Below, in pieces: positions 1 through 64,000 of a stretch of 64,000 bases of DNA. A program made the translations under genes and the position numbers. Within the stretch, counting starts at the first letter, position 1; each line of letters begins with the position of its first letter. Origin of the DNA: Solidesulfovibrio magneticus RS-1 (GTDB lineage Bacteria > Desulfobacterota > Desulfovibrionia > Desulfovibrionales > Desulfovibrionaceae); the NCBI RefSeq assembly GCF_000010665.1, contig NC_012796.1, forward strand, positions 3,253,501 to 3,317,500, read 5' to 3'. A model generated the notes under the pieces. The model ran no database searches. It was not told where the DNA came from and saw only the letters and a list, made by a program, of their open reading frames with translations.

Positions 1-568
<568 letters not shown>

Positions 569-594
<26 letters not shown>

Positions 595-2881
595 GCGGGC
601 CATCAAGGCCCCTTCGGCCCAATCCCCGGTACAGCAGGCAGGCGGCTTCACGTTGCCCGAATGGGCACCGGGCTTCCTGTTTTTCCTGGCTGTGGTCTTC
701 ACCTTGTGCTTCGTGGCCCGCCTGGGCCTGGACACTTCGGTGCGTCTTTTTACCGCCGGCGAAATCGCCACCCAGGACGTGGCCGCCGACCAAAGCCTGC
801 AAATCGAGGACGTCGAGGCCACCACCCGCCGCCGCGACCAGGTTGCCGAGGCCCAGCCCCCGGTCTTCGACGTCAGCCCCCTGCCCTTCGAGGCCCTGGC
901 CAAAAGCGTCGAGGACATCATCGGCGCGGCCCGGGCCGCCACGGCCGAGGATCTGGAAAAGCTGCGCTGGCAGGTGGCCGAGAACCTCAACACCGACATC
1001 GGCCCGGACATCATTGAGGTCTGGCGGCAGGACGACTTCAAAGCGCTCATGCAAAAAGACGTGCTGCCCTGGCTCAAGCAGAACTACGAGCCCGGCGTGG
1101 TCAGCTCGGTCTCGGTTTTCACGCCCTATAAAAACGGCATCCTCCTGCGCGAACTGCCCTCCAAGATGGAGACCCTTCGCGTCGAGACCCGCGACATCAA
1201 GGACATCAAGCAGATAAAAGACGACCTGGAGCACATGCTCAAGGTCTCCCTCAACAAGCCCTTTCGCCAGCGCAAGGCCGTCTATTCCCTGGTCTATCCG
1301 CTCATCGCCCCCAGCATGACCCTCAACCAGGAAACGACGCAAGCCCGCAAGGCCGAGATCGCCCGGGCCGTGGAGCCGCTGTACTACATCATCAAAAAGG
1401 GCGAGATCATCGTGCGCCAGGGCGAGCGCGTGGGACCCATCCAGCAGCTCAAGCTCCAGTCCCTCTACTCCCACCGCAAAGGCCCCTACAACCTGCTGCG
1501 GGCCACGGGACTTTTCGGCATGTGCCTGATGTTTCTGGCCGTACTCTACGTCTCCCTGGAGCGGGCCGGGATCAAACGCGTGCGCAGCACCGACTGGGTG
1601 TTTCTGGGCGTGGTGCTGCTCATCTTCGGCATGTTGGCCAAGGTGGGCGACATGGTTACCCTGCCGGGTGGTGGCGGGTTGCCGGAGGCGACACGCTCAA
1701 TCTACTTCGCCTACAGCCTGCCCATCGCCGGCGCGGCCGGTATTTTAGCGCTGTTTTTCCCCAAACGCCTGTGCATCTTCACCAGCCTCATCCTGTCGTT
1801 TCTGGCCGCCAACATGGTCTACGGCGGCATCGGCGCCTTTTGCTACTACTTTGTCGGCTCCATGATCTACGTCTACCTCATCAAACGCTCCGAGACCCGC
1901 TCCCAGCTGCTCAAGTCCGTCTTTCCGCTCTTGGCCGCCCTGTGCGTCATGTGGTGCTCGGTCAACCTTATGGACTTAAATGACCCGTCGGTAGCCGGCG
2001 CGGGCCTGGCCTTCGTTGCCCTGTCCGCCTTCCTGTCGCTTTTGGCCGTGGTCGGCATCGCGCCCATCATGGAGCTCATCTTCGGCTACACGTCGCGTTT
2101 CCGGCTCATGGAGCTGCTCAACCTGGAACAGCCGCTGCTCCAGGAACTCATGGTCAAGGCCCCGGGCACCTACCACCATTCACTGATCGTCTCCAACATG
2201 GTCGAAGCCGGCGCCCGGGCTATCGGAGCCAATCCGCTGCTGGCCAAGGTCGCGGCCCTCTACCACGACATCGGCAAGCTCAAAAATCCCCACTATTTCA
2301 TTGAAAACATCTCCTGCAAGGAGAACCGCCACAACAAGCTCGCGCCGTCCATGAGCGCGCTAATCCTCATATCCCACGTCAAAAAAGGCATCGAACTGGC
2401 CCGTGAACACCGCCTGGGACAGGCCATCACCGACCTCATCGGCCAGCACCACGGCACCACGCTCATTGCCTACTTCTACCACAAGGCCAAGGAACTGGCC
2501 GAGGCCAAGGGCGATGATCCCATCCGCGAGGCCGATTACCGCTATCCCGGCCCCAAGCCCCAGTCCAAGGAAGCCGGCCTGATCCTTTTGGCCGACGCCA
2601 TCGAGGCCTCAAGCCGCACCCTGGTGGACCCGACCCCCAGCCGCATCAAGGGCCATATCCAAAACATCGTGCGCAAGATCTACACCGAGGGCGAACTGGA
2701 CGATTCCCAGTTGACCCTTAAGGACCTGACGTTACTCAGCGACACCTTCCAGCGCATCTTGACCGGCATCTTCCACCAGCGCATCGAATACCCCAGCGCC
2801 AAAAGCCCGGAGAAAAACGGCAAAACCCGCGAGGAAACGGCCTGCGCCGTGGACCCCAAAGCGGCGGAACACGCCGCGTGA
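569..2881 (+). CDS. PgpH-like 7TM-HD cyclic-dinucleotide phosphodiesterase
   Basis: A 770-residue membrane protein. It has an N-terminal membrane anchor (about residues 35-55), a long extracytoplasmic domain, a block of about seven hydrophobic helices, and a C-terminal HD domain with [12 protein letters not shown] followed by further His/Asp residues (GQHHGTT). This is the 7TMR-HDED plus 7TM plus HD order of the YqfF/PgpH family, which hydrolyses c-di-AMP in Firmicutes; the substrate here is inferred. I chose ATG 569 because GGGAAGGA lies just upstream. Starting at 527 would add a stretch without support. It overlaps phoH upstream, and its TGA is shared with the GTG of ybeY, so the three genes are probably translationally coupled. 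Confidence 0.88.
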
Positions 2882-3303
2882 TCGGCCTTGCCCGGGGCGT
2901 CTTCGCCCCCGACCTGCCGGCCTCGCGTCCGGAGATCGACGCCCTGTGCGACGCGCTGCTCGACGCCCTGGACCTCGACGGCCGGGACTTCGATCTGACC
3001 CTTGCCGACGATGCCGCCATCGCCGCCCTCAATGGCGAATTCCTGGGGCTGCCCGGCCCAACCAACATCCTGAGCTTTCCGGCCGAGGACCCCGACCGGC
3101 CCGACTACCTCGGCGAACTGGCGCTGAGCCTCGACGCCGTGCGCCGGGAAGCCTTCCTCTACGGCCAGCCGCCGGGACTGCACATGGCCCGGCTGCTGGC
3201 CCACGGCTTCCTGCATCTGGCCGGCCTGGACCACGGACCGCTCATGGAATCGCTGACGGAGACCGCCGCCGAAACGGCGGCGGTGAGACTGGGACTGGAC
3301 TAA
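2878..3303 (+). CDS. ybeY: Endoribonuclease YbeY, 16S rRNA maturation factor
   Basis: A 141-residue protein with the family signature HGFLHLAGLDH, whose three histidines (about 109, 113, 119) bind the catalytic zinc. The PTNILSFP stretch is also typical. YbeY acts in 16S rRNA 3' processing and ribosome quality control. The GTG start overlaps the stop of the preceding HD gene (GTGA), which indicates translational coupling. The length is slightly short for the family but the signature is complete. A GC-rich hairpin region follows directly and probably terminates the operon. Confidence 0.93.
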   Translation: MIGLARGVFAPDLPASRPEIDALCDALLDALDLDGRDFDLTLADDAAIAALNGEFLGLPGPTNILSFPAEDPDRPDYLGELALSLDAVRREAFLYGQPPGLHMARLLAHGFLHLAGLDHGPLMESLTETAAETAAVRLGLD

Positions 3304-3318
3304 GGGAAAGCGGAAGAG

Positions 3319-3560
3319 GCCTCGGGAGTCCGGGGGACTCAGTCCCCCGGACCCCCGACATTTTTGGGCGGCGTTCCCTGCAGGCAAGGCCTACAGGGAA
3401 CGCCGCCCAAAAACATGGTGAAGTCCGTTGGCGTCAACGCCAACCACTTTCGGCTTATCTGTTCCTCACTTCCGCCCGACGTCGTAACGGCATTTACCCC
3501 TTAACCCATTTGGGGGGTCCGGGGGCCTTAGGCCCCAGCCGCCGGAGGCATCCCCCTCTC
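3319..3560. repeat. Composite intergenic hairpin repeat, copy 1
   Basis: Between the convergent ybeY and MCP genes lies a three-part structure. A GC hairpin (GTCCGGGGGACT with its complement, 3328-3352) is followed by CCCCCGACA, then a 20-bp perfect inverted repeat (3361-3380 with 3394-3413), a spacer of about 95 bp, and finally CCCCTTAACCCATTTGGGGG with a second GC hairpin ending in CCGCCGGAGGC. The same order of modules recurs in inverse orientation at 11408-11587. Single-module versions lie at 6331, 7068, 8757 and 16661. Confidence 0.85.
3361..3413. terminator. Bidirectional intrinsic terminator inside the repeat
   Basis: A 20-bp perfect stem with a 13-nt loop. It starts with TTTTTGGGCGGCG and ends with CGCCGCCCAAAAA, so a U-rich or A-rich flank is present in both directions. 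It lies between the convergent ybeY and MCP genes and could end transcripts from both sides. Confidence 0.7.
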
Positions 3561-3578
3561 CTTCTTCCTCTTTCCCGC

Positions 3579-5339
3579 CTAGCCCTCGCGGCGCAGGCCG
3601 TCGATGAGGGTCGCCAGACGCGAGGCGGAGTTGGAGAGATTGTCCAACTCCGTTTCGGCATCAGCCATGCCCTGAGCGGTTTCTTCGGCGATGAGACTGA
3701 TGTCGGCCAGGGCGCGGTTGATCTCTTCCGAAGCCGTGGCCTGCTGCTGCGAGGCGGTGGCTATGGAGCGCACCTCCTCGGTGGCGGTTTCGGCCATTTC
3801 CACGATGTGCGTGAGCGACCGGCCGGCGTTTTCGGCCAGCTTGGTGGTTTCGTCCACGGCCGTGGCCGCCGCTTCCATGCCGGCCACGTTTTCCCGCACG
3901 CCGCTGTCAATGGCCGAGACCACCGAGGCCACCTCGCCCGTGGCCTGCATGGTCTTTTCGGCCAACTTGCGGACTTCATCGGCCACCACGGCAAATCCGC
4001 GTCCGGCGTCCCCGGCCCGGGCCGCCTCGATGGCGGCATTAAGCGCCAGCAGGTTGGTCTGGTCGGCGATGTCGGAGATGACGCCGAGGATGGCCGAGAT
4101 GCCCTTGGCCCGATCGCCCAGAACGTCGAGGCTGGTCTTGAGGCCCTGGGAGAGGCCGCGCACCCGGTCGATGGAGCGGGCCACCTCTTCGGTGGCGGAC
4201 AGGCCTTCGCGCGCGCCGTCCCGGGCGGCCCGGGCGCTCTGGCTGGCGCGGTCGGCGTTCTGGGCCACTTCGAGCACGGTGGCGTTCATTTCCTCCATGG
4301 CCGTGGCCGTATCGGCGGTGCGTTCGTGCTGGCGCACCGTGCCCCGGTTGACCTGGGCCACCCGGTCGGTCAAGGCGTTGCCGGCCCGGGCCACGGCGTC
4401 GGCCAGATCCTCCAGCCGATCAGCCGCTTCGGTCAGACCGGAGCGCCGGGCCTGATCGGCCTGGCGCGTAGCCTCCTCGGCGGCCTGCCGCTGGCTCTGG
4501 GCTTCCCGTAAGTGTTTTTCAGCCTCGGCCGTGCGGGCTTCCACGGTGGCGAAGGACTGGCGAAGCTTGTCGGCCATGGCGGCCATGTCGGCCATGACGC
4601 CGCAGCCCTTGCCTTTGGCGACGCAGGTCGCGCTCACGGCATCGAATCGTCCGGCGGCCACGTCCCGGGCCACGGCAGCCACTTCCCAGGGTTCAGCCCC
4701 GAGCTGGCGGCGGATGTTGCGGGAGACGAGGACGGCGCAGACGACGCCTACGGCCAGCGACAGGCCCAACAGCAGGTATTGCAGCCGCAAATCGTTTTCG
4801 AGCTTGTCCAAGATGCCGGCCACCTGGGTGTCCACGGCCTGGAACTGGCTGGCTTTGAGGGGGGCAATGCGCCCGGCCAGGGCCTCGGTACGGGCGTCGA
4901 AATCGCCCATCATGGCGTTGCCGGCCTCGCGGCCTTCGGCCACATAGGCCTTGGACATGCGCTTGCCGACGTCGTACATGGCCTCGAAATCGCGCAGCAC
5001 GGCAGCGGTTTCCGCCCGCAGCGCCTGATTGCCGGTGCGCTCGGCCAGGGCCGCGAACTTGGCCGCGCCGGCCCGAAAGGCCCCGGCCGCCTTCTCGGCC
5101 TCGGCAAAACCGTCGTCCTCGCCCGTGGCCGAGACGTCGGTAAGCCACTGCTGGACGTTGACGGCCTCGAATTGCATGCCGGCGGCGACGTCGGCCAGGG
5201 GAAGGGCCTGGGAGCGCATGGCCTCGGCCCGGTCCTTTACGTTGGCCAGGGAAAAGGTCATGACGAACGCCCCGACGGTCATGGCCGCCAGCACCAAACC
5301 AAAACCCAGCCCCAAACGCGCCGAAATAGAGAACTTCAT
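3579..5339 (-). CDS. Methyl-accepting chemotaxis protein
   Basis: A 586-residue receptor. TM1 is at about residues 8-30, a roughly 150-residue periplasmic four-helix-like sensor follows, TM2 is at about 186-206, and then come a HAMP linker and the cytoplasmic signalling domain. The conserved hairpin tip ([18 protein letters not shown], then [16 protein letters not shown]) is intact. It should form chemoreceptor arrays and control CheA; the ligand cannot be read from the sequence. The start ATG has AAGGCGG upstream. It stands alone, separated from ybeY by a terminator-like repeat and divergent from the alpha/beta hydrolase gene. Confidence 0.93.
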
Positions 5340-5456
5340 GGATACCGCCTTGCGGATTGGGCTGCCGGCGGGCTGGGGACACGCATCGCATCGCCGTCGC
5401 CGGGCCTGGATTTTGAGTTTTACTGTTACAGACCGTTAAGGGGCGGGGTCAAGACC

Positions 5457-6317
5457 ATGGCAAGAAACTTTTCCCTGGGCGGACAGGACGGCCCGAATTT
5501 CGACGGCTGCGTGCCGACCTTTGACGCGCCGGTGCACGTCACGGCCCGCATCCAGGCCGACCGCGCCCCGGCGGTGGCGCTGCTTCACGGCCTGGGCGAT
5601 TCCCGGCTGGCCTTCGAGGACGCCTTCGCCACCCGCTATCTGGCCGGGGCGAGTCTGATCGTTCCGGACATGGCCGGCCACGGGGGCAGTCCGGCCGCCC
5701 TGGACTATTCCATGGAGGCTGCCACCCGGCGGGTGCGCCAGGTGCTTGACCACCTCATGGAGCACCACGGCCTGCGCCCGAGCCGCCTCTATCTTGTAGG
5801 GCACTCCGTGGGCGGCATCCCGGCCACGTTTTTTTGCCGCGACGCCGCCCCCGGCGAAGTGGCCGGGCTGATCCTGGCCGAGGCCTCGGTGACGCGCTTC
5901 GGGGCCTTTGTCTCGGCCCATGCCGAAGCGGCTCGGCTGTCGGGGCGTTTTGGCGAGTGGTACGCGGAGTTTCGCGACCAGACCATCTTTCGGGACTATC
6001 TCGGCAAGTTCCCGTTTTGCCGCCACTACTACGCCTCGCTGCGCTTTTGCCGCGAGGAAGCCTTTCTCCAGACCGTGCTGGCCGTGCGCCGCACCTCCCG
6101 GGCGCTGCCCGGCAAATGGAGCCACGCCGCAGGCCAAGCCCTTGCCGCCCTGCCCATCCCCAAGCTCTACGCCTACGGCCGCGACGTGGCCCCGGAAACC
6201 CGGGCCTTTCTCGACGAACACGCCGTGCCCACCCGCCCCTTCCCCACGGACTGCCATTTCCTCATGCAGGCCATGCCCGGCGAATTTTACAGTATGCTTG
6301 GCGAATTTTGTAGTTGA
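5457..6317 (+). CDS. Alpha/beta-fold hydrolase
   Basis: A 286-residue protein with the alpha/beta hydrolase layout: oxyanion-region LLHGLGDS (about 43-50), VPDMAGHGGS (69-78), the nucleophile elbow GHSVGG with Ser117, and a C-terminal histidine in TDCHFLMQ (about 267). It is probably a soluble esterase or lipase-like enzyme; the substrate is unknown. The open frame extends far upstream through the MCP gene on the other strand, but homology to the fold begins only near this ATG, which has AAGGGGCGGGG before it. It is divergent from the MCP and followed by a hairpin repeat. Confidence 0.82.
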   Translation: MARNFSLGGQDGPNFDGCVPTFDAPVHVTARIQADRAPAVALLHGLGDSRLAFEDAFATRYLAGASLIVPDMAGHGGSPAALDYSMEAATRRVRQVLDHLMEHHGLRPSRLYLVGHSVGGIPATFFCRDAAPGEVAGLILAEASVTRFGAFVSAHAEAARLSGRFGEWYAEFRDQTIFRDYLGKFPFCRHYYASLRFCREEAFLQTVLAVRRTSRALPGKWSHAAGQALAALPIPKLYAYGRDVAPETRAFLDEHAVPTRPFPTDCHFLMQAMPGEFYSMLGEFCS

Positions 6318-6330
6318 GGGGAGGGAAAAG

Positions 6331-6375
6331 GCCTCCGGCAGCCGGGGGCCTGAGGCCCCCGGCCCCCCAAATGGG
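6331..6375 (+). repeat. GC-rich intergenic hairpin repeat (single module)
   Basis: GCCTCCGGCAGC followed by the perfect hairpin GGGGGCCTGAGGCCCCC and CCCCCCAAATGGG, only 13 bp after the stop of the hydrolase gene. It is the same module as at 7068 and probably terminates transcription. Confidence 0.75.
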
Positions 6376-6487
6376 CGTCGTGGATAGCTTTGCCAGATGG
6401 TGAGCGATGCAGCCGCCAAGGCCTTGCCAGAGCGGGGCGGGCGGGGCACAGTCGGGGCAATGTCCACCCCAGCCAAGGAGTCCCGCC

Positions 6488-7039
6488 ATGGACGCCTTCC
6501 ACGTGGCCCTCACCGATGCGGAAAAAGCCTTTCTCAAGGATCTCGTCCGGCTGGTCATCGCCGCCAGACTGGCCGGCAAGCCGGCCAACCTGCCCGCGCC
6601 AGACAGTGAAACCCTGCGCCGCCGCTTCGGGGCCTTCGTGACCCTCACCCTTGATGGCCGCCTGCGCGGCTGCATCGGCCACATCGTCGGCGACCAGCCC
6701 CTGGTCAAAACCATCGCCGCCATGGCCGAGGCCGCAGCCTTCGGCGATCCGCGCTTTACGCCGCTGACCCGCCGGGAGTTCGACCGCGTTGCCATCGAAA
6801 TCTCCATCCTCGGCCCCCTGGAACCCTGCCCGGACCCGGCCCAAGTGGTCGTCGGCCGCCACGGCCTGATGGTGCGGCGCGGCGCCCGCTCCGGGCTGCT
6901 GCTGCCCCAGGTGCCGGTGGAATGGGGTTGGGATCGGGAAACTTTTCTGGACCACACCTGCCGCAAGGCCGGCCTGGAAAACGGCTGCTGGCGCGACCCG
7001 TCGGCCACGCTGTACTGGTTCGAGGCCGAGGTTTTTTAG
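6488..7039 (+). CDS. AMMECR1 family protein (AmmeMemoRadiSam system protein A)
   Basis: A 183-residue protein with the family hallmark LRGCIGH (about residues 57-63) and the typical C-terminal pattern LLPQVPVEWGWDRETFLDH. AMMECR1 proteins are widespread, and the prokaryotic form often accompanies Memo-like and radical SAM partners. Those partners are absent here, so its role stays open. ATG 6488 is preceded by AAGGAG at the right distance; the longer frame from 6407 lacks a better site and would add a low-complexity leader. It is flanked on both sides by the hairpin repeat. Confidence 0.9.
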   Translation: MDAFHVALTDAEKAFLKDLVRLVIAARLAGKPANLPAPDSETLRRRFGAFVTLTLDGRLRGCIGHIVGDQPLVKTIAAMAEAAAFGDPRFTPLTRREFDRVAIEISILGPLEPCPDPAQVVVGRHGLMVRRGARSGLLLPQVPVEWGWDRETFLDHTCRKAGLENGCWRDPSATLYWFEAEVF

Positions 7040-7067
7040 GCGGAACGGGAAGAGAGAAGAGGGGAAT

Positions 7068-7113
7068 GCCTCCGGCGGCCGAGGGCCTGAGGCCCCCGGA
7101 CCCCCCAAATGGG
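7068..7113 (+). repeat. GC-rich intergenic hairpin repeat (single module)
   Basis: GCCTCCGGCGGCC, the hairpin GGGCCTGAGGCCC and GGACCCCCCAAATGGG, starting 28 bp after the AMMECR1 stop. It is nearly identical to the element at 6331. Confidence 0.75.
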
Positions 7114-7228
7114 CAAAGGGCTCGGTCGCTGGTCAACCAGGCAGAGGCGTTGATGATGTCCCTCGGTCGGACCGGCAACGACGCAGCTTCCCCGGCAACC
7201 AACGCTTTGCCGATATATGGTCATTTTT

Positions 7229-7267
7229 GCGCGCCGCGACTCCCGTTTTTGTGGAATCGCGGCGCGA
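7229..7267. repeat. 10-bp perfect dyad upstream of a sigma-54 promoter
   Basis: CGCGCCGCGA (7230-7239) and TCGCGGCGCG (7257-7266) form a perfect inverted repeat with a 17-nt spacer, about 60-100 bp upstream of the -24/-12 element at 7326. The position fits an upstream activator site for a sigma-54 enhancer-binding protein. It could also be a hairpin without that function. Confidence 0.45.
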
Positions 7268-7325
7268 CTGTTTTGGGGCTGCCTGTAGACCGCCTGAAAT
7301 AGTTTACTTTTTGTGATTGTCTCCA

Positions 7326-7343
7326 TTGGCACGTTCCTCGCTT
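7326..7343 (+). promoter_or_regulatory. Sigma-54 (-24/-12) promoter
   Basis: TTGGCACG at 7326-7333, then four bases, then TCGCTT. The invariant GG (7328-7329) and GC (7340-7341) are exactly 10 bp apart, and the match to TGGCACG-N4-TTGCW has one mismatch. It lies about 60 bp upstream of the small gene at 7402, on the same strand. Confidence 0.7.
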
Positions 7344-7401
7344 GAAGAAAAGCAGATGTGGGAACGCCGCCGTCAGCGGACAACTGGAAGAGGGAGCCGA
7401 C

Positions 7402-7650
7402 ATGAAACGCCTGCTGCTTATCGCCGCCATCGCCGTCCTGGGAGCGACCGTGTACGTGGCCGATCCGCCGCGTCTGACAGCCAAGGAGACGGCTGCCGCA
7501 GGCATTGTCGCCAAGACTCCAGCCGTCCAGAGCGAGGTGGTCCGGCTGGCCGAGGCCAGCCTGCTGCTGCGCCGCCAGGGCGAACCCCGGCTCGCCGCCT
7601 ATGATCAGCACGCCGGGCCGCATCCACAGCGGCTTTTCGAGAGCAAATAG
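7402..7650 (+). CDS. Small exported protein of unknown function
   Basis: An 82-residue protein opening with MKRLLLIAAIAVLGATVYVA, a clear Sec-type signal peptide or N-terminal anchor, then a short polar remainder that I do not recognise. AGGGAG lies 6 bp before the ATG; the upstream in-frame ATG at 7342 falls inside the promoter and is rejected. The gene forms a complete single-gene unit, with a sigma-54 promoter in front and an intrinsic terminator behind. Control by an enhancer-binding regulator, for example nitrogen, stress or motility related, is inferred. Confidence 0.65.
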   Translation: MKRLLLIAAIAVLGATVYVADPPRLTAKETAAAGIVAKTPAVQSEVVRLAEASLLLRRQGEPRLAAYDQHAGPHPQRLFESK

Positions 7651-7700
7651 CGACACGGATTTGGGAGGGCAGGCGCGGCGGAGGGTTCGCCGCGCCGGAA

Positions 7701-7728
7701 GGGGACGCTTTCGGGCGTCCCCTTTTTT
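7701..7728 (+). terminator. Intrinsic terminator
   Basis: GGGGACG, an 8-nt loop, CGTCCCC and then TTTTTT. It ends the transcript of the small exported protein. A second GC hairpin precedes it at about 7671-7697. Confidence 0.88.
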
Positions 7729-7887
7729 GCGGCATTCCCGTCCGCAGACGACCGCCAAAGCGCGGCGGCAGGCATGTTTGTGGCCTCTGGCGGCGGCCTG
7801 CCCGCCCTGCTCCAGGGAAGCAAATCCCGCTAGGGGCACAGACGGCCCCGCCGTCTCTGACGGCGTTTGCTGCTTGCGGCCAGGGAC

Positions 7888-8688
7888 TCAGAACTCGCCG
7901 GACGGTCCAGCATTGCAGGCCAGGAAGGGGCAAAAGGCCAGGGCGGTTTCGGTGAGGCGGGTTTGCGTCCCGACTCCGGCGTAGAGGGCCAGGGGCGCGT
8001 CCAGGATCATGCCCGGACCGCCGTTTTTGCGGGCGGCCACCAGCACTAGCCTGGCCGGCGCGCCGGCGCGCGGCGAAACGGGCAGCACGCGCTTGACCAC
8101 AAGCCGCTTGTCCGCCAGGGCGGCAAAGACCAGGGGCAGGCGCTCGGCCAGATGGATGCAGGCGAAGAGGCCTTTGTTGGCCAACAGATAGCTGCCGGCG
8201 GCGGCGAAATCGGTCATGTCGCCGTCCGTTTCGAAGCGGGCGGCCTCCCGGGCCGGGCCGGAAGGCCGGCGGCCCGAGGCCGGGTCGCGGTACGGTGGAT
8301 TGCAAATGACCAGATCGCACGATTCCGGCAGGCAGCGGGCATCTTCACGGATACCGCGCAGGTCCACGGCCAGGGCCGTGAAGCGCTCGGCCAAGCCAAG
8401 GCGCGCGGCGTTTTGGCCGGCGGCCCGGACCATGTCCGGGTCGCGGTCCAACCCCAGGCAGGTCGCGGCCGGATCGGCCCCGGCCAGCAGACAGCCAAGA
8501 CCAGCCGCGCCGCAGCCCGTGCCGAGATCGGCCGTCCGGGGGCCGGCGGCCAGACTCGCGGCAAAGGCAGCCAGGAGCAGGGCGTCGGAACCGAAACGAA
8601 AGCCCCCTTCGGGCTGGGCCAGCCCGCGCGGGAAGGCCTCGCGCGCGGCCTGCACGGCGTCATCCTCATATTCCGGCATCAATCCCAT
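7888..8688 (-). CDS. TrmN6-like class I SAM-dependent methyltransferase
   Basis: A 266-residue methyltransferase. It has the SAM-binding loop ADLGTGCGAAGL, an acidic LGLDRD strand and the catalytic NPPY motif (CNPPYRDP) typical of N6-adenine methyltransferases. The N-terminal FRFGSDALLLAAF is close to that of tRNA1(Val) adenine-37 methyltransferases, so tRNA modification is the likely role. The frame is open back to 8760, but that stretch borders the hairpin repeat. I prefer ATG 8688, with ATG 8679 as an alternative. It lies just downstream of terC on the same strand. Confidence 0.8.
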   Translation of the reverse strand: MGLMPEYEDDAVQAAREAFPRGLAQPEGGFRFGSDALLLAAFAASLAAGPRTADLGTGCGAAGLGCLLAGADPAATCLGLDRDPDMVRAAGQNAARLGLAERFTALAVDLRGIREDARCLPESCDLVICNPPYRDPASGRRPSGPAREAARFETDGDMTDFAAAGSYLLANKGLFACIHLAERLPLVFAALADKRLVVKRVLPVSPRAGAPARLVLVAARKNGGPGMILDAPLALYAGVGTQTRLTETALAFCPFLACNAGPSGEF

Positions 8689-8756
8689 CCACGGCTTCTC
8701 TGGCTCCCCGGCCGACAGAGAGCAACTCCCCGTCGAAAACCCCTTACAACTTTTTC

Positions 8757-8805
8757 CCATGCGGGGGGTCTGGGAGGGGCTTAGCTCCTCCCGGCCGCCG
8801 GAGGC
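8757..8805 (-). repeat. GC-rich hairpin repeat overlapping the terC 3' end
   Basis: On the minus strand this reads GCCTCCGGCGGCC, then GGGAGGAGCTAAGCCCCTCCC, then a C-rich tail ending near CCCATG. It is the same module as at 6331 and 7068, but its first half is translated as the C-terminus of TerC. Confidence 0.7.
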
Positions 8806-9527
8806 ACTCTTCCCTCTTCCTTTTGGCTGGCCTTTTTGGCCCGCATGTTGAGGAGTTCGACCAGCAGGGAGAAGGCCATGGCGAAGTAGATGTAGCCCCG
8901 GTCTATGTGGCGGCCCAGGCCCTCGGCCACCAGGAACACGCCGATGAGGATGAGAAACGACAGGGCCAGCATCTGCACCGTGGGGTGGCGCGACACGAAG
9001 TGGCTGATGGCGTCGGCGAAAAGCATCATGACCAGGACAGCGGCGATGACGGCCGCCACCATGACCACGATTTCGCCGGACATGCCCACGGCGGTGATGA
9101 CGGAATCGAGTGAAAAGACGATGTCGAGGATGGCGATCTGGGTCACGGCGGCGGCGAAACCGCGCACTTTCGCGGCGCGCTTTTCGTCCTCATGGGCCGG
9201 CTCGATCTTTTCGTGAATCTCGAAAGTGGACTTGGCGATAAGAAACAGGCCCCCGGCCAGCAACACGACGTCGCGGCCGGTGACCACGTGGCCAAGGACG
9301 GTGAAAAGCGGCGCGACCAGGCCCATGACCCAGGTGATGCCGAGCAGCAGCAGGATGCGGGTGCCCATGGCCAGCAGCAGGCCGATCTTGCGGGCCTTGG
9401 ACTGGACCTCGGCCGGCAGGGCGTTGGAGATGATGGCGATAAAGACGATGTTGTCGATGCCAAGGACGATTTCCAGAGCGGACAGCGTCAGGAAAGCGAT
9501 GAGGTTTTCCGCGGTGAAAAGGGCCAT
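8781..9527 (-). CDS. TerC/YkoY-family integral membrane protein
   Basis: A 248-residue membrane protein with about seven hydrophobic helices and the two acidic TerC motifs EIVLGIDNIVFI (about 18-29) and DIVFSLDSVITAVGM, which form a metal-binding site in the membrane. Family members are linked to tellurite resistance and to manganese export or metal loading of exported proteins; manganese or metal efflux is an inference. AGGAGC precedes ATG 9527, and the longer frame to 9749 is antisense overlap with umuC. The last residues (GRVPPAAGRS) come from the intergenic repeat. Confidence 0.88.
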   Translation of the reverse strand: MALFTAENLIAFLTLSALEIVLGIDNIVFIAIISNALPAEVQSKARKIGLLLAMGTRILLLLGITWVMGLVAPLFTVLGHVVTGRDVVLLAGGLFLIAKSTFEIHEKIEPAHEDEKRAAKVRGFAAAVTQIAILDIVFSLDSVITAVGMSGEIVVMVAAVIAAVLVMMLFADAISHFVSRHPTVQMLALSFLILIGVFLVAEGLGRHIDRGYIYFAMAFSLLVELLNMRAKKASQKEEGRVPPAAGRS

Positions 9528-9622
9528 GGGCGTTGCTCCTGGGGGATGGCTTGGTCGCGTCGGAAGCTGTCTAGCAAGGGGCCGGGGTTTGTGTACAGCA
9601 GGGAAATAACGGGCGGCCGGCG

Positions 9623-10909
9623 CTACCCGGCCCTGGCCACGGGCAGTTCGTCCCAGACCGTGGTGTAGCGCGGGGAGCGGCTGGCCTGGCGCATGGCCCA
9701 GGGCTTGTCGATGCCGCAGGCGGCCGGAGCCAGGGCGCCGTGCCCCCATTTGGCGTTGACGGCGTCCAGGGCGGCCATGAGGCGGCCTTTCCGGGCATCC
9801 TCTTCGGGGGGCGCGTCGAGGAGCGAGCGTTGGCGTCGGCCGCCCGGCTCCAGGCCAAGCAGGATCACCCCGGCTTTCTTGTAGCGGTGGCCGGGCCGAA
9901 AGATCGTCTCCAGGGCCTGGCGGGCCGCCGTGATGAGTTCGCCGGTGTGGGCGGTGGCCGCGCGCGGGGCGGCGAAGGCGGCGTTGGCGTAGGGCGGGCG
10001 GCCGTCCTTGTCGGCATAGGTCTGGACGTAGGCCTCCACCCCTGAGGCGACCAGCCCCCGGGCGCGCAGCCGGGCGGCGGCCCGGGCGGCGTATTCGGCC
10101 ACGGCTTCGGCCAGCTCGTCCAGGGTGGTCACGGCCCGGCCGAAGGAGCGCGAGGACATGAGCGTACGGGCCGGCGGCGGGGCGTGCTCCAGGTCGATGC
10201 AGGGCTGGCCGCGCAGCTCAAGAAGTGTATGCAGGCCCTGGACGGTCATGCGCTTTTTGACGAAATCCCGGGGCAGCTCGCGAAACGCCAGGGCCGTGCG
10301 GATGCCGAAGGCTTCCAGCATGGCCGCGTGGCGGCGGCCGATGCCCCAGACGTCTTCCACCGGCGTGGCGGCCAGGACGGCGTCGGTATCGGAGCAGGCG
10401 GCCAGATCAAGGACGCCGCCGCTTTCCGGGCGTTTCTTGGCCGCCCTGTTGGCCAGCTTGGCCAGGGTCTTGGTGGGGGCAATGCCCACCGACACCGGGA
10501 TGCCGGTCCAGCGGACGACGGTCTCGCGCAGGCTGCGGGCCGTGGCCTCGGGACCGCCCGGCAGGCCGGCCAGATCAAGAAAGGCTTCGTCGATGGAATA
10601 GACTTCCATGGTCGGCGTGAACCGGGACAGCGTGGTCATGACCCGGGCCGACATGTCGCCGTAAAGGGCGTAGTTGGAGGAGAAAACGGCCACGTTGTGG
10701 CGCGTGAACAGCTCCCGGCACATAAAGGCCGGCTTGCCCATGGGGATGCCGGCCGCCTTGGCCTCGGCCGAGCGCGCGATGACGCAGCCGTCGTTGTTGG
10801 ACAGCACCACGATGGGCCGGCCGGCGAGGTGGGGCGCGAAGACCCGCTCGCAGGAGGCGTAGAAATTGTTGCAGTCGACCAGGGCGTACAGCGACGGCAT
10901 GGCGATCAC
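9623..10909 (-). CDS. umuC: DNA polymerase V catalytic subunit UmuC (Y family)
   Basis: A 428-residue Y-family polymerase. The N-terminal YALVDCNNFYASCERVF carries the first catalytic Asp, and YSIDEAFLDL carries the catalytic Asp-Glu pair. WGIGRRHAAML is the helix-hairpin-helix segment, and a little-finger domain follows. It performs translesion synthesis in the SOS response together with UmuD'. The GTG start at 10909 overlaps the umuD stop (GTGA), which points to coupling; an ATG three codons in (10900) is an alternative. The length matches UmuC (about 420). Confidence 0.93.
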   Translation of the reverse strand: MIAMPSLYALVDCNNFYASCERVFAPHLAGRPIVVLSNNDGCVIARSAEAKAAGIPMGKPAFMCRELFTRHNVAVFSSNYALYGDMSARVMTTLSRFTPTMEVYSIDEAFLDLAGLPGGPEATARSLRETVVRWTGIPVSVGIAPTKTLAKLANRAAKKRPESGGVLDLAACSDTDAVLAATPVEDVWGIGRRHAAMLEAFGIRTALAFRELPRDFVKKRMTVQGLHTLLELRGQPCIDLEHAPPPARTLMSSRSFGRAVTTLDELAEAVAEYAARAAARLRARGLVASGVEAYVQTYADKDGRPPYANAAFAAPRAATAHTGELITAARQALETIFRPGHRYKKAGVILLGLEPGGRRQRSLLDAPPEEDARKGRLMAALDAVNAKWGHGALAPAACGIDKPWAMRQASRSPRYTTVWDELPVARAG

Positions 10910-11337
10910 GCTTTATGAATGATGTAGGTGACCACGCCCCAGACCATAAACGAGGCCTCGGGCGCGACTTCCACAGCCTGGTAGTCCGGGTTTTCCGGCA
11001 CGAGCAGCAGTTTGCCGTCGCGGCGGCGCAGGCGTTTGACGGTCAGTTCGCCGTCCAGGGCGGCCACGACGATGGAGCCGTCTTTCGCCTCCAGGGCCCG
11101 GTCCACCACGAGGATGTCGCCCGAGGCCACGCCGGCGTCGCGCATGGAGTCGCCGTCCACGCGCACGAAAAAGGTGGCTGCGGGATGGCGCACGAGGTGT
11201 TCGTTGAGGTCGATTTTCTTGTCGATGTAGTCCTCGGCCGGCGAAGGAAAGCCGGCCGGGGCCGTGGCCAGATACAGCGGCAGCTCAAGCGCGGTCTTCG
11301 GCTCGAACCCCAGGATCGTCAAGGTGGGTCGTCCCAT
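10906..11337 (-). CDS. umuD: UmuD-type self-cleaving accessory protein (S24 peptidase)
   Basis: A 143-residue LexA/UmuD-like protein. The Ala28-Gly29 cleavage site is in APAGFPSP, the catalytic Ser64 in DGDSMRDAG and the catalytic Lys101 in GELTVKRL. RecA-stimulated cleavage would give UmuD', the partner of the adjacent UmuC. ATG 11337 gives the normal family length; the frame to 11439 runs through a hairpin repeat. I see no canonical LexA box in the roughly 70 bp upstream, and this lineage may use a different operator. Confidence 0.9.
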   Translation of the reverse strand: MGRPTLTILGFEPKTALELPLYLATAPAGFPSPAEDYIDKKIDLNEHLVRHPAATFFVRVDGDSMRDAGVASGDILVVDRALEAKDGSIVVAALDGELTVKRLRRRDGKLLLVPENPDYQAVEVAPEASFMVWGVVTYIIHKA

Positions 11338-11407
11338 GGGGGCACGGTACGGGAGCGCCGCCGCGCTGTCCAGACGGCACGAGCAGGAAGGTGAAAGCGG
11401 GAAGAGA

Positions 11408-11587
11408 GCCTCCGGCGGCCTCAGGCCCCGGACTCCCAAAATGGGTTAAGGGGGACGGCGATGACGCGGCGGTTGAGGCGCGACGGAATCACCATGTTTT
11501 AGGGCGGCGTTCCCTGCAAGGCTTGCAGGGAACGCCGCCCTAAAATGTCGGGGGTCCGGGGGGCTGAGCCCCCCGGCCGCCGGAGGC
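11408..11587. repeat. Composite intergenic hairpin repeat, copy 2
   Basis: The modules match copy 1 (3319-3560) but are inverted. GCCTCCGGCGGC with a GC hairpin and AAAATGGGTTAAGGGG is followed by a spacer of about 45 bp. Next comes a 24-bp perfect inverted repeat (11497-11520 with 11522-11545, TTTTAGGGCGGCG...CGCCGCCCTAAAA), then TGTCGGGGGTCC, a hairpin GGGGGGCTGAGCCCCCC and CCGCCGGAGGC. It separates the umuD promoter region from the MCP 3' end and probably acts as a terminator for the MCP. Confidence 0.85.
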
Positions 11588-11605
11588 ATCTTCTCTTTTG
11601 CTGAC

Positions 11606-13975
11606 TCAGTTTACGCCGCGTTCGATGAAAAACGGGGCGTATTTCTGGTCCGTGCCCTTGATGTGTCCCACCAGCCAGTTCTTGAGGAAATTCATGACCT
11701 CGGTGGTCAGCGCCGCCCGGTTGTCCCGGAAGTCGTTGCCAAAGGCGATGACCTTGTCCACGAAGGCCACGTGTTCCTTGCGGTGGTTGAGGTAGCCCGG
11801 ATACTTGTACTGCTCCATGAGCTTTTCCTCGTAGCCGAAGTGGTCCACCGCATAGTTCTGAAGCTCTTCGAGAATCGCCTCAAGCTGATGCTTGCCCTTG
11901 CCCGAGCGCATGGCCTCGTGCAGATCGCAGATCATGCGTACGAGCACCTGGTGCTGGCGGTCGATCTCGCTGATGTGGGTGGCCAGGGAATCGTCCCACT
12001 GCAGCAGGCTGCCGCCAATGGAACAGGCCCCGCCGGAACCGTTGCCCGAGGCTTTGATGGCGGCAGGCTTGGCCGCTGGAGCGGGGATGGCCGCCGGTTT
12101 GGGGGCCGGGGCATATTTGGCGGCGGCAGGTTTGGCCGTCGGCAAGGCCTTGGGTTTGGCCGGGGCCGGACGCGACGGCGGCAGGGCGCGGGAAGCGGCC
12201 GGGCGTGACGGCGCGATGGCCTTGGCGGCCGGCCGGGCGACGGCCAGGGCCGGCCGGGACGCGCCGGCCTCGCCGGTCATCTGGCGGATGGCGGCGTCGA
12301 GGTCGTTCGTCAGTTCAGACAGGGCATGGAGGGCCTGGGACGCGGCGGCGGCGTCCTCGGCCGTGTCGCGGGCGATGCCGTTGACCTCTTCCACGGCCCG
12401 GTTGATCTCTTCGGAGGTGGCGGACTGTTCCTCGGAAGCCGTGGCGATGGACTCCACCTGGGTGGCGGTGGCTTCAACGATGCCGACGATTTCGTCCATG
12501 AAGCGGCCGGAATCGGCGGCCGCCCGGGTGCTGTCCTCAATGCCCGAGGCGGCGGACTCCACGGCGGCGATGTTTTCCCTCGCCTGTCCCTGGATGGACA
12601 CCACGGCCTCGCCGACTTCCTTGGTGGCGGTCATGGTTTTTTCGGCCAGTTTGCGGACCTCGTCGGCCACCACGGCAAAGCCGCGTCCGGCGTCGCCGGC
12701 CCGGGCCGCCTCGATGGCAGCATTGAGCGCCAGCAGGTTGGTCTGGTCGGCGATGTCGGAAATGACGTTCATGATGTGGCCGATGCTGTCTGCCTGCTGG
12801 CCAAGACGCGTCATGGATTCCTTGAGATCGAGGATGCGCCGGCGGATGGCCTCGATGGACGTTACGGCCGAACGCACGCCGGCCGCGCCGGTGGCGGCCT
12901 TGTCCTTGGCGTCGGCGGCGCTCACGGCGGCGCTGGAGGCATTGCGGGCCACTTCCATCACCGTGGCGTTCATTTCTTCCATGGCCGCGGCCGTGTCCAT
13001 CATCCGGTCACGCTGCTGGGCCGCGCCCTGCCCCACCTGTTCAATGCGCGAAAGCAAGCCGGCCGCATGATCCATGACGCTCTGGGAGATGCCGCGCGCC
13101 TTGGCCGCGCCGTCTCCCAGGCGGGCCAACATTTCGGCGGTGCGGGTTTCCTGCTCGCGGGCGGCAGCCAACGCCCGTTCGGCGTCGTCGGCATGTCCGG
13201 TACATTCCAGGTTTTTGGCTTCGACAGCGGCCAAGGTGTCCCTGAGGGACTCCACCATGCGGGCCAGGGCGTCGCGCAGCACGGCCAGTTCCGGCGGATA
13301 GTCGCCGGCCGGCACGGCCTGCAAATCGCCTCCGGCCACGGCTGCAGCGTATTCGCGCAGCCGCCCCAGGGGCGCGATGACCGCGCGGCGGAACATGAAC
13401 AGCACCGCCAAGCACACCACGGCGCACAGCCCCATGCCCACGGCCTGAATGGTCATGAGCGTGGACACGTCGTCCTCGGTCTCGGCTTGAAGCCGGGCCA
13501 CGGCCTTGTCCTGGGCCGCGACCATGGCTTCCGAGGCGGCCAGCAGGCGTTCGGGCGAAACGGCATCGGTCTTGGCCAGGATGGCTTCGACTTCGACGCC
13601 AAAAGGTTTGATCAGCCGGCCGGCCTCGTCGAGGAGTGCCGCGGCCTCACGGCTGGACGGGTCAATGGTGAACCTCTTGCTGCCTTCATACGTGCCGCCC
13701 CGGGCCAGCAGATTTTGGGTCGATTCCAGAGCGGATAGCCGCTTGCGAATATCGTCGGCCAGGCCAGCCGGCGCGCCGCCGCCCTTGGCCTGGTGGGCCA
13801 AGGCCAGGACGTCCTTGGCGATTCTCTGAACCTGCATCCGTTGCCGGCCGGCCAGATTGATGACAAGACCGTCGGAGCGCTGCTCGCTGGTGATGGACCA
13901 CGTGGCCGCGAACATGCCCAGCGCAACGAGAAAAAGGACAGCGACGGAGGCGAGAATCCGGGCGCGAATACTCAT
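11606..13975 (-). CDS. MCP with C-terminal hemerythrin domain (DcrH-like oxygen sensor)
   Basis: A 789-residue receptor. TM1 is at about 7-29 and a PilJ/NarX-like sensor segment ([18 protein letters not shown]) follows, then TM2, HAMP and the MCP signalling domain with [18 protein letters not shown] intact. An Ala/Pro/Lys-rich linker leads to a hemerythrin domain from about 657. All seven diiron ligands can be placed: His675, His712, Glu716, His731, His735, His771 and Asp776. This is the arrangement of DcrH of Desulfovibrio vulgaris, whose hemerythrin domain binds O2, so aerotaxis or avoidance of oxygen is the likely role. AAGGAG precedes ATG 13975. Confidence 0.93.
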
Positions 13976-14068
13976 GGATCGAAACTCCTTGGCCGGGCGG
14001 CAGCTGAAAAGCAATATCACTAGCCCGACAAAAATGTTCGAGCATGAGGTTCGCTCAGGTGTCAATAC

Positions 14069-14863
14069 TCATTTTGATGACCGAAATAGTGCGGAAGCTC
14101 CGCCCAATATCTCTTCCAGTTCCGCGTCCCGCAAGGACAACCGGCGGCGCAGGCGCGCGATTTCCTCACCGGGATCGAACAGCGGGTAATCACTGCCGAA
14201 AAGGATGCGTTCCCGGGGATGGCCGTCGAAAATGCGCCGCAAGGTAGCGTCGTCGATAAAGGCCAGGGTGCTGGACGTGTCAATATAGACATTTTTGCCG
14301 ACCAGATGCTCCACGGCGTATTGCCAATGGAGATAGCCGCCCATGTGGGCGGCGATGACCGTCAGCTGGGGAAAATCGCGCAGGATGGCCGCCACCTTGG
14401 CCGGGCAGGAGTTGTTCTCCTCGGGGGGCAGGCGGTCGCCTACGTGAAGCATGACCACGAACCGGCCGGACAGCGCTTCGAAGATGGGCCACAGCTTGCG
14501 GTCGTCCAGGCGGAAGCCCTGGAAGTCGGCGTGAAACTTGATGCCCTTGATGCCGTTGCGCCACAGCCGGTCCAGTTCGCGCTCGAAGTCCGGGTAGTCC
14601 GGGTGCAGCGTGCCGAAGCTGATGATGCGCTTGTGTTCGCGGTGGATGGCGATGGCCCAATTGTTGGCCGGAACCACCTGGGCCGGGGCCGTTGCCGCGT
14701 TGTGGACCACGACCTTGTCCAGGCCCGCCTTGGTCGCGCGCTCCAAAAGATCGTCGATCTGGCCGGTGCCGACAGGCGGGATGCCGTAGTGCCCTTCAAG
14801 CTGGGCCAGAACCTTGTCCGCGATCTTGGGATGATAGGCGTGGGTGTGGATATCAATAAACAT
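14069..14863 (-). CDS. Amidohydrolase-family (amidohydrolase 2 / TatD-like) metal-dependent hydrolase
   Basis: A 264-residue TIM-barrel hydrolase. The N-terminal FIDIHTHAYHP supplies the HxH metal ligands. Further motifs are IKGIKFHADFQGF, VVMLHVGD, IAAHMGG and the C-terminal ILFGSDYPLFDP with the conserved catalytic Asp. This fits the amidohydrolase-2 family (PF04909), which includes decarboxylases and lactonases; the substrate cannot be told. The ATG at 14863 gives the standard start, while the frame to 15028 overlaps the thioesterase gene antiphase. It follows the thioesterase on the same strand by about 31 bp, a possible operon. Confidence 0.85.
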   Translation of the reverse strand: MFIDIHTHAYHPKIADKVLAQLEGHYGIPPVGTGQIDDLLERATKAGLDKVVVHNAATAPAQVVPANNWAIAIHREHKRIISFGTLHPDYPDFERELDRLWRNGIKGIKFHADFQGFRLDDRKLWPIFEALSGRFVVMLHVGDRLPPEENNSCPAKVAAILRDFPQLTVIAAHMGGYLHWQYAVEHLVGKNVYIDTSSTLAFIDDATLRRIFDGHPRERILFGSDYPLFDPGEEIARLRRRLSLRDAELEEILGGASALFRSSK

Positions 14864-14894
14864 GAGGGAAAATGCCGCGAAAAAGGCGGGAGGG

Positions 14895-15329
14895 TTAGAA
14901 GGTGAACAGCTCGCGCAGCCAGGACGGCACGGGCATGGGCCGGCCTTGGGGCGAGGTGCAGGCGTGGAGCGTTTCGCCCACGGCGAGAAGCGTGGCGTCC
15001 TCGGGCGGCCCGAAGACCTGATAAGCAAAGGTGACCGAGGCCCGGCCCCACTCGCTGACGGCCGTGCGCACGGTGATGGCGTCGTCGTAGCGGGCCGGGC
15101 GCAGATACCGCACGGCCATATCGCGCACCGGCAGCCACACGCCGCGCGCCTCGACCTCGCCGTAGCTCATGCCGCGCACGCGGATGAAATGCCCGCGCCC
15201 GCGCTCGAACCAGTGGGGATAGTGCCCGTAGTAGGCGTAGCCCATCTGGTCCACCTCGCCGTAGGAGACGGTGAGCGCCAGCCGCGAGTCAGGCTGGGGA
15301 AAGTCTTCAGGCTTGAGGATCAGGGCCAT
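14895..15329 (-). CDS. Acyl-CoA thioesterase (YbgC/4HBT hot-dog family)
   Basis: A 144-residue hot-dog protein. The motif GEVDQMGYAYYGHYPHWFERGR has the conserved Asp and the Tyr/His pattern of the 4-hydroxybenzoyl-CoA thioesterase/YbgC group. YLRPARYDDAITVRT is the typical second strand. It should hydrolyse acyl-CoA thioesters, chain length unknown. ATG 15329 gives the usual family size; the frame to 15524 adds an unrelated basic leader. It is transcribed with the amidohydrolase gene behind it. Confidence 0.87.
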   Translation of the reverse strand: MALILKPEDFPQPDSRLALTVSYGEVDQMGYAYYGHYPHWFERGRGHFIRVRGMSYGEVEARGVWLPVRDMAVRYLRPARYDDAITVRTAVSEWGRASVTFAYQVFGPPEDATLLAVGETLHACTSPQGRPMPVPSWLRELFTF

Positions 15330-15423
15330 GGCGTCTCGTTCTCGCGTATCTCGCCCGGCGATCAGACGTCGCCAGCGTGTCGCAACCGTTTTTTGGCGAA
15401 ATGCGCCCGGAAAGTCCGGCGCG

Positions 15424-16653
15424 TCAAGAACGGGTCCAGTCCATGGCCCGGCGCAGCAACTCGTGCCCCGCTTCCACGGCCAGCCCGGTCCCCGCAGCTT
15501 CGGCCTCGCTAAAACCCGCCGCACCGGAGGGTATTACGCCCGGCTGCCAGAAAAGAAAAGGCACGGGATCGGCGGCATGGGTGCGAATGGCGATGGGCGT
15601 CAAGTGGTCGCAGGCAATGACGAAGGCCGCGTCGTCGCCCAGGGCCTCGACCATGGGCGCGACAATGCGGGCGTCGAACCGGGCCACGGCCTCGGTCTTG
15701 CCGGCGGCGTCGCCGCCATGGCCGCACTCGTCCGGGGCCTCGACATGGACGAAGACAAAATCGCCGTCCTTTAAAAACGCCAGCGCCGCCGCCACCTTGC
15801 CCTCGTAGTTGGTGTCGAGCAGCCCCGTGGCCCCGGGCACGTCGATAACAGCCATGCCGGCCGCCCGCCCAAGACCCTTGACCAGATCCACGGCCGAGAC
15901 CACCGCGCCGCGCAGGCCGAAGGTCGCGGCGAAATCGGGCAAGGTCAGCGCCCTCCCCTGGCCCCAGGGCCACACGGCGTTGGCCTTGGTTGCATTGTCC
16001 GGCCCGGCCAGCACGGCCGCCGCCTTGGCCGCGAAATCAAAAAGCGCCGGGGCGCGGCGAAACTCGGCCAGGTCCGGGGCGATGGGCTGGTCGGTGATGT
16101 CGTGGGGCGGACGCACGTAAACACCCGCCTCCTCCCGGCCGGCCGCGCCCTTGGCCACCAGGATGTGGCGGTACTGCACGCCGGCATGAAGCTCGTAGCC
16201 CTCCGGCAGGCAGGTCGCGGCCAGCTTCTCGACCAGGGCCGTGGACGCCTGGGTGGCGATATGGCCGGCGCTGTAGTCGCGCATGAGCCCGGCCTCGGCG
16301 AACTGGCTCACCGTGACGGTGTTGAGGCGGAAAACCACGTCGTCGGGCGCGACCGGCAAGCCCATGGCCGCCGCCTCGATGGGGCCTCGGCCGGTGTGGT
16401 TTTGGGCCGGATCAAAGCCCAGAAGCGACATGTTGGCCACGTCCGACCCCGGGGCCATGCCCTGGGGCACGGTGCGGCAAAGCCCCACCATCCCCTCCCG
16501 GGCCAGCCGGTCCATGACCGGGGTGGCCGCCGCTTCCATGGGCGTGCGCCCGCCCAGGGAATCCACGGGCAGATCGCCCATGCCGTCGGCGATGAGGAAC
16601 ACGAGTTTGCGGGGCAAGGGGGACGGAGAGGATGAAGGAGATGGAACGGACAA
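15424..16653 (-). CDS. ApgM-like phosphoglycerate mutase homologue, presumed homoserine kinase
   Basis: A 409-residue member of the cofactor-independent phosphoglycerate mutase/alkaline phosphatase superfamily, archaeal ApgM type. It has the metal-binding LIADGMGD, the nucleophile serine region PGSDVANMSLLGFDP, DECGHGGD and CDHLTPIAIRTH. A subgroup next to hom in bacteria lacking thrB has been proposed to be the homoserine kinase, and here hom lies directly upstream, which supports that role over glycolysis. No ATG fits. TTG 16653 is preceded by GGAGG, a Shine-Dalgarno supplied by the CCGCCGGAGGC end of the hairpin repeat. Confidence 0.82.
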   Translation of the reverse strand: MSVPSPSSSPSPLPRKLVFLIADGMGDLPVDSLGGRTPMEAAATPVMDRLAREGMVGLCRTVPQGMAPGSDVANMSLLGFDPAQNHTGRGPIEAAAMGLPVAPDDVVFRLNTVTVSQFAEAGLMRDYSAGHIATQASTALVEKLAATCLPEGYELHAGVQYRHILVAKGAAGREEAGVYVRPPHDITDQPIAPDLAEFRRAPALFDFAAKAAAVLAGPDNATKANAVWPWGQGRALTLPDFAATFGLRGAVVSAVDLVKGLGRAAGMAVIDVPGATGLLDTNYEGKVAAALAFLKDGDFVFVHVEAPDECGHGGDAAGKTEAVARFDARIVAPMVEALGDDAAFVIACDHLTPIAIRTHAADPVPFLFWQPGVIPSGAAGFSEAEAAGTGLAVEAGHELLRRAMDWTRS

Positions 16654-16660
16654 GATGATG

Positions 16661-16706
16661 CCTCCGGCGGCCAGAGAGAAACTTTTTGAAAAAAGTTTCT
16701 CTCTGG
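16661..16706. repeat. Hairpin repeat between hom and the apgM-like gene
   Basis: CCTCCGGCGG is followed by a 17-bp perfect inverted repeat (16671-16687 with 16690-16706, CCAGAGAGAAACTTTTT and its complement). The CCTCCGGCGG part is shared with the other intergenic repeats, but the hairpin arm is different. It may attenuate transcription between hom and the following gene, and on the minus strand it supplies that gene's GGAGG. Confidence 0.7.
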
Positions 16707-16756
16707 ACTCTCTTCAAAAACTTTTAACGGGGCATGCCGAACACATGCACCGGTGA

Positions 16757-18054
<1,298 letters not shown>

Positions 18055-18058
<4 letters not shown>

Positions 18059-19227
18059 CCGGAAAGCGCCTTTTTTATGCCGCGGACGGCCTGATTGATG
18101 CGGTGGCGGTTTTCGACCAGGGCAAACCGCACGTAGTTGTCGCCGAAGTGCCCGAAGCCCAGGCCCGGCGAAACGGCCACGCCGCCCTCGCGCAGCAGCA
18201 GCTTGGAGAATTCCACGGACTTGAGATGCTGGAAGGGCTCGGGAATCTTGGCCCACACGAACATGGTGGACTTGGGCGCGGGCACTTCCCAGCCGGCCCG
18301 GGCCAGGCCGTCAATGAGCGCGTCGCGGCGCTCCTGGTGGACGTCCATGATCTCGCGCACGCACTCCTGGGGGCCGTTTAGGGCCACGGTGGCGGCGATC
18401 TGGATGGGCTGGAAGATGCCGTAGTCGAGATAGCTCTTGATGCGGGTCAGGGCATGGACCATCTCGGGGTTGCCGCAGCAAAACCCGACGCGCCAGCCGG
18501 CCATGGAATAGCTTTTGGTGAGGGAGAAAAACTCCACGCCCACGTCTTTCGCGCCCTTGGCCTGCAAAAAGCTCGGCGGCTGGTAGCCGTCGAAGCCGAA
18601 GTCGGCGTAGGCGAAGTCGTGGATGACCATCATGTCGTGTTCTTTGCAGAATTCGACGATGCGCTCGAAAAACGGCACGTCGGCCGTGACCGTGGTCGGG
18701 TTGTGCGGATAGGAAATGATGAGCAGCTTGGGCTGGGGCCAGGTCTGGCGCGTGGCGGCCAGCAGGTCCTCGAAAAAGTCCCGGTCGCTGCTTATCGGGA
18801 TGCGCCGCACGTCGGCTCCGGCGATGATGCAGGAGTACGGATGGATCGGATAGGCCGGGTCGGTGGCGAAAACCACGTCGCCGGGCGAGAGCATGACGAG
18901 CGCCAGGTGGGCCAGGCCTTCCTTGGCCCCCATGGTGACCACGGCTTCGGTTTCGGGGTCGATGTCAACGTCGAAGCGGCGCTTGTACCAGGCCGAGACG
19001 GCGTTTCGCAGGCCCTTGATGCCACGCGATGCCGAGTAGCGGTGGTTCACGGCCTTTTGGGCGGCCTCGACGAGTTTTTCGACGATATGGGGGGGCGTGG
19101 GCAGGTCGGGGTTGCCCATGCCCAGGTCGATGACGTCCTCGTTTCGCCGCCGCATCTGCATTTTGAGCTCATTGACGGTGGCGAAGACGTATGGGGGAAG
19201 GCGCTCCATACGCGCGAACTTTTTCAT
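18055..19227 (-). CDS. PLP-dependent class I/II aminotransferase (AlaC-like)
   Basis: A 390-residue fold-type I aminotransferase. Motifs include [38 protein letters not shown] and the PLP lysine Lys238 in [18 protein letters not shown]-terminal [13 protein letters not shown] holds the substrate-carboxylate arginine. The sequence style matches alanine-synthesising AlaC/YfdZ transaminases. Being in front of hom it could serve amino-acid synthesis from aspartate-family precursors, but that is inferred. AAGGAG precedes the ATG, and the gene heads the three-gene operon. Confidence 0.9.
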
Positions 19228-19342
19228 GCCCTGGACTCCTTTTGAGGGGGCTCGTTAATGCGAAACGGGAGCATATGCGCCTGCCCGGCCCCCTGTAAAG
19301 AGCGTATGAGGTCAAAGGCTTGGGGAAAAGCAGTTTTTTTCC

Positions 19343-19371
19343 TTGACCGCGAGCGGGCAAACGTTTACCTC
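19343..19371 (+). promoter_or_regulatory. Probable sigma-70 promoter of tRNA-Ser
   Basis: TTGACC at 19343-19348 and TACCTC or TTACCT 16-17 bp downstream, ending about 11 bp before the tRNA 5' end. The -35 is good and the -10 is weak. Confidence 0.45.
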
Positions 19372-19381
19372 ACCGTTTTGC

Positions 19382-19478
<97 letters not shown>

Positions 19479-19493
19479 TATTTAGAATCATTA

Positions 19494-19532
19494 AGAAAAG
19501 CCGTCCAAATTTGGGCGGCTTTTCGCTTTTTT
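19494..19532 (+). terminator. Intrinsic terminator after tRNA-Ser
   Basis: AAAAGCCGTCC, AAATTT, GGGCGGCTTTT and then CGCTTTTTT. A stable stem with a U-tract, 18 bp after the tRNA. Confidence 0.88.
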
Positions 19533-20180
19533 CGACCTGCCTTGCGAGTAGCGAATCCCGCGTCGACCTAGTTGTCGACCTACCCTTCCCTCGAAAAAAA
19601 TTTCACCCCCCGCTAAACCACGCCCCTCTCCTCACCCTACTCAGCCCCACCGCCATCCACCCAGGGTATCCTCACACCCTATGGATGGAACTTCCATTTC
19701 CAGGAATGACATCCTAAGAATTCGGTGACACGGCCCTCCTCTGCCCGGTTTGCCCGATTTTGAACTTATCCTTCTCCGGGGTTTTGACAGAGGGGTTCAC
19801 CAAAGTGCATAGTGGTACTGTGGTTTGCAGAAGGGACTCGCCCAAAACGCTGGTTGTTGATCTAGGTTTTTGAAAGTGGCCTGGCACTGAAATTATTATG
19901 AAAACTGGAGAGTGGCCCTGGAGAAACACCATTTTCCTGAGTTTGACTCGTATCATAAAAAATATAACAAAAGAATATTTTATATTGGTCCACAAAACAT
20001 CCAGATGCACTAGAAATGACTACAAAAGATCGCAGCCAAAACAACAGCAATAAAGCTTTCAGCAATTAAATACACTTCTGCAAAGAACAGTGCTTTTACC
20101 TGAGCACGTGAGACAGCGACTTACGCACTGGTGCGCAATACTCAAAAAAACGAAGCACATCAAAAAAAACGGGTTTTGCC
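19533..20180. other. Gene-free transition from core to island
   Basis: No convincing coding region. The first part (to about 19750) is C-rich and of intermediate composition, including GAATTCGGTGACACGG near 19719. From about 19900 the sequence becomes clearly AT-rich. No integrase and no copy of the tRNA 3' end was seen here. The last 100 bp must hold the promoter of the MCP gene, but no clear sigma-28 or sigma-54 site stands out. Confidence 0.5.
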
Positions 20181-22190
20181 ATGAAAAGAATCACAATAAA
20201 GGCCATGCTAGTCACTTTCGCCTTCACCGCTTCTACTTCACTAGTTATGTCACTATTGTTATTCTTGAATTACGAACACAAAACATCTCAAGAATTTGAC
20301 CGAATCATTAATCTTGAAAACAAGCACAGCATATTCCTTCACGAATCGTGGGCAAACGGCCTCCAGACAGAGCAAGCCATCAGAAACATAATCTTCAACC
20401 CGAAAGATCAAAAAGCAGCTGAAAATTATAAAAATGCTGACTCTTATTTTACAAAAGCAATTACATCTCTCATCGACATAAGCAAAGGCGATCAAACAAA
20501 TATTTACAAAGAGCTTTCAGCAAAATGGAGCAAAATCGCGCTGACAAAGAGTGAAATTATAAAGCTAGCGACAGAAAACAAGCAAAGCGACGCCATAGCC
20601 ATCCTTAACAGCACCGAAACGCCTCAGTGGAGAGACATAAAGGCAATCATACTCAAACAAATAGACTTACAAAACGAGGTCTTTAAAAAAGCACTTGAGA
20701 ACAACAAAAAAACAAATGAGTCGAGCAAAATAATTTTCATATCTATCGTCGCATTTATGCTTATATTTGTAGTCATAGCATCAGTAGTCATAACAAAATC
20801 AATCAACTCACCACTAAAAAGCTTAGGATTATTTTCAAACAAAATTGCATCTGGCGATTATGGTGCAGTTATTGATGACAACTTTTGCCCTGAATTTGAA
20901 TCACTAAAGAAAAAAACGCTAGAAATGACAAACAAACCAAAGGAAAGCCTAGGATTTTCTCAGAGTGTAATGCAAGGATATCGCCAGCCATTTTTAACAA
21001 TAGACCTAGATGGACGAATTACATCCGTAAACAACGCGGCCCTTTTGATGCTTGAGTCGGACTTACCCGCCGAGGCGTACATTGGGAAAAAAGCCGGTTA
21101 TTTATTTTACAAAGACGAATCGAGAGAAACAAACATACAAAAACTTATCAAGTCAACAAACTGGAGTTCGACAGAAGATGTTTCGCTAACAACACAGAAA
21201 AACAACAAATTGAGTGTCAAAGCTGACAGATGTCAACTTAAAGATCTTGATGGAAATGTAACAGGAGGAATAGCCACCTACACAGATTTAACGGATATCA
21301 AGTGTAGTGAAAGTCAGGCCATTCTACAATCCGAAGATATGCGCCGCGCCGCTACAGAAACGGAAAACATCGCTTCGGGTCTTTTCGAAGCAGTCGAAAG
21401 TCTTTCTAATCAGATCAATATTGCTGCTGACGGCGCGACTACACAGCGAGAGCGTTCTGAAACAACATCACTTGCAATGGATGAATTGAAAAACATCATT
21501 TCTCAAGTCACTGATCAAGCTGACATAGCTGCAAAGAATGCTAATATTGCTCAAGAAAAAGCGCTTGAAGGATCAAACATCGTAAAACAATCAGTTGAAG
21601 CTATACATGAAGTTTCATTAACAGCGGCACGACTCAGCGAAAACATGCAATCACTGGAAGCGCATTCAAAATCAATCGGAGAAATAATTGGAGTTATCTC
21701 CGACATAGCTGATCAAACAAATCTTTTGGCGTTAAACGCTGCAATTGAAGCCGCCAGAGCTGGTGATTCAGGGCGGGGGTTCGCTGTTGTTGCGGATGAA
21801 GTTCGGAAGTTAGCAGAAAAGACCACACACGCTACTCTTGAAGTAGAAAATACTATCCGAGCCATACAAGAATCAACCAAACTCAACATAAGTCAAATGA
21901 ACAATGCAATTAAAATTATAGATGGCGCAACCGATCTCGCGAACAAATCTGGAAATTCTTTAAGTGAAATCGTGAGCATCGCAGAAACTACTGCAACTGG
22001 GTCACAAAATATTGTTGAAGCATCGCGAGAACAATATGTAAACGCTGAAAAAATTGCACAATTAGCGAATGAGGTTCGTATTACTGCAGACGAAACAGAC
22101 CAAGGATTACACCAAGCGTCTAGTGCCGTAGAACAACTCACTGAAATGGCTAGGGCTTTAAAAAACCTGGTTGACAAGCTCAGTCGGTAA
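20181..22190 (+). CDS. Methyl-accepting chemotaxis protein with PAS domain
   Basis: A 669-residue receptor. TM1 is at about 8-30, a helical periplasmic sensor of about 150 residues follows, and TM2 is at about 185-207. Then come HAMP, a PAS-like module (about 265-375, [22 protein letters not shown]) and the MCP signalling domain with [19 protein letters not shown] and [16 protein letters not shown]. Codon use is AT-rich, unlike the GC-rich MCPs at 3.6 and 11.6 kb. CheX and CheY genes follow on the same strand, so receptor and adaptation or signal-termination parts may work together. Confidence 0.92.
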
Positions 22191-22447
22191 ACAAATCATA
22201 GCGTTTTGGCGTTAGCATTAAAAGCTATATACAGGCTTAACATTCTGGATAACCTAAGCGGACTGTCCAACGAATACTTTTCAAAGCTTGTTTTCAGCAT
22301 CCATCCCATGGCCAAAATCAACAGTTGTTGAGAAGTGTGGACATCGGCGTAGTATATCCCAATAGAAAAAACTACGTTTGCGCCATGCGGCTCGCGAGAC
22401 CGATTATAAAACATGCACAATTATAACCATTGCGAGGTTATATTAAA

Positions 22448-22924
22448 ATGCACGAAGACTATATTACACTGGCGAAACCCTTTATACAAGCTACTCAACA
22501 CGTAATCTCAACAATGGCTTTCGTTCAAGCAACTCCTGGCAAGCCATACGTCAAAAAAGGATTAACTGCTCCTGGCGATGTATCAGCAATTATAGGGTTC
22601 ACTGGAGATAGAAATGGAACGATGGCACTATCATTCACTAAAAAATGTGCCATTTTCATTTTAAAAAATATGCTAGGCGACGATATTCAAGACATCGTCC
22701 AGGACATCAAAGAAACTGTCGGTGAACTCACTAACATGATATCAGGTCAATCAAGAGCAAACTTATCTCAAATGGGGATTAATTTACAAGCGTCTATCCC
22801 TACCATTATCTTAGGAGACAACCACACTATTGAACACATGAAACAATGCACAATAGTCACAACCCCATTTAATACTTCAAGTGGTGATTTTTTTGTTGAA
22901 TTTTCGCTGGAACAACTCGCTTAA
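22448..22924 (+). CDS. CheX/CheC-like chemotaxis phosphatase
   Basis: A 158-residue protein of the CheC/CheX/FliY fold. The signature helix is KETVGELTNMISGQSR, with the conserved Glu and Asn that act in CheY-phosphate hydrolysis in CheX. IIGFTGDRNGTMALSF is the preceding strand region. ATG 22448 has GAGGT nine bases upstream; a TTG six codons earlier is less likely. The CheY-like gene lies 55 bp downstream, a natural substrate pair, and an MCP lies upstream. Confidence 0.85.
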   Translation: MHEDYITLAKPFIQATQHVISTMAFVQATPGKPYVKKGLTAPGDVSAIIGFTGDRNGTMALSFTKKCAIFILKNMLGDDIQDIVQDIKETVGELTNMISGQSRANLSQMGINLQASIPTIILGDNHTIEHMKQCTIVTTPFNTSSGDFFVEFSLEQLA

Positions 22925-22979
22925 TCTACAACACAGCTACACGTACTTACCAAAGCCACACACAGGGACTTTGTAAAAA

Positions 22980-23372
22980 ATGAAAATAGGCGACATCAAG
23001 ATCTTAGTCGTGGACGATTTTTCGACTATGCGAAAAATTATCAAATCAATGTTAAGGAGAGTTGGAATTAAATCCATTGATGACGCTGAAGATGGAAAAA
23101 TTGCACTAAGTTATTTAAAATCAAAACCGTATAATCTTATCATTTTAGACTGGAACATGCCAAACATGTCGGGGCTAGACCTTTTAAGATCGATCAAAAG
23201 CGATGAAACACTAAAAAATGTACCTGTACTAATGGTCACATCTGAAGCAAAAGAATCTCAAGTCATAATAGCTGTTCAAGCTGGCGCATCAAGCTACATC
23301 GTAAAACCATTCACAGAAGCAACACTTATAAAAAAACTTTGCACTATTCTTAAAATAGAAGTTCAAACTTAG
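22980..23372 (+). CDS. CheY-like single-domain response regulator
   Basis: A 130-residue receiver domain with nothing attached. The acidic pair is in ILVVDDFSTMRK, the phospho-acceptor Asp in LIILDWNMPNMSG, the Thr/Ser switch in VLMVTSEAKE and the Lys in YIVKPF. DDFSTMRKII and WNMPNMSGLDLL are close to true CheY proteins, so it probably binds the flagellar switch or acts as a phosphate sink. AGGGA precedes the ATG. No CheA, CheW, CheR or CheB lies nearby. Confidence 0.9.
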   Translation: MKIGDIKILVVDDFSTMRKIIKSMLRRVGIKSIDDAEDGKIALSYLKSKPYNLIILDWNMPNMSGLDLLRSIKSDETLKNVPVLMVTSEAKESQVIIAVQAGASSYIVKPFTEATLIKKLCTILKIEVQT

Positions 23373-23547
23373 AAAAAACGCAATATACATTAGATTCATT
23401 GCCAACAGGGCTGGAGGCCAGTTGGTGTCATGGATTATAGTCATGGATTCTAGAAAACAGTAAAAAAAGCACAAGATAATTGAAATATTATGACATCATT
23501 ATTTTACACAAATAAACTTATCCGTCATTTTCCTCTTGGCAGCCGAC

Positions 23548-23850
23548 TCATCTCCCGTATTCTTCAATAGCGTCATCCAGGCAGCCTTTAATAGCATCTA
23601 GATCCTCTTTAAACAATTCGGCCATTTCGCTTTTTGAAGCTATATTTCGAATCAACAAATACAAATCTTTCATTTTCAGCAAATCTCTCACTGTTTCCCA
23701 GCTAATCGCTTCATAAGTATGAAACAACAACCTATTTGATTCGTCAAAAGGATGAAGACTTAGCAGGTTGCACTTAAAATTATCCCAAGCACCTTGAAGT
23801 TCTGAAAGAGAAGTTTCCTCGTATCCTGGTTGTTCAGTATAAAACGACAT
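23548..23850 (-). CDS. Hypothetical protein
   Basis: A 100-residue acidic, mostly helical protein that I do not recognise (LLFHTYEAISWETVRDLLKM, DLDAIKGCLDDAIEEYGR). No signal peptide or membrane segment. I prefer ATG 23850 because AAAGGTG precedes it, while the frame to 23916 adds a basic leader. It is convergent with the CheY gene. Its AT-rich composition agrees with the island. Confidence 0.5.
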   Translation of the reverse strand: MSFYTEQPGYEETSLSELQGAWDNFKCNLLSLHPFDESNRLLFHTYEAISWETVRDLLKMKDLYLLIRNIASKSEMAELFKEDLDAIKGCLDDAIEEYGR

Positions 23851-24054
23851 ATCAAAGCACCTTTGCATACATGCAGGCGATTGTCCTTGAGTTCTTACAC
23901 GACTATCTTTCTGCAAATCAATTCAAAGCATTTCATTAGCAGCATCCATTCAGGTCCAGCAAAGGTTTAAGACCGGAGCCGGCTTCATGCCATGCAGTTG
24001 GAACCAGTGTCCTACATTTTCGAAAGTCCTTTCTCCGTGGACTATCTTTAAAAG

Positions 24055-24333
24055 CTATTCACGGTTAAGATAATTTTTAAAATCCCTCCCAGTTTTAAAA
24101 AAAGGGATTTTCTTCGGCTTTACTTCCACTTTAATTCCTGTTTTTGGATTTCGACCAGTATAACCATCATATTCTTTAACTGCAAAGGAACCGAAACCAC
24201 GGACTTCAACACGGTCACCATTGACTAGAGCTTGCTTAATAGATTCAAAAAAAGAGTTCACAAATTCGACAGCAAATTCATGGTCGAGATTATACTTCTC
24301 CCCGACTGCCTTAATCAGCTCGCCCTTGTTCAT
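24055..24333 (-). CDS. HU/IHF-family DNA-binding protein
   Basis: A 92-residue histone-like protein. The N-terminal MNKGELIKAVGEKYNLD forms the dimerisation helices, followed by GDRVEVRGFGSFAVKEY and the DNA-binding arm GRNPKTGIKVEVKPKKIPFFK. It binds and bends DNA as a dimer; HU and IHF-beta cannot be separated safely from this sequence. GGAGG lies just before ATG 24333, which settles the start against the longer frame to 24510. It is divergent from a MucR-type gene, so both may be regulators of the island itself. Confidence 0.93.
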   Translation of the reverse strand: MNKGELIKAVGEKYNLDHEFAVEFVNSFFESIKQALVNGDRVEVRGFGSFAVKEYDGYTGRNPKTGIKVEVKPKKIPFFKTGRDFKNYLNRE

Positions 24334-24382
24334 TTTCAGCCTCCATTTCGACAGAGTATGAATTATTCCCCTTGGTTGCAAG

Positions 24383-24468
24383 CTAGTAACTGCGGCCCAC
24401 TGCTTTTTCGTCGGCAGTGATTTTTTTCCCAAAAATCGAACTCTGAAACGCAAGCTTCCTGTTACTAG
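24383..24468. promoter_or_regulatory. Possible operator: CTAGTAAC dyad between HU and MucR genes
   Basis: CTAGTAAC (24383-24390) and its exact complement GTTACTAG (24461-24468) are separated by 70 bp in the divergent intergenic region. A looping or paired operator is possible. The evidence is only the symmetry and the position. Confidence 0.3.
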
Positions 24469-24543
24469 CCTACTAGCTGTTAGAGTACCCCCATAACCGG
24501 AGGGAAACAAGCGTTCGGTGGAAACTTTTAAACCATTTCATAC

Positions 24544-24572
24544 TTGACAAGGAAGAAAATTATCCCCTATCT
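24544..24572 (+). promoter_or_regulatory. Sigma-70 promoter of the MucR-family gene
   Basis: A perfect TTGACA (24544-24549), a 17-bp spacer and CTATCT (24567-24572), about 50 bp before the ATG. Confidence 0.65.
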
Positions 24573-24621
24573 GTCGGTGATTCATTTTCATTGAAGAACA
24601 AATCCACCCCGTGAGGAAACA

Positions 24622-25029
24622 ATGGAAGAGTATATCCAGAGCGCCCTTGATATCGTGAAGGCCCAGGCTAGCGCCAGGCCCATGACAGAAGATGAAATCA
24701 TCAGCATGGTCAAGTCAGTCGCCAAAGGTATTGCTGCTGTCAGCACTGGCCAGCTTGCTACCATTGATGCTGATGCTGCCGCACCGGCCATGGACCCGAA
24801 AAAGGCCATCAAGGAAGCATCCATCACCTGCCTTGAGTGCGGCAAGTCCTTCAAGGTCATCACCAAGAAGCACTTGGCCTCCCATGGCCTCACCTCCGAG
24901 GAATATAAGGCAAAATACGGCTATAAGAAGACTCAGGCCCTTGCGTGCAAGTCCTTGGCTCGGGAACGCCGCACTAAGATGAAGGACATGAAACTCTGGG
25001 AACGGCGGACCAAGAGCAAAGCTGAATAG
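24622..25029 (+). CDS. MucR/Ros-family zinc-finger transcriptional regulator
   Basis: A 135-residue protein. A C2H2-type finger lies in the middle (CLECGKSFKVITKKHLASHG), followed by LTSEEYKAKYGYKK and a basic tail, the classical Ros/MucR layout. Such proteins bind AT-rich DNA and silence horizontally acquired or virulence genes, an H-NS-like role, which suits its position in an AT-rich island next to HU. GAGGAA precedes the ATG. Promoter and terminator are both visible, so it is a single-gene unit. The gene itself is less AT-rich than its neighbours. Confidence 0.92.
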   Translation: MEEYIQSALDIVKAQASARPMTEDEIISMVKSVAKGIAAVSTGQLATIDADAAAPAMDPKKAIKEASITCLECGKSFKVITKKHLASHGLTSEEYKAKYGYKKTQALACKSLARERRTKMKDMKLWERRTKSKAE

Positions 25030-25077
25030 CAATCTTTACCATTCGATGCCGCCCCGCCTGATGCGGCTTCCCCCTCT

Positions 25078-25113
25078 GCCCCAGTGCGCCTCCCCGTGCT
25101 GGGGCTTTTTTTC
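25078..25113 (+). terminator. Intrinsic terminator after the MucR-family gene
   Basis: GCCCCAG ... CTGGGGC followed by TTTTTTTCTT. Confidence 0.88.
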
Positions 25114-25351
25114 TTGACGAACCCGTATGTTACCGGACAACCATCCTCGAAAATGGAGGGTTTTGCTTACCGGGACCAAGTTCGGGGACACGCCCGGTCC
25201 TGCTGCCAGTTGTCCGCCTGTACCCAACGCCTGGGCTAAAAATCGGCAAATCGCCGACAGGTCTTGTTGACCGCCCTAATGGAGCCAGCGATGTGCACCC
25301 CTAATGGAGCCACTTTGGGTGGCGATTACGGGGTTCGGACGCATCGAAAAG

Positions 25352-26128
25352 TTAGGTGTTTTCCTCCGCACCGGCAACGAGGTTTTTGAGCGCCGCTTCC
25401 TCTCGGGAGCTTCGATAGCTCCTTCCTTCAAGGATGACTTTGTACGCCCCGTGTCTGATCCGGTCCAAGGTCGCCGCTCCGAGCAGTTTGTTGTTGAAGG
25501 CCTCCCCCCATTCGGAGAAGTCCAGATTGCTGGTGATAACCGTAGCAAAGCGCTCGTAACGCTCGGCGATCAGGTCGTGAAAGTCTTCATCCTCCGAGGA
25601 CTTAAAGGGTTTCAATCCAAAGTCGTCAATGATGAGTACGTCCGTTTTGGCCAGGGCGGACAGTTTCCTATCGTAGGAATTGGTCGCTTTAGCCGCTTGG
25701 AGCATCCCCAGGAGCTTGCTGACAGGCGTAAACAGCACCTCGTACCCTTTTCGGGCGGCTGCATGACCAAGGGCCTGGGCGATATGGCTTTTGCCGGTGC
25801 CGCAGGGGCCGACGATGAGCACCGGTGCCTTTTCCTCAAGGAAGCGACAGGTGGCCAAGTCCAGGACGAGCGCCTTGTTGATGGACGGATTGTAGCTAAA
25901 GTCGAAGCTTTCCAATGTTTTTTCACTGCGAAAGCCGGCCCGGCGTACGCGCAACGAGAACTTTTTCTGTTCGCGGCGAGCCACCTCGTCCTGGATCAGC
26001 ATGGCCAGAAACTCCACGTGAGACAGACCATCCTCGATGGCTTGCTTATTGCGTATTTCCATGGAGTCCAAGATTCCGGAAAGGCGCAACTGCTTGAGTG
26101 CCGGCTCGAGCGCTGGCATAGGGTTCAT
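25352..26128 (-). CDS. istB: IS21-family transposition helper ATPase
   Basis: A 258-residue AAA+ ATPase of the IstB/DnaC type: Walker A GPCGTGKSH, Walker B VLIIDDFGL, sensor TSNLDFSEWGEAF and the C-terminal arginine region LDRIRHGAY. It assists IstA in target selection. The ATG at 26128 is preceded by AAGGAGGAGATC and is chosen for that reason; another ATG at 26146 overlaps the istA stop (ATGA). The protein has normal length and no visible break. Confidence 0.93.
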   Translation of the reverse strand: MNPMPALEPALKQLRLSGILDSMEIRNKQAIEDGLSHVEFLAMLIQDEVARREQKKFSLRVRRAGFRSEKTLESFDFSYNPSINKALVLDLATCRFLEEKAPVLIVGPCGTGKSHIAQALGHAAARKGYEVLFTPVSKLLGMLQAAKATNSYDRKLSALAKTDVLIIDDFGLKPFKSSEDEDFHDLIAERYERFATVITSNLDFSEWGEAFNNKLLGAATLDRIRHGAYKVILEGRSYRSSREEAALKNLVAGAEENT

Positions 26129-26142
26129 GATCTCCTCCTTTG

Positions 26143-27678
26143 TCATTGAAGAATTCCTCTTAATTCTCGGCAATACTTCGATTTTCCTTTGTATATTTCT
26201 TTCACCTCCTCATGGAAAACAGGGCGAGGCAAAACATCAAGGCCTTTCTCCAGGATCCGTTTGACGGTGTTATAGTGGGGGGCGTGATGATCCAACGCTC
26301 GACGGCAAGCTGCTTCCAGACGTTTGGCCCCGTACTTCTTTTTAAACGTCAATGTGGCCTGAGCTGCCCGCAGATTGTCCAGCACCTTATGGGCAAACAA
26401 AGCGTCAATGAATTCCCGGCAGGCAATGCCAACCTTTTCTGACTGCCTTAGGCACCACTGCGGATCGTGCATATTGTAAGCTTGAGCCTCAGGCGGCAAA
26501 TGCTCTTGCACGGTTGACTTGCTCCCCGGGCGAGACAGGCGAGGATGGATGGCAACCAACTCGTTGTCATAAAAGATCTGTACGGTCTTTTCCGTGGCGC
26601 GCAGCCAAAGGAATTGGTGGACCAATCGATATGGTGCGGAGTAGTAGCAACGCCGAAATTCGACATGACAGTTTCCGTGCAACTTTACCTTGCCCCAAAT
26701 AGCCAGTTCAGTCGGGACATCGGGCAGAGATCGCAAGACATGCTTCTCTGTTTCGACGAACATCGCTAAGGGCTGTTCCTTGGTGGTGCCATGGTTACGG
26801 TTGCCCGCCGTGCTCATGACCCAGTCCAGCAGCTGGTCATTGGCGTCCCGTAAGCTGCGGAAGTCGCGTAACGGCATGAAGTTGTTCTTGATATATTTAA
26901 CGCCAGCCTCCACCCGGCCTTTTTTCTGGGGATCACGCGGCGGACAAGGCGACACCAGGAATCCGTAACTCTCTGCAAATTCGGCATAAGAACGCTGTAC
27001 CACGGGGTCATGGTAGCAGGCCTTGGTGATGGCGCACTTGGGATTGTCGATGATGACCCTGGCCGGGACGCCGCCGAAAAACTCAAACGCTCTACGGTGG
27101 CACCCAAGCCAGGTCTCGATTTTCTGGTCGCGCACGATCTCCGCATACTGATGCCGGCTCCAAGCCAGCGTCATCACGAAGAAATGGGTCTTGATAACTT
27201 CGCCTGTGAAAGCGTCAGTAATCTCCGGTCCGGCACCAAAATCCACCTGCACCGCGTCGCCCGGGGCAAAATCCAGCATCACCGTGGCCGCCGGAGTGAC
27301 CTCTTTGATCTTGGCAATGAAGCGCCTGACACTTGAATACGCACCCGTGAAACCGTGCTTGCGAATCAGGGCTTGGTGGATCGTGCAGCCGGCAACGCCC
27401 TGCTTGACCCAGTCCCGGACGTCGTCTTGGAAGGGGATGATACTGGAAGTGGATGGCTGCTTCGATGCCCGGCCAGGAAAAAACGAAGCAAGGTCCGCGT
27501 CAGCGGGCACGGACGCCGCTGGATTGAGCCATCCTTGCGATTCGGCTGTCTCACGGACGTGGGCGAGTTTTCTGCGCCCCATCAGGCCGGTCTTTGCGAT
27601 CTGCCTGTCGGACTCGCCAAGGCGCATCCGGACAAGGGCTTGACGATACTCGTACATCTCGAACCTCCGATTAGACAT
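26143..27678 (-). CDS. istA: IS21-family transposase
   Basis: A 511-residue transposase. The N-terminal helix-turn-helix region begins YEYRQALVRMRLGESDRQIAK. The rve integrase core has the DDE residues in AVQVDFGAG, VIIDNPK and KKGRVEAGVKYIK. The C-terminal domain has CYYSAPYRLV. It cuts and joins the ends of the element. It overlaps istB at its 3' end, the usual IS21 arrangement. No frameshift is visible. Confidence 0.94.
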   Translation of the reverse strand: MSNRRFEMYEYRQALVRMRLGESDRQIAKTGLMGRRKLAHVRETAESQGWLNPAASVPADADLASFFPGRASKQPSTSSIIPFQDDVRDWVKQGVAGCTIHQALIRKHGFTGAYSSVRRFIAKIKEVTPAATVMLDFAPGDAVQVDFGAGPEITDAFTGEVIKTHFFVMTLAWSRHQYAEIVRDQKIETWLGCHRRAFEFFGGVPARVIIDNPKCAITKACYHDPVVQRSYAEFAESYGFLVSPCPPRDPQKKGRVEAGVKYIKNNFMPLRDFRSLRDANDQLLDWVMSTAGNRNHGTTKEQPLAMFVETEKHVLRSLPDVPTELAIWGKVKLHGNCHVEFRRCYYSAPYRLVHQFLWLRATEKTVQIFYDNELVAIHPRLSRPGSKSTVQEHLPPEAQAYNMHDPQWCLRQSEKVGIACREFIDALFAHKVLDNLRAAQATLTFKKKYGAKRLEAACRRALDHHAPHYNTVKRILEKGLDVLPRPVFHEEVKEIYKGKSKYCRELRGILQ

Positions 27679-27757
27679 CCCGCGCTCCTCCCGTTTGTGA
27701 ATCGGGAAAAAGTACGCGGCGTCTCGAAGGTCCGAAACCCGGTCGCTTACGGCTGCC

Positions 27758-27873
27758 CTGGCTCCATTAGATGATCACAGAATGGCTCCATTGCCTGATC
27801 ACCAAATGGCTCCATTATGGGAGCACGCCGTGGCTCCATTAGCTGAGCACCCAGTGGATCCATAGGGGCGGTC
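27758..27873. repeat. Multiple terminal repeats of the IS21 element (right end)
   Basis: Five imperfect copies of TGGCTCCATTA-n-TGATCAC-type units spaced about 20-25 bp apart, the outermost reading TGGATCCATAGGGGCGGTC. The left end (25269-25316) carries two copies in inverse orientation. These are probable IstA binding sites. Confidence 0.8.
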
Positions 27874-28236
27874 GCCGAGGCGCGGAACTCCATCAAGGGA
27901 CTTGGCATTGGTCATTTTTCCAACCGCTGGATACGTCTAGATCTCCTGCGAATTATGGTTGTTGCTCCAGGCTCGCACATTCTATGCTCGCGCCGCCGTG
28001 GCAACTCCTCCTCCCGTCCAACTCGGAATCCTGTCACGTCCAGCCGACTACTCCTGTGCTCACGCGCCACTATGGGCCAACTGTTGTCTAGAAAGGTAGT
28101 CAGAGGACGACACCCTGGCATGCTGGCTCTGTTGTCATGGTAACTGGGCAAAAAAGGACGCCACCCCCTTTCGCTAGTCCACTGCCTCTGTTATGATTTG
28201 ATATAACGTGGGAAACCCGAGTCGGCAGGGAAAAAT
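27874..28236. other. Gene-free stretch between IS21 and the PocR kinase
   Basis: No supported gene; short frames on both strands lack ribosome sites and family features. The last 50 bp contain TATGAT and TATAAC, possible -10 elements for the downstream kinase gene. Confidence 0.4.
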
Positions 28237-30840
28237 ATGACGGATTCCGAAAAGACCAGCAGGAGGATTGAATCGCAACTCGTCAACTTCGCTCAAACAC
28301 CGATTCACGACAAGGGCTTATTCCAAATTGTTTTAAGCTGTTTGCCCATGCCTTATCTACTTGTTGATGTCGACGAGCGAGTCATTCAAACGAATCAAGC
28401 TTGCCTTGACATGCTAAAAATTGATGGATCTGTGGAATCGTGCTATGAAAAAAAGTTAAGCGAAGTCTTTTACAACGACCCTATGCACCCAACTGTCGTA
28501 GGCAAGAGTATTTCAGAAAATAAAATATTTAGAGACATAGAAGTTCACACTATAGATCGCCATGGGTCTGAACTACAAATCGTTGCAAACGTTTTTCCCC
28601 TCTATGACTTGAACAGCACTTGCATAGGCGGCATGTGCATCTATGTCGACACCACTGAACGCAAGAGAACAGAGGAAGCTCTTGAAAGACGATTAGTGGC
28701 GCTTACGCGCCCACTTGACGGCTCTGAGGGAGTCCAATTTGAGGACATGTTCAATCTGGTCGATATCCAACGCCTCCAAGATGAATTTGCCAATGCCACG
28801 CGTGTAGCGTCTATTATTACCCGACCCGATGGAACGCCCATTACTAATCCGAGCAATTTTTGCCGGTTGTGTAGAGATATTATCCGTAGTACAGAAAGAG
28901 GTAGGGCCAATTGCTTTCGTTCAGATGCCATGCTTGGAAAGCTATCGACTTCAGGACCAACCATTCGACCGTGTATGAGCGGAGGATTGTGGGACGCCGG
29001 AGCAGGCATTTCTGTTGGCGGACGCCACATTGCTAACTGGCTGATCGGCCAAGTGCGCGATGTAAGCCATACTGAAAAGCAGATGCGCGATTATGCAAAA
29101 CGGATCGGGGCCGACGAAGACGAAGTGGTTGAGGCTTTCCAGGATGTTCCGAGCATGACCACAGAGCGTTTCAGGCAAATTGCGCAAGTCCTTTTTACCC
29201 TGACAAAACAACTCTCTTCAATGGCATACCAAAATGTTCAGCAGGCTCGATTCATTTCTGATCGCAAGCGGGCAGAAGATGCCGTCAAGCTAAGTGAAGA
29301 ACGCTTTAAAAAATTATTCGACAACGTTGATTCCGTGGCTGTCCAGGGCTATGACCGTAACAGGAAAGTTATTTACTGGAATAACGCCAGTGAAAAAATT
29401 TATGGATACAAACAAAACGAAGCCATTGGTGTTCATCTTGAAGACTTAATAATACCTCCGGATATGCGGCTTCATGTCGTCGAAGCCATCCGTCAATATG
29501 CAGAGGAAGGCAAGCCCATCCCGGCTGGTGAATTGCACCTGATGCGCAAAGATGGGACATCAGTCCCAGTCTATTCAAGTCATGTCATGCAAACCACGAG
29601 CAAAGGTGACATTGAACTATTTTGCCTTGATGTCGATCTAACAGAGCTAGATGTTGTAAGGAAAGAATTGATATCAGCAAAGGACAAGGCTGAAGCATCG
29701 AGCATGGCAAAGAGTGAATTTCTTGCAAACATGAGTCATGAGATTCGTACGCCACTAAATGGCATCCTGGGCATGCTTCAACTTCTTGAAACAACAACAA
29801 TAAGTGACGAGCAAAAAGAATATCTCCTTGGAGCGATCAAGTCTTCCAAGAGGTTGACACGACTTCTGTCTGACATACTTGACTTATCAAAAATTGAATC
29901 GAAACGCACCACCATTGATCAAGTTGAATTTGACATAGAAGAGGTTGTCCGATCAGTTTCTGAAGCGTTTTCGATTTCAATCAAAGAAAATGGACTATCT
30001 TTCAGGACAGTTCTTGACAACAATATTCCTCGGCGACTAATTGGCGACGAAACACGAATGAGGCAAATACTATTCAATATTGTTGGGAATGCTATAAAGT
30101 TCACTCCTACTGGAAAAATTGAAGTGGAACTGTCACTTCTTTCGCATCACACCAACAAGTCATGTCGCGTTCTTGTGTCTGTAGCCGACACGGGGATAGG
30201 AATTCCCGCCGACAGATTGAAGGATATCTTGGAGCCATTTACACAGGTGGATGGCTCATATATTCGATCAAAACAAGGTGCAGGTCTAGGTCTAGCAATA
30301 GTCAGAAAACTTGTTGCGCTTTTAGGTGGCAATATTTGCATAGATAGCGAGCTAGGTGCGGGGACAACTTTCTATGTTGTATTTAATTTTCAATGCACGA
30401 CCGAATCGTTTGCCGCAATAGACAAATATGGTCCTGCATCAAGGGAGAGAGTTAATTTAAATTATAATATTCTCGTTGTTGAAGACGAACAAATAAACAG
30501 AATCGTTACCTGCAAGATTCTAAACAAGATTGGCTGCAAAACGGCAACGGCCGTCGATGGGCAGGGGGCGCTAGATATGCTTGCTCATTCTGATTATGAT
30601 TTAATTTTGATGGATATCCAGATGCCAATCATGGACGGTGTTGCTGCGACAAAAGCCATAAGAAGCCTTCCAAGATTTCAATCAAAGTCAAAGATTCCGA
30701 TAATAGCAATGACCGCGCATGCAATGCTAGGGGACCGGAAATCATTCTTGGCTGCGGGAATGGATGACTATGTAGCCAAACCATTTAAGAACACGGAGCT
30801 TATTGAGGCGATCATGAGGGTAAAGGGAAAAGAATTATAA
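28237..30840 (+). CDS. Cytosolic hybrid histidine kinase, PAS-PocR-PAS-HisKA-HATPase-REC
   Basis: An 867-residue protein without membrane segments. The order is PAS (about 28-140), PocR domain (about 170-335), second PAS (about 352-470), HisKA with His501 in FLANMSHEIRTPLNG, HATPase with [10 protein letters not shown] and DTGIGIP, and a C-terminal receiver with VVEDEQINR and LILMDIQMPIMDG. PocR domains are small-molecule sensors. This one has Cys209, Cys212, Cys226 and Cys246, a possible metal or redox site. No output domain is present, so an external HPt or regulator is needed. The 3' end touches a small ORF (TAATG). Confidence 0.92.
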   Translation: MTDSEKTSRRIESQLVNFAQTPIHDKGLFQIVLSCLPMPYLLVDVDERVIQTNQACLDMLKIDGSVESCYEKKLSEVFYNDPMHPTVVGKSISENKIFRDIEVHTIDRHGSELQIVANVFPLYDLNSTCIGGMCIYVDTTERKRTEEALERRLVALTRPLDGSEGVQFEDMFNLVDIQRLQDEFANATRVASIITRPDGTPITNPSNFCRLCRDIIRSTERGRANCFRSDAMLGKLSTSGPTIRPCMSGGLWDAGAGISVGGRHIANWLIGQVRDVSHTEKQMRDYAKRIGADEDEVVEAFQDVPSMTTERFRQIAQVLFTLTKQLSSMAYQNVQQARFISDRKRAEDAVKLSEERFKKLFDNVDSVAVQGYDRNRKVIYWNNASEKIYGYKQNEAIGVHLEDLIIPPDMRLHVVEAIRQYAEEGKPIPAGELHLMRKDGTSVPVYSSHVMQTTSKGDIELFCLDVDLTELDVVRKELISAKDKAEASSMAKSEFLANMSHEIRTPLNGILGMLQLLETTTISDEQKEYLLGAIKSSKRLTRLLSDILDLSKIESKRTTIDQVEFDIEEVVRSVSEAFSISIKENGLSFRTVLDNNIPRRLIGDETRMRQILFNIVGNAIKFTPTGKIEVELSLLSHHTNKSCRVLVSVADTGIGIPADRLKDILEPFTQVDGSYIRSKQGAGLGLAIVRKLVALLGGNICIDSELGAGTTFYVVFNFQCTTESFAAIDKYGPASRERVNLNYNILVVEDEQINRIVTCKILNKIGCKTATAVDGQGALDMLAHSDYDLILMDIQMPIMDGVAATKAIRSLPRFQSKSKIPIIAMTAHAMLGDRKSFLAAGMDDYVAKPFKNTELIEAIMRVKGKEL

Positions 30841-31070
30841 TGAGTCTGTTCAGCAAGTTCAAAGTCCGGCTCAGCCCAAAGGGGGTGGGGCTAGGATCGC
30901 GTCCGCGTTTGGACATGTACTCCTTGCATCTGATGGCAAGAGACGCTCTCCGCCGGGCCGGGCTAGATGCGCGTGCAGAAGAACTGCACCATCGCGCCCT
31001 TGGTGTGTGGTGCCTTTGGGTTAATGATTGAGTTAGTGGAAGATTTTGTGGAACTGAGGTGGCCGCAGAT
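30840..31070 (+). pseudogene. Frameshifted copy of a small conserved hypothetical gene
   Basis: The ATG overlaps the stop of the kinase gene. The frame encodes YSLHLMARDALRRAGLDARA and EELHHRALG, then runs into an early stop at 31031. In the +1 frame the sequence continues as AFGLMIELVEDFVELRW, exactly where the related gene at 31099 has SFHEMLTLVLEYVDV. A frameshift near 30999-31015 therefore broke an approximately 75-residue protein, a tandem relative of the next gene. The function is unknown. Confidence 0.6.
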
Positions 31071-31098
31071 ATCACACTCAAGCAAACAAATTTATGCG

Positions 31099-31290
31099 AT
31101 GAAAAAAACTACCATAATCTTCCGCCATAGTGGTAATCCTTACGATCTCTACTTAATTACCATGGCAGCATTGCGCAAGGACGGTCTCAAGGATCAGGTG
31201 CGAGAACTTCAGAAGCGAAGTCTGGACGCTCAGTCATTCCACGAAATGCTGACCTTGGTGCTGGAATACGTTGACGTGGACCAAGTATAG
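31099..31290 (+). CDS. Small conserved hypothetical protein, tandem paralogue
   Basis: A 63-residue protein that I cannot assign a function. The core LYLITMAALRKDGLKDQVRE followed by LQKRSLDAQS and LVLEYVDVDQV parallels the broken copy just upstream, so the two arose by duplication. It is helical and charged, with no signal peptide. ATG 31099 is the likely start, as the frame beyond belongs to the shifted tail of the first copy; no strong ribosome site is visible. Confidence 0.5.
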   Translation: MKKTTIIFRHSGNPYDLYLITMAALRKDGLKDQVRELQKRSLDAQSFHEMLTLVLEYVDVDQV

Positions 31291-31484
31291 GAGACGTCGT
31301 CAGTGTCGAGGGCAATCCGTCACCGTCGCTGACGCTATTACCTAACCGGGGATACGACTCCAACGCGTTTATCGTCAGTGATTGCCTTTATCTGGCTGCA
31401 ATTATACGGCTATTGTGAACAGCTCACAGTCTTGTGATATGCAATTATTTATAGATGAATATAAATTATCTAAATACAATAACA

Positions 31485-32561
31485 TTACCATTCAGGATCT
31501 ATAGTTGTCACTCCAAACAGTGCTACATTATTTTTACCAGTTCCTTTGACGTCATACATGGCTTTGTCCGCACAATTTAAAAGATCATCGGACGACATCC
31601 CAACTTGATATTCAGCAACACCAATAGATACTGTAAACCGAATGGAATTTTCCGCTAGCTTTCCATTAAGCCGTGGCCTAAATTCATAATTTTGAACTGC
31701 CAAGCGTATTGCGTCAGAGTGTAGCAAGGCTTCGTCAACAGAAACATTACATACAACAACTAGTTCATCTCCACCATATCGCGCAGCAAACCATCCAAAC
31801 TTTTCGGAATGCGCACTTATAATTTTAGCCAAAGTCCTCAAGACATCATCACCAACCTGATGCCCATGTGCATCATTTACCTGTTTAAAGTTGTCAATAT
31901 CGAGCATCAAAAGAGCAAGGGAATTATTGTCTGTCTGATTTTGCTGGATAGCACTCTTTAGGTATGATTCTAGATATCTGCGATTATGAAGTGGCGCAAG
32001 GAGCGGATCAACATTAACAGTTTGCTCAAGAAGCCGAGCTTTTCTTTCCCACTCATTAGCCTTTTCCCTGTAATGCATTAACATGTTTTTCAGCAAACCT
32101 TTCAGCCTAGGCCTTAGAGCGTCCAAGTCTTCAGAATCCGAAAGTATTTCCAAGGTATCACGACCAAACGTATTTATCAATTTTCCACGTTCTTTTTCTG
32201 ACATCAATGATTCATCAAGGAACTCATTGACAACTGATGCCAAAGAAGACGTGATCTTCTTTTGCGACTCAAGCTTTTCTTCAGCCGAGACCGTCACCTG
32301 ATTGTTTGCTATAAAACCTTCAAGGTCATTAACAATCTGCTCAAAATGTTGAGGCGATGGATCTTTTTTCGACAACCTCTCAAACACATTTCGTTGCATT
32401 GCGGATTTCTGTTCATCAGTAAAAATTGAAAAGTTTGCAACCAAGTTCCTGACAAACAGGACAACAGCAAGCCATGACGGTTTACTTCCACATCCAATCC
32501 TATGCATTTCGGAGCATAATTTTTTAATCGCGCACGAGTCACTTGGACAGTTATTCGACAT
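31485..32561 (-). CDS. GGDEF-domain diguanylate cyclase
   Basis: A 358-residue soluble protein. The N-terminal helical region of about 185 residues carries Cys7-type residues near the start (PSDSCAIKKLC). A GGDEF domain follows, with LDIDNFKQVNDAHGHQVGDD and the active-site loop YGGDEL. The Asp of GHQVGD is kept, as in c-di-GMP synthases. The RxxD inhibitory site is absent in front of the loop. AGGAAGGAT precedes the ATG. It lies 230 bp downstream of the heme MCP on the same strand and could share its transcript, which would put a c-di-GMP producer under a cyclic-dinucleotide riboswitch. Confidence 0.9.
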   Translation of the reverse strand: MSNNCPSDSCAIKKLCSEMHRIGCGSKPSWLAVVLFVRNLVANFSIFTDEQKSAMQRNVFERLSKKDPSPQHFEQIVNDLEGFIANNQVTVSAEEKLESQKKITSSLASVVNEFLDESLMSEKERGKLINTFGRDTLEILSDSEDLDALRPRLKGLLKNMLMHYREKANEWERKARLLEQTVNVDPLLAPLHNRRYLESYLKSAIQQNQTDNNSLALLMLDIDNFKQVNDAHGHQVGDDVLRTLAKIISAHSEKFGWFAARYGGDELVVVCNVSVDEALLHSDAIRLAVQNYEFRPRLNGKLAENSIRFTVSIGVAEYQVGMSSDDLLNCADKAMYDVKGTGKNNVALFGVTTIDPEW

Positions 32562-32791
32562 ATCCTTCCTCTACAAAGTAGCGATTCGAAAATATATTCA
32601 TTAACCCAAACACACTGTCTGCACAAGTACAGTAGCCCGGCAATACTTAACTCGTCGAGACCGCCAGAGGGAGGCCTACATCAGCCAATATGCCGCCAAT
32701 GGACAGCTAACGAGACAGTGGCTAGCCTGCCATCAAGTTGCCAAAGAAATGTGCTACCATTTCGCTAAATATAAAATATACGTCAAAACAG

Positions 32792-34837
32792 CTAACAACC
32801 CAGAGCTTTGAGTTTATCATTACACGCTCCTCCTCGCAATTTCTCAATTAGTCGAGCCAAGACTTGAGATTGTTCTGACAGAGCAGCCACTGAACGAGAA
32901 GAGTGCTGCATGGTTTCACTCATCTCTGTTGAAATCGTTTCGATATGCGAAATTGATCGACTAATTTCGTCGCTAGAGGCAGACTGCTGTTCAGCTGCTA
33001 TAGCGATTGAGCGCACTTGATCTGAAGTGGCGTTAACCATGGCGACAATCTCATCAAGGGCCTTACCAGAGCGGTCGGCAAGGGCCGTGGCCTGGGCAAT
33101 TTTCTCTACCGCGACGTTGACATGCCCCACATTGTTTTTAGCAACCTCTTGGACGCCGTAGATGGCCTGAGCCACTTCCTTGGTGGTGATCATCGTTTTC
33201 TCGGCAAGCTTGCGCACCTCATCAGCGACTACAGCAAAGCCACGACCAGCATCGCCAGCTCTAGCGGCCTCAATCGCTGCATTGAGTGCCAATAAGTTGG
33301 TCTGGTCTGCAATGTCGGAAATAACTTCTAAAACGCGACCAATCTCTTCAGCTTTCTTGCCGAGCACAGTCATATCTGCCTTTAGTTCTCCGGCTTGGCG
33401 TTCTACCTCAGTGATGCTATTTACTACATGAGCGACAACTTCACCGCCTTCCTTCGCTTTTATGCGCGCTTGATCTGAAGTCGTGGCCGCATTGGATGCA
33501 TTTTTGGCTACCTCCAGCACAGCGGTATTCATCTCTGTCATCGACGTTGCTGTTTCAGACACGTGACGGGCTTGTGATTGTGCTCCGTGGCTGGCATGGT
33601 CGATTTGTTCGTTAAGTTCTTCAGACGCACCGTTAACCACGTCCGCGACGTGAGCGGTCTCCTCAGCTATGCGAAGAAGTGTTTGCTGTTGTTCTAGCAT
33701 GAGTTGTTTTGCACTTTCGTCTGCCGTCATGTCGATCATAATGCCGATAACTCCAGCGACATTACCATTGGCGTCAAAAAGTGGAGAAATAGAGTAGTTT
33801 AACGGCACATCCTGACGGCCTGGACGGGTGATAACTAGCCTGCCTGTCAATGGCCTACGCTCGGCCACTACAGTAGAAGTTATGGTTTCTCGTTCTTCAC
33901 CATAAAAAGCGGTAGCCACATTAATAGTTCCAATTCGAGATTGATCGAGCATTAATATGTCAGAAAGAACTTTATTGCAGTAATTAATTATGTTTTTTGT
34001 GTCGCAAGTAAAAAAAGGAACAGATATCCCATCTAGAACACTTTTTTGATACTGAATTTGATCTTTAATAACCCCCACAGTGGCCGACAAGTTTGCAGCC
34101 AACCGTGCCAGTTCGTCATTTCCACTCACTTGAAAAACAGCACTAAAATCACCTGATCCAACCGCATCACTCGCCCTCGCAAGAACACCTACCTTCTTAA
34201 TTACAGATTGCTTCATAAATAAAATCAAACAGCCAAGTAGGCCCGTCATTGAAGCAAGCGAAATAATAGCAGTATAAACTTTAAAATCGTTCACGGAATC
34301 AAAGCTAGTTGTAACATCTTGAGTCATAATTGTAGCACCCAAAATAGGTGCGCTCTTCCCATGGCAGTGATAACAAGACGGCTCATTCATAATGCTTTTA
34401 GCCTCAAAAAATATCGGCTTCTCTCCAACATGAAGAACCGCTGTTTCAACCCCTTTTTTTTCAAGAACTTTAGAGATTATTGCATCCGCACCTCCAGAAG
34501 CATAAACTTCGCGGATATTTTTACGAATTTGTGAGTCAATTGTGCTGTAAGTAATTATTCCACGAAAGTCGCTCACTGACATGTTAACTCTCTTGAATTC
34601 ATGGGCTATATCCTTGAACTTTTGCTTGGTCATCTCATCGTTACCTTCAGCCATAGGCGTCATCATAGCTAACCGCGCCATCCGTTCCAAGCGCGAACAG
34701 GCTAAAGTCATTTCAGCAATAACCCCATTTTCTTGAAGCCTTGCAGAAACAAAAAACAGACTTATAAAAAATATGGTTGCGAGAAAACTCATCAAGACGA
34801 CTATCTTGGCATTAAGGGATCTTTTTAAAAAATTCAT
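32792..34837 (-). CDS. MCP with periplasmic heme-c sensor (DcrA-like)
   Basis: A 681-residue receptor. TM1 is at about 11-32. The periplasmic DUF3365/Tll0287-like domain contains a covalent heme motif CYHCH (Cys155-His159). TM2 is at about 187-207, then come HAMP, a PAS module (about 265-375) and the MCP domain with [19 protein letters not shown]. DcrA of Desulfovibrio vulgaris is the known precedent for a heme-c MCP that senses oxygen or redox state. AGGAGGG precedes the ATG. The tetraheme cytochrome gene ends only 22 bp upstream, so the two are cotranscribed and may interact in the periplasm. Confidence 0.92.
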
Positions 34838-34859
34838 ACGCCCTCCTAGAAAGCGTCAA

Positions 34860-35318
34860 TTAATGAGCGCCAGCGTATTTGAGAGGTTTAAATCCAAAGG
34901 ATCTAACCCGCTCTTCATTGTGGCAAACTTTGCAACTCTCTAAAGTTGGATTGCGGACAATTAATTTAGCATCTCCTCCCGAGTTGACGTGGGAAGAGCC
35001 GGGGCCATGGCAGACTTCGCAGCCTGAATTAGCTAGCTCTGGAGTCTTTTCAATCGAAACAAACCCCCCAGGCCTCCCGTATCCTGTAGTATGGCAGCCG
35101 TAGCACTCGACAAGCTCTAGAGGGGTAAGTTTATCTGCCAATATTTTAATACTTTTGTATGAACTTGCTTTTTTTGCATAACTATTGTAAGATTTAAATT
35201 GATCGGAATGACATTCGCCACAAGCCTTAGAACCAACAAAAATAGCCTCCTCTGCGAGGACTATCCCTGGAAAAAATAGGGATAACGCAGCCAATGCACT
35301 TAGAATAACATTCTGCAT
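34860..35318 (-). CDS. Periplasmic tetraheme cytochrome c (c554-like)
   Basis: A 152-residue protein with a Sec signal peptide (cleavage near Ala22) and four CxxCH heme sites: CGECH (33-37), CYGCH (72-76), CEVCH (100-104) and CKVCH (129-133). The spacing and CHGPGSSH resemble the cytochrome c554/multiheme family. It is probably a periplasmic electron carrier, or the redox partner of the heme MCP encoded next. GGAGGAGAG precedes the ATG. A riboswitch-like leader with a terminator lies in the 240 bp upstream. Confidence 0.92.
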   Translation of the reverse strand: MQNVILSALAALSLFFPGIVLAEEAIFVGSKACGECHSDQFKSYNSYAKKASSYKSIKILADKLTPLELVECYGCHTTGYGRPGGFVSIEKTPELANSGCEVCHGPGSSHVNSGGDAKLIVRNPTLESCKVCHNEERVRSFGFKPLKYAGAH

Positions 35319-35429
35319 TGATCTCTCCTCCGTTATCGAACCATGATTATGACTTAGGATTGTCCATCAAAGATCATCAAACATACACAACAATATGAAA
35401 ACGATATCATTTAAAGAAGCTAATTATTG

Positions 35430-35483
35430 AAAACAAAAACGCCATGATCCAATGACTAGCTAACCAGTCGAGGAGTCATGGCG
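35430..35483 (-). terminator. Intrinsic terminator, probable riboswitch expression platform
   Basis: On the minus strand CGCCATGA (35483-35476) pairs with TCATGGCG (35447-35440), followed by TTTTTGTTTT. A nested GACT/AGTC pair lies inside. The 5' arm begins directly at the 3' edge of the riboswitch-like aptamer, so the two folds can compete. It lies 112 bp before the cytochrome ATG. Confidence 0.75.
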
Positions 35484-35553
35484 GCTCGGCTGCCTCAACC
35501 GTGAGGCCCGTGGCTTTCCGTACGCACCCGCCTCACGACGGGGTTGGCTTTAC
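35484..35553 (-). promoter_or_regulatory. Candidate GEMM-I (c-di-GMP-I class) riboswitch aptamer
   Basis: Read on the minus strand from 35553, the elements follow the GEMM-I order. GTAAAGCCAACC comes first, then hairpin P2 (CCCGTC, GNRA loop GTGA, GGCGGG; 35542-35527). ACGGAAAGCCACGGGCCT follows, close to the consensus ACGCAAAGCCACGGGCCT. Then comes hairpin P3 (GCCTCA, CGGT, TGAGGC; 35507-35492) and AGCCGAGCC. Deviations are about five extra bases after P2 and a C-to-G change. By my alignment the ligand-contact base before GC in the first motif is A rather than G, a change seen in cGAMP-type relatives. The alignment is from memory. Confidence 0.6.
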
Positions 35554-35747
35554 AGACTTGTTTCAACGCTTGCATATCACCTTTGACAAACTTTTTCCAC
35601 CAAATACACACAGAACTGGCACTGAAAACCTCTCAAGCCACTGGGTGCTCACAAGGCGAAGCCACTCCGTGATCATCGTGGAGCCACCCAGGGGCACTCA
35701 TCCGGACCAATGCGCTAGGCATGTCCAAAATCGAAACGGAGACAGCA

Positions 35748-36226
35748 ATGCCGCTCTATGCCATACCCGGACAGAATCCGCTTGAAATTCGGCACCTGGT
35801 GCTTGATTACAACGGCACCCTGGCTGCGGACGGGACGCTTGTGACCAGAGTGCCGAACGATTGAGTGAAATTGCCGTCCCACCGCACAATCTGTTAATCC
35901 ACGTGGTCACCGCCGACACCATGGGCACGGTCAAGCGCCAGCTCCATGATTTACCCTGCGAGCTTTCCATCCTTGGCCCGGACAGGCAGGATAAGGCCAA
36001 GCTTGACTTCATTCAGGGCCTCGGGGTTGAGTAAGCGGTTGCCATCGGTAACGGTCAAAATGGCCACCTGATGATGGCCGCAGCCGCCTTGGGCATTGCG
36101 GTCATTGGGGAGGAAGGGGCGGCAACTCAGACGATCTTGACGTCCCGTGTGGTGTGCCGTGACATTATCTCCGCCTTGGATCTGCTGCTCAAACCCAAAC
36201 GACTCGCCGCCACCTTGCGATGTTGA
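35748..36226 (+). pseudogene. Broken COG4087-type HAD-family hydrolase gene
   Basis: The first frame reads MPLYAIPGQNPLEIRHLVLD then YNGTLAADG, with the HAD nucleophile DYNGT, and stops at 35864. Shifting frame near 35850 continues as ERLSEIAVPPHNLLIHVVTA then DTMGTVKRQL. A stop (TAA) interrupts GVE*AVAIGNGQNGHLM, and the sequence then runs on through ALGIAVIGEEGAA to the end near 36226. The whole corresponds to a soluble P-type-ATPase-like HAD protein of about 155 residues with one frameshift and one nonsense change. It is GC-rich, unlike the island around it. Confidence 0.75.
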
Positions 36227-36485
36227 TGGCCGACTGGGACATGCCGCCACATCTTGAGAGCAGTTACCCCCAGCCCGAGGACGTCGAAAATGGTAAATGA
36301 CGCATGGAGCGAGAACAGAACAGGGACCAGATTCACTGCCGAATCGGAGCCGTCCATGGGTGGCAACCATTTTCGCTGCCCTCTTCGCCCCCGGGGAACG
36401 CTGCTGAGTGATCCACAACCTGGAGCCAAGCTACACCCACCCAGATAATTTTTGTTCAGTTCTTCAGAACAATAGGACAATTTCG

Positions 36486-37040
36486 ATGCAAACCATGCCT
36501 GCCATGACCGCTTTACTTGCTGCTCACGCTTTTCATGATGATACAATACCGACTTTTGAACGGGTTACAGCTACTCAGATCCCATCATCTTGGACCAAAC
36601 TTCTTTGCGGAACATCAAGCATGACCATAGCATTATCAAAATGTTACGGCGAAGAAGTTGCTCTCACCCTACTCGGTGACGATATACTAGTCCCTGAAAA
36701 AATTTTAGACCGCGCTGTCGTTTTATCTGGTAGGCAGACTAAAAAACCATTTGCACTCGCTGGCCTCCGCATTCATTTAGAACGCTTCGCGCCACATGTT
36801 CGAGTTCGTTTTGTAGAAGCAGTCATCCCTTTCGGAAAAATACTACAAGAGGAAGGAATATCATTCACCTCGGAGCCTGCATGTTTCTTTCAGACATCAT
36901 CCAACGCTCTACTCTCTCGAGAACTAAAAATTTCTGAAGGAATAACGCTGTTCGGTCGAATGAACGACATCAAAAGCAACGAACGCATTCAAATTGCCGA
37001 AGTTGTTGAAATCTTAGTAGAGCCTCAATGCTTTGAGTAG
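36486..37040 (+). CDS. Chorismate lyase (UbiC)-like protein
   Basis: A 184-residue protein. Its central block LLCGTSSMTIALSKCYGEEV, the stretch DRAVVLSGR..FALAGLRIHLER, the motif FVEAVIPFGKI and the C-terminal IAEVVEILVEP follow the pattern of the UbiC/DUF98 chorismate lyase fold (GTSSMT, R-E strand, FARSVIP, final Glu). That family removes pyruvate from chorismate to give 4-hydroxybenzoate. The similarity is moderate and based on motif order. ATG 36486 has AGGA upstream. Neighbours are a pseudogene and a hybrid kinase, so the context does not explain it. Confidence 0.5.
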   Translation: MQTMPAMTALLAAHAFHDDTIPTFERVTATQIPSSWTKLLCGTSSMTIALSKCYGEEVALTLLGDDILVPEKILDRAVVLSGRQTKKPFALAGLRIHLERFAPHVRVRFVEAVIPFGKILQEEGISFTSEPACFFQTSSNALLSRELKISEGITLFGRMNDIKSNERIQIAEVVEILVEPQCFE

Positions 37041-37180
37041 ATGCGGCCCCCATAGTGAAAACGTGGACCAAGTTCGAAGCCGAGCCGGGTCCCGGCCAAG
37101 CACAACTGGCCCTTGACGTCCGATCCTTCCCAACGACGGTCGATGAACAGGTGGTGGTTAGTTGGTTCGTCCAAAAGACC

Positions 37181-40100
37181 TTAGATAGCCCGTAATGCAC
37201 ACAGGAGATCGTCAACTTCTCTACGTAAAACTGCAATCGCTTCTGCAGCACCTTGAATAGAACCACTCCGACCAACAGCATCAAGTTTAATTGCAGCCTG
37301 AAACGCTTGGCCAGTATCGAAATTTCCGATTTCACTCTTGAATCCGTGTGCATTTTCGTGAATAGCTTGCGGAGAATTCGCAACTAACGCATCCTGAAAA
37401 TTTAAAAATCGCGTTTCTGCAATTTTAGCAAAACTTTCTACTAAGTCCGTAAAAAATTCACGGTCATTGTCGAAGCGAGCCAACACACTTTCTGAATTGA
37501 TAGACAAATTAAAACATGAAAATTCATTACTCGTTTCTTCTTGTTTGTTGCGGATGGGCGAAGCCCATTTCGCAAGTTTCTCTGCAAGCATACCGGGATC
37601 AAGCGGCTTAGAGAGGTAATCATTCATACCCGCATCAAGACATCGCTCTCGATCCGACTGCATGGCATGGGCTGTTAGCGCAATTATTGGTACGGGGTTC
37701 TCGCAATGAGCATCAAGTTCGCGAATGCGACGGGTAGCCTCAATGCCATCCATGACGGGCATCTGAACGTCCATGAGAATAGCATCAAATTTACGTCTCT
37801 CCCAAAGTGTCACTGCGTCTTGACCATTTTCGACTATGGTAAACGAGTGCCCCATTTTGTGGAGCACATGGCTGATGACCCTCTGGTTTACGGGCGAATC
37901 TTCTGCCACCATGATATCAAGGCCCTCGCCAAGCGGCACTGTTTCTATACTAGACTCCACTTGAAATTGTGTCATCTTAACGGCATGACCGAGAGAGATT
38001 AGCACGCAATCTAGGACGTGAGATGGATCGAACGGCTTAAGCAGGAAATCCTTCACAATCGAGGGGGCGATTCCCCCTTCGAGTTCGATTTGGCTGGACG
38101 ATATAAGGATAAAAGCGGGAGGATGACTGCCGCAAAGTTTCTCGACTCGTTGAGCCAAGGCCAATCCGTCTATCCCCGGCATTTGCAGATCACTTAGCAA
38201 AAGACGGATAGGGTTTCCTTGGGCTTCGTGTTCTTTGAGTATGGTTAAGGCCTCAAATCCATCCTTAGCCTCTTCAACTAAAGCTTTCCATCCTGCGAGC
38301 AGCTCGCGAAGAATCGCACGATTTGTTGCGTGGTCGTCTACTACCAGCACGTTTAAACCGTCGAGTACACTGCTGTCAGGAACCCAGTAGGCTCTTGGAG
38401 CTTGCTCAGCCACGGCCAAACCAATCTCGAAAAAAAACTCACTGCCCTTGCCCAGAATGCTCTCCACGGACAGCTGTCCGCCCATAAGTTCAATCAAATG
38501 TGACGAGATCGCTAGGCCAAGGCCAGTCCCGCCAAATCGACGAGTAAGTGAACTATCAACTTGTTCGAATGGTTTGAAAATAATTTCCTGTTGCTGAGGA
38601 GACATGCCGATACCTGTGTCTTTGACGCTAAAACGTATATATGCCACTCCATCGCTTTCCGATAAAAAATCAACACAAACCGCAACTTCACCACGTTCTG
38701 TAAACTTGATGGCGTTGCCAACCAAGTTGTTAATAACCTGCTGTAGGCGCGCAGGGTCTCCTCGTAAGAACACTGGCATGTGAGGCGAAACAACCAGAAT
38801 CAACTCAACGCCCTTCTGCTGGCAGGCAATTGTCAAGGGCCTTAATGTCATGTTTAGAACTCGGCGCAAATCGAACTCAATAATTTCTAAAGAGAACTTA
38901 CCAGCATCAATCTTAGAAAAGTCAAGAATATCGTTAATGACGGCCATGAGAGTGTTTGCCGAGTAATGGACCGTCCTAACAAACTCAAGCTGCTTGTCAC
39001 TCAGTCGTGTGCCCAGCAAAAGATTACACATTCCTATAATTCCATTCATTGGAGTGCGAATCTCGTGGCTGGTATTGGCTAGGAAGGCACTTTTCGCGCG
39101 ACTGCCAGATTCAGCGGCTTCCTTAGCCTTCTGCAAGACGTCATTCATTCGCGACTGTTCATCAAGCCTGCCAGCCAGTTTCATGCGATCCGAGTTGGCC
39201 CGCATCAATTGCCATAGCCCAGCAAGCAGGGCCAACGAAAAGCCTCCCGCCACAAAGGTCATCATCCACGGCGAGACGCTTCCCAGCACATCAGAGGTTC
39301 TGGCCACGCTCACAAGGCCCAACGGAAAATCACCCACGGTGGCCCACATTGCTAGGCAAGACTTCGCTTTCAACTTCTTCGCAATATCGTTGTTGAGCGT
39401 GACTTGTTTAAAGCTGGGCTGGGCTAGAATTGCTAGAACGGCTGCTAGTTGCCCGGGGGCAAAATCTCCTCCTAGGGATGCAACTGAAGCCCGCTTCCAC
39501 ACCACCCCTAAAGTGATGCGGCCAGGTCGCGCAAAAGGTTTGAACAAATGTGATAAAAGATTTTTCAAAGGGATGCGGGCCAAAATATGACCGTGTGGCT
39601 GATCTTTAACCACTACATTTTGTAATAAAATTACACTTCCCGGGTAAGCCGACGTATCCACTATCAGTTTGGTATCTGCATCACTGGAGACAAATTTCTT
39701 CCAGTAATCTTGGTTAGGTTGTGTTGCCCCCTCGGCAAGATGCTGGGCACTCGCTATCTGTTCGCCTTCGTTGTCGACAAGTGCCACGGCATCATAAATC
39801 TGTTCTCCTCCAAGGGAGCGATCGTTAATAATCTTTTCGAAGAGTTCTGAAATTGCTAGACGGCTGGCAAGCAACCCGTACTCTACCGACATCCCCAGTG
39901 CCTTGTTCTCGAAATATGTGAGCACTTGCCTACTGTCGGCTATGTCAAGAATATCATTGTTACGTTCATAAAAAAAATAATCAAGCGTAGACGACATGTT
40001 GAGTGTAGCGTTTTCAAAATCATCAAGAGCAGATTTCTCTCTTTTTGAGAGAGATGAATAATTAAATGCTATTAACGCTCCGAATACGAGTACAAGTAGA

Positions 40101-40216
40101 AGTGCTCCACCCCAAACAAGACTACTACTTTGCCCCCCTCCAGAGGGAACTTCTCTGGAGGAGGGTGGAGCAGTGCTGCCGTGGAATTGAGAGTTTTTCT
40201 GATCTGACATGGTCAT
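37181..40216 (-). CDS. Hybrid sensor histidine kinase, dCACHE-HisKA-HATPase-REC-REC-HPt
   Basis: A 1011-residue membrane kinase. TM1 is at about 32-52, a large periplasmic Cache-like sensor at about 55-310 and TM2 at about 316-338. HisKA has His384 in [15 protein letters not shown], and the HATPase has [11 protein letters not shown] and DTGIGM. Two receivers follow (VVDDHATNR with [22 protein letters not shown] with [13 protein letters not shown]), then a C-terminal HPt domain with [14 protein letters not shown]. It has a full BarA/EvgS-like phosphorelay. It lies 11 bp after a periplasmic binding-protein gene, which may deliver ligand to its sensor domain. Confidence 0.93.
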
Positions 40217-40227
40217 TCCAAATGTTG

Positions 40228-41112
40228 CTACTTTTTGAAGAACTCCGGGAAGTAAGTAAAGACGAGAGGATAATACTTGTACACAAGAGCTTCATATTTT
40301 CCTGAAGCTTTGAACTGCGCATAGAACTTATTAAATTCATCGCGGAGAAGTGGTTGATCCTTGCGGAAACCTACGGCCATTTCCTGCTTTCCCGTCAATG
40401 GGCCAATAATCTTGATTTTCCCGGGGTACTTTTGAAGGGCAATTATGGCGTCAGGGACGTCGAGAAGTGTGGCTGGGGCGTCTCCCACGATCACAGCCGG
40501 AGCGAGGTCGTTGAGGGAACCAGCAAAATCCTTAGCCGTAACGCCTGTGGGAGTTAAGTTAAAAAGCGATGGATCTAGGCATGTCCCACTCTTGCAAAGA
40601 ATGGTCAAGTCCTTCAGTTTGGCCCTTGTGAGTTCGATATCCTTGTTAATGTCACCAGTTGGAGTGATCGGTGTAAGGGGAGAGTCGGCACGCACCACCA
40701 ACCATACCTGGGTGGGAAACGTTGGACTTGAGTAGTTGAGAATCTTCTCCCGCCACGAAAGAACTGTAAGACCATTAGCCAACAGATCACCCTTGACGGG
40801 CGCGTCTGCGATGAAGTTGACATCACCGTCCTGCAACTTAAATTTTTTGCCGATAAGACTTGGCAGGGCTGTGGGCCAGTCCTCCTGGACAAACTCGTAT
40901 TTAACCCCAAGATGCTCACAGAAGGCTTTGATAATCTCGACGTCAAAACCGTCGCCTTGACCAGTGATGAAGTTTGCGTACGGGATTCCCAGGTGGCGCA
41001 GAACTCCGCTGGTTTTTATCTCTGGGAGGTCATTCGCCCAGGAGTAGGTCGAAGGAGCAACCAAACCGATCGCAACGGCTAGGATTAACGCACAAAAGAA
41101 AGTTGCCCTCAT
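40228..41112 (-). CDS. Periplasmic solute-binding protein (SBP family 3-like)
   Basis: A 294-residue protein with a signal peptide (cleavage near WANDLPE, about residue 27) and the two-lobe family-3 layout: [31 protein letters not shown], a central [12 protein letters not shown] hinge and a C-terminal [20 protein letters not shown] helix. Such proteins bind amino acids or other small polar molecules. No ABC permease is nearby. The gene sits between an HD-GYP regulator and a sensor kinase in one operon, so it probably serves as a sensory rather than transport binding protein. GAAGGA precedes the ATG. Confidence 0.87.
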
Positions 41113-41148
41113 GAGTTTTTCCTTCTAGGGTTTGGGTTGGGTGCTTCA

Positions 41149-42183
41149 CTATTGGTTTTCTGCTTGAATACGAAAGATATCAGGCAGAAGTGAAAAAAAT
41201 AAATCCAAGATATTTGGGTCGAAATGTCGCTCCCGGCCTTCCAGCATAATGTCTAAGACTTGTTCGCGAGACAAGGCTGGGCGATAGATACGGTCGTTGG
41301 CCAGGGCATCGAAAACGTCCACTATGCTTACAATCCGCGCGCTTACAGGAATGGCCGTTCCAATCAATCCGCCAGGATAGCCACTACCATCCCACTTCTC
41401 GTGATGTCGCAAGGAGATATCATGGGCCATACTGATAACCTCAAACTGCGAGCCAGCAAGGATACTTGCTCCTATAACAGTATGTTCCTTAATGATCTCG
41501 TATTCTTCAGACGTGAGTCGGCCGGGTTTTTTGAGAATATCGTCTGGGATTCCTGCCTTGCCGATGTCATGCATTGATGCTGCGACTCGAAGATCATCAA
41601 GGCTGGTGGAGTCCCATCCTAAATGATTTCCTAACAGGGCACTCGTCAACCCAATGCGACGTACATGAGAGCCAGTTTCCTGGTCGCGAAATTCCAGGGC
41701 AGAAAGTAGACGTTCAATAAGTTCGTCTTTGGTCTTCCTTAGGAGTTGCGTTTGGCGCTGAACAACACCTTCTAGGGACCTGCTATATTCCTGATGCTCT
41801 CGTTCGAATCGGACAATTCGTTCACCAACATTTATTCTTACTTGAAGTTCTTCAAAAGAAAAAGGCTTGACAATGTAGTCGTCCACGCCTCCGTCAGTAA
41901 AGCCGTCTACTAGATCCTCAGTCTCTGATTTGCTTGTCAACAATATTATGTATGTATAATTATTGTTTTTGGCTTGACGCACCCTCTTTGCTAGCTCAAT
42001 GCCATCAAGATTTGGCATCATCCAGTCAGTAATCAGCAATTCTGGAGGGTCTTCGTATGAGAAAAATTTATCAATTGCAGAAAGTCCATCGCAACACGTT
42101 TCAACTGTATGCCCATTCTTTTGTAAATACCTGCACAACCTTGCTCGCATTATGGGGTCATCATCGGCGGTTAGTATGCGCAT
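41149..42183 (-). CDS. Response regulator with HD-GYP phosphodiesterase domain
   Basis: A 344-residue protein. The receiver (about 1-125) has TADDDPIMR, the phospho-acceptor Asp in LLITDWMMPNLDG and VKPF. A coiled linker and an HD-GYP domain follow, with SMHDIGKAGIPD, HTVIGA, HHEKWDGSGYPGG and DVFDALANDRIYR. HD-GYP enzymes break down c-di-GMP to GMP; all metal ligands appear present. AGGAAAA precedes the ATG. It heads the operon with the binding protein (36 bp) and the hybrid kinase, so phosphotransfer from that kinase is the expected control. Confidence 0.93.
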   Translation of the reverse strand: MRILTADDDPIMRARLCRYLQKNGHTVETCCDGLSAIDKFFSYEDPPELLITDWMMPNLDGIELAKRVRQAKNNNYTYIILLTSKSETEDLVDGFTDGGVDDYIVKPFSFEELQVRINVGERIVRFEREHQEYSRSLEGVVQRQTQLLRKTKDELIERLLSALEFRDQETGSHVRRIGLTSALLGNHLGWDSTSLDDLRVAASMHDIGKAGIPDDILKKPGRLTSEEYEIIKEHTVIGASILAGSQFEVISMAHDISLRHHEKWDGSGYPGGLIGTAIPVSARIVSIVDVFDALANDRIYRPALSREQVLDIMLEGRERHFDPNILDLFFSLLPDIFRIQAENQ

Positions 42184-42705
42184 GAGTTTTCCTGTGTATT
42201 GCTTTTAAACAACTTAACTTATTTCTTGTAACAACATTGACAAAAAACAACGTGTCTAAAATTATTTAGGGATCAACGCTGATAGTTCGTCTCTCCTAGG
42301 GTATTTCTTAGCCAGAGCAGTTCCGTCTGAAAAGTACAAATTCAAATAGGATTGACCTTCATGCTTTCAACTCGCACTGTTTTCCGAGAATCATCGAAAT
42401 CTTGCTAAATGATTGCCTGTTTTTTATTCATGTTTTGCTAAATCGAAATAAATCTAACTAAATACGGTTGATGTTTTGTGTGTAAACTCAAAATTAGCCA
42501 GAGAAACCGTCGATGAGCCAAAGACTTTGTTAACGGATATTGTTGATGTGCAGGCGCGTTTTAAAATATTTTGGCGATTATTTTGTTGATAGTATGTAAA
42601 TCGACAAAAACAAGACGCTAGAGAAAGATTTGGAATAAAGCTATAATCAGCAGCTTGCCGAGCAAAATAACTTGCTAGCAAAAATCGTAGTTCAGCACAT
42701 ACTAC
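42184..42705. other. AT-rich gene-free region
   Basis: No supported gene. The right part of the HD-GYP promoter should lie here: on the minus strand TTGTCA (42243-42238) and TAAGTT (42221-42216) with a 16-bp spacer are possible -35/-10 elements. I saw no strong terminator for the PAS-GGDEF gene that ends at 42706. Confidence 0.35.
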
Positions 42706-45267
42706 TTATGAACTGCGTCTTTTCAAGGAATTCAACGGCCATCTGTCTGGATAATCCGTCTCCTGTTTTGCATTGATTGACGTTACAGTTTGATTCCTTC
42801 CATGTCTTTTCGCTTTATATAAAAAATTATCTGCTGATTTTAACAAACAGTCTATTGCTTTTGTATGTTTTGAGCAAGCTGCAACGCCACTGCTAATTGT
42901 AATATTGATTGGAATTTCGTCGTATTCAAAGATAGTTGATTCAACAATTGTTCTAAATCTTTCAACTGCTGCTGCTGCATTTTCAAGAGATGTTTCAGGC
43001 ATTGATATGGCAAACTCTTCGCCGCCTAAGCGTCCAATTATATCTGAAGATCGGAATTCTGCTGTTGCTAATGTGCAAATTTTTTTTAAAACCATATCCC
43101 CTGCAGAATGTCCCCATGTATCATTTACCATCTTAAAATTATCAATGTCAAAAATTGCTACAGAAAATTCAGTATTATAGCGAGTTGCTGAAGATAATAA
43201 CGCTCCAGAAATCTCCATAAAATGGTGTCTATTGCTGACACCCGTCAAGCCATCCTTTGTTGCAAGCATTAAAAGATTTAATTCTAAGTTTTTTTGTTCA
43301 GATATATCAGTAATCATAATGAAAGCACCTCCAGAAGAATTATCTAATCGAGATATTGGAGAGCTTGAAAACAAAACCCAAAAACATTCGCCATCTTTAT
43401 TTCTAATCCTACACTCTAGTTTGGGTATGGACCGTTCAGTTGCATTGATAATTGTTCTTGAAAAAGATTCTTCGCCACAAGACAAAAAAATGCTATCAAT
43501 ATGTAACTCGTGAAGCTCTTTTTCGCTATAGCCTGCTAACTTCTGGATTATTTTATTTGAATAAGTAATTTCAAAATACTGATTAACAGCAACGATGCCC
43601 TGGTTTGATGTTTCGACTATGAGTCGAAACTTTTCTTCACTTTCTTTTAGTTCATTTTCTGCGCGCTTTCTGTCAGTAATGTCTGAAACGAAACCTTCGT
43701 AGCTGTTGATATTCCCGAATTTATCTCTCACTGAGCGCATAAACAAAGATACCCATGCGATAGTTCCGTCTTTCCTTTTTCTTCGCTGCTCAAGCCCATA
43801 CAGGCAACAGTTTTTAAGTTGATCTGTCGTTTGCGTTCTTTCAGATTCATTGACATAAATATCGGATTCAATAGAACTAACGCGGTTTATTAAGTCCTCT
43901 GCGGAATCATATCCGTATATTCTTGCCAAGCTCGGATTTGCAGCAAGATATTTTCCATTTGGTGTTGACTCAAAAATGCCTATGGGAGAATTTTCGATCA
44001 AATTTTTGTATTTATTTTTAAGTTTTTGGAGACTAGTTTCAATTTGCTTTCTTTCTGTAATGTCAACCATTACTGACAAGTAGAACTTCTGGCCTTGGGA
44101 CTCTATTATTTCTCCGTAAAAAATTCCTTCATGAACATTGCCGTCCTTGTCATATATTTGCGCTTCGCTGTTTTTAATTTGTCCGTCTTTTGAAAGTATT
44201 TTTAATAAGTCACAATACTTGTCATGGCTTGTGAATAAATTTAATTCATCAGAGGTCTTTCCAATAACTTCGTCTCTTTGATATCTAGTTATCTCGACAA
44301 ATGCATTGTTTACATCTATCAGTTTCATGCTAGGCATAATTGACAAAGCCATAGGCGCTGGATTGCTATTGAATAAACGCTCGAATCTTTGCAAAGCTTC
44401 TTGTTCTAGTGTTAAGTCGCGTGATATTCCAAAAATACAATCTTGACCTTTCCACCTGCCTTTCCATATTCTTGTTTCTGCGGGCAGTGCGGAACCATCT
44501 TTTTTCAACAAGGAAAGAGGGCAAGTTTCTCTTTTCCCCTTTAGCATGTCAGCAAAGATAGTCACTGCTTCATGCCTGACGTTTTCTGGATGAATATCGA
44601 TGACGTTCATGTTTAGTATGTCTTGCAGCGAAAATCCTAAAATTTCTTGTACAGAGTGGTTTACCTGAACTATTTTGCCGTCATTACTAACAACCCAGGC
44701 TATGTCATTGATTGATTCAAAAAAGCTTCTAAAACTGTCCTCGCTCTCTCCAAGAGCAATTTCTGCCTTTTTTTGATCCGTTACGTCAAATAGCACCCAA
44801 ACGACTCCTCGCCCTATGTCCATTGCATCAAGAGCACTGCCCGAAATCTTAACCCAAACAACTTCTCCACATTTTCTTTTTAATGGCCACTCTGTTGAAA
44901 CGATACGTTGTTTTGCTGTGGCACTCCAGTAACGCTCTCCAAATTTTAAAAACGAATCACTATTTACATGCAACATTTCAACGGAGTTCCCAATTAGGTC
45001 ATTCTTGTCATATCCTAGCATTTCGAGTAGGCCAGAGTTTACATCAGTTATGACGCGATGCTTTGTAACAACAAGAATTCCGAATGCAGGAACGTTAAAG
45101 ATACCATTTTTCCAAGAAATGCTGTTAATTATATGACACTGCGCTCCCAAAAAATTTATCTCAGCGTCACTAAAAGAAGCGCGTTTAGATTCAAGTTCGA
45201 CTACTCGTCTTCGTGCGACACTCAACTCTTCTTCTATCTCGGAATACGTTAAATTCACATCTTGCAT
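42706..45267 (-). CDS. Multi-PAS diguanylate cyclase
   Basis: An 853-residue protein with about five PAS domains in series (for example FGILVVTKHRVITDVNSG, IAWVVSNDGKIVQVNHSV, GIFESTPNGKYLAANPSL and GIVAVNQYFEITYSNKI) and a C-terminal GGDEF domain. The active-site loop is GRLGGEEF, with an RSSD inhibitory site five residues in front, so it should make c-di-GMP and be product-inhibited. WGHSAGD keeps the selectivity Asp. No membrane helix is seen from this start. ATG 45267 is chosen; the frame to 45387 adds a hydrophobic stretch that could be a membrane anchor, so the longer start is possible. Confidence 0.88.
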   Translation of the reverse strand: MQDVNLTYSEIEEELSVARRRVVELESKRASFSDAEINFLGAQCHIINSISWKNGIFNVPAFGILVVTKHRVITDVNSGLLEMLGYDKNDLIGNSVEMLHVNSDSFLKFGERYWSATAKQRIVSTEWPLKRKCGEVVWVKISGSALDAMDIGRGVVWVLFDVTDQKKAEIALGESEDSFRSFFESINDIAWVVSNDGKIVQVNHSVQEILGFSLQDILNMNVIDIHPENVRHEAVTIFADMLKGKRETCPLSLLKKDGSALPAETRIWKGRWKGQDCIFGISRDLTLEQEALQRFERLFNSNPAPMALSIMPSMKLIDVNNAFVEITRYQRDEVIGKTSDELNLFTSHDKYCDLLKILSKDGQIKNSEAQIYDKDGNVHEGIFYGEIIESQGQKFYLSVMVDITERKQIETSLQKLKNKYKNLIENSPIGIFESTPNGKYLAANPSLARIYGYDSAEDLINRVSSIESDIYVNESERTQTTDQLKNCCLYGLEQRRKRKDGTIAWVSLFMRSVRDKFGNINSYEGFVSDITDRKRAENELKESEEKFRLIVETSNQGIVAVNQYFEITYSNKIIQKLAGYSEKELHELHIDSIFLSCGEESFSRTIINATERSIPKLECRIRNKDGECFWVLFSSSPISRLDNSSGGAFIMITDISEQKNLELNLLMLATKDGLTGVSNRHHFMEISGALLSSATRYNTEFSVAIFDIDNFKMVNDTWGHSAGDMVLKKICTLATAEFRSSDIIGRLGGEEFAISMPETSLENAAAAVERFRTIVESTIFEYDEIPINITISSGVAACSKHTKAIDCLLKSADNFLYKAKRHGRNQTVTSINAKQETDYPDRWPLNSLKRRSS

Positions 45268-45653
45268 GCTGGAGCCTATTAGTGCGTATTGGTTTTGGTG
45301 TTGAGACAATAATATAAAGGTCGCAGCCAACAGCTTTCCTGATTTGTCTAACAATGCAAAAAAAATGAGATAAAGCAGTAGATGCAATCAAAGTACTTTA
45401 AAAAACACGCATGCAATAGACTTTATCCATCTAAAATCATGTCCTCACTTTCATTCAACGGCAAATAACCCGAAGTAAGTAAACATCAATGCCACTTACT
45501 AGGACAAATAATCAAATCATGGGTAGGCATCTTTCAAAAATATGAACTATACTGTACATCGCATCAGTTGTCAAACAGCACCGAAAATTGACCCCCAATC
45601 AGCGTCCAATTTTGACCCCCTCGAATTGAGCGCCATGGCTTCTCCTCGTGGTT

Positions 45654-45673
45654 GGGGGGGGGGGGGGGGGGGG
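45654..45673. repeat. Homopolymer of 20 G
   Basis: An uninterrupted run of 20 G, between the IS21 terminal repeats and the istB fragment, in otherwise mixed sequence. It lies just past the stop codon of the istB fragment. Such tracts slip easily in replication and are also prone to sequencing error. Confidence 0.9.
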
Positions 45674-45676
45674 AGC

Positions 45677-45892
45677 TTATTGGCTTCTGTGTTTGAGCCT
45701 CCAGATGTCGTTGCCGGTCTCGATGATCTCGCAATGATGGGTCACCCGATCCAAGAGCGCCGTGGTCATCTTGGCGTTGCCAAAGACTTGGCCCCACTCG
45801 CCAAAGGTCAGGTTGGTCGTCACCAGGACCGACAAGGAAACAGCTATTCCGACTACGAACCAGATGAGCCAAGGAGGGAAGCTTGTCACCAT
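45677..45892 (-). pseudogene. istB C-terminal fragment
   Basis: The minus-strand frame contains [20 protein letters not shown] then [20 protein letters not shown] and ends IWRLKHRSQ, the C-terminal quarter of IstB including the sensor and arginine region. The upstream part (before about 45836) is not IstB-like, and the ATPase motifs are missing. It cannot act as a helper ATPase. Confidence 0.8.
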
Positions 45893-46346
45893 GGAGCTTC
45901 CTTATTGAGCAGCTTGACGGAACAATCCTTGAAAGGAATCTAACTTACTAATTTTCCAGTCAATTGCCCTCAAATACACTGGGAACACATGGATGGTTTC
46001 GGACCACACTTCCCGGCGTCATCCATTAAAGCCCAACCCTCACCTTAGGCTGGCCAGGCAGAAGACAGCGCACTGCCGACAGTCGGTCTTTCCCACCCTG
46101 GCTCGGTTGGCCATGGCCGACCTTACCATTATTTCTCCCTGGACCGAGTCATCAGGGTTCCGGTAAAATCATTTCACTGGAAAGGTACCGAAAATGGTTC
46201 CGACGGTCCAACCCCTTGTCGCTGTGAGCAAAAACTTCTCGTACGAAAGCAGCCCCGCCGACCCTTCCGAGTGACGGGGCTAACTAGTTCGCAACAAACT
46301 GATAATAATGGATTTCTGCGAAACACTTTTCAGAGGACAAGACGGA
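45893..46346. other. Gene-free region, probably scrambled remnants
   Basis: A stretch of about 450 bp of intermediate to high GC with no frame of family character. I recognise no repeat, terminator or RNA. It probably belongs to decayed mobile DNA next to the IS21 fragment. Confidence 0.35.
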
Positions 46347-46604
46347 TCAAGAATCTACACGCCGAACGATTTGAAGCATACCATCCGCATCACAGGTGAC
46401 CCAGAAATCATCATCTTCTTCAACGGGCGAAGGGTTCAACCCGCAAATCTCATAGTATTTCTTGTCCAGTTTCATTAGTTTATTCAAATACACACGCAAA
46501 ATCTCCATTGAAACATTGAGCGCTTGGACTATCTCTTCAGCACAATGACCACTTCGTATAAGCTTACGCAAAACATGAGCATCAAAATTTGACTCTTCTT
46601 TCAT
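46347..46604 (-). CDS. Small HTH-like hypothetical protein
   Basis: An 85-residue protein. LRKLIRSGHCAEEIVQALNV then SMEILRVYLNKL reads like a helix-turn-helix, and a C-terminal acidic stretch EEDDDFWVTCDADGMLQIV follows. I do not recognise the family with certainty; a small DNA-binding regulator is an inference. GGAG lies before the ATG. It is monocistronic, divergent from the next gene. Confidence 0.6.
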   Translation of the reverse strand: MKEESNFDAHVLRKLIRSGHCAEEIVQALNVSMEILRVYLNKLMKLDKKYYEICGLNPSPVEEDDDFWVTCDADGMLQIVRRVDS

Positions 46605-46708
46605 ACCAACTCCATTTAGTTGAGTTTATCACTATGGCTCAGCAGCTGGCCACTTTTATCCTGTTGAATGTTTAACACCAGCATAATCAAAAAAAGCGGC
46701 ATCAGAGA

Positions 46709-47224
46709 GTGCATCTGTCAATCTCGCATCAAGATCAAAAGCTAGCGAATAGCTTCCGCGATCAATATTGCATCAAAAGCATCAGAGACAAGCTGGCCAA
46801 ATCTTATGCCTATCTTGACACACACCAAGGGCTTTTCCATTGGACTTTCATACCACACAACTTCAATGTGACGCTACTTATTTCTGGCAGATGCGCAAGC
46901 ATTTTCTATCTAATTGGCAGGACTAAGCCAGTCCGAGTCCGCCTCCAGGCCACTTCAATAACTCAGAGACCTGCACTTTTTACCAACTGGACAGGAGATG
47001 TACCAGGAGAACCCTTGGAATCGGATCAGAAAGGAGAAAAGATATTCAATTTGGCCTACTACTGCCTCTTGGACAAAATTGATCCTTGCTGGGACATTTT
47101 CGGTTCTCCAGAATTTATCCAAAATTCCGGTTATTCAGAGCTGGACGTTCAACCCATCTTCTACGCTATAGACCCCAAATTAATGAAGTCATTTGGACAT
47201 CACGCAGTTATACTTGAAAAATAA
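46709..47224 (+). CDS. Hypothetical protein
   Basis: A 171-residue protein that I do not recognise. It is mixed alpha/beta by eye (FHWTFIPHNFNVTLLISGRC, IFNLAYYCLLDKIDPCWDIF), without signal peptide or membrane helix. The start is uncertain: the frame opens with GTG at 46709 and no strong ribosome site is visible. The AT-rich composition agrees with the island. Confidence 0.45.
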   Translation: MHLSISHQDQKLANSFRDQYCIKSIRDKLAKSYAYLDTHQGLFHWTFIPHNFNVTLLISGRCASIFYLIGRTKPVRVRLQATSITQRPALFTNWTGDVPGEPLESDQKGEKIFNLAYYCLLDKIDPCWDIFGSPEFIQNSGYSELDVQPIFYAIDPKLMKSFGHHAVILEK

Positions 47225-47435
47225 TCTGCCAATACGTATTTGCCATTTCCTCCCTATACCGTTTAATTAATTTTCGCTAGACAACGCACTTTCAAAAACT
47301 TCTCCATTGCCTCCTTTTTAAAGACATGCTATTTACAGCAAAACATACTTACACTTGAGCATTTTTTTTGGCACACTATCAGTTTTCCCATCATCTTGGA
47401 ATTTGCAGACAAATCGTCAACAAAACGAGGACGCT

Positions 47436-49541
47436 ATGTTCAGAGACATGAAAATCCGTACAAAGTTAACTTTGATACTTGTTTTGTTAGGCGTCGGGCT
47501 GGCTACTTTATTTCTGATTTCCCGATTGACATTAACAAAAGTAGCAATTGGCAGCAATGCATACAACGATATACTCTTAAGTAAAGATCTCAATGCAGAC
47601 ATATTACCACCGCCCCTTTATATAATCGAGAGCTACAATTCCATGCTTAAGGCGACATTCATTAGCAACGACAACATTGAAGAAATTCTAAAAGCAATCG
47701 AAAAGGACAAGAAATCGTTTGAAGAGTCTAGATCTATTTGGACGAAAAAATTACACGCAGGAGAGATAAAAAACGAATTACTCGACAAGGTTTGCGCAAG
47801 CGCTGAAAAAATATTTGACGTATTTACCAACAATGTCACCCCTGCTATACAAGTCGGAGATCTAATCAGGGCAAAACAAATCTTCAATGAGGCAATAAAC
47901 CCTGAATTTTCAAGACATCGTAATTCAGTAGTAAACCTTGCATCTCTTCTTGAAGACTTTAGCAAACAAGTTGAATCCCAGGGCGTCACAGAGGTAAACT
48001 CTGGAAGTTTATTCTTGGCAATAGGATTTTTCGTTATTGCTATTGTAGTAATAGCCTTATTTTTCCTCTTCGCTCGATTTCTCATGCACCAACTTGGTGA
48101 TGATCCCTCCTCACTGGCAGCAATCACCATGCAAATCGCTGACGGTGACTTGACCGCTCGATTCGACAAAACACGACCTGAGATAGGTGTGTTCGGGTCG
48201 GTCAAACGCATGACGGAGACCCTCAAGAACAGGCTAGGTTTCGCTCAGGGCGTTATGAATGGCATTGCAACGCCATGTATCGTTGTCGATCCAAAAGCAA
48301 AAATCTTGTTCATGAACCAACAGATTATTGATTATATCGAACGCGGAGGGAAACCCGAAGACTATCTTGGGTTTTCAGCCGCTAAGTTCTTTTACAATGA
48401 TGAATCGAAACAAACTATGAGCGAAAAGGCCATTGCGCAGAAGTCTGCTGTCGCGACCAAGGATGTTTCATTCATGTCATTCAAAAACAACCCAAGGTTC
48501 TGCAACTTTGACTCGTCACCGATCACCGATTTAGACGGCAATATCATTGCAGGAATCACACTCATAACGGATTTGACGGAAGTCGTTGAGCAGCAGCGCG
48601 CTGCTAAAGATGCTATCGCTCGTGGCACTCTACAGGCCGCAAAAAAACTTGAATCTATTGTGGAGATCGTGACTTCAGCTTCTGAACAACTCTCTGCTCA
48701 GATAGAACAATCAAGTAGAGGTTCCGAAGAACAAGCGCGTAGCATTTCAGAAACTGCCACAGCCATGGTAGAAATGAACGCAACAGTACTTGAAGTCGCT
48801 AAAAACGCTACGAACGCTGCCGGAACAGCTGATCAGGCAAAAACCAAAGCTGAAGAAGGAGCACGGGCGGTAAGCCAAGTTGTAAAGGGTATTGGTCAAG
48901 TCCAAAATCAATCCCAAGAAATGAAAATTGACATGGACAATCTGGGCAAGCAAGCTGAGGGAATCGGACAAATTCTAAACGTTATCTCCGACATTGCCGA
49001 CCAGACCAACCTCCTAGCCCTGAATGCCGCAATTGAAGCAGCCCGGGCCGGTGACGCCGGACGAGGATTCGCAGTTGTTGCTGACGAGGTCAGGAAACTG
49101 GCCGAAAAGACTATGACCGCCACTAAGGAAGTCGGTAACGCGATCCGGGGCATCCAGGACGGCACCAAAAAGAACATCGAAAACGTTGAGCGTACTGGAA
49201 AATACATTGAAGAGGTTACCAACCTCGCCACTAATTCTGGCGAAGCTTTAAACCAAATCGTCACTTTAGCAGATAAGACCACTGACCAGGTTCGTTCAAT
49301 TGCGACAGCTTCTGAACAGCAATCTGCTACAAGTGAGGAAATTAATCGCAGTATTGAAGCAGTGAACCGGATTTCCTCCGAAAGTGCTGATGCGATGCGC
49401 AAATCGGCTCAGGCAGTAACTGAACTGGCAAATCAAGCACAAGTTCTTAAGCGCCTTATCGAGGAGATGAAATCTGACAGTGGATCTGGCACTAAAAAAC
49501 TTCCTGCAGGAAAGAAGCCACTTGCATTAGAAAAAGGGTAA
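47436..49541 (+). CDS. Methyl-accepting chemotaxis protein with PAS domain
   Basis: A 701-residue receptor. TM1 is at about 9-30, a helical periplasmic sensor of about 155 residues follows and TM2 is at about 190-214. Then come HAMP, PAS (about 285-395, [20 protein letters not shown]) and the MCP domain with [19 protein letters not shown] and [19 protein letters not shown] 47436 is preceded by CGAGGA. The layout resembles the MCP at 20.2 kb, so the two may be paralogues. The ligand is unknown. A hypothetical gene follows 100 bp downstream. Confidence 0.93.
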
Positions 49542-49640
49542 TGAGAAACAATCTTCAAACATGCCAACCTACTCTTTCGCACCGTTAGTTTCAACTGCAA
49601 GGAAGGTTTTATCCTAGCGACAAAGGGGTGAGCTTTCATT

Positions 49641-50027
49641 ATGTTCAATCAACACATATTGAGTTCACCCCGCAACCCGAATAAATATATGCCATTCCGA
49701 GACATTAGACACATATCAACAAACATTCTTGGCGAAATATCTACAACAACTTATGACAAGAAAGTTTTACTTATCATGTACTATTCCGAATTACTAGCTC
49801 TTAACTTCGTAGAAATCGAAGAATTATTCAAAACGCATGGAAGAATCAAGCTGCATAGAATATTTTATCTAGATGTAAACTTTGTTGAATATGTCTACTC
49901 TCTTTTTTTGAATTCAGGAATTGACACCATTATGAAACAACTTTTTGAAAGGCTTACCAAGATACAAGAATTACTCCACCAGAGAAAACATCTTAAATCT
50001 TGCGAAACCTCAAAGATTATCCAATAA
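49641..50027 (+). CDS. Hypothetical protein
   Basis: A 128-residue AT-rich ORF with no recognised family. It contains VLLIMYYSELLALNFVEIEE and a basic C-terminus (LTKIQELLHQRKHLKSCETS). GGGGTGAG lies upstream of the ATG at a workable distance. It follows the MCP on the same strand and may be cotranscribed, but nothing shows its role. It could be a chance ORF. Confidence 0.4.
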   Translation: MFNQHILSSPRNPNKYMPFRDIRHISTNILGEISTTTYDKKVLLIMYYSELLALNFVEIEELFKTHGRIKLHRIFYLDVNFVEYVYSLFLNSGIDTIMKQLFERLTKIQELLHQRKHLKSCETSKIIQ

Positions 50028-50325
50028 GCCTCGTCAAAACAAAGCAAGACGAAAAATAATTCGCACTTGGCAAAAGATGCAGCATTCTTCCTATTATACG
50101 CTACGAAGCCGCGCTACCCCACTCCAGGACCCGGGACAAGGCAGTTTCTAAGGTTTTAGCGGCAACTCGGGACTTAAAATTCGCGAATGTTATCCAAAAT
50201 CCCCAGATTATCCAGCCCGGTTCTCCAGTCTTTTTAGCACAAAATCGTTGGGGATTGGACGGTAAAAAGTTAAACTGGGGGCAACCATTGTCACCGGTAA
50301 CGCACATGGTTGCATCGCGTCCGAA

Positions 50326-50979
50326 TCAAAATACCGACGATAAGTAACTTTTCAAATTGATCTTCTTGTTGGCGATGCCGAGCTTCTTGCGAATGTTATC
50401 ACGGTAGGTTTCGACCGTTCGCGGAGAAAGGTCCAAGGCTTCAGCGATCTCCTTCGTCGAATTGCCCCTGCGAATTCTGGCCGCGATTGACCTTTCGCGC
50501 TGAGTTAGGCGCGCATCACCCAAAACAGGCTCGGCCGCTAACGCTTCTGCCTCGCTGCCGCTGAGTACTCTCAGTAGTGCATCGGCGGCTTTGACCCCAA
50601 GCACGTCTCGTCGGTATTTTGTCAATCCGTCTCTTAGGGCTTTGCAGAGCACTTGCGTGGGGCATGGTTTGGTTAAAAAACGGAAGACCTCACTTTGGTT
50701 AACGGCCGCGATGGCGGACTCCAGATCGCCATGGCCCGTCAGTATGATTCGTACGCAGTCGGGGGCCAGCTTTCGGAGATGCTCCAGGAATTCAACGCCG
50801 TTCATGCCTGGCATTTTGTAGTCGGAAACAACCACGGCAAATGGCCCGTTTCGTCCCATAGATTTCAGCCCCTCCGCACCTCCTTGTGCGGTGTAGAGGT
50901 CAAATTCCCGGCGCAGCGCTGTCTTTAGAGCGTCCAGGACATTCCGTTCATCATCAACGAGGAGGATTTTTTCCGTCAT
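50326..50979 (-). CDS. Response regulator, REC plus LuxR-type HTH
   Basis: A 217-residue regulator. The receiver has LLVDDERNVL, the phospho-acceptor Asp in VVVSDYKMPGMNG, ILTGHGD and FLTKPC. The C-terminal LuxR/FixJ helix-turn-helix has RLTQRERSIAARIRRGNSTK then EIAEALDLSPRTVETYRDNI. No sensor kinase is adjacent, so the partner is unknown. It is an orphan regulator near the right border of the island and is less AT-rich than the genes to its left. Confidence 0.92.
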   Translation of the reverse strand: MTEKILLVDDERNVLDALKTALRREFDLYTAQGGAEGLKSMGRNGPFAVVVSDYKMPGMNGVEFLEHLRKLAPDCVRIILTGHGDLESAIAAVNQSEVFRFLTKPCPTQVLCKALRDGLTKYRRDVLGVKAADALLRVLSGSEAEALAAEPVLGDARLTQRERSIAARIRRGNSTKEIAEALDLSPRTVETYRDNIRKKLGIANKKINLKSYLSSVF

Positions 50980-51201
50980 GCAACGATTACTCCCGGTTAA
51001 ACCCCGAACGCACAGCCGAACAGGGAAGCCCGCGTAATGACCTGCCGGCCTTCCTCGGACCAGTCAATTCTTGAGGGTGGCTCCTGGGTTTGAGTTGTTG
51101 CCGACCATCTGCGCAAAGGCCATCGGCGGGCGACTTCAGCCCCAGCCGGCGGCTTGCCAACAGCCCCACCATGTTATATATAATCCTTTATATTCAATAA
51201 G

Positions 51202-51770
51202 ATGCTGCCCGTTTCTTGCGCCTCGAACGACGTTATCAAGGATTGCCGATGCCCGTCGCCTCAAAAACTCACTCTCGCCCGACTCGAACGTCTGCTGTTT
51301 ACCGCCGAGGACTATAACCTCAACATCCGGCGCTATGTAGACAACTCGCCACCGCCCGAGCCCTACGACGTGCGGGCGCACCTGCACGGCGGCGTGCCCC
51401 GGACCGAGGGCGCGGCGCTTGCCCCTTACTTTGCCAATTATCCCGGCCTGTCCGAACTGTTGTTTGTCGCCCGCGACGACAACTACCTCGATTTCGCCCC
51501 GGCCATCACCGAAAACGGCGGCCGCGACGGCATCAAGACGCGCATCGAGGCCGCGCCCGGGGTGGTGAGCAAACATGCCGCTTTCCATGCCGCCCTGGAC
51601 GGCTGGTGGCAGGCCGCCCTGCCGCAGATCGAGGCCTTGCCAGAAAAAATGAACCTCTTCGCGCTGTGCCGCGCCCTGCTCGATACCATCGCCGCCGCGC
51701 TCGTGCCCCAGGGCATCCTGACGCTGCAGCAGGTACATGGGCCTTTGCCAATTACATGACCAAATGTTCT
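51202..51770 (+). pseudogene. hsdM remnant with large internal deletion (type I restriction methylase)
   Basis: The frame contains QKLTLARLERLLFTA, typical of the HsdM N-terminus, joined directly to EDYNLNIRRYVDNSPPPEPY then DVRAHLHGGVP, which belongs to the C-terminal third of HsdM. The whole SAM-binding catalytic core with NPPF is missing. The apparent original start ATGCCCGTC (51249) is one base out of frame, and the C-terminus runs into an unrelated tail after LQQVHG. The product could not methylate DNA. It marks the right edge of the AT-rich island, where GC-rich sequence resumes. Confidence 0.75.
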
Positions 51771-51843
51771 CTTGATAGACTGTCCAATTTTCCGCAACAC
51801 TTTCAGGGGCACACTGCAAGAGGCGGTGGTTTAACTATTGGAA

Positions 51844-52341
51844 TTACTTTGCCGCATCGACAAGCTTGATGATGGCTTCCGTGATATCAATCTTCAGATC
51901 AATGAAGGCGAAGCCGTTTTTGTCCTGTACGGAAAGCAGGCGGTGCTCCTTGGCGTAATCGGTCAACACCTTGTTGATCCTGTCCACGATGGGCTTGAAC
52001 GTGCCGGCTTCCTCCTCGCCGATGTCCTTGCGCAGCGCCTGCGCGTCCGCCATATACTGTCGCGCGAGCTTATCCAGTTCCGCCTGCTTGCCGCTCCTTG
52101 GATCGTTGAGCGCCGTATCGGTTTTGAGCTTCTCTATGGCCTCTTCCTGCTTTTTCAACGCATCCTGGCGGGCGGCGAACTTGGCTCGCACCTTTTCAGC
52201 GGCCTGCATGCCGGCATTGCACTTGGTGATCACTTCCCGAGTATTGATCACCGCCATGGTCGGTTTGTTTTCCAACATCTGGCAGCCCGAGCACACCAGT
52301 AGAGCGCCAAGCACCAGCAGGAATCGGAATCGAAGCGGCAT
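51844..52341 (-). CDS. Skp/OmpH-like periplasmic chaperone, probable lipoprotein
   Basis: A 165-residue protein. The signal sequence ends in LLVCSGCQ (Cys20, a slightly unusual lipobox). AVINTREVITKCNAG follows, then a long coiled coil rich in Lys/Glu/Gln (about 45-110) and a C-terminal ALRKDIGEEEAGTFKPIVDR-type end. This is the OmpH/Skp pattern, and such proteins hold unfolded outer-membrane proteins in the periplasm. GAGGAG precedes the ATG. It lies 53 bp downstream of the autotransporter gene on the same strand, so it may be its dedicated chaperone. Confidence 0.8.
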   Translation of the reverse strand: MPLRFRFLLVLGALLVCSGCQMLENKPTMAVINTREVITKCNAGMQAAEKVRAKFAARQDALKKQEEAIEKLKTDTALNDPRSGKQAELDKLARQYMADAQALRKDIGEEEAGTFKPIVDRINKVLTDYAKEHRLLSVQDKNGFAFIDLKIDITEAIIKLVDAAK

Positions 52342-52394
52342 GACAACTCCTCTTGCAATTTGTAGGCATGCCCCCGGCCCTACGCCGGCGGGGG

Positions 52395-55300
52395 TTAAAA
52401 CGTGTATCTGAGCCCGATGCTGGCGGCCTGGGACCCGTAGCCCGGCCGTAGCAGTTCCATGCCGGCCCGGGCCGTGGCCGAGAGTTTCGACGACACGCGC
52501 ATGCTCACTCCGACGTCGACCAGCGCCGAGTGATACGCGTGATTGGCGCTTTTCACCTGATAGGCGGCCCCCGGGGAGCCAATGAACGAGGCCACGATGT
52601 TTTGGGATTCGCCTAGCCACTGGGTACTCCACCCCACGCGCACTTCCGGCGTCACATCCCCGGCCGGCGTCTCGAAGGTCCGGGCCACACGCGCGCCGAG
52701 CACCGTGTTGAGGGCCTGGGTGTCGCGGGCCCGAATGCTTTGGCCAAGGGTGCCCGCGCCGGTTTCCTGGAAGGCGTTTTCGTGCAGCCACTGCCAGGAC
52801 GCCGCCGCCAACGGGCCGAAGGTGTAGTCCCCGGCCATGAAGTCGTAGCCGCCGCCAGTGGACACGTTCACGTTCCAACCCTCCCAGTTCCCTTTAGTCG
52901 TGTACGATCCGCTCGGCAACGGCAGGGAGCGCGAGGACCGAAAGGTGTTGTAGGCGCCGCGCACACCGGCATCGGCGTGCCAGGGGCCGCTTCGATAGGC
53001 GGCCAAGAAACCGAGACTCCAGTCGCTGATCGTGCCCTGGCCGCCGCCTTCGCTGTGGATGTTGATGGACTGGGTGACGAAGCCGGGAGCCAGGGCCAGG
53101 GTCAGTTCCGAAAACGGGCGGTAGGTCACGCCGCCGGTGATGCCGCAAGAAACGGCGGCGTACCCGGTCTGGCTTGAGGAGCCTTGCTGCAAGGCCCGCA
53201 TACCGATGGGCCTGACGAAGACGCCAAAACGCCCCAAGGACAGGGAGGATGCGCCGCCGCTGGTCGTATCAAGCCCAAGCCCATACTGATTGTTTTGCGA
53301 AGCCAGGGAGGCCGGGCCGATTTCCAGAGGGCTGGCGAAGCCCTGGCCCGCGCCCTCCTCTCCTTCGTGCAGTCCGGCGTGCTGCGCCGAGGTCAACAGC
53401 CGGCCGGCTGCGAAAACATTCTGGGAAAACACGTCGTAGACTTCGGCGCTCAGGACATTGAGCGCATAGTTGGTCAAAGCGTTGGCCGGCGAGTAACCGG
53501 TGGTTGTGCCGTAAGAGTAGTCCAGGTTTTTAATGAGTGAGGCCATTTCGCCCGTGGCGTTGTAGGCCACGGCGTCGAGGCCTGCGCCCACCGAGGAGGC
53601 CTGGGAACTCGTGCTCGATGTGGCATACGATTGGCGCACAAGGGTGATGGTGACGGCGTTGGCCGAATACACCGGCACGAAGATCCAGTTTTCCGGCGTG
53701 GCTCCATAGGTCACGGTGGAATAGGTTCCGGAAATGCTGCCAGTTTGCGTGGTGAGCACGGTCCAGACTGTCCCGGAGTTGTAATACGTGTATTCCGGCT
53801 GGATGGAGATCGTGCCGCTTAATGTTGCGTTGCCGGTGACGGCGATCAGATCGTTGGCGGTGGGCGTCACCTGGCAGACGTAGACGCCGGTCACGCTTTG
53901 GACGAAGTCGCCGGTGACGGTGAGGGCCCCGGGGGAATTGCCCGGCGAGATGACGCCGCTGACGCTCAGGTTGCCCACCGTGCCGACGCCGTTGAGGGTG
54001 GCCCCGCTGGCGATGGACAGCGTGCCGCCGAGGCTTTCTCCCGAAACGAGGTGCAGGGTTCCGCTGCTGACGGACAGTGCGCCGCTGTAGGCGGAGCCGT
54101 CAAAGGTCGCGCCCAGGTTGGTCGTTCCTGACCCGGCCAAGGTGAGATCACCGGAACCGGACAGGCTACTGGCCAGGGTGAGGGCGTTGCCGGTGTTGTC
54201 CAGGACGCCGCCCCCGGCATTGACGGCAATGGACTGGGCGATGGTCATGTCGGCCGTGGTCGCCAGGGTCCCGCCGTTAAAGGCCAGGCTGGCCGTGGAC
54301 GCGCCGAGGTTGTTGTCGTTGGATACGGACAGGGTGCCGCCGGCGAGGGTCAAGTCGCCGGTGAAGCCGCTGTTGTCGCCGGAAAGGGTCAGGGCGTAGA
54401 CGCCGGTTTTGGTGACTTGGCCGCTGCCGGTGATGCTGCCGGCGTAGGTCACTGTTTTTGACGGGGCGAAGTTCAGGGTCGCGCTTGAGGCAACAGCTAT
54501 CGAGGAGGAGCTGCAGGAGCCGCCAAGGCTCAGGGTTCCGGCCTGGATGGAGGTCGCGCCCGTATAGGCGGCGTCGCCGGACAGGGTCAGGGTGCCGACG
54601 CCGGTCTTGGTCAGGCCGCCGGAGCCTGAGACCGTGCCATTGAGGGTCAGGTCGTGGCCGTTGGTGTCGAAGGAGCCGCCGCCGGCATTGAGGGTGACGT
54701 CGCGGCTGGAGACGATATCAGCCCCGATTTGCAGGGTGCCGCCGTTGCAGGTCAGGCCGCCGGAGGCGTCGCCCAGGTTGGCGTCCGCCACGATGTTGAC
54801 CGTGCCGCCGTTGATGTTGGTCCCGCCGGTGTAGGTGTTGTTGCCGGTGAGGTAGAGCGTGCCGGAACCGGTTTTGGTCAAGGAACCGGCGGTTCCTGAC
54901 ACGGCATCGGTGATGACGCCGGAAAGGGTCAGGGTATCGCCGCTGTTGGCGACTTCAAAGGTGCCGCCGCCGGAACCCAGGGCGATCGATTTGTTCAGTG
55001 TCAGTGTACCCGTGGCCTGGAGTGTCCCGCCGGCGAGGGTGACGCCGCTTGTGCCTTGCAGATTGTCTACCGAGCTGATGCTTAAGGTGCCGCCGGTAAT
55101 GGCGGTGGCGCCGGTGTAGGTGTTGGCCCCGGACAGGGTCAGCGTGCCTGTGCCGGATTTGGTCAGCGCGCCGTCCCCGGAGATGACGCCGGAGAATGTC
55201 GTGTCGGCAGTGGGCGACCAGACGAGCGTGGCGCCCGAGGCGATGGTGGCCCCCGAAGCGGTGACGCAACCTTCCAGGGTCAGGGCGCCACTGCTGACGA

Positions 55301-58300
55301 GCAAGGTGCCCGTGCCCAAGTCCACGTCACCGCTGATGGTCCAGGAACCGGCATCCTGTTTGACCAGGGACTGGAAGTTGCGCACCGCGCCATCCAAGCT
55401 GACGCTGCCAACCAGGGTCAGGGTGTTGGAACCGCCGCCGCCGTCGATGATGCCGCGTACCGTGGCCCCAGGGCCAAGGGTCACGGTGTCGTCACCCGCG
55501 CCGAGTTGGATGGCCACGTCGGTGGCGCTGGCGGCCAGGATGCTGCCGGTGCTTATGATGATGCAGTCGGCGTCGCTGAAGGTCAGGGAGCTGGCCAGGT
55601 TGATGGTCCCGGAGTTGGTGAGGCTGGTCAGGCTGGTCAGGCTGCCAGAAAAATCGAGCGTCGCGCCGGAGGCCACGGTTATGGAACTGGTGGCAAGGGA
55701 GCCCGTAACGGCCAGGGTCCCGGCGTTGACCGTGGTCGCGCCAGTGTAGGCATTGGCCCCGGAAAGGGTCAATGTGCCGTAACCGGATTTTGTCAGGGCG
55801 CCCGTGCCGGTGATCGTGCCCGCGAGGGTCAGGTTGCTGCCATTGGTGTAGAAGGTTCCCCCGGAGGAACCGATGGTGACGTTATTGGTGAGGCTGCTTA
55901 TGTCGGCCGTTGTCAGGAGCAGGCCGCCATTGAGGGTCAGGGCCCCCATGCCCAGGTTGGAGGCGGAACCGATGGAGAGCGTTCCGGCGCTCACGGTCAT
56001 GGCTCCGCTGTAGGCGCTGTTGTCGCCGGAAAGGATCAGGGTGCCCGAACCGGATTTGGTCAGGTTTCCGCTTCCGCTGAGAGAGTTGGAGAGAGTCAGT
56101 TCGATGCCGGCTCCGGTGGAGACGGCGCTGTTGGCTGTCAGGACGACGGCGTTGGCCAGGCCGAGGGAGGTCGTCGCTTGCAGGGTGCCGCCGCCAAGCG
56201 TCACGACGCCGGTCCCCAGGGCGTTCCCTGTGGCGACGGCCAGGGTCCCGGCGGATATGGTCGTGCCGCCGCTGTAGGCGCTGGAGCCGGACAGGGTCAG
56301 TGTACCCGAGCCGGTTTTCACCAGACGCCCGCTGCCGGAGATGACGCCCATATAGGTTGAATCAGACGCCCCCGTGTTGATCGTCAGGACTGTGGCGGCG
56401 TTCGAACCCAGAGTGACAAGGCCGGAACCGGCGAGTCCGCCGATGGTCTGGCTGTAGCCGCCGAGGGCCAGGGTGCCTTCCGTGTCCACGGTCACGGCCG
56501 AGTTCGAGGAAAACGTGTTGGTCGCTCCGGCTTGCAACGTCCCCCGGGTGACGACGGTGGCGCCGGAGTAGGTATTGCTTCCGGACAGGATCAGGGTTTT
56601 GATGCCGGTCTTGGCCAGGCCCCCCGAACCGGAAATGATCCCGGAAAAGGTGGCGTTCGCCCAATAGTCGTTGATCGTGAGCACGGTGGCGGCATCCGTG
56701 CCCAGGGTGACGCTGCCGGCACCGGCCAGGGAGCGCAGGAGCTGACTGTAGCCGTTCAGGTCGAGGGTGGCCCCCGAGGCCACTGTCACAGACGAATTCG
56801 CGGAAAACGTGTCGCCGGCTCCGGCTTGCAGGGTTCCGGCGCTGACCGTGGTCGCTCCGGAATACGTATTCGCGCCGGACAGGGTCAGGGCGTAATCCCC
56901 GGTCTTGGTCAGCGACCCCGAGCCTGAGATGATGCCGGCGTAGGCCTTGTTTCCGGTGAGCTTCCAGGTCAGGGCCCCGTCGAGCGTGATGTCGCCGGCT
57001 ATGGTCACGATGGAATCCATGGTCAAGGAGGCGTTGGACGAGACGGTCAGGCTGCCGAAGCTGGTGAGCATGGAGTCCACGGTCCAACTCGCGGCTTCTC
57101 CGTTGCCGCCGATTACCAGGCTGGTCACGCCGTCAGTGATGTTGCTAAAAGTGCCTCCCGTGCCCACGAGGTTGAGCGTGCCGCCGCCCAGGTGAATCCA
57201 GTTGTCGCCGAGGTCGGCTGTGTTGGTCAGGGTGACGACGTTGTCCGAACCGGCCGCGTAGATGGCGTACCCACCCAATGGGAAGGCGGAACCATCGGTG
57301 ACCGTGATGGAGCCGCTCACGTAGAGATTCACCGAGCCCGTGGCGTAGAGAGCGTACCCGTTGGCGGTATTGTCGGCCTCGGCCGTGACGCTTCCGGAAA
57401 TGCTCAGCGGCGTGGAGGCGTCGCCGCCGTTGATGTTTCCGCTGTCGTAGATGCCGTAGGCTTTTCCGGAAGTGGCCGTGGATGTAATCGAGCCGGACAC
57501 CCCGCCCGCGATCGATATGTTGGCGCCGGCCAGGCCATAGGCGTTCCCGGAGCCGTTGGCCGTGGCCTTGACCGTGTCTGACACCCCGCCCGTGATGGCG
57601 ATCCCGGCGCCTTTGAGTCCGTAGGCGTCGCCGATGCCCTCGGCCGTGGCCGCGACTTGGCCGGACAGTCCGCCCGAGATGGAGATCGCTCCGGAAGCAT
57701 TCAGGCCGTAGGCGCTCCCGGAACTCCCGGTCAGGCCCGTGGCCGTGATCGTGCTTGAGAGACCCTCCGTGAGAGTGATGCCGCCGGAGGCGGCATACAG
57801 GCCGTAGACGCTGTTGCTGCCCTCGCCTTTGGCGGTGATGTCTCCGGACAACCCGCCGGCGATGGCGATGCCGTCGGAGGCATGCAGGCCGTAGGCGCGT
57901 CCGTTGCCTCCCCCCGTGGCGGCGATGTTGCCGGACACCCCCCCCGTGATGGAGATTACCCCCCCGGCGGACAGGCCGTAGGCGTCCCCCTGGACGCCGA
58001 CTGTGGACGTGATGTTGGCAGACAACCCGCCCGTGATGGAAATGCCGTTGGCGGCGCGCAGGCCGTAGGCGAGCCCGGTACCCGTAACCGCGGTCGTGAT
58101 GGTTCCGGCGAGGCCGCTGGCCACAAGGATGTCCCCAGCGGCATAGAGACCGGTTGCCTCGCCATAAGCGGGTGCGGTCGCTGTTGCCGTCAAGGTGACG
58201 TTGGAGCCGATAGCGCCAATGTTCAAGGTGGAGCTTGGAGCGGAAATGTCTGTGACGAAACTTTTGCCGCTGGCCTCGATGACGATGGCGGCGTCGCCCG

Positions 58301-58724
58301 TCAGGCTGAACTGGGCTGCGGAAGAAGAAACGGAAAATACGGGCTGGGACGAATTGCCATTGTCGTAGGCGATCGTCACTTCGTGCACATCGGCGTCGTT
58401 GGGGTTCAGAGTGGCTGGCGTTGTGATGGAGAGGCTGCCGTTCGTCAGCGTGAGCTTGGGCGAATACGTGATCGTATGCAGAAAATGGATGATGTTGCTG
58501 AATGGATCAGTGGCCTTCGTAAGGGCGTTACGCAGCGTCGTCGCCGTGGAGGCGTCGTCGGTATACTTGTCGACTGTCTGTTCCGTTGCGCCCCTGGCCG
58601 GGCCGACGGCCAACAGCACGAACAAGGCTGCCCAAAGCATCGCCAGCCAGCCAAAGCCACCGCGCTGTATGGTTGCCCTCCCCCGGGGAGCACGCCCGTT
58701 GCGACCTGATACGACATGTCTCAC
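52395..58724 (-). CDS. Autotransporter with PATR repeats and C-terminal beta-barrel
   Basis: A 2109-residue type V secreted protein. An extended N-terminus and signal peptide (LAMLWAALFVLLAVGPARGA) come first. Residues about 190-450 hold roughly ten imperfect 28-30-residue units of the form AYGLxASGxIxITGGxSGxI. Many autotransporter-associated beta-strand repeats follow (GTLTLSGANTYTGATTVNAG). The last 280 residues form the autotransporter barrel ending in IGLRYTF with terminal Phe. The passenger should be a long beta-helix on the cell surface, probably in adhesion. GTG 58724 is the only good start before the signal peptide. A two-component system lies directly upstream. Confidence 0.92.
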   Translation of the reverse strand: MRHVVSGRNGRAPRGRATIQRGGFGWLAMLWAALFVLLAVGPARGATEQTVDKYTDDASTATTLRNALTKATDPFSNIIHFLHTITYSPKLTLTNGSLSITTPATLNPNDADVHEVTIAYDNGNSSQPVFSVSSSAAQFSLTGDAAIVIEASGKSFVTDISAPSSTLNIGAIGSNVTLTATATAPAYGEATGLYAAGDILVASGLAGTITTAVTGTGLAYGLRAANGISITGGLSANITSTVGVQGDAYGLSAGGVISITGGVSGNIAATGGGNGRAYGLHASDGIAIAGGLSGDITAKGEGSNSVYGLYAASGGITLTEGLSSTITATGLTGSSGSAYGLNASGAISISGGLSGQVAATAEGIGDAYGLKGAGIAITGGVSDTVKATANGSGNAYGLAGANISIAGGVSGSITSTATSGKAYGIYDSGNINGGDASTPLSISGSVTAEADNTANGYALYATGSVNLYVSGSITVTDGSAFPLGGYAIYAAGSDNVVTLTNTADLGDNWIHLGGGTLNLVGTGGTFSNITDGVTSLVIGGNGEAASWTVDSMLTSFGSLTVSSNASLTMDSIVTIAGDITLDGALTWKLTGNKAYAGIISGSGSLTKTGDYALTLSGANTYSGATTVSAGTLQAGAGDTFSANSSVTVASGATLDLNGYSQLLRSLAGAGSVTLGTDAATVLTINDYWANATFSGIISGSGGLAKTGIKTLILSGSNTYSGATVVTRGTLQAGATNTFSSNSAVTVDTEGTLALGGYSQTIGGLAGSGLVTLGSNAATVLTINTGASDSTYMGVISGSGRLVKTGSGTLTLSGSSAYSGGTTISAGTLAVATGNALGTGVVTLGGGTLQATTSLGLANAVVLTANSAVSTGAGIELTLSNSLSGSGNLTKSGSGTLILSGDNSAYSGAMTVSAGTLSIGSASNLGMGALTLNGGLLLTTADISSLTNNVTIGSSGGTFYTNGSNLTLAGTITGTGALTKSGYGTLTLSGANAYTGATTVNAGTLAVTGSLATSSITVASGATLDFSGSLTSLTSLTNSGTINLASSLTFSDADCIIISTGSILAASATDVAIQLGAGDDTVTLGPGATVRGIIDGGGGSNTLTLVGSVSLDGAVRNFQSLVKQDAGSWTISGDVDLGTGTLLVSSGALTLEGCVTASGATIASGATLVWSPTADTTFSGVISGDGALTKSGTGTLTLSGANTYTGATAITGGTLSISSVDNLQGTSGVTLAGGTLQATGTLTLNKSIALGSGGGTFEVANSGDTLTLSGVITDAVSGTAGSLTKTGSGTLYLTGNNTYTGGTNINGGTVNIVADANLGDASGGLTCNGGTLQIGADIVSSRDVTLNAGGGSFDTNGHDLTLNGTVSGSGGLTKTGVGTLTLSGDAAYTGATSIQAGTLSLGGSCSSSSIAVASSATLNFAPSKTVTYAGSITGSGQVTKTGVYALTLSGDNSGFTGDLTLAGGTLSVSNDNNLGASTASLAFNGGTLATTADMTIAQSIAVNAGGGVLDNTGNALTLASSLSGSGDLTLAGSGTTNLGATFDGSAYSGALSVSSGTLHLVSGESLGGTLSIASGATLNGVGTVGNLSVSGVISPGNSPGALTVTGDFVQSVTGVYVCQVTPTANDLIAVTGNATLSGTISIQPEYTYYNSGTVWTVLTTQTGSISGTYSTVTYGATPENWIFVPVYSANAVTITLVRQSYATSSTSSQASSVGAGLDAVAYNATGEMASLIKNLDYSYGTTTGYSPANALTNYALNVLSAEVYDVFSQNVFAAGRLLTSAQHAGLHEGEEGAGQGFASPLEIGPASLASQNNQYGLGLDTTSGGASSLSLGRFGVFVRPIGMRALQQGSSSQTGYAAVSCGITGGVTYRPFSELTLALAPGFVTQSINIHSEGGGQGTISDWSLGFLAAYRSGPWHADAGVRGAYNTFRSSRSLPLPSGSYTTKGNWEGWNVNVSTGGGYDFMAGDYTFGPLAAASWQWLHENAFQETGAGTLGQSIRARDTQALNTVLGARVARTFETPAGDVTPEVRVGWSTQWLGESQNIVASFIGSPGAAYQVKSANHAYHSALVDVGVSMRVSSKLSATARAGMELLRPGYGSQAASIGLRYTF

Positions 58725-58781
58725 CGCGAGACGGATAACGCGAAAAAGACAGTCGTGGCTGTCAAGGATTCCCTTGTTTTT

Positions 58782-58883
58782 TGTGTAACGAAATTCGGGG
58801 ACAGGGCAGCTCCGTCCGGCCAGAACGGACGGGGGAGCCCGGCCAGGGCATGGCCAATTCTATCTTGGGGTAAATGTGTAACG
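58782..58883. promoter_or_regulatory. Direct repeats TGTGTAACG and hairpin upstream of the autotransporter
   Basis: TGTGTAACG occurs at 58782-58790 and 58875-58883 on the plus strand (CGTTACACA on the coding strand), flanking a hairpin CCGTCCG/CGGACGG (58812-58832). The region separates the regulator gene from the autotransporter start and could hold regulator sites. No clear U-tract follows the hairpin. Confidence 0.35.
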
Positions 58884-58896
58884 CTCCCGAGACCGG

Positions 58897-59532
58897 TCAA
58901 CCGCGCCGACGAATGGCGAACTTGCGCAGCTCCTTCATGCTGGACAGGCCCAGTTTGCGCAGTAGCCGCCCGTAATAGGTCTCTACGGTGTGGAAGCTGA
59001 TGTTGAGCGTCTGGCTCATTTCGACGCTCGTCTCGCCGCGCCCGAGACCGAGGAGGATCTGCTCCTCCCGCTGGCTGAGGGCGGCCTCCCCATCATGCTT
59101 CGATCCCAGCACCCGGTCGGCCAACGCGCGCATGACCTCGGGACTGGTGTAGCGCCGACCGGCAGCGACCGCCGCGATGGCCGTCAGGAGCACGTCCTCG
59201 ACCTCTCGCTTGGTGACGTAGCCCATGGCTCCCCGACCAAAGGCCCGCTCGATGGACTGGCTGTCCTCGTGCATGGAATATATCAGCGCCGGCACGCCCC
59301 GGGCCGTGAGATCATCGAGCAGGTCCAGCCCGGATTCCTCGGCCAGGGACAGATCCACCAGGGCCACGTCGGCCCGGGAACCTTCGATGGCGGCCAAAAG
59401 TTCCGCCCGGCTGCCGGCCACCCCGCACACGGCATGCCCGCTTTGCGTAAGCAGCAGCGACAAGCCGTTGCGCAGGACCGGATGGTCGTCGACCAGAAAG
59501 ACGCGCACGCCGGATGGAGCAACATTATCCAT
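58897..59532 (-). CDS. NarL/FixJ-type response regulator
   Basis: A 211-residue regulator. The receiver has VFLVDDHPVLRNGL, the phospho-acceptor Asp in DVALVDLSLAEESGLDLL, and YVTKREV. The LuxR-type helix-turn-helix has ALSQREEQILLGLGRGETSV then EMSQTLNISFHTVETYYGRL. It overlaps the 3' end of the kinase gene by 8 bp, so they form a pair. The next gene downstream is the autotransporter, the most likely target. The ATG begins MDNVAPSGVR. Confidence 0.93.
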   Translation of the reverse strand: MDNVAPSGVRVFLVDDHPVLRNGLSLLLTQSGHAVCGVAGSRAELLAAIEGSRADVALVDLSLAEESGLDLLDDLTARGVPALIYSMHEDSQSIERAFGRGAMGYVTKREVEDVLLTAIAAVAAGRRYTSPEVMRALADRVLGSKHDGEAALSQREEQILLGLGRGETSVEMSQTLNISFHTVETYYGRLLRKLGLSSMKELRKFAIRRRG

Positions 59533-61486
59533 CGGTTCCCTCCCGTGTCGTCCGCTCCGCCGCGCAGGCCAGGGAACAGGTCACCACGGTCCCGCCGCCC
59601 TCGGCGTCGTCTATGGACAGTGTCGCCCCGATCATGCTCGCCCGATAGGTCATGATGCGAAGCCCCAGTCCTCCCGCGCTTCGGACCGCCTGGCGGCCGA
59701 CGCCGTCGTCGCGCACGGTGAGGGTCAGCCGCCGATCCGACTCGCAACCCAGGGTGACGATGATCCGGCCTGGCCTGGCATGCTTGACGGCGTTGGCCAC
59801 CGCCTCCTGGGCGAGGCGGTAGAGTTGGACGAGGTGCTCGTTGAGGCACGATTCACAGGGCAACTCTTCGAAATATTGCATTTTCACTCCGCTCGACTGC
59901 CCCACGCGTCGTACCAGATCGGCCAGGGAGGCCCCGACTTCCCCAGGGGCGAGCTCCACAGGCCAAAGACCTCGGGAAAGGTCGTAGGCTTGGCTGACCG
60001 AGTCCTTGAGCAGCGAGAAGATGGCCGTGACTTCCTCGGCCACGCCCTGCTCCGGTATGGCGCTGCGGGCCAGGGCCGCGCAGCGCATCCTGATGCCCAC
60101 CAGCTGCTGGCACAGCCCATCGTGCAGATCGTGGCTGAGGCGCCGGCGTTCCTCCTCGCTGACATTGATGATTTCCCGCTCCAGTCGGGTACGCTCGTCC
60201 ATCTCCGTGCGCAAGTCGGCGGACAGATTTTCCACGGCCGTGAACGCGTTGGCAAAGCGTTGGGCCAAGGCCAAGGCCTGGAACAAAACAAAGGCAAGAA
60301 AGCCGAACAGGAGGATGCTGCCCTCGGAAAAGCTGATGATATGTCCGTAAATTTCGCTCAAGGTGGCGGCCGAAAAGGAAAGATATCCAAGCAAAAGGAA
60401 AATTGCTCCATCACGACCCCGTCGCACGCAGACAATAAGCATGACCAGAAAATAGCAATTAAACAGTACGGTTGATATTGCGAACCAGTACAGCATGGTA
60501 TAGATGACAATATTTGGCTGCGTCAGCACGATTAAGACAAATGCAAGATTTCTCAAATCACACAGATTCTGTATAAAGCGTAAAAATTCAAAAGGATACA
60601 AAGATCTATAGAATCTGTATACAATAGAAGACATAATTGGATAGCTTATTACTGAAATTTTTTGGATAATATCTGGATCTGCCTTCCGGATGAACATATT
60701 TATCAACCAATCAGACGGGTCAGATGTGACATAATAACAGGCCAACAAAAGGCAACCCAAGCTGAAATAGAGCGTAGATGATTCCTTTCGCTTTAGAAAA
60801 TAGAGAACCAAATGATATGCGACCATGATCAGCAGGCTGCCAACAAAAAACATGCTCCAGGACCAGATACGGATATGTATCAGGTCCAGTTGGTCCGGCA
60901 GGCCAAGCAGGACTGGATAAAGCAGCCCTCCCCGGCGAAACGCATGGTTGGACACCTGCAGCACCAGATCGATGGGCTTGCCCTGGCTGGCAAACCGGGC
61001 CAGCACTAGGGAGCGATGCGGCGTTTCGGTAGCTGAGCTGCGCCCCAGTTCGCCGCTTTGGGCGACAAGCTTGCCGTCGACCCACAGCCTGTAGGCGGCG
61101 TGGATGCTGATAAGCCGCAGAGCCAGCTGATGTTCCCCGGGCCCCGGCAACAGGCGCAAGCGCAAGGTGGCCTGTCCCTGGCCGGGCAAGGGCTGGCCGT
61201 GGAGCATCTGGCCTTTCCACGTGCCAGGAAGATTCATGAAACCGGACGGCTGGGGCGGAGTAAGGTCGGGTTTGAAGTCTTCAGGGGCAAGGAGCCGGTC
61301 CCAGTAGAATTCCCACTGGCCGTTGAGGGCAACCGGGCCGTTCCCGACGAGGTCCCAACCGGCCAGGTCGAGCAGGCCGCGTTCGGCCATGGGCGCTTTC
61401 TTGTCCTGACTGGAGCATCCCAGACAAGACAGCACGACCAGGAAGACCAAGACAGCAAGAGGTCTTGCATGATGTGTCAGGAACAT
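59525..61486 (-). CDS. Sensor histidine kinase, 7TMR-DISM-like with HisKA_3
   Basis: A 653-residue membrane kinase. A signal or lipobox-like start (VVLSCLGCSS) is followed by a periplasmic beta-sandwich domain (about 40-190, LALRLISIHAAYRLWVDGKL), about seven transmembrane helices (about 200-400), a short coiled coil and HisKA_3 with His in RRRLSHDLHDGLCQQLVGIR. The HATPase has EAVANAVKHA, DDGVG and GGLGLRIM. The DISM extracellular domain is a likely carbohydrate or small-ligand sensor. It heads the operon with the NarL-type regulator. Confidence 0.92.
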   Translation of the reverse strand: MFLTHHARPLAVLVFLVVLSCLGCSSQDKKAPMAERGLLDLAGWDLVGNGPVALNGQWEFYWDRLLAPEDFKPDLTPPQPSGFMNLPGTWKGQMLHGQPLPGQGQATLRLRLLPGPGEHQLALRLISIHAAYRLWVDGKLVAQSGELGRSSATETPHRSLVLARFASQGKPIDLVLQVSNHAFRRGGLLYPVLLGLPDQLDLIHIRIWSWSMFFVGSLLIMVAYHLVLYFLKRKESSTLYFSLGCLLLACYYVTSDPSDWLINMFIRKADPDIIQKISVISYPIMSSIVYRFYRSLYPFEFLRFIQNLCDLRNLAFVLIVLTQPNIVIYTMLYWFAISTVLFNCYFLVMLIVCVRRGRDGAIFLLLGYLSFSAATLSEIYGHIISFSEGSILLFGFLAFVLFQALALAQRFANAFTAVENLSADLRTEMDERTRLEREIINVSEEERRRLSHDLHDGLCQQLVGIRMRCAALARSAIPEQGVAEEVTAIFSLLKDSVSQAYDLSRGLWPVELAPGEVGASLADLVRRVGQSSGVKMQYFEELPCESCLNEHLVQLYRLAQEAVANAVKHARPGRIIVTLGCESDRRLTLTVRDDGVGRQAVRSAGGLGLRIMTYRASMIGATLSIDDAEGGGTVVTCSLACAAERTTREGTDG

Positions 61487-61717
61487 GCATCCACCCGATA
61501 TCGCACGGCGATGCGCTATTCCCTACGGCAGTGCCGAACCGTTGTCGAGCATTCCGGCGACGGCGTGGGACGACACTGTGATCAAGGACTCATGCCTCTG
61601 TGGCGCAAGCTCCGTATCCCATCTCGTGATCGGGAGTGGCGATATAGCGCGGCATTAAACGAAAGTAAGCCTGAAAAAGGGCCGATACTTCCGTGTTTGC
61701 CAATTGGGTTGGGATCC

Positions 61718-63727
61718 CTACGAGGCAGCACGTTGCCCACGAGACACACCTGCCAATGGGGGCCCCTCCCAGTCCTTGTAGGGGCCGTCCTTTTGCAAGG
61801 CAGTCCACTCGATAGCCAAGCCCAATTCTTCGGCCTTCTCCTTTGTCGGCTGCCCAGTTTCCAGGTCCCAGCCTCTCAAGGAATAATAGTAGTCCATTTC
61901 CTCATGAATGACCTTTTCATCTTCTTCAGTCAGGCCTCCCATGCCATCGCCGAGCGGCTGGTAGAAATATTCTGGAAACTTGTCCTGCGTTCGCGTTATC
62001 CCCAGCCTGGCATCGATCATTCTTTGCAAATTGAAGATTCTTTCCCCAATTCTTTCGATCGACTCCGTTGTAAATTCTTTTCCAGTCGCCGTGGACAACA
62101 TGCGCGCGGAAATGCCGGCCCGCGTAATATTGTTGTCAACGATGCAGGCTATCCGTCTGCACAAGATGAGGCTTTCGTTGGCGACAACCCAATTGCCTAT
62201 CCTGACGTTTAGCTTGCACCACCCTTTGGGCTCACCCTTGCTGAACATTGCATGGTCGTCAGCTCCGACAACCTCCTTGACTATTTCGGCCGCCTCCTCC
62301 CTTGTATACCCTCTGCCAGAACGAAGTCCTTCTTTTCCCGGGAATTCCCAGCTGAAATCGGCCAGACCAATTGACTGCCACCCCCAGGTCTCCAAGCAAG
62401 CACCCCTATAGGGCGTAAAATGGCACATGACAGCCGGGCCGATATTCCTCCTGTCCGTCCGCGGATCGTCCTTACCGTATCCGGTCGTCCCCCGCACCGT
62501 GTTGTCGTACTTTCGAGCTTCGGGAAACAGCCTGGCAATGTTCATTTTCCCTTCGGCAACAAGGTTGCCAATACGCTCCCGCTTCGCCATCCAGTGGATC
62601 ATCTCCTCGATGATCTTGCCATCTCCGGAATCAAGTTCGAGTCCGTCGGTGTCTTTTGCGGAAAGGACGCCATCTTTGTATAATTGCATGACGATGCCAA
62701 TATCACCAGGTCCTTCTTTCCAATCTATTCCATAGTCGTTGAGCAAATCGGAATAATAATTCAGCGCTTCAAGGTCGTTGACGCCCAGAGCGGAAAAGCT
62801 CTCCTGGTTTGCGATCTCCGGCCCCGTTCCGCGTGTCGGATATTTTCCCCTGCTCTGTTCATGATATCCACAACAAGCCATATGACAGTTCCAGCATGCT
62901 TCGAGCCTGACAGCGTAATCATAAATGTGTTCGGCCAGCCTTGGCTTGAAAGGTGTCGTATGAAAATAGGCGAGCCAGAGTGCAAAGCGCGGCCAAGCGC
63001 TGTTTTCTTTAATGGCATTGCGAAAATCTGCATCGTTCTCCAGAAACGCTTTCGGGTCGGCAACATTGACGCCCTTTTTGCCTCTGACAACGATCGCTTT
63101 CAGATTTTTCGACCCAAGCACGGCTCCTGTACCACATTTTCCGCCAGCAGACTTGAATCCATCGATCATGGCGGTCGCATGGCGTACCAGGTTTTCACCG
63201 GCTGGCCCTATGACAACGCTGCAGACTTCACCATGCTGCTTTTTCAGCGTCGACACCGTTTGGTGCGCGCCCAGACCCCACAGTTCCGATGCATCCTTAA
63301 TGCTCACGGAATCGTCGTCGATCCAGAGATACACAGGCTGATCGGCTTTCCCCGTAATGACCAAAGCGTCATACCCCGCCTGCTTGAGCATCGCATGGAC
63401 GAAGCCGCCGCCCGAACCGCCGCCAAGATGTCCGGTCACCGGGCTGATGTATTGATATATCCCTCTTCCGCCCTGGGTGGAGAGCCCGGTCAACGGGCCC
63501 ATGGCGATGACGAAGATATTGTCCGGACTCAACGGGTCGAACCCCGCCCGTATATCCTTTTCAAGGATATAATCCCAGATAATCTTGTCGGCGAGCCCCA
63601 TTCCTCCAAGATATTTCTCAAGCAATTCCTCGGACAACGGTATACTTTGTACCGTTTTTTCCGACAAATCGACTCTCAGAATACAACGGTTCCAACCACA
63701 GACCAAGGTATTAGCGTTCTCTTCCAT
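61718..63727 (-). CDS. Aldehyde ferredoxin oxidoreductase family protein (tungsten/molybdopterin)
   Basis: A 669-residue enzyme of the AOR family. The N-terminal CILRVDLSEKTVQSIPLSEE leads into EKYLGGMGLADKI, then AMGPLTGLSTQGGRG and a KCGTGAVLGSKNLKAI pterin-binding region. The 4Fe-4S ligands lie in CWNCHMAC (about 280) with a later Cys in ESLILCRRIAC. Members oxidise aldehydes to acids with ferredoxin; BamB-type benzoyl-CoA reductases belong to the same fold and cannot be excluded. ATG 63727 is one base past the ferredoxin stop, with AAGG upstream, so the two genes are cotranscribed. Confidence 0.92.
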   Translation of the reverse strand: MEENANTLVCGWNRCILRVDLSEKTVQSIPLSEELLEKYLGGMGLADKIIWDYILEKDIRAGFDPLSPDNIFVIAMGPLTGLSTQGGRGIYQYISPVTGHLGGGSGGGFVHAMLKQAGYDALVITGKADQPVYLWIDDDSVSIKDASELWGLGAHQTVSTLKKQHGEVCSVVIGPAGENLVRHATAMIDGFKSAGGKCGTGAVLGSKNLKAIVVRGKKGVNVADPKAFLENDADFRNAIKENSAWPRFALWLAYFHTTPFKPRLAEHIYDYAVRLEACWNCHMACCGYHEQSRGKYPTRGTGPEIANQESFSALGVNDLEALNYYSDLLNDYGIDWKEGPGDIGIVMQLYKDGVLSAKDTDGLELDSGDGKIIEEMIHWMAKRERIGNLVAEGKMNIARLFPEARKYDNTVRGTTGYGKDDPRTDRRNIGPAVMCHFTPYRGACLETWGWQSIGLADFSWEFPGKEGLRSGRGYTREEAAEIVKEVVGADDHAMFSKGEPKGWCKLNVRIGNWVVANESLILCRRIACIVDNNITRAGISARMLSTATGKEFTTESIERIGERIFNLQRMIDARLGITRTQDKFPEYFYQPLGDGMGGLTEEDEKVIHEEMDYYYSLRGWDLETGQPTKEKAEELGLAIEWTALQKDGPYKDWEGPPLAGVSRGQRAAS

Positions 63728-63728
63728 A

Positions 63729-64000
63729 CTATACGGCCTTCTCAAGCTTGATCACCAAAGATGGACACTTCCCGATGCACTGTGGATCATCATCATTATC
63801 GTGGCACAGGTCGCATTTCACGATCTTATCAAGCTCCTTCGAATACCAACAGGCATGATATGGGCATGCCTTCACACAGGCGCGGCAGCGAATGCAGGCA
63901 TCATGGTCAATCAAAACGGCACCGAGCTTGTCGCTACGAAAATGGGCGTGCTTCGGGCAGACCTCATCGCATGGCGGTATGCCAGGACAATGCCGACATA
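63729..64000 (-). CDS. Dicluster-type 4Fe-4S ferredoxin subunit (5'-truncated by window edge)
   Basis: The minus-strand frame is open to the last base of the window, so the start lies beyond 64000. Cysteine motifs in order are CRHCPGIPPCDEVCPKH, CIRCRACVKACPYHAC, CDLC and CIGKCP, enough for three to four 4Fe-4S clusters, as in HybA/DmsB-like electron-transfer subunits. The TTG at 63914 is not the start, because the first cysteine motif lies upstream of it. It should pass electrons to or from the AOR-family enzyme encoded next. Confidence 0.88.
   Translation of the reverse strand, partial: CRHCPGIPPCDEVCPKHAHFRSDKLGAVLIDHDACIRCRACVKACPYHACWYSKELDKIVKCDLCHDNDDDPQCIGKCPSLVIKLEKAV

Follow-up and report, generated by a model that had tools for sequence, protein, structure and literature searches.

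A predicted c-di-GMP-I riboswitch ahead of a cytochrome and heme-chemoreceptor operon in Solidesulfovibrio magneticus RS-1

A structured leader RNA precedes a gene pair for a tetraheme cytochrome and a heme-type methyl-accepting chemotaxis protein (MCP) in Solidesulfovibrio magneticus RS-1, which raises the question of what this RNA senses and in which direction it controls the genes behind it. We analysed a stretch of 64,000 nucleotides around the locus (the window; NC_012796.1, positions 3,253,501 to 3,317,500), and coordinates are window positions unless a locus or contig is named. Our preferred reading, to which we give a probability of roughly 0.77, is a c-di-GMP-I (GEMM-I) riboswitch acting as a transcriptional ON switch before the cytochrome/heme-MCP operon. 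The features of the locus are as follows:

31485-32561, minus strand: GGDEF protein gene, after a 230-nt gap behind the MCP gene (Pfam GGDEF, E 9e-37; Asp at the Hypr position)
32792-34837, minus strand: MCP, 681 aa, with one CxxCH at residue 155, HAMP and PAS (Pfam MCPsignal, E 4e-46)
34860-35318, minus strand: tetraheme c-type cytochrome, 152 aa, with four CxxCH (33, 72, 100, 129) (Pfam Cytochrome_C554, E 1e-18)
35430-35483, minus strand: intrinsic terminator, stem 35483-35440, U-rich run 35439-35430 (dG -22.8 kcal/mol)
35474-35558, minus strand: c-di-GMP-I (GEMM-I) aptamer with P1 (RF01051, RF03167 and R2 scores)
35481, minus strand: equivalent of C92, also within the terminator 5' arm (C in 71/71 family RNAs)
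35484-35514, minus strand: P3 hairpin (10 pairs; 96.4% of cells paired in an 11-sequence alignment)
35517, minus strand: equivalent of A47 (A in 71/71 family RNAs)
35522-35525, minus strand: 4-nt insertion 3' of P2, adjoining the changed C25/U42 (alignment)
35527-35542, minus strand: P2 hairpin with a GUGA (GNRA) loop (sequence and Rfam alignment)
35548, minus strand: equivalent of G20, the ligand selectivity position (G in 69/71 family RNAs)
35553-35558, minus strand: P1 5' strand, six pairs with 35480-35479 and 35477-35474, one bulge

An initial annotation had proposed a GEMM-I-like riboswitch from two minus-strand hairpins embedded in GCCAACC, ACGGAAAGCCACGGGCCT and AGCCGAGCC, and had named an RF01051 search as the check. 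In the Rfam scan of the window RF01051 (c-di-GMP-I, GEMM-I) matched 35558-35477 on the minus strand with 36.7 bits, just above its gathering score of 35 (E = 0.0016 when the window was scanned with all Rfam models and 3.1e-5 in the genome search). A leave-out covariance model, R2, was built from nine relatives, excluding the window RNA, its orthologue in the related genome G005 and the near-duplicate L045; it found the window RNA at 73.9 bits (E 2e-16), with a runner-up in the window of 17.5 bits. The GEMM-I element is real and the proposal stands, as do the motifs and both hairpins: the one at 35542-35527, said to carry a GNRA loop, is P2, and the second is P3. The G005 RNA scored 76.1 bits with R2 and 28.4 bits with RF01051, so that a probable genuine member from this lineage falls below the Rfam cut-off. 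The model for c-di-GMP-I-GGC (RF03167) gave the window RNA a higher score than RF01051 did (44.4 bits), presumably from its short P3 shape, but this lies under that family's own gathering score of 59.

Like the c-di-GMP-I riboswitch Vc2 (RF01051), the window RNA has a two-hairpin aptamer with a GNRA loop on P2, G20, A47, C44, C92 and the conserved P3 core. The P2 and P3 helices and pairs 21-46 (as C-G) and 22-45 are all present; 18/18 core pairs are standard, one being U-G, and P1 adjoins the ligand site. It differs from Vc2 in having C21-G46 instead of G-C, C25/U42 instead of A25/G42, the 4-nt insert and a short P3. For comparison we aligned 71 RNAs of the bacterial family (76 places matched by RF01051, minus four unfetched at 22.0-23.4 bits and minus one in genome G026 at 24.6 bits). 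RNAalifold on this alignment gave 18 pairs, with at least one compensatory change in 15. Across the 71 RNAs, the P1 strands of one molecule pair at a mean of -7.9 kcal/mol and mismatched strands at -5.9 kcal/mol, with none of 2000 re-pairings as good, kinship among the RNAs being ignored in this count.

We applied Vc2 numbering to the window RNA, and G20, A47 and C92 are what we take to be the ligand contacts in the Vc2 structure. The Rfam alignment and the 71-sequence alignment agree on the register, in which G20 is 35548, C21 is 35547, C22 is 35546, C44 is 35520, G45-G46 are 35519-35518, A47 is 35517 and C92 is 35481. Since the pairs C21-G46 and C22-G45 fix this register, position 20 is G35548, and the A that had been read at the presumed selectivity position is withdrawn. 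A C-to-G change had also been noted; position 35518 is indeed G46, but it is no deviation, because C21 opposite it keeps the pair, and C-G is the form found in 66 of the 71 RNAs (G-C in four; C-A in one, L055, where either the alignment is wrong or one base was lost at 43-46). The earlier doubt, that a variant ligand or decay might be involved, was partly based on the wrong register, and with G20, A47 and C92 canonical and C46G compensated by G21C it finds no support. A variant ligand by way of A20, U20/U92 or G47 was dropped because positions 20, 47 and 92 are all canonical: the consensus line of RF03167 has G at 47 and that of RF03168 has U at 20 and 92, and the window RNA, with A35517 at position 47, is unlike both there. 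Two family RNAs have A at position 20 (L030 1501-1575, plus strand; L094 4650-4727, minus strand). In another genome of the order, G311, four GEMM-I aptamers stand in tandem (L157 5924-6275, minus strand); two match RF03168 (c-di-GMP-I-UAU) best and two RF03167, with one of each above cut-off.

A at position 20 is the mark of cGAMP riboswitches (GEMM-Ib), and the window RNA has G35548 in its place. Furthermore, the genome gave 53 GGDEF matches at E up to 1e-15, and every one carries Asp at the Hypr position, 48 as read by script within the domain and five by eye. Hypr cGAMP cyclases have Ser at this signature position (PMC6456294, in excerpt), a supporting, not strictly defining, companion of cGAMP riboswitches, and none was seen among the 53 matches examined. 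Because the three contact residues are intact and all 53 GGDEF matches are without Ser, c-di-GMP is the likely ligand, as predicted from sequence. Recognition of cGAMP, alone or alongside c-di-GMP as in Geobacter, appears quite unlikely to us. A cytochrome as target resembles the targets of GEMM-Ib RNAs (PMC6456294, in excerpt), and the lower P2 is altered in the window RNA, a place where changes are reported to shift selectivity, with position 20 said to influence selectivity without acting as an absolute filter (PMC9262584, in excerpt). Against this stand G20 and the GGDEF proteins, although another source of cGAMP is possible. The analogy with Geobacter that had been drawn for the cytochrome target is not needed, as the nearest relatives belong to the Desulfovibrionaceae and the 53 GGDEF matches include no Hypr type.

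The direction of control is predicted from the terminator. It had been placed at 35483-35430 with its 5' arm abutting the aptamer, and it is found there, with an arm that runs into the aptamer: the stem pairs 35483-35476 with 35447-35440 and is followed by UUUUUGUUUU, and C92 together with some bases of the P1 3' strand falls inside the 5' arm. Because the arm takes up these bases, only one of aptamer and terminator can form at a time, and from this exclusion we predict a transcriptional ON switch; overlap of the terminator with the P1 and ligand-binding strand is a feature expected of ON riboswitches. A terminator 5' arm containing C92 was found by a fixed rule in seven of the 71 family RNAs, among them the window RNA and its G005 orthologue. 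Folding the leader without constraints gives the terminator (-53.1 kcal/mol), enforcing core and P1 removes it (-36.2 kcal/mol), and enforcing the core alone leaves it in place (-48.7 kcal/mol). For a transcript lacking the final 8 nt of the 3' arm, the values are -32.7 kcal/mol for the core with P1, -33.9 for the core without it and -39.5 for the free RNA. At that point P1 costs 1.2 kcal/mol relative to the same core without P1, so the ligand could settle the outcome while the terminator is still unfinished. A simple terminator scan, restricted to loops of 3-8 nt, missed this terminator and listed sites at chance level, and a promoter search returned two sites where 1.8 were expected by chance, none distinguishable from chance.

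According to the proposed mechanism, RNA without ligand would pair C92 and part of the P1 3' strand with 35447-35440, so forming the terminator and keeping the operon off. Binding of c-di-GMP at G20, A47 and C92 would close P1 and occupy the terminator 5' arm, and RNA polymerase would then read into the genes for the tetraheme cytochrome and the heme-MCP. A comparable ON switch with mutually exclusive aptamer and terminator is described for Geobacter pilM (PMC9262584, in excerpt). The pilM and GSU1761 RNAs (GEMM-Ib, cGAMP) share this layout with the window RNA, and some GEMM-Ib RNAs control multiheme cytochromes; the window RNA differs from them in G20, in a genome where no Hypr-type GGDEF was seen among the matches examined, and in a target that includes a chemoreceptor. 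As the terminator arm contains C92, the layout makes the locus a ready test piece.

Folding also bears on whether the aptamer works at all. Calculated with tertiary contacts ignored, the optimal unconstrained fold of the aptamer stretch reaches -31.2 kcal/mol and the core-enforced fold -25.6, and since the competing fold is better by 5.6 kcal/mol, the window RNA may bind weakly. The competing hairpin pairs UCUGUA with UACGGA and uses inserted bases. As a trait of the twelve subgroup RNAs described below it was dropped, since their own value (-2.8) did not exceed that of shuffled sequences (-3.2), 899 of 1000 shuffles being at least as good. It is very unlikely that the aptamer is decayed or trapped in a misfold, with the terminator left as a constant attenuator; such a state would fit the competing fold, the RF01051 score near cut-off and the lower G+C of the region compared with its flanks, whereas the contact residues, the compensated 21-46 pair, the standard core pairs and P1 have all been kept, and the relative G005 keeps the same parts. 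Finally, an OFF switch in which ligand helps termination, as in Cd1, we consider highly improbable: GEMM-I aptamers act both ways (PMC9262584, in excerpt), but here C92 and some of the P1 3' strand lie within the terminator 5' arm itself, the unconstrained RNA adopts the terminator, and none of the folds computed for the leader RNA contained an antiterminator.

Within its bacterial family, the aptamer itself is ordinary. Its real oddity is the altered base of P2, a feature partly common to 11 other RNAs: 12 of the 71, the window RNA included, have C25 with U42 or C42 (C25/Y42) in place of A25/G42, and six of these 12 have one to four extra bases before position 43. The extra bases after P2 previously put at about five are confirmed as four, 35525-35522. 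Mutations in the lower P2 are reported to affect affinity and the selectivity between c-di-GMP and cGAMP (PMC9262584, in excerpt), and so the altered lower P2 could matter for affinity. When 11 subgroup RNAs were used to train a model and 288 genomes of the family were searched with it, all 12 came among the top 15 places, the training set making up 11 of them; run over 297 genomes of the class, it also matched RNAs from further families of the order, those inspected by letter being ordinary A25/G42 RNAs.

The 11 other C25/Y42 RNAs stand mostly beside chemotaxis genes. Matches to MCP, CheV or CheX lie within 2.5 kb of 7/12 C25/Y42 RNAs and of 6/59 others (Fisher p 0.0007), and six ordinary A25/G42 RNAs likewise have CheX and MCP genes behind them. 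Two subgroup RNAs, L002 and L001, were scored as misses owing to short loci; L002 precedes the heme-MCP, and L001 precedes an ORF that is MCP-like by eye and by likeness to L043, which would bring the count to 9/12. We treat the association as a lead, not a result, because the idea came from the same data, several of the RNAs are orthologues (L001, L043-L045) and many flanks are only 1.5 kb long. That the C25/Y42 RNAs form a separate GEMM-I subtype, in which the rebuilt P2 base tunes or shifts cyclic-dinucleotide recognition and which is used for chemosensory genes (CheV, MCPs, and the heme-MCP with its own cytochrome), is a conjecture that we regard as unlikely.

The genome (5,315,620 bases in three contigs, the window's contig having 5,248,049) was searched with RF01051 at E up to 10 and yielded one further RNA, C2:4339540-4339624 in G000 (L169 5541-5625, minus strand). 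It belongs to the C25/U42 subgroup as well and lies 19 nt before an MCP-like ORF; by the rule used it has no terminator, and translational control is possible. A GEMM-I form with a shorter P2 was also encountered (L046, L059, L060, L158-L160). Matches of like length and score to this form recur in many genomes of one genus, their sequences having been partly inspected, and an HMA-type metal ATPase was seen by eye downstream of L046 and L060.

The gene pair behind the aptamer is an unusual target. The position of the RNA ahead of a cytochrome gene and a heme-MCP gene, already part of the initial annotation, is borne out by the Pfam matches and CxxCH motifs, and the MCP gene starts 22 nt after the cytochrome gene. 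DcrA of Desulfovibrio vulgaris is a c-type heme chemoreceptor. DcrA and GSU0935/GSU0582 of Geobacter, likewise c-type heme chemoreceptors, share with the window MCP a CxxCH in the N-terminal sensor region, the likeness to DcrA being one of description only; the window MCP differs in its additional PAS domain and in the cytochrome gene ahead of it. A sequence search with MCP residues 1-216 (E up to 1) returned no solved structure. The likely output is redox or oxygen taxis, and we infer a probable redox-taxis operon. The GGDEF gene at 31485-32561 is probably outside it. A feedback loop through this gene was considered and dropped, since it lies 230 nt behind the MCP gene, has paralogues elsewhere and had no match in the relative's locus. 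Its three paralogues (L232, L233, L234; about 76% DNA identity) lie no more than about 165 kb away from it, at 3.395, 3.428 and 3.450 Mb, and no other operon part was matched in their 8-kb surroundings. The GGDEF query found no match in 13.5 kb of the related locus L056, and the operon no near match in a plasmid collection.

Of 149 family genomes sampled, 93 encode relatives of the cytochrome (E up to 1e-12). Among the best 30 loci of a longer list (L063-L092), an MCP match lies beside the cytochrome in 21, namely the window, G005 and 19 with 28.7-36.0% identity, and in nine there is none. A GEMM-I motif ahead of the cytochrome, sought in these 30 loci with one regular expression over about 1.5 kb upstream, was found only in the window and in G005. 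The MCP has its only close relative among 288 family genomes in G005 as well (63% identity over residues 1-372), the others among the matches listed having 39% identity or less. In G005, RNA and terminator are followed by a CheW-REC (CheV-like) gene and then by cytochrome and MCP. The sole close relative of the operon found in the 288 genomes thus also has the RNA and terminator, with the cheV-like gene first, and the gene order recurs in one relative of another genus. The nearest named relative of the operon is a MAG of the Desulfovibrionaceae.

The surroundings of the operon differ in composition from the rest of the window. Between 20000 and 52000 the G+C content is 39-53% per 4 kb, compared with 63-68% in the flanks, and the low-G+C stretch starts just after a tRNA-Ser gene (19382-19476); it resembles a genomic island with many signalling genes. 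MCP, CheX-like and CheY-like ORFs follow in a row directly behind the tRNA-Ser gene (20181-23372, by eye), and an IS21-like pair at 25352-27678 consists of an integrase-type transposase (Pfam) and an IstB-like partner (by eye). The stretch further holds an HD-domain response regulator (41149-42183), a GGDEF protein (42706-45387) and, divergent from the operon, an ORF of 210 aa (36408-37040, plus strand) for which neither Pfam nor NCBIfam gave a match at E 0.001.

A 2013 regulon survey covers GEMM and Desulfovibrio magneticus, and its supplements may list the site (PMC3766115, in excerpt); in the partial texts returned by our literature search, no paper dealt with the window RNA or with riboswitches before cheV or heme-MCP genes. 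The locus would tie c-di-GMP, by way of an RNA, to the synthesis of a heme chemoreceptor and of the cytochrome encoded beside it, within a lineage of sulfate reducers. If this is true, the messenger would set which receptors are made and not just how they signal, and if the C25/Y42 RNAs were indeed a subtype of their own, its level would decide which chemoreceptors the cell builds.
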